Source: Candidatus Naiadarchaeum limnaeum
GTDB lineage: Archaea > Undinarchaeota > Undinarchaeia > Undinarchaeales > Naiadarchaeaceae
Direction: 5' to 3'
Assembly (NCBI GenBank): GCA_014189685.1
Contig: DVAB01000046.1
Coordinates: forward strand, 1-9,058
Length of the DNA stretch: 9,058 bases
Part shown: one piece after another, positions 1 through 9,058 of the stretch
How the letters are laid out: every line of letters begins with the position of its first letter
Position numbering within the stretch: position 1 is the first letter of the stretch
The notes under the pieces: model-generated
Told to the model about the DNA's origin: nothing
The model's database searches: none
Seen by the model: only the letters and a program-made list of their open reading frames with translations
Position numbers and translations under genes: made by a program

Positions 1-58
1 AATTTTCGTGCCCATCTTTTAATTCAAAGTCCAGCGCTTTTTCTCCCACTGCTACCAT
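1..58 (-). CDS. Peroxiredoxin (AhpC/TSA or BCP type), N-terminal fragment
   Basis: The minus strand starts with ATG at 58-56 and reads MVAVGEKALDFELKDGHEN before leaving the window. The pattern VG-[DE]-KA-x-DFELKD is the usual first strand of thioredoxin-fold peroxiredoxins, which reduce peroxides through a cysteine thiol in the cytoplasm. The usual Pro of the KAPDF motif is Leu here. The catalytic Cys lies outside the window, so the subclass cannot be fixed; BCP/PrxQ is likeliest. The start is well supported by a strong SD sequence (AGAGGTGATC, minus strand of 67-76) nine bases upstream. The gene has its own promoter in the gap before the Mrp-like gene. A second peroxiredoxin of the same orientation lies at the right edge of the window. 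Confidence 0.7.
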   Translation of the reverse strand, partial: MVAVGEKALDFELKDGHEN

Positions 59-127
59 TTTCAACCGATCACCTCTGTTTATCGACAAGGTTGAAAACAC
101 GAGGAATTTTTAATTCCGAAGTGTTTT
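58..127 (-). promoter_or_regulatory. Structured 5' leader with SD of the peroxiredoxin gene
   Basis: Two inverted repeats sit between the predicted transcription start (about 137) and the ATG at 58. The upstream one pairs 94-100 with 121-127 and, after a small internal loop, 103-108 with 112-117 around a three-base loop. The downstream one is a perfect 9-base repeat, 58-66 (ttttcaacc) against 89-97 (ggttgaaaa), whose loop contains the SD AGAGGTGATC (67-76, read on the minus strand). The two share bases 94-97, so they would compete. This resembles a leader that could modulate ribosome access, but no known riboswitch class is recognised and function is inference. Confidence 0.45.
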
Positions 128-155
128 TCTCCCGCAAATTGACCTTAAAGTAAAA

Positions 156-172
156 TTCTATTTAAACCTTTC
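156..172 (-). promoter_or_regulatory. Archaeal BRE/TATA promoter of the peroxiredoxin gene
   Basis: On the minus strand this reads GAAAGGTTTAAATAGAA, a purine-rich BRE followed by an A/T TATA box. With a normal spacing of about 25 bases the start would fall near 137, giving a leader of about 78 bases. The 13 bases AAAGGTTTAAATA recur exactly in front of the ferredoxin-like gene at 1251. A small palindrome, ttagg-tatt-cctaa (179-192), lies just upstream of the BRE and next to the stop codon of the Mrp-like gene; it could be an operator half-site pair or a weak terminator. Confidence 0.5.
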
Positions 173-194
173 TTCTGATTAGGTATTCCTAACT

Positions 195-980
195 TTAAGC
201 AGGCATTGTGAATTTTAGCTTTTTAAAAATTTTCTCGAATTCCTTTTGCATTCCCTCAACTTCAAGAATAGCAGGCTTTCCCTCTTCAGTTAGCTCACGG
301 ATCTTTTTTTCCAAATCTATTCTTCCCAAAAATTTTACTTTCATATCTTTTGCAACTTTTTCAGCTCCGCCTTTTCCAAAAATTTCCGAGCTCATATTTT
401 CAATAATTCCCAAAATCGGAACGCTCAAATCTCGCCCCATGTTAATTGCTTTGCGTGCATCAACTAAACTTAATTCTGGGGGCGTTGTGACAATAATAAT
501 GCCATCCAAATCTAAAAGTTGAATTACAGTGTAAATTGCATCGCTTATTCCTGGCGGAGTATCAACAATTAAATAATCTAATTCTCCCCAATCTGTATTT
601 AAAATAAATTCAGAAATCATTTTTGTTATCATTGCTCCTCTCCAGATAATTGGCTGGTCCTCTTTTTCATAAATTCCTGCGGTTGAAACTATTTTCATTC
701 CAAATTTTTCAACAGGAATTATCTGGCCGTCCTCTTTTTCCAATTTTTCATTTATTCCCAGCATTTTATGTACATCTGGGCAGTCAATATCTGCATCTAA
801 AATTGCAACTTTATGTCCCTTGCTCACTAAAAAAGAAGCCAGATTTACAGCAATAGTTGTTTTTCCAACTCCACCCTTTCCAGAAACGATGGCAACTTTG
901 TATTTTATATTCCTGAGTCTCTCGAGCAATCTTTCTTTCTGTTCCAAAATTGTGCCATAAGGCAGCGTCTCAGTTGCCAT
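195..980 (-). CDS. Mrp/NBP35-type P-loop ATPase lacking the CxxC motif
   Basis: A 261-residue cytoplasmic ATPase of the Mrp/NBP35/ApbC branch of the deviant Walker A (MinD/ParA) group, whose members usually carry and deliver Fe-S clusters. Visible motifs are the deviant Walker A SGKGGVGKTT (33-42), switch I DADID (62-66), WRG-x-M (113-117), Walker B LIVDTPPG (137-144) and ENMS (194-197). Normal family members then have a CxxC stretch before IFGKGG; here ENMS runs straight into SEIFGKGG, and the protein's only cysteine is Cys67. It therefore cannot bind a bridging cluster by the usual CxxC, so an Fe-S carrier role is uncertain. The ATG at 980 is chosen; a TTG two codons earlier (986) is possible. 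It lies 34 bases behind the ferredoxin-like gene and is probably co-transcribed with it. Confidence 0.85.
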   Translation of the reverse strand: MATETLPYGTILEQKERLLERLRNIKYKVAIVSGKGGVGKTTIAVNLASFLVSKGHKVAILDADIDCPDVHKMLGINEKLEKEDGQIIPVEKFGMKIVSTAGIYEKEDQPIIWRGAMITKMISEFILNTDWGELDYLIVDTPPGISDAIYTVIQLLDLDGIIIVTTPPELSLVDARKAINMGRDLSVPILGIIENMSSEIFGKGGAEKVAKDMKVKFLGRIDLEKKIRELTEEGKPAILEVEGMQKEFEKIFKKLKFTMPA

Positions 981-1014
981 TCCCAAAACACATAGAATAA
1001 ATTACAATTTAAGC

Positions 1015-1251
1015 TTATTCCTCAACAGGAATTATTTTAATTGCAACAACAGGGCAAACCTTTTCAGCCTCAGGATTAAACTGCCCTTCCTCTAAAATTA
1101 TTTCCCAGATTCCTGGCTGAACTTCTTTCGCATCCTTTAAATCGACCTTTCCATCATCAGACTTAATCCACCACTTTGCATCTGCCTCAACACAGGCAAA
1201 GACTCCAATGCAGGTGTTTCTCTCTAAAATGATTCTGTATTTCTTAGCCAT
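1015..1251 (-). CDS. Small three-cysteine ferredoxin-like protein (Fer1)
   Basis: A 78-residue protein with the ferredoxin pattern TCIGVFAC (13-20) and a distal VCPVVAI (65-71). Cysteines are only at 14, 20 and 66, giving C-x5-C-x45-C-P. Val17 stands where classical ferredoxins have the second cluster ligand, and Asp24 where the Cys preceding the first Pro is expected. This resembles single-cluster [3Fe-4S] ferredoxins or the Pyrococcus-type [4Fe-4S] protein with a ligand exchanged. A low-potential electron carrier is the likely role; the cluster type is inference. It heads the two-gene minus-strand unit with the Mrp-like ATPase. A GAGG sequence (minus strand of 1254-1257) lies just before the ATG, and a TATA box at 1275-1284 would give an almost leaderless transcript. 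Confidence 0.8.
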   Translation of the reverse strand: MAKKYRIILERNTCIGVFACVEADAKWWIKSDDGKVDLKDAKEVQPGIWEIILEEGQFNPEAEKVCPVVAIKIIPVEE

Positions 1252-1274
1252 CGCCTCAACTTAATTGAAGATTT

Positions 1275-1291
1275 TATATTTAAACCTTTTT
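1275..1291 (-). promoter_or_regulatory. BRE/TATA promoter of the Fer1-Mrp unit
   Basis: The minus strand reads AAAAAGGTTTAAATATA, a strong BRE/TATA match. The box centre is about 28 bases before the ATG at 1251, so the message would begin within a few bases of the start codon. The core AAAGGTTTAAATA is identical to the peroxiredoxin promoter at 159-171. Confidence 0.55.
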
Positions 1292-1297
1292 GAGATA

Positions 1298-1312
1298 CAA
1301 AAGCATATAAAT
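1298..1312 (+). promoter_or_regulatory. TATA promoter of the thyX-nth unit
   Basis: The plus strand reads CAAAAGCATATAAAT, a BRE-like A/G run followed by CATATAAAT. A start near 1334 and a leader of about 48 bases before the ATG at 1382 are expected. A second A/T box at about 1340-1351 (TTGTATAAAAT) is an alternative giving a shorter leader. The two divergent promoters are only about 20 bases apart, so the outward units could be co-regulated. Confidence 0.4.
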
Positions 1313-1381
1313 GAGTTTTGTCTAAAAAGAGGCAGCTATTTGTATAAAATTATTTGCCTAGATGCCAGTATATTTATCAAA

Positions 1382-2965
1382 ATGATCTCTGATGAAGAAA
1401 CAGCCGGCCCTTTGAACTATGAAATTGTTAGCCCTGCCCCCAAAATTCAATTGCTCAGATATTTTGATAAGCCATTTGATTTCTCAATAAGCGCTGCGCG
1501 CACTTGTTATTCTCCAAGAGTAATTAATACAGAAGAGGTTACTGCTGATCAAAAACAGAGAATCGGCGGCGGCTGCTTTGAAGGTGGCCATCACACAGTT
1601 TTCCAGCATGCAACTTTTTCTTTCGGACTGGAAAATGTTTCAAGACATTTTGTCTGGAGCTTTTTGCACTCGCACCCATTTTACAACTCAGAGCAATCAA
1701 GCCAAAGATATGTGCGCTTGAACGAAATTAAGGCAACAATTCCTCAAATTGAAGGAAAAGAAAATCAAAATTTGTACAAAAAAGCAGTCACGCGCGCATG
1801 GGAAACCTATAATCAACTAACTGATTTGCTTTTGGAGGATGTTGTTAAAATTCATGAAGAAATTTTTAACAAAAAAGTTGCAGATGAAAAAGAGCGCAAA
1901 AAATTGAGCAAGAAAGCAATTGAAATTGCGCGCTATGTAACTCCGATTGCAGCTCACACTTCTATGGTGCATACAATTTCTGGATTAACTCTTTACAGAT
2001 TGCACAAAGTGATTAATACAATGCCAACTCAATGGGAGCAGCGAATTGTAATTGGAGAAATGGTAAATGCTGTCAAGAAAGCTGATCCTGACTTTTTTAT
2101 GTTTGTCCAAGATCCCGTTCCACTTGAAGAAACTCCTGAATACAAATTTTTTCAAGAGCAAACGCAAAAAACTCAGCCTAATTCTGAAAACTTTATTTCT
2201 GAATTTGACTCCCAATTAGGAAATTACCGCTCAAAACTTGTTTCTTATTTGGAAGAAGGCCCAGCTTTAATGGCAGATGCTGTCCGCGCAACAATGGGAC
2301 TAACAAAAAACCAAATGTCTGATAATGAAGCAATTGACTCTGTATTAAATCCTTCGAAAAATGTCTACTTAACAGAAGCTCTAAATGTTTCAACTCTTTC
2401 TCCTCTAATGCGTGCAATGAATCATCCCTACTTTGTTTTCAAAAAGAAATTATCGCACACTTGCGATTCCCAAAATCAAAGGCATAGAATGACCTCAGCG
2501 TCGCGGCCTGTTATGGTTTTTGTTGATACAAAAAAACCTGATTATATAACTCCCTATCAAATTACCCGAAATTCAGAGGCGCAAAAAGTTTATGATGAAT
2601 TTATGAAAGAAAATTGGGAATACAAAAATGGACTTCTTGAAAATGGGGTTCCAATTGAACATGCGCAATATGTTTTGCCGAATGCTTTAACACTTAGATT
2701 GGTTGAGAGCTCAAATTATCTAAACTTATATCACAAATGGCGCTTGCGAAGCTGTTTGGACGCGCAGAGAGAAATCTGGGAATTAACTATTGAGGAAATG
2801 GAACAGGTTGGAAAAATTTTTCCGCAGCTTTTAAAATACAGCGGCCCGGATTGCATGGTAAGATTTAAAGCCGAGGTCCGGCCATTCTGCACACAAGGAA
2901 ATCTTTGGTGCGGCCAGCCGGTGTGGGCGTGGAAAAAATTGGAGACGGAAAAGAGAGCGAATTAA
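1382..2965 (+). CDS. thyX: Double-length FAD-dependent thymidylate synthase family protein (ThyX-like)
   Basis: A 527-residue protein made of two ThyX-like halves; ordinary ThyX subunits are about 220-260 residues. ThyX makes dTMP from dUMP using methylene-tetrahydrofolate, FAD and NADPH. The N-terminal half shows AARTCYSP (38-45), HHTVFQHATFSF (70-81) and QSSQRYV (105-111), but the FAD-binding RHR triad aligns with SHP (97-99), and the position of the dUMP-activating Arg near TQWE is not Arg. The C-terminal half keeps RHRMTS (367-372), an Arg at 456 in LRSCLDAQ aligned with the catalytic Arg, and a GPxC...C...CG tail with cysteines at 491, 503 and 510, but lacks the QSxRY part. The ATG at 1382 is chosen because the open frame before it (from a TTG at 1265) overlaps both promoters and does not look coding. 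Its stop abuts the next start. A true synthase is likely, but a divergent function is possible. Confidence 0.82.
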   Translation: MISDEETAGPLNYEIVSPAPKIQLLRYFDKPFDFSISAARTCYSPRVINTEEVTADQKQRIGGGCFEGGHHTVFQHATFSFGLENVSRHFVWSFLHSHPFYNSEQSSQRYVRLNEIKATIPQIEGKENQNLYKKAVTRAWETYNQLTDLLLEDVVKIHEEIFNKKVADEKERKKLSKKAIEIARYVTPIAAHTSMVHTISGLTLYRLHKVINTMPTQWEQRIVIGEMVNAVKKADPDFFMFVQDPVPLEETPEYKFFQEQTQKTQPNSENFISEFDSQLGNYRSKLVSYLEEGPALMADAVRATMGLTKNQMSDNEAIDSVLNPSKNVYLTEALNVSTLSPLMRAMNHPYFVFKKKLSHTCDSQNQRHRMTSASRPVMVFVDTKKPDYITPYQITRNSEAQKVYDEFMKENWEYKNGLLENGVPIEHAQYVLPNALTLRLVESSNYLNLYHKWRLRSCLDAQREIWELTIEEMEQVGKIFPQLLKYSGPDCMVRFKAEVRPFCTQGNLWCGQPVWAWKKLETEKRAN

Positions 2966-3652
2966 ATGGCCCAAAAAAACCCCTCCGCCCCAAAAATAAC
3001 CCCCGAACTAAAATCCCGCGCAACCAAAATAGTCTCAATTTTAGAAAAAACCTATCCGCGCGCGAAAATTGTTCTGTGGTATAAAAATAATTTTGAGCTT
3101 TTAGTCTCTGTGATTTTGAGCGCGCAGTGCACAGACAAGCAAGTAAACAAAGTTACTGAAAAACTTTTCAAAAAATATCACACTGTGAAGGATTATGCAA
3201 CTGCAAATCAAAAAGAGTTCGAACAGGATATTCGCTCAACAGGTTTTTACCGAAACAAGACTAAAAATGTAATTGGCGCTGCGAAAATGATAATTGAAAA
3301 ATTTGGCGGAAAAGTTCCAAATACAATGGAGGAACTTTTGCAATTGCCCGGAGTTGCGCGAAAAACTGCAAATATTGTTTTAGGAAATGCTTTTGGAATT
3401 GTTGAAGGAATTGCTGTTGATACGCACATGCGCCGCGTGAATTTCCGTTTGGGATTGACAAAGCAAACAACCCCTGAAAAAATTGAGCAGGATTTAATGG
3501 CTTTGCTCCCAAAAGAAAAATGGTTTAATTATACATACTATGTAATTGAGCATGGCCGCGCTATTTGTGATGCGAAAAAACCTTTGTGTAAAGAATGCCA
3601 GTTTAATAAGCTCTGCCCAAAAAATGGAGTTGACCCTAAATTTTATAAATAA
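2966..3652 (+). CDS. nth: Endonuclease III (DNA glycosylase/AP lyase)
   Basis: A 228-residue base-excision-repair enzyme that removes oxidised pyrimidines and cuts at the abasic site. The helix-hairpin-helix LPGVARKTAN (127-136) carries the catalytic Lys133, and VDTH (151-154) holds the catalytic Asp152. The C-terminal [4Fe-4S] motif is intact: Cys201-x6-Cys208-x2-Cys211-x5-Cys217. Length is normal for the archaeal/bacterial family with a modest N-terminal extension rich in Lys and Pro. The ATG directly follows the TAA of the ThyX-like gene with no gap and no SD sequence, so translation is probably coupled and both are read from one message. The last bases contain a TATA-like box for the next gene. 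Confidence 0.95.
   Translation: MAQKNPSAPKITPELKSRATKIVSILEKTYPRAKIVLWYKNNFELLVSVILSAQCTDKQVNKVTEKLFKKYHTVKDYATANQKEFEQDIRSTGFYRNKTKNVIGAAKMIIEKFGGKVPNTMEELLQLPGVARKTANIVLGNAFGIVEGIAVDTHMRRVNFRLGLTKQTTPEKIEQDLMALLPKEKWFNYTYYVIEHGRAICDAKKPLCKECQFNKLCPKNGVDPKFYK
3640..3650 (+). promoter_or_regulatory. TATA-like box before the SDR gene
   Basis: ATTTTATAAAT at the very end of nth places a predicted transcription start near 3672, about 13 bases before the ATG at 3685. No SD sequence precedes that ATG, which fits a short-leader message. Read-through from nth is an equally open possibility because the gap is only 32 bases. Confidence 0.35.
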
Positions 3653-3684
3653 CATTAATCCCAGTTTTATGTTCTAGAGATATT

Positions 3685-4710
3685 ATGACTAAGATTGGCA
3701 TATTAGGCGGAACGCGCTTCATCGGATTCCATTTGGTAAAGGCTGCTCTTCAAAAAGGATGGAGTGTGAGCATTTTTAATCGGGGAATTACAAAGCCTCC
3801 TGAAAAACTTCCAAAAGAAGTTGAGCAATTTCACGGCAATAGGAATAATGGGAGAGGTCTAAAAAACTTTTTTAAAAATGATTATGACGCAGTAATTGAT
3901 CTCTCAGGCCACACGCCTGCGCATGTGAAGCCTATTGTTGAATTGTTCAGAAAAAAAATTGGTCATTATATTTTTTGCAGCACATCTTATGTTTATCAGA
4001 CTCCTCCTCCAGTTCCAATTGATGAAAACAGCCCGCGAACTTTTGCCCCTGGGACCTATGGGGGGGACAAGGCACTTGCAGAAGAATTGATTTTTGATAT
4101 TGCAAAGAAAGAAAATTGGCCAGTGACTGTTTTTCGGCTGCAGGGAGTTTTTGGGGAATATGATGCAGGAGCGCAGGCAAGCTATGTTTTTAGAAGATTA
4201 AAAAATAATTTGCCTGTAATTTTGATGACAAAAGGCGATATCCTGTTCAATCCCCTCTATGTTAGCGACCTTGTTGATGCATTTGTCAAAGCTGCAAATA
4301 ATGAAATTTCTTATGGAAAAGTTTATACAATCGCAGGGGATGATGCAGTTTATATGATTGATTTTGTTAAGCGATGCAAAAAAATTGTTGGCACTGAACT
4401 GCGCACAAAAATTGTTATGGAATCTTCTTATCTTGGAACAAAAATTGGCGTGCCATGGCCAGATTATTCTTTAGTTCTCAATAATAATGCAGTAAAAAAT
4501 GATCTTGGAATTAACTTTACTCCGCTTGATGATGCTCTTTCTCAAACATGGAAATGGCTGTGTGAAAATCCAAAATATTTACGGCCTATAGTCGAAAGAG
4601 AGGAAAAATATGTTTTGCAAAACAAACCAATATCCAACTTTAGGCGCAAGTTATGGAGGATAGGGGACAAAATAAAGCGGCCATTTAGCTTCCTAATGAG
4701 AAGATTCTAA
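3685..4710 (+). CDS. NAD(P)-dependent epimerase/dehydratase-like protein (extended/atypical SDR)
   Basis: A 341-residue Rossmann-fold protein of the short-chain dehydrogenase/reductase group. The nucleotide-binding motif is GILGGTRFIG (5-14), a form seen in sugar-nucleotide epimerases and in atypical SDRs such as the CSP41-like and isoflavone-reductase-like branches. Ser at 99/101 and YGGDK (Tyr125, Lys129) form the catalytic Ser-Tyr-x3-Lys set. FNPLYVSDLVDA (188-199) is the usual substrate-domain motif. The last ~25 residues are strongly basic with spaced aromatics (FRRKLWRIGDK, KRPFSFLMRRF) and look like an amphipathic tail that could touch membrane or nucleic acid. Substrate unknown; a nucleotide sugar is the default guess. 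No glycosyltransferase or other sugar gene is beside it, so the context gives no help. Confidence 0.8.
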   Translation: MTKIGILGGTRFIGFHLVKAALQKGWSVSIFNRGITKPPEKLPKEVEQFHGNRNNGRGLKNFFKNDYDAVIDLSGHTPAHVKPIVELFRKKIGHYIFCSTSYVYQTPPPVPIDENSPRTFAPGTYGGDKALAEELIFDIAKKENWPVTVFRLQGVFGEYDAGAQASYVFRRLKNNLPVILMTKGDILFNPLYVSDLVDAFVKAANNEISYGKVYTIAGDDAVYMIDFVKRCKKIVGTELRTKIVMESSYLGTKIGVPWPDYSLVLNNNAVKNDLGINFTPLDDALSQTWKWLCENPKYLRPIVEREEKYVLQNKPISNFRRKLWRIGDKIKRPFSFLMRRF

Positions 4711-4721
4711 ATACATAGCAA

Positions 4722-4743
4722 ACTTTTAATACTTATTAAAAGT
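4722..4743 (+). promoter_or_regulatory. Palindrome overlapping the promoter of the ferredoxin pair
   Basis: A perfect inverted repeat, acttttaat (4722-4730) and attaaaagt (4735-4743), separated by four bases. It occupies the place, about 25-45 bases upstream of the ATG at 4768, where the TATA box and BRE of the ferredoxin gene must lie. It could be an operator bound by a dimeric repressor, or the A/T-rich terminator region of the SDR gene. Both are inference. Confidence 0.4.
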
Positions 4744-4767
4744 ACTAAATTTTCATTCGCTATACTC

Positions 4768-5043
4768 ATGAAAATTAGAATTGAATTTGATAAAAGCAAG
4801 TGCATAGGCGCTGGGCAGTGCAGGCTCTCTGATCCGATAGATTTTGTGTTTGACCCTGTTGATGATTTCCACACAGTCCTAAACGAAAGTGAGAAACAAG
4901 GAGATTCAAACATTTGGGTCAAGGAGCTGGAAACACCTGATCATCATATGCCAACAAACGCTGGAATTCACTGCCCGGTAAAGGCAATTCGTGTTATAAA
5001 TCTTGAAACTGGTGAGGTAAAAGCCCCGAAGGAGAGTAAGTAA
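4768..5043 (+). CDS. Small three-cysteine ferredoxin (Fer2)
   Basis: A 91-residue ferredoxin-like electron carrier. CIGAGQC (12-18) and HCPVKAI (68-74) give only three cysteines, at 12, 18 and 69. Ala15 replaces the second ligand of a classical cluster and Asp22 sits before Pro at the position often occupied by Cys. The pattern C-x5-C-x50-C-P is like that of [3Fe-4S] or ligand-exchanged ferredoxins, including those that serve cytochromes P450 in actinobacteria. The middle (23-60) is unusually acidic. The tail INLETGEV nearly repeats the TNIETGEV of the following gene, so the two probably arose by duplication. It lies 13 bases before Fer3 with no SD, indicating one transcription unit. Partner unknown; the flavoprotein at 6026 is a candidate. 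Confidence 0.8.
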   Translation: MKIRIEFDKSKCIGAGQCRLSDPIDFVFDPVDDFHTVLNESEKQGDSNIWVKELETPDHHMPTNAGIHCPVKAIRVINLETGEVKAPKESK

Positions 5044-5056
5044 ATTACTGATTAAA

Positions 5057-5341
5057 ATGGTTAGAGTTAGAATAGAATATAACAGAACCGATTGCATCGG
5101 AGCATGGGCATGTGTTAGCCTTGGTCCAAATGATTTTGCAATGAATTATGATGAATCAAAAGCAGATTTGATTGAGGGGCAAAACCCAAAGCCAGGTTTG
5201 CAGGTGAAAGAATTAGAAGTTGATGAGGAACGCTTGCAGCAAATTAAATTCGCTGCGCAGAGCTGCCCTCCGCAGGTAATAAAAATTACCAATATTGAAA
5301 CAGGTGAAGTTTTAGTGAACTGGGAAAAACCTCATAAATAG
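5057..5341 (+). CDS. Small three-cysteine ferredoxin (Fer3)
   Basis: A 94-residue paralogue of Fer2 with CIGAWAC (13-19) and SCPPQVI (69-75). Cysteines are at 13, 19 and 70 only, again C-x5-C-x50-C-P, with Ala16 at the exchanged ligand position and Gly23 instead of the third cysteine. Unlike Fer2 it has no Asp there, so a three-ligand [3Fe-4S] cluster is the simplest reading. It has a strongly acidic central part (46-60), as expected for a carrier that docks on a reductase. It is the second gene of the Fer2-Fer3 unit and is followed by the hairpin cluster at 5366. Electron transfer is confident from the fold signature; the exact cluster and partner are inferred. Confidence 0.8.
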   Translation: MVRVRIEYNRTDCIGAWACVSLGPNDFAMNYDESKADLIEGQNPKPGLQVKELEVDEERLQQIKFAAQSCPPQVIKITNIETGEVLVNWEKPHK

Positions 5342-5365
5342 CAGCAAGCTTAATTTTAGTTATAT

Positions 5366-5438
5366 GGCGAAGCTTCGCTTCGCCTATTTCATAAAGGAAC
5401 ATAGTTCCTTTATGCGCACGAAAGCTACGCTTTCGTGC
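5366..5438. repeat. Cluster of three perfect triloop hairpins
   Basis: Three consecutive inverted repeats lie in the 119-base gap between Fer3 and the phosphoesterase. They are ggcgaagc-ttc-gcttcgcc (5366-5384, 8 pairs), cataaaggaac-ata-gttcctttatg (5390-5414, 11 pairs) and gcacgaaagc-tac-gctttcgtgc (5416-5438, 10 pairs). Each stem is perfect, each loop is three bases and each loop is closed by a C-G pair. About 58 of 73 bases are paired, and the cluster is more GC-rich than its surroundings. It could be a leader or terminator of the flanking genes, a small structured RNA, or copies of a dispersed palindromic repeat. The stems are symmetric, so the strand is undecided. Confidence 0.7.
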
Positions 5439-5443
5439 AGTCG

Positions 5444-5459
5444 CTCGCAAACTCGCAAA
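5444..5459. repeat. Tandem octamer ctcgcaaa x2
   Basis: Two exact back-to-back copies of ctcgcaaa (5444-5451, 5452-5459) end one base before the ATG of the phosphoesterase gene. They occupy the position of a ribosome binding site, yet contain no SD match. They may be chance or a short binding element. Confidence 0.5.
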
Positions 5460-5460
5460 A

Positions 5461-6021
5461 ATGGCCTTAGAGGAATACAAGAAAAAGAGAAAATTTGACA
5501 AAACTCCTGAGCCTGCAGGCGGGGGAGAATTAAGCGAGGATTTTTGCGAGGAAATTAAAAGGACTCACAAAATCCAAACTGGTCGGCCAATTTATGTTGT
5601 TCAAGAACATCACTCTTCCCACTTACATTGGGATTTGCGTCTTGAGTTTAACGGAGTTTTAAAAAGCTGGGCTGTTCCAAAAGGAATTCCTCAGACTTTT
5701 GAGGACGGAAAAAGATTAGCCATTCAAACAGAAGACCATCCTTTGGAGTATGCTTCTTTTTCAGGAGAAATTCCTACTGGAAATTATGGAGCAGGCAGCG
5801 TAAAAATCTGGGACGCTGGAACTTTTGAGGTAATTGAAAGAACAGATAATAAAATAATTTTTAATGCGCGCGGGAAAAAAGTTAAAGGAGTTTATATTCT
5901 GCTCAAAGCAACATTTGGCGAGTTCGCTAAGTCAGGAAAGAACTGGCTTCTTTTCAGAAAGAAAGAACCTGAATCAAAACCAAAAGTTAAAAAGCCACAA
6001 AAGAAAAAGAGCAAGAAGTAA
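5461..6021 (+). CDS. Stand-alone DNA 3'-phosphoesterase (LigD PE domain)
   Basis: A 186-residue protein equal to the N-terminal 3'-phosphoesterase module of bacterial LigD, which removes 3'-phosphate or a terminal 3'-ribonucleotide so that DNA ends can be ligated. It opens with the typical ALEEYKKKRKFDKTPEP (2-18). Metal and catalytic residues are all in place: QEHHSSHLHWDLRLE (48-62) supplies His50, His56, Asp58 and Arg60, and EDHPLEY (91-97) supplies His93 and Tyr97, followed by SGEIPTGNYGAGSV (101-114). The last ~20 residues are mostly Lys, probably for DNA contact. No Ku, polymerase or ligase module is attached or nearby. Such separate PE proteins are known in archaea, including those with split end-joining systems. 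It starts four bases after a tandem-repeat leader and runs into the flavoprotein gene. Confidence 0.9.
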   Translation: MALEEYKKKRKFDKTPEPAGGGELSEDFCEEIKRTHKIQTGRPIYVVQEHHSSHLHWDLRLEFNGVLKSWAVPKGIPQTFEDGKRLAIQTEDHPLEYASFSGEIPTGNYGAGSVKIWDAGTFEVIERTDNKIIFNARGKKVKGVYILLKATFGEFAKSGKNWLLFRKKEPESKPKVKKPQKKKSKK

Positions 6022-6025
6022 ACTC

Positions 6026-6748
6026 ATGGAAGCCGACCAACCAAAACGCTTTGGAACGATTTTCACAAAAAACATTGCCATTAGTTCAAACACTAAACTT
6101 TTCAGGCTAGATTTTAAGAAAGGCGAAAGTTTTAATTTTTTAGCAGGCCAGTTTGTTATGATAGCGCGAAAAACTGAAGAAGGTAAGGAAGTAAAGCGTG
6201 CCTATTCATTTTGCTCTCCTCCCTATGAAAAAGGCTATACAGAATATTGCGTTAAAATTGTTTCAGGCGGCGCGATTTCTGAGTGGTTCGACAAACTTCC
6301 TCTAAATACAGAAGTTGAAATAATTGGTCCATATGGAAAATTTGTTGTAACCGATTTCAGCAAGGATATTCTAATGATCGCAGCTGGAACTGGAATAGCT
6401 CCTTTCAGAGGCATGATAAAACAATTATTGCATGACGGATTTAATAAAAAAATTCATCTGTTGTATGGATTTCATTCAGAGCATGATTATTTGTTTAGAA
6501 AAGAAATTGAACAATTGGCTGCCATGCACAAAAATTTAATTGTGCGGCCAACAGCGAGTATTCCAGAAAATCCTTCAGCTTGGAAATTTGATACCGGAAG
6601 GGTAATTTCCATAGTTCCAAAATATATTAAGGACACAAACTTTAGCACTTTTGTCTGCGGTCCGCCTCCGATGGTAAAGGATACTGTTAATGAATTAAAA
6701 AATATTGGATTTAATGAAAAAGGAATCCATTTAGATGTTTGGGGATAA
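6026..6748 (+). CDS. FAD/NAD(P)-binding oxidoreductase (ferredoxin reductase-like)
   Basis: A 240-residue flavoprotein with only the two core modules of the ferredoxin-NADP reductase superfamily. FAD-binding residues lie in RAYSFCSPP (58-66) and GPYGKF (101-106); the nicotinamide nucleotide is bound by AAGTGIAPF (119-127) and CGPPPMV (211-217), and the protein ends in a short tail typical of the family (HLDVWG). There is no attached 2Fe-2S or other Fe-S domain, so it must pass electrons to a separate carrier. Fer2 and Fer3, 0.7-1.3 kb upstream, are obvious candidates (inference). The ATG at 6026 is chosen; the open frame extends upstream inside the phosphoesterase gene but that part is a Lys/Arg-rich out-of-frame reading. 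It sits 4 bases after the phosphoesterase stop and touches the next gene. Confidence 0.88.
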   Translation: MEADQPKRFGTIFTKNIAISSNTKLFRLDFKKGESFNFLAGQFVMIARKTEEGKEVKRAYSFCSPPYEKGYTEYCVKIVSGGAISEWFDKLPLNTEVEIIGPYGKFVVTDFSKDILMIAAGTGIAPFRGMIKQLLHDGFNKKIHLLYGFHSEHDYLFRKEIEQLAAMHKNLIVRPTASIPENPSAWKFDTGRVISIVPKYIKDTNFSTFVCGPPPMVKDTVNELKNIGFNEKGIHLDVWG

Positions 6749-8239
6749 ATGGCTGTAAGAATTAAAAATTACATAAACGGAAAATGGATTAATTCTGTTT
6801 CAGGCAAAACTTTAGAAAGAAGAAATCCTGCAAACACTTCCGAGGTAGTTACGATTTTTCCGCGCTCTGATAAAAGAGATGTTGATACTGCAGTAAAAGC
6901 TGCTCGCACTGCTTTTGAAAAGTGGAGCAGAACTCCAGCTCCAAAGCGCGGCCACTATCTTTTCAAGGCTGCTGAAATTCTTGAGCAGCGCAAAAACGAA
7001 TTAGGGAAAATTGTTACAAAAGAAATGGGAAAAATTTTGCCAGAAGGCCTTGGAGACGTTCAAGAAGCAATTGATACCTGCTATTATTTTGCAGGCGAAG
7101 GCCGCCGCTTACAAGGGGAGACAGTTCCAAGCGAGCTTGCAAATAAAGATGCAAAAACTGTTCGCGAGCCAATTGGAGTTTTTGGCTTAATAACTCCTTG
7201 GAATTTTCCAATTGCAATTCCGAGCTGGAAAATTGCACCTGCTTTAGTCTGTGGAAATACTGTTGTTTTCAAGCCTTCTCAATTTACTCCGCTATGTGCG
7301 ACAAAATTTGTTGAAATTTTTGATGAGGTTGGATTGCCATCCGGAGTTTTAAATTTAGTTCATGGGACCGGCAGCGAAATTGGAGATGAGATTTTGAAGC
7401 ATAAAGAAGTTGATGCAATCTCATTTACAGGAAGTACAGCAACAGGAGCAAGAATTAAGGAACTCTGCGCAGCCACTGGAAAAGAAGCAGCATGTGAAAT
7501 GGGCGGGAAAAACGCTATTATTGTTATGGACGATGCAAATTTGGATTTAGCTTTAGATGGCGCAATTTGGGGTGGATTTGGAACAAGTGGCCAGAGGTGT
7601 ACGGCCGCAAGCAGATTAATTTTGCATGAAAAAATTTTTGAGAAATTTTTAACCAAATTTGTCTCACGAGCTAAAAAATTAAAATTAGGAAACGGCCTGC
7701 AAAAAACAACTCAAATGGGCCCTGTTGTGAATGAAGAGCAGTACATAAGAGTTTTAAATCATATTGAAATTGGGAAAAAAGAGCGCGCAAAATTATTAAC
7801 CGGCGGCAAGCCAGCAAAAACTAAAGAAAAAGGCTACTTTATTGAGCCCACAATTTTTATTGGCAAGCCAGGAATGCACATAGAGCAGGAAGAAATTTTT
7901 GGTCCTGTTGTAACTGTTCTTAAAGCAAAAAATCTTGAGCACGCAATTCAGATTGCAAATGATACAAAGTATGGGTTAGTGAGCTCCATTTACACTCAGG
8001 ATGTAAATAAAAGCGCTCGCGCAGAGAAAGAACTGAAAACTGGACTTGTTTACATAAACGCTCCGACAATTGGAGCCGAAATTCATTTGCCGTTTGGCGG
8101 AATAAAAGCAAGTGGCAGCGGGCATCCAGAAGCCGGAGGCCGCGGCGGCGCTATTGATACTTATAGCAGCGTAAAAGTGATTTACAGAGATTATAGTGGA
8201 AAATTACAGCGCGCACAAATAGATGTGAAGTATGATTGA
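6749..8239 (+). CDS. NAD(P)-dependent aldehyde dehydrogenase
   Basis: A full-length, 496-residue ALDH-superfamily enzyme that oxidises an aldehyde to its acid in the cytoplasm. Conserved sites are TPWNFP with Asn152, VVFKPS with Lys175, FTGST (226-230), CEMGGKN with the general base Glu250, GQRC with the catalytic Cys284, and EEIFGP (381-386). The C-terminus ([18 protein letters not shown], then [12 protein letters not shown]) resembles a widespread uncharacterised group near the 2-oxoglutarate-semialdehyde and aminoadipate-semialdehyde dehydrogenases; I cannot name the substrate. Gln178 replaces the Glu that often contacts the adenosine ribose of NAD, so NADP use is possible. Its ATG follows the reductase TAA with no gap, so the two are probably translated together and could share a nucleotide cofactor pool. 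Confidence 0.92.
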
Positions 8240-8252
8240 AAAGATTTAAATT
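8238..8252 (+). promoter_or_regulatory. BRE/TATA promoter of the HTH-repeat gene
   Basis: GAAAAGATTTAAATT overlaps the stop codon of the aldehyde dehydrogenase gene. The box centre is about 35 bases before the ATG at 8283, predicting a leader of about 10 bases. The T-rich stretch at 8262-8273 may also end the upstream transcript. The element resembles the AAAGGTTTAAATA boxes on the other side of the window but is not identical. Confidence 0.4.
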
Positions 8253-8282
8253 CTTGGTGATATATTATTTTGTTTATATCTA

Positions 8283-8879
8283 ATGACTTTCAAAGAAAGC
8301 GGTTTAAATATAGAAACCCTATTGTGCTTGTTAAGAGATGGTGCTTCACAGACTGATATTTCTAATGGACTAAATATTTACAAAGGGAATCTAGCTAAAC
8401 TTAGTTCGAGAGTCCTATCCCTAATATATCCTTATGCAGGAACTATACTCTCGTATCTAGTTTTAGAAGAAAAATTATCGAAAAGAAAAGCACAGCAGCT
8501 GCTTAGCCGAAATAAAATAGATCCAAACTCAAAACTTTGGAAACTTTTTATAATCGCAAAAGGTATAGCGCACGAAAAATATTATCTTTGCACTCCTGAC
8601 GATATTGGAGATATTGCTTTTAGGGAAGATGCATACTTCAGAGCAGTGCTTGCTTTTGTAGAAGGTGGAACTCTTGAAGAACTATCTAGAAATTATCATT
8701 TTAATAAAGGTTTTTTGTATAGATTTATTAAAAGAACTGATAATATTGGAAAAATGTTACAAAAAGCCATGTACGATCCTGAGCTTATTAGAGCTGTCCT
8801 TCAAAGCAGAAATATTTCTCCAGAACAGAGAATAGTTCGTTTACGGCGAGATAGTGGCTTTTATTACAAACTTCAGTAA
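8283..8879 (+). CDS. Unrecognised protein with repeated helix-turn-helix-like units
   Basis: A 198-residue protein I cannot assign to a named family. It contains repeated units of about 30 residues. Residues 13-43 align without gaps to 121-151: DGASQTDIS against EGGTLEELS, followed by YKGNL against NKGFL, and both end in Arg. A third, weaker copy is at about 170-198 (RAVL start, SGFYYKL end), and 58-92 may be a degenerate one. The unit pattern, hydrophobics then G-x5-[IL]-S then K-G-x-L, resembles a homeodomain-like helix-turn-helix, so sequence-specific DNA binding is a reasonable guess. No enzyme motif, signal peptide or membrane span is visible. It has its own promoter and overlaps the opposite-strand peroxiredoxin gene tail to tail by 7 bases. 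Confidence 0.6.
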   Translation: MTFKESGLNIETLLCLLRDGASQTDISNGLNIYKGNLAKLSSRVLSLIYPYAGTILSYLVLEEKLSKRKAQQLLSRNKIDPNSKLWKLFIIAKGIAHEKYYLCTPDDIGDIAFREDAYFRAVLAFVEGGTLEELSRNYHFNKGFLYRFIKRTDNIGKMLQKAMYDPELIRAVLQSRNISPEQRIVRLRRDSGFYYKLQ

Positions 8880-9058
8880 TCCTGATCCGTCTCCTGTTCC
8901 AATTCTAAAGATTCAAAAGTTTCTATAATTTCTTTTGCGTGCTCCGCAGTATTTACTTTTGTAAATATGTGCGCAATTTTCCCTTCCTCATCTATCAAAA
9001 ATGTTAACCTGTTCGTGCCCCAGTATATTTTTCCAAACTTATTTTTTAGACCCCAAAC
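8873..9058 (-). CDS. bcp: Peroxiredoxin (BCP/PrxQ type), C-terminal fragment
   Basis: The minus strand enters at the right edge and reads 61 codons to a TGA at 8875-8873. It contains VWGLKNKFGKIYWGTNR and then TFLIDEEGKIAHIF, the standard ending of bacterioferritin-comigratory-protein/PrxQ peroxiredoxins: VWGEKxxxGKxYxGxxRxTFxID, followed by a helix with HAKEII. These thioredoxin-dependent peroxidases remove hydrogen and lipid peroxides. The peroxidatic Cys, which is N-terminal, lies outside the window. A short acidic tail (ELEQETDQDY) is added after the usual end. The stop overlaps the convergent HTH-repeat gene by 7 bases. Confidence 0.85.
   Translation of the reverse strand, partial: VWGLKNKFGKIYWGTNRLTFLIDEEGKIAHIFTKVNTAEHAKEIIETFESLELEQETDQDY

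Follow-up and report, generated by a model that had tools for sequence, protein, structure and literature searches.

The ThyX protein encoded by the archaeon Candidatus Naiadarchaeum limnaeum was found to consist of two fused ThyX domains, between which the dUMP-contacting residues of the enzyme are divided, and the same division was found to be conserved among tandem ThyX proteins of archaea, bacteria, and phages. We consider it about 85% probable that the protein is a functional flavin-dependent thymidylate synthase working as a fused pseudo-heterodimer, a model for which we infer assembly, site count, and catalysis. If the composite-site model is true, an enzyme essential for DNA-precursor synthesis in many archaea and in some bacteria and phages has two specialised halves and half as many active sites as its ancestor had. 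Tandem ThyX would then clearly exemplify how a duplicated and fused gene undergoes reciprocal loss on the two sides of an interface, and would provide a natural, separable system for testing each side of the ThyX site; in the homotetrameric enzyme every mutation strikes both sides, which makes side-by-side dissection hard. The significance reaches beyond a single gene, in that the split is shared by many tandem ThyX proteins forming a large class.

Gene and Domain Architecture

The window is the whole of contig DVAB01000046.1 (9,058 nt) of assembly GCA_014189685.1, a 98% complete genome whose 52 contigs total 983,883 b. The ThyX gene (Table 1) encodes 527 residues from its ATG, and an in-frame TTG at 1265 offers an alternative start that would give 566 residues. 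The preliminary description had read two ThyX-like halves in the product, and profile searches bore this out. Two PF02511 domains scored above the cut-off in the genome search (108 and 103 bits), the protein sequence itself gave 209 bits over two stretches, above the curated cut-off, and the TIGR02170 thyX model was passed with 128.9 bits against a cut-off of 87.9.

AF2 modeling of the N-terminal half (N-half) alone gave a pLDDT of 82 and a pTM of 0.75, and the model matched Mycobacterium tuberculosis (Mtb) ThyX, 3hzg, over 223 residues with a VIA-align Z of 19.7, the next unrelated fold having a Z of about 5. The whole-chain model was of moderate confidence only (pLDDT 62, pTM 0.63); its residues 282–513, in the C-terminal half (C-half), matched Mtb ThyX over 200 residues with a Z of 13.2. 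The underlying alignments consisted of the window protein and viral-collection loci, to which the C-half fragment from genome G001 (L124) was added for the whole chain. These models show ThyX-like folds for both halves.

Table 1. Features of the tandem ThyX gene and its downstream neighbor in the window (Tm, Thermotoga maritima numbering)
Feature	Position	Strand	Basis or comment
Tandem ThyX, two fused Thy1 domains	1382..2965	+	ORF list, profile matches
N-half ThyX domain, aa 1-268, SxRY/Arg147 side	1382..2185	+	AF2 model and structure match
GHHTVFQH, aa 69-76	1586..1609	+	Thr72 aligns with Mtb Ser71, FAD contact of a third subunit
Arg88	1643..1645	+	aligns with Mtb Arg87, dUMP contact of subunit C
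SHP, aa 97-99, at RHR position	1670..1678	+	alignment; T. roseum has HHP there
Ser107-Gln-Arg109-Tyr110	1700..1711	+	aligns with Mtb Ser105/Arg107/Tyr108, Tm Ser88/Arg90/Tyr91
Arg184 (in IARYV), Tm Arg147 position	1931..1933	+	R in 68/68 N-halves
C-half ThyX domain, aa 269-527, RHR/Arg174 side	2186..2962	+	AF2 whole-chain model and structure match
Gln366-Arg367-His368-Arg369, RHR FAD-binding motif, Tm 78-80	2477..2488	+	family alignment
Val377-Met-Val379 at Ser88-x-Arg90 position	2510..2518	+	family alignment
Gln429 at Arg147 position	2666..2668	+	family alignment
Arg456 = Mtb Arg199/Tm Arg174, dUMP-activating Arg	2747..2749	+	R in 68/68 C-halves; ungapped alignment to Mtb 199
Endonuclease III (nth)	2966..3652	+	ORF and profile match

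Partition of the Active-Site Residues

Ordinary ThyX is a homotetramer with four active sites, and three subunits contribute to each. Arg147 of T. maritima ThyX is, presumably, as in its UniProt annotation, a contact on the subunit-C side. In Mtb ThyX, dUMP is bound by Arg95 and Arg199 from subunit A and by Arg87, Ser105, and Arg107 from subunit C, whose Tyr108 forms a lid on the nucleotide, while FAD is held by the RHR motif (95–97) of subunit A, Ser71 and Arg190 of subunit B, and the Gln103 backbone of subunit C (PMC6514825). A comparable division is seen in PBCV-1 ThyX, in which monomer A contributes Gln75 and Arg182 and monomer B contributes Ser88/Gln89 (PMC3498832). The S88A, R90A, and Y91A mutants of T. 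maritima ThyX showed slower consumption of the methylene intermediate (PMC8316439).

Residue equivalence between the window ThyX and the Mtb enzyme was established by phmmer alignment, which paired (window/Mtb) Thr72/71, Arg88/87, Ser107/105, Arg109/107, and Tyr110/108 in the N-half, and Gln429/172, Leu447/190, and Arg456/199 in the C-half. The motifs read in the preliminary description were all recovered. The N-half keeps the HxxVFxH and QSxQRY elements, as HHTVFQH (aa 70–76) and QSSQRY (aa 105–110); it carries SHP in place of RHR, and the equivalent of the dUMP-activating Arg174 is absent. The C-half keeps RHRxxS, within QRHRMTS (aa 366–372), a glutamine at the Gln75 position (Gln364), and Arg456 in the context LRSCLDAQREI, corresponding to LRxxxxAQxEI; its SxRY position reads SASRPVMV, so that the QSxRY element is gone.

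The partition was found to extend to two further positions: Arg147, which the N-half keeps as Arg184 and the C-half replaces with Gln429, and the arginine ahead of the motif, where the N-half has Arg88 and the C-half His359. The single chain thus contains every dUMP-contact residue reported for Mtb ThyX, split between its halves: every listed subunit-C residue is present in the N-half and absent from the C-half, and both subunit-A arginines are present in the C-half and absent from the N-half. Since the dUMP site is built from an A-side set and a neighbor's set, the N- and C-halves complement each other, each retaining one side of a single site. The earlier suggestion that complementary halves could build a composite site is supported by the match between the retained residues and the published assignment of contacts to subunits.

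A contiguous RHR-x7-S motif occurs within one domain in neither half, and the window ThyX was therefore filed as a variant rather than as a canonical member. The FAD contact Mtb Arg190 (Tm Arg165) is aligned with leucine in both halves; its equivalent is also lost in the Thermomicrobium roseum relative described below and, apparently, from both halves of certain phage tandems, which suggests that Arg190 may not be needed.

A Proposed Class of Split-Site Tandem ThyX

Among 394 archaeal genomes searched with profiles and family members, a Thy1 match was identified in 225, about a third of which (75) encode a full tandem ThyX. The 91 full tandem proteins comprised those of the 75 archaeal genomes (one with two), 10 from plasmid or phage records, 4 from viral contigs, and that of T. 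roseum. The same partition and order, with SxR opposed to an RHR-type motif plus Arg174, was found in 91/91 full tandem proteins from archaea, bacteria, and phages, which share kinship and so are not 91 independent trials. The split partition was found in 0/42 archaeal single-domain ThyX proteins, all of which keep both sets (three failed the Arg174 regular expression only, and were intact by eye).

In the 68 tandems that were aligned, Ser88, Arg90, and Arg147 are each present in 68/68 N-halves, with no RHR and no arginine in the aligned Arg174 column. Their C-halves keep Arg78 and Arg174 in 68/68, His79 in 61, and Arg80 in 66; Ser88 plus Arg90 occurs in none, and an arginine in the aligned Arg147 column in one. 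A further 22 tandems, whose motif print-outs and sequences were inspected visually, and the T. roseum protein agree, with SxR in the N-half and an RHR-type motif plus Arg174 in the C-half. The G212/G139b pair has an arginine aligned with Arg147 in the C-half as well, so that Arg147 is not cleanly split in that pair. Some short tandem types have RQR, RND, or RHD where RHR is expected; five short tandems of 419–450 aa (L142, L143, L144, L145, and L146), with RND or RHD in the C-half, retain the Arg174 equivalent and the N-half SxRY. The archaeal genome G139 encodes two tandem ThyX proteins of different types, L117 and L140 (573 and 601 aa).

Residue Thr/Ser55, the equivalent of Mtb Ser71 of subunit B, was present in 24/28 N-halves and about 4/28 C-halves sampled, the C-half alignment being uncertain, which tentatively suggests that in most tandem types both N-halves would serve each site. 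In the G206 and G212/G139b types, the C-half retains the GHxS element.

We propose split-site tandem ThyX as a class, defined by two Thy1 domains, SxR in the N-half only, and an RHR-type motif plus Arg174 in the C-half only; this arrangement was found in the window ThyX and in 90 further full tandems. Database records name tandem ThyX like ordinary ThyX, no solved tandem structure turned up in the PDB, and no description of a tandem ThyX with complementary halves was found in open full text (subscription journals lying mostly outside the search), so the split partition is provisionally regarded as new to the literature. The long ORFs of G032, G166, and G221 were set aside as possible inteins; in G032, a single ThyX (L017) has its frame lengthened to 553 aa by an insertion, probably an intein, that follows shortly behind the SQRY motif.

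Relatives and Comparable Systems

The closest relative is a 201-aa fragment at a contig end in genome G001, from the same order as the window archaeon, which covers the C-half only and is 64–66% identical. T. roseum WP_012643046.1 (557 aa) is 40% identical over its full length and shares the domain order and residue partition; it differs in being bacterial, borne on the megaplasmid NC_011961.1, and annotated only as FAD-dependent thymidylate synthase. It has HHP for SHP and retains VSQRY, RHR, and the Arg456 equivalent. Such a full-length relative makes gene transfer between bacteria and the window archaeal lineage likely, in one direction or the other. A contig search of the genome collection with the window and G001 proteins matched G001 itself only, and viral contigs searched with the window and G220 proteins yielded no relative.

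The main type of tandem ThyX occurs in many archaea, Bacillus/Paenibacillus, Actinomycetota, Parabacteroides, and the phages Ma-LMM01, Tunturi_5, and BONAISHI. It has the same partition and half order as the window ThyX, at 17–22% identity, but differs at the N-half RHR site (typically NRL or SRI, versus SHP) and at the Gln75 position (usually Asp, 56/68, versus Gln). Ordinary ThyX (PF02511, TIGR02170; T. maritima TM0449, M. tuberculosis 3GWC) shares the fold, the dUMP/FAD residue set, and the inter-subunit site, whereas the window chain has two domains with the full motif in neither, and for every four domains two sites are predicted where the ordinary enzyme has four. A parallel is known in the herpesvirus dUTPase, of unrelated fold and trimeric ancestry, in which a duplicated and fused gene yields one composite active site per doubled chain. 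The ThyX of Chlamydia trachomatis, probably about twice the usual length, may be a tandem ThyX that has already been assayed. The assay of the C. trachomatis enzyme has been published (PMC3498832).

Origins of the Fusion

Trees of the halves, built without the motif columns, placed the main-type C-halves in one clade (100/100), the C-halves of the window, G001, and T. roseum proteins in another (100/100), and the window and T. roseum N-halves together (100/99), while the two halves of the G212/G139b type group with each other (99/90). AU tests did not reject a single clade for all C-halves or all N-halves (p = 0.16 and 0.09; second set, 0.21 and 0.40), and an independent origin is therefore not claimed; one ancient fusion fits these trees. 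A placement of the window halves among single-domain proteins in a quick tree was dropped, that tree having missed better ones. It is rather unlikely, if conceivable, that tandem ThyX had several independent origins, all of which converged on one split and one order of halves; fusion would then be a route by which a homo-oligomer can repeatedly become a hetero-oligomer. The G206 and G212/G139b types are the candidates for separate origins.

Proposed Mechanism and Alternatives

Duplication and fusion probably brought two ThyX folds into one chain. With the A side of a composite site coming from one fold and the C side from a second, each half would be free to lose the side that its partner supplies. 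The C-half would have specialised as the "A" subunit, its RHR gripping FAD and Arg456 activating dUMP. The role of the "C" subunit would have passed to the N-half, whose Ser107, Arg109, Tyr110, Arg88, and Arg184 would bind dUMP and assist methylene transfer; the FAD contact of the third subunit may likewise be supplied by an N-half, as Thr72 suggests. Two chains would, most likely, assemble into a pseudo-tetramer with two composite sites rather than four, the other two being dead, as both sets of lost residues would fall there.

The protein may instead have left thymidylate synthesis, acting as another flavin enzyme or methylating another nucleotide, with dTMP coming from elsewhere. This is improbable, although the loss of the Arg190 contact from both halves would suit it, and there are precedents: PolB, a UMP/dUMP methylase (4p5a/4p5b), is a ThyX-fold enzyme with another role, and the Corynebacterium glutamicum homologue is dispensable for thymidylate according to the title of 3ge9, so that the fold alone is no proof of activity. 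Against it, the Mtb dUMP-contact residues are all kept, and a search for thyA (PF00303), proposed in the preliminary description, found none recognisable in the 98% complete genome; thymidine kinase was likewise not found there, yet thymidylate kinase and serine hydroxymethyltransferase (SHMT) are both encoded. With neither thyA nor thymidine kinase in a genome of this completeness, the tandem ThyX is probably the sole dTMP source of the archaeon.

Canonical motifs missing from both halves, and an identity of about 30% to single-domain proteins, could also reflect a tandem duplicate whose halves are losing function at random. The preliminary description had allowed for a decayed copy with intact relatives, but no tandem with two full sets was found and decay was rejected on the family alignment; the kept and lost residues are identical in all tandems, the reading frame is open, and G001 and T. 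roseum conserve every kept motif residue within their coverage. Decay is thus the least credible of the alternatives. Hardly more credible is an arrangement in which a single half carries out catalysis together with an unrelated partner, its sister half having only a structural or regulatory role; each half does fold as a complete ThyX domain in the models, but a complete dUMP site is present in neither half alone, and the PF02511 search of the window genome found one Thy1 locus, the tandem ThyX itself. Given this incompleteness of each half and the near invariance of the two retained sets, both halves look catalytic.

Neighboring Genes

The first base of nth directly follows the ThyX stop codon. 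The two genes are likely cotranscribed, with nth lying outside the split-site mechanism, and the pair may place a dTMP synthase beside a base-excision enzyme in one operon. Elsewhere in the window, a 198-aa protein (8283–8879, +) had no NCBIfam match and a sub-threshold Pfam match to DSHCT (20.2 bits), and a lone DNA ligase D 3′-phosphoesterase domain (LigD_PE_dom, 162 bits) is encoded at 5461–6021 (+), no ligase or polymerase domain being present in that ORF. Two small single-cluster ferredoxin-like genes in tandem, followed by an FAD/NAD-binding oxidoreductase, were also identified (4768–5341 and 5864–6748, +); the oxidoreductase ORF as listed overlaps the phosphoesterase gene, so that a later ATG is likely its true start.
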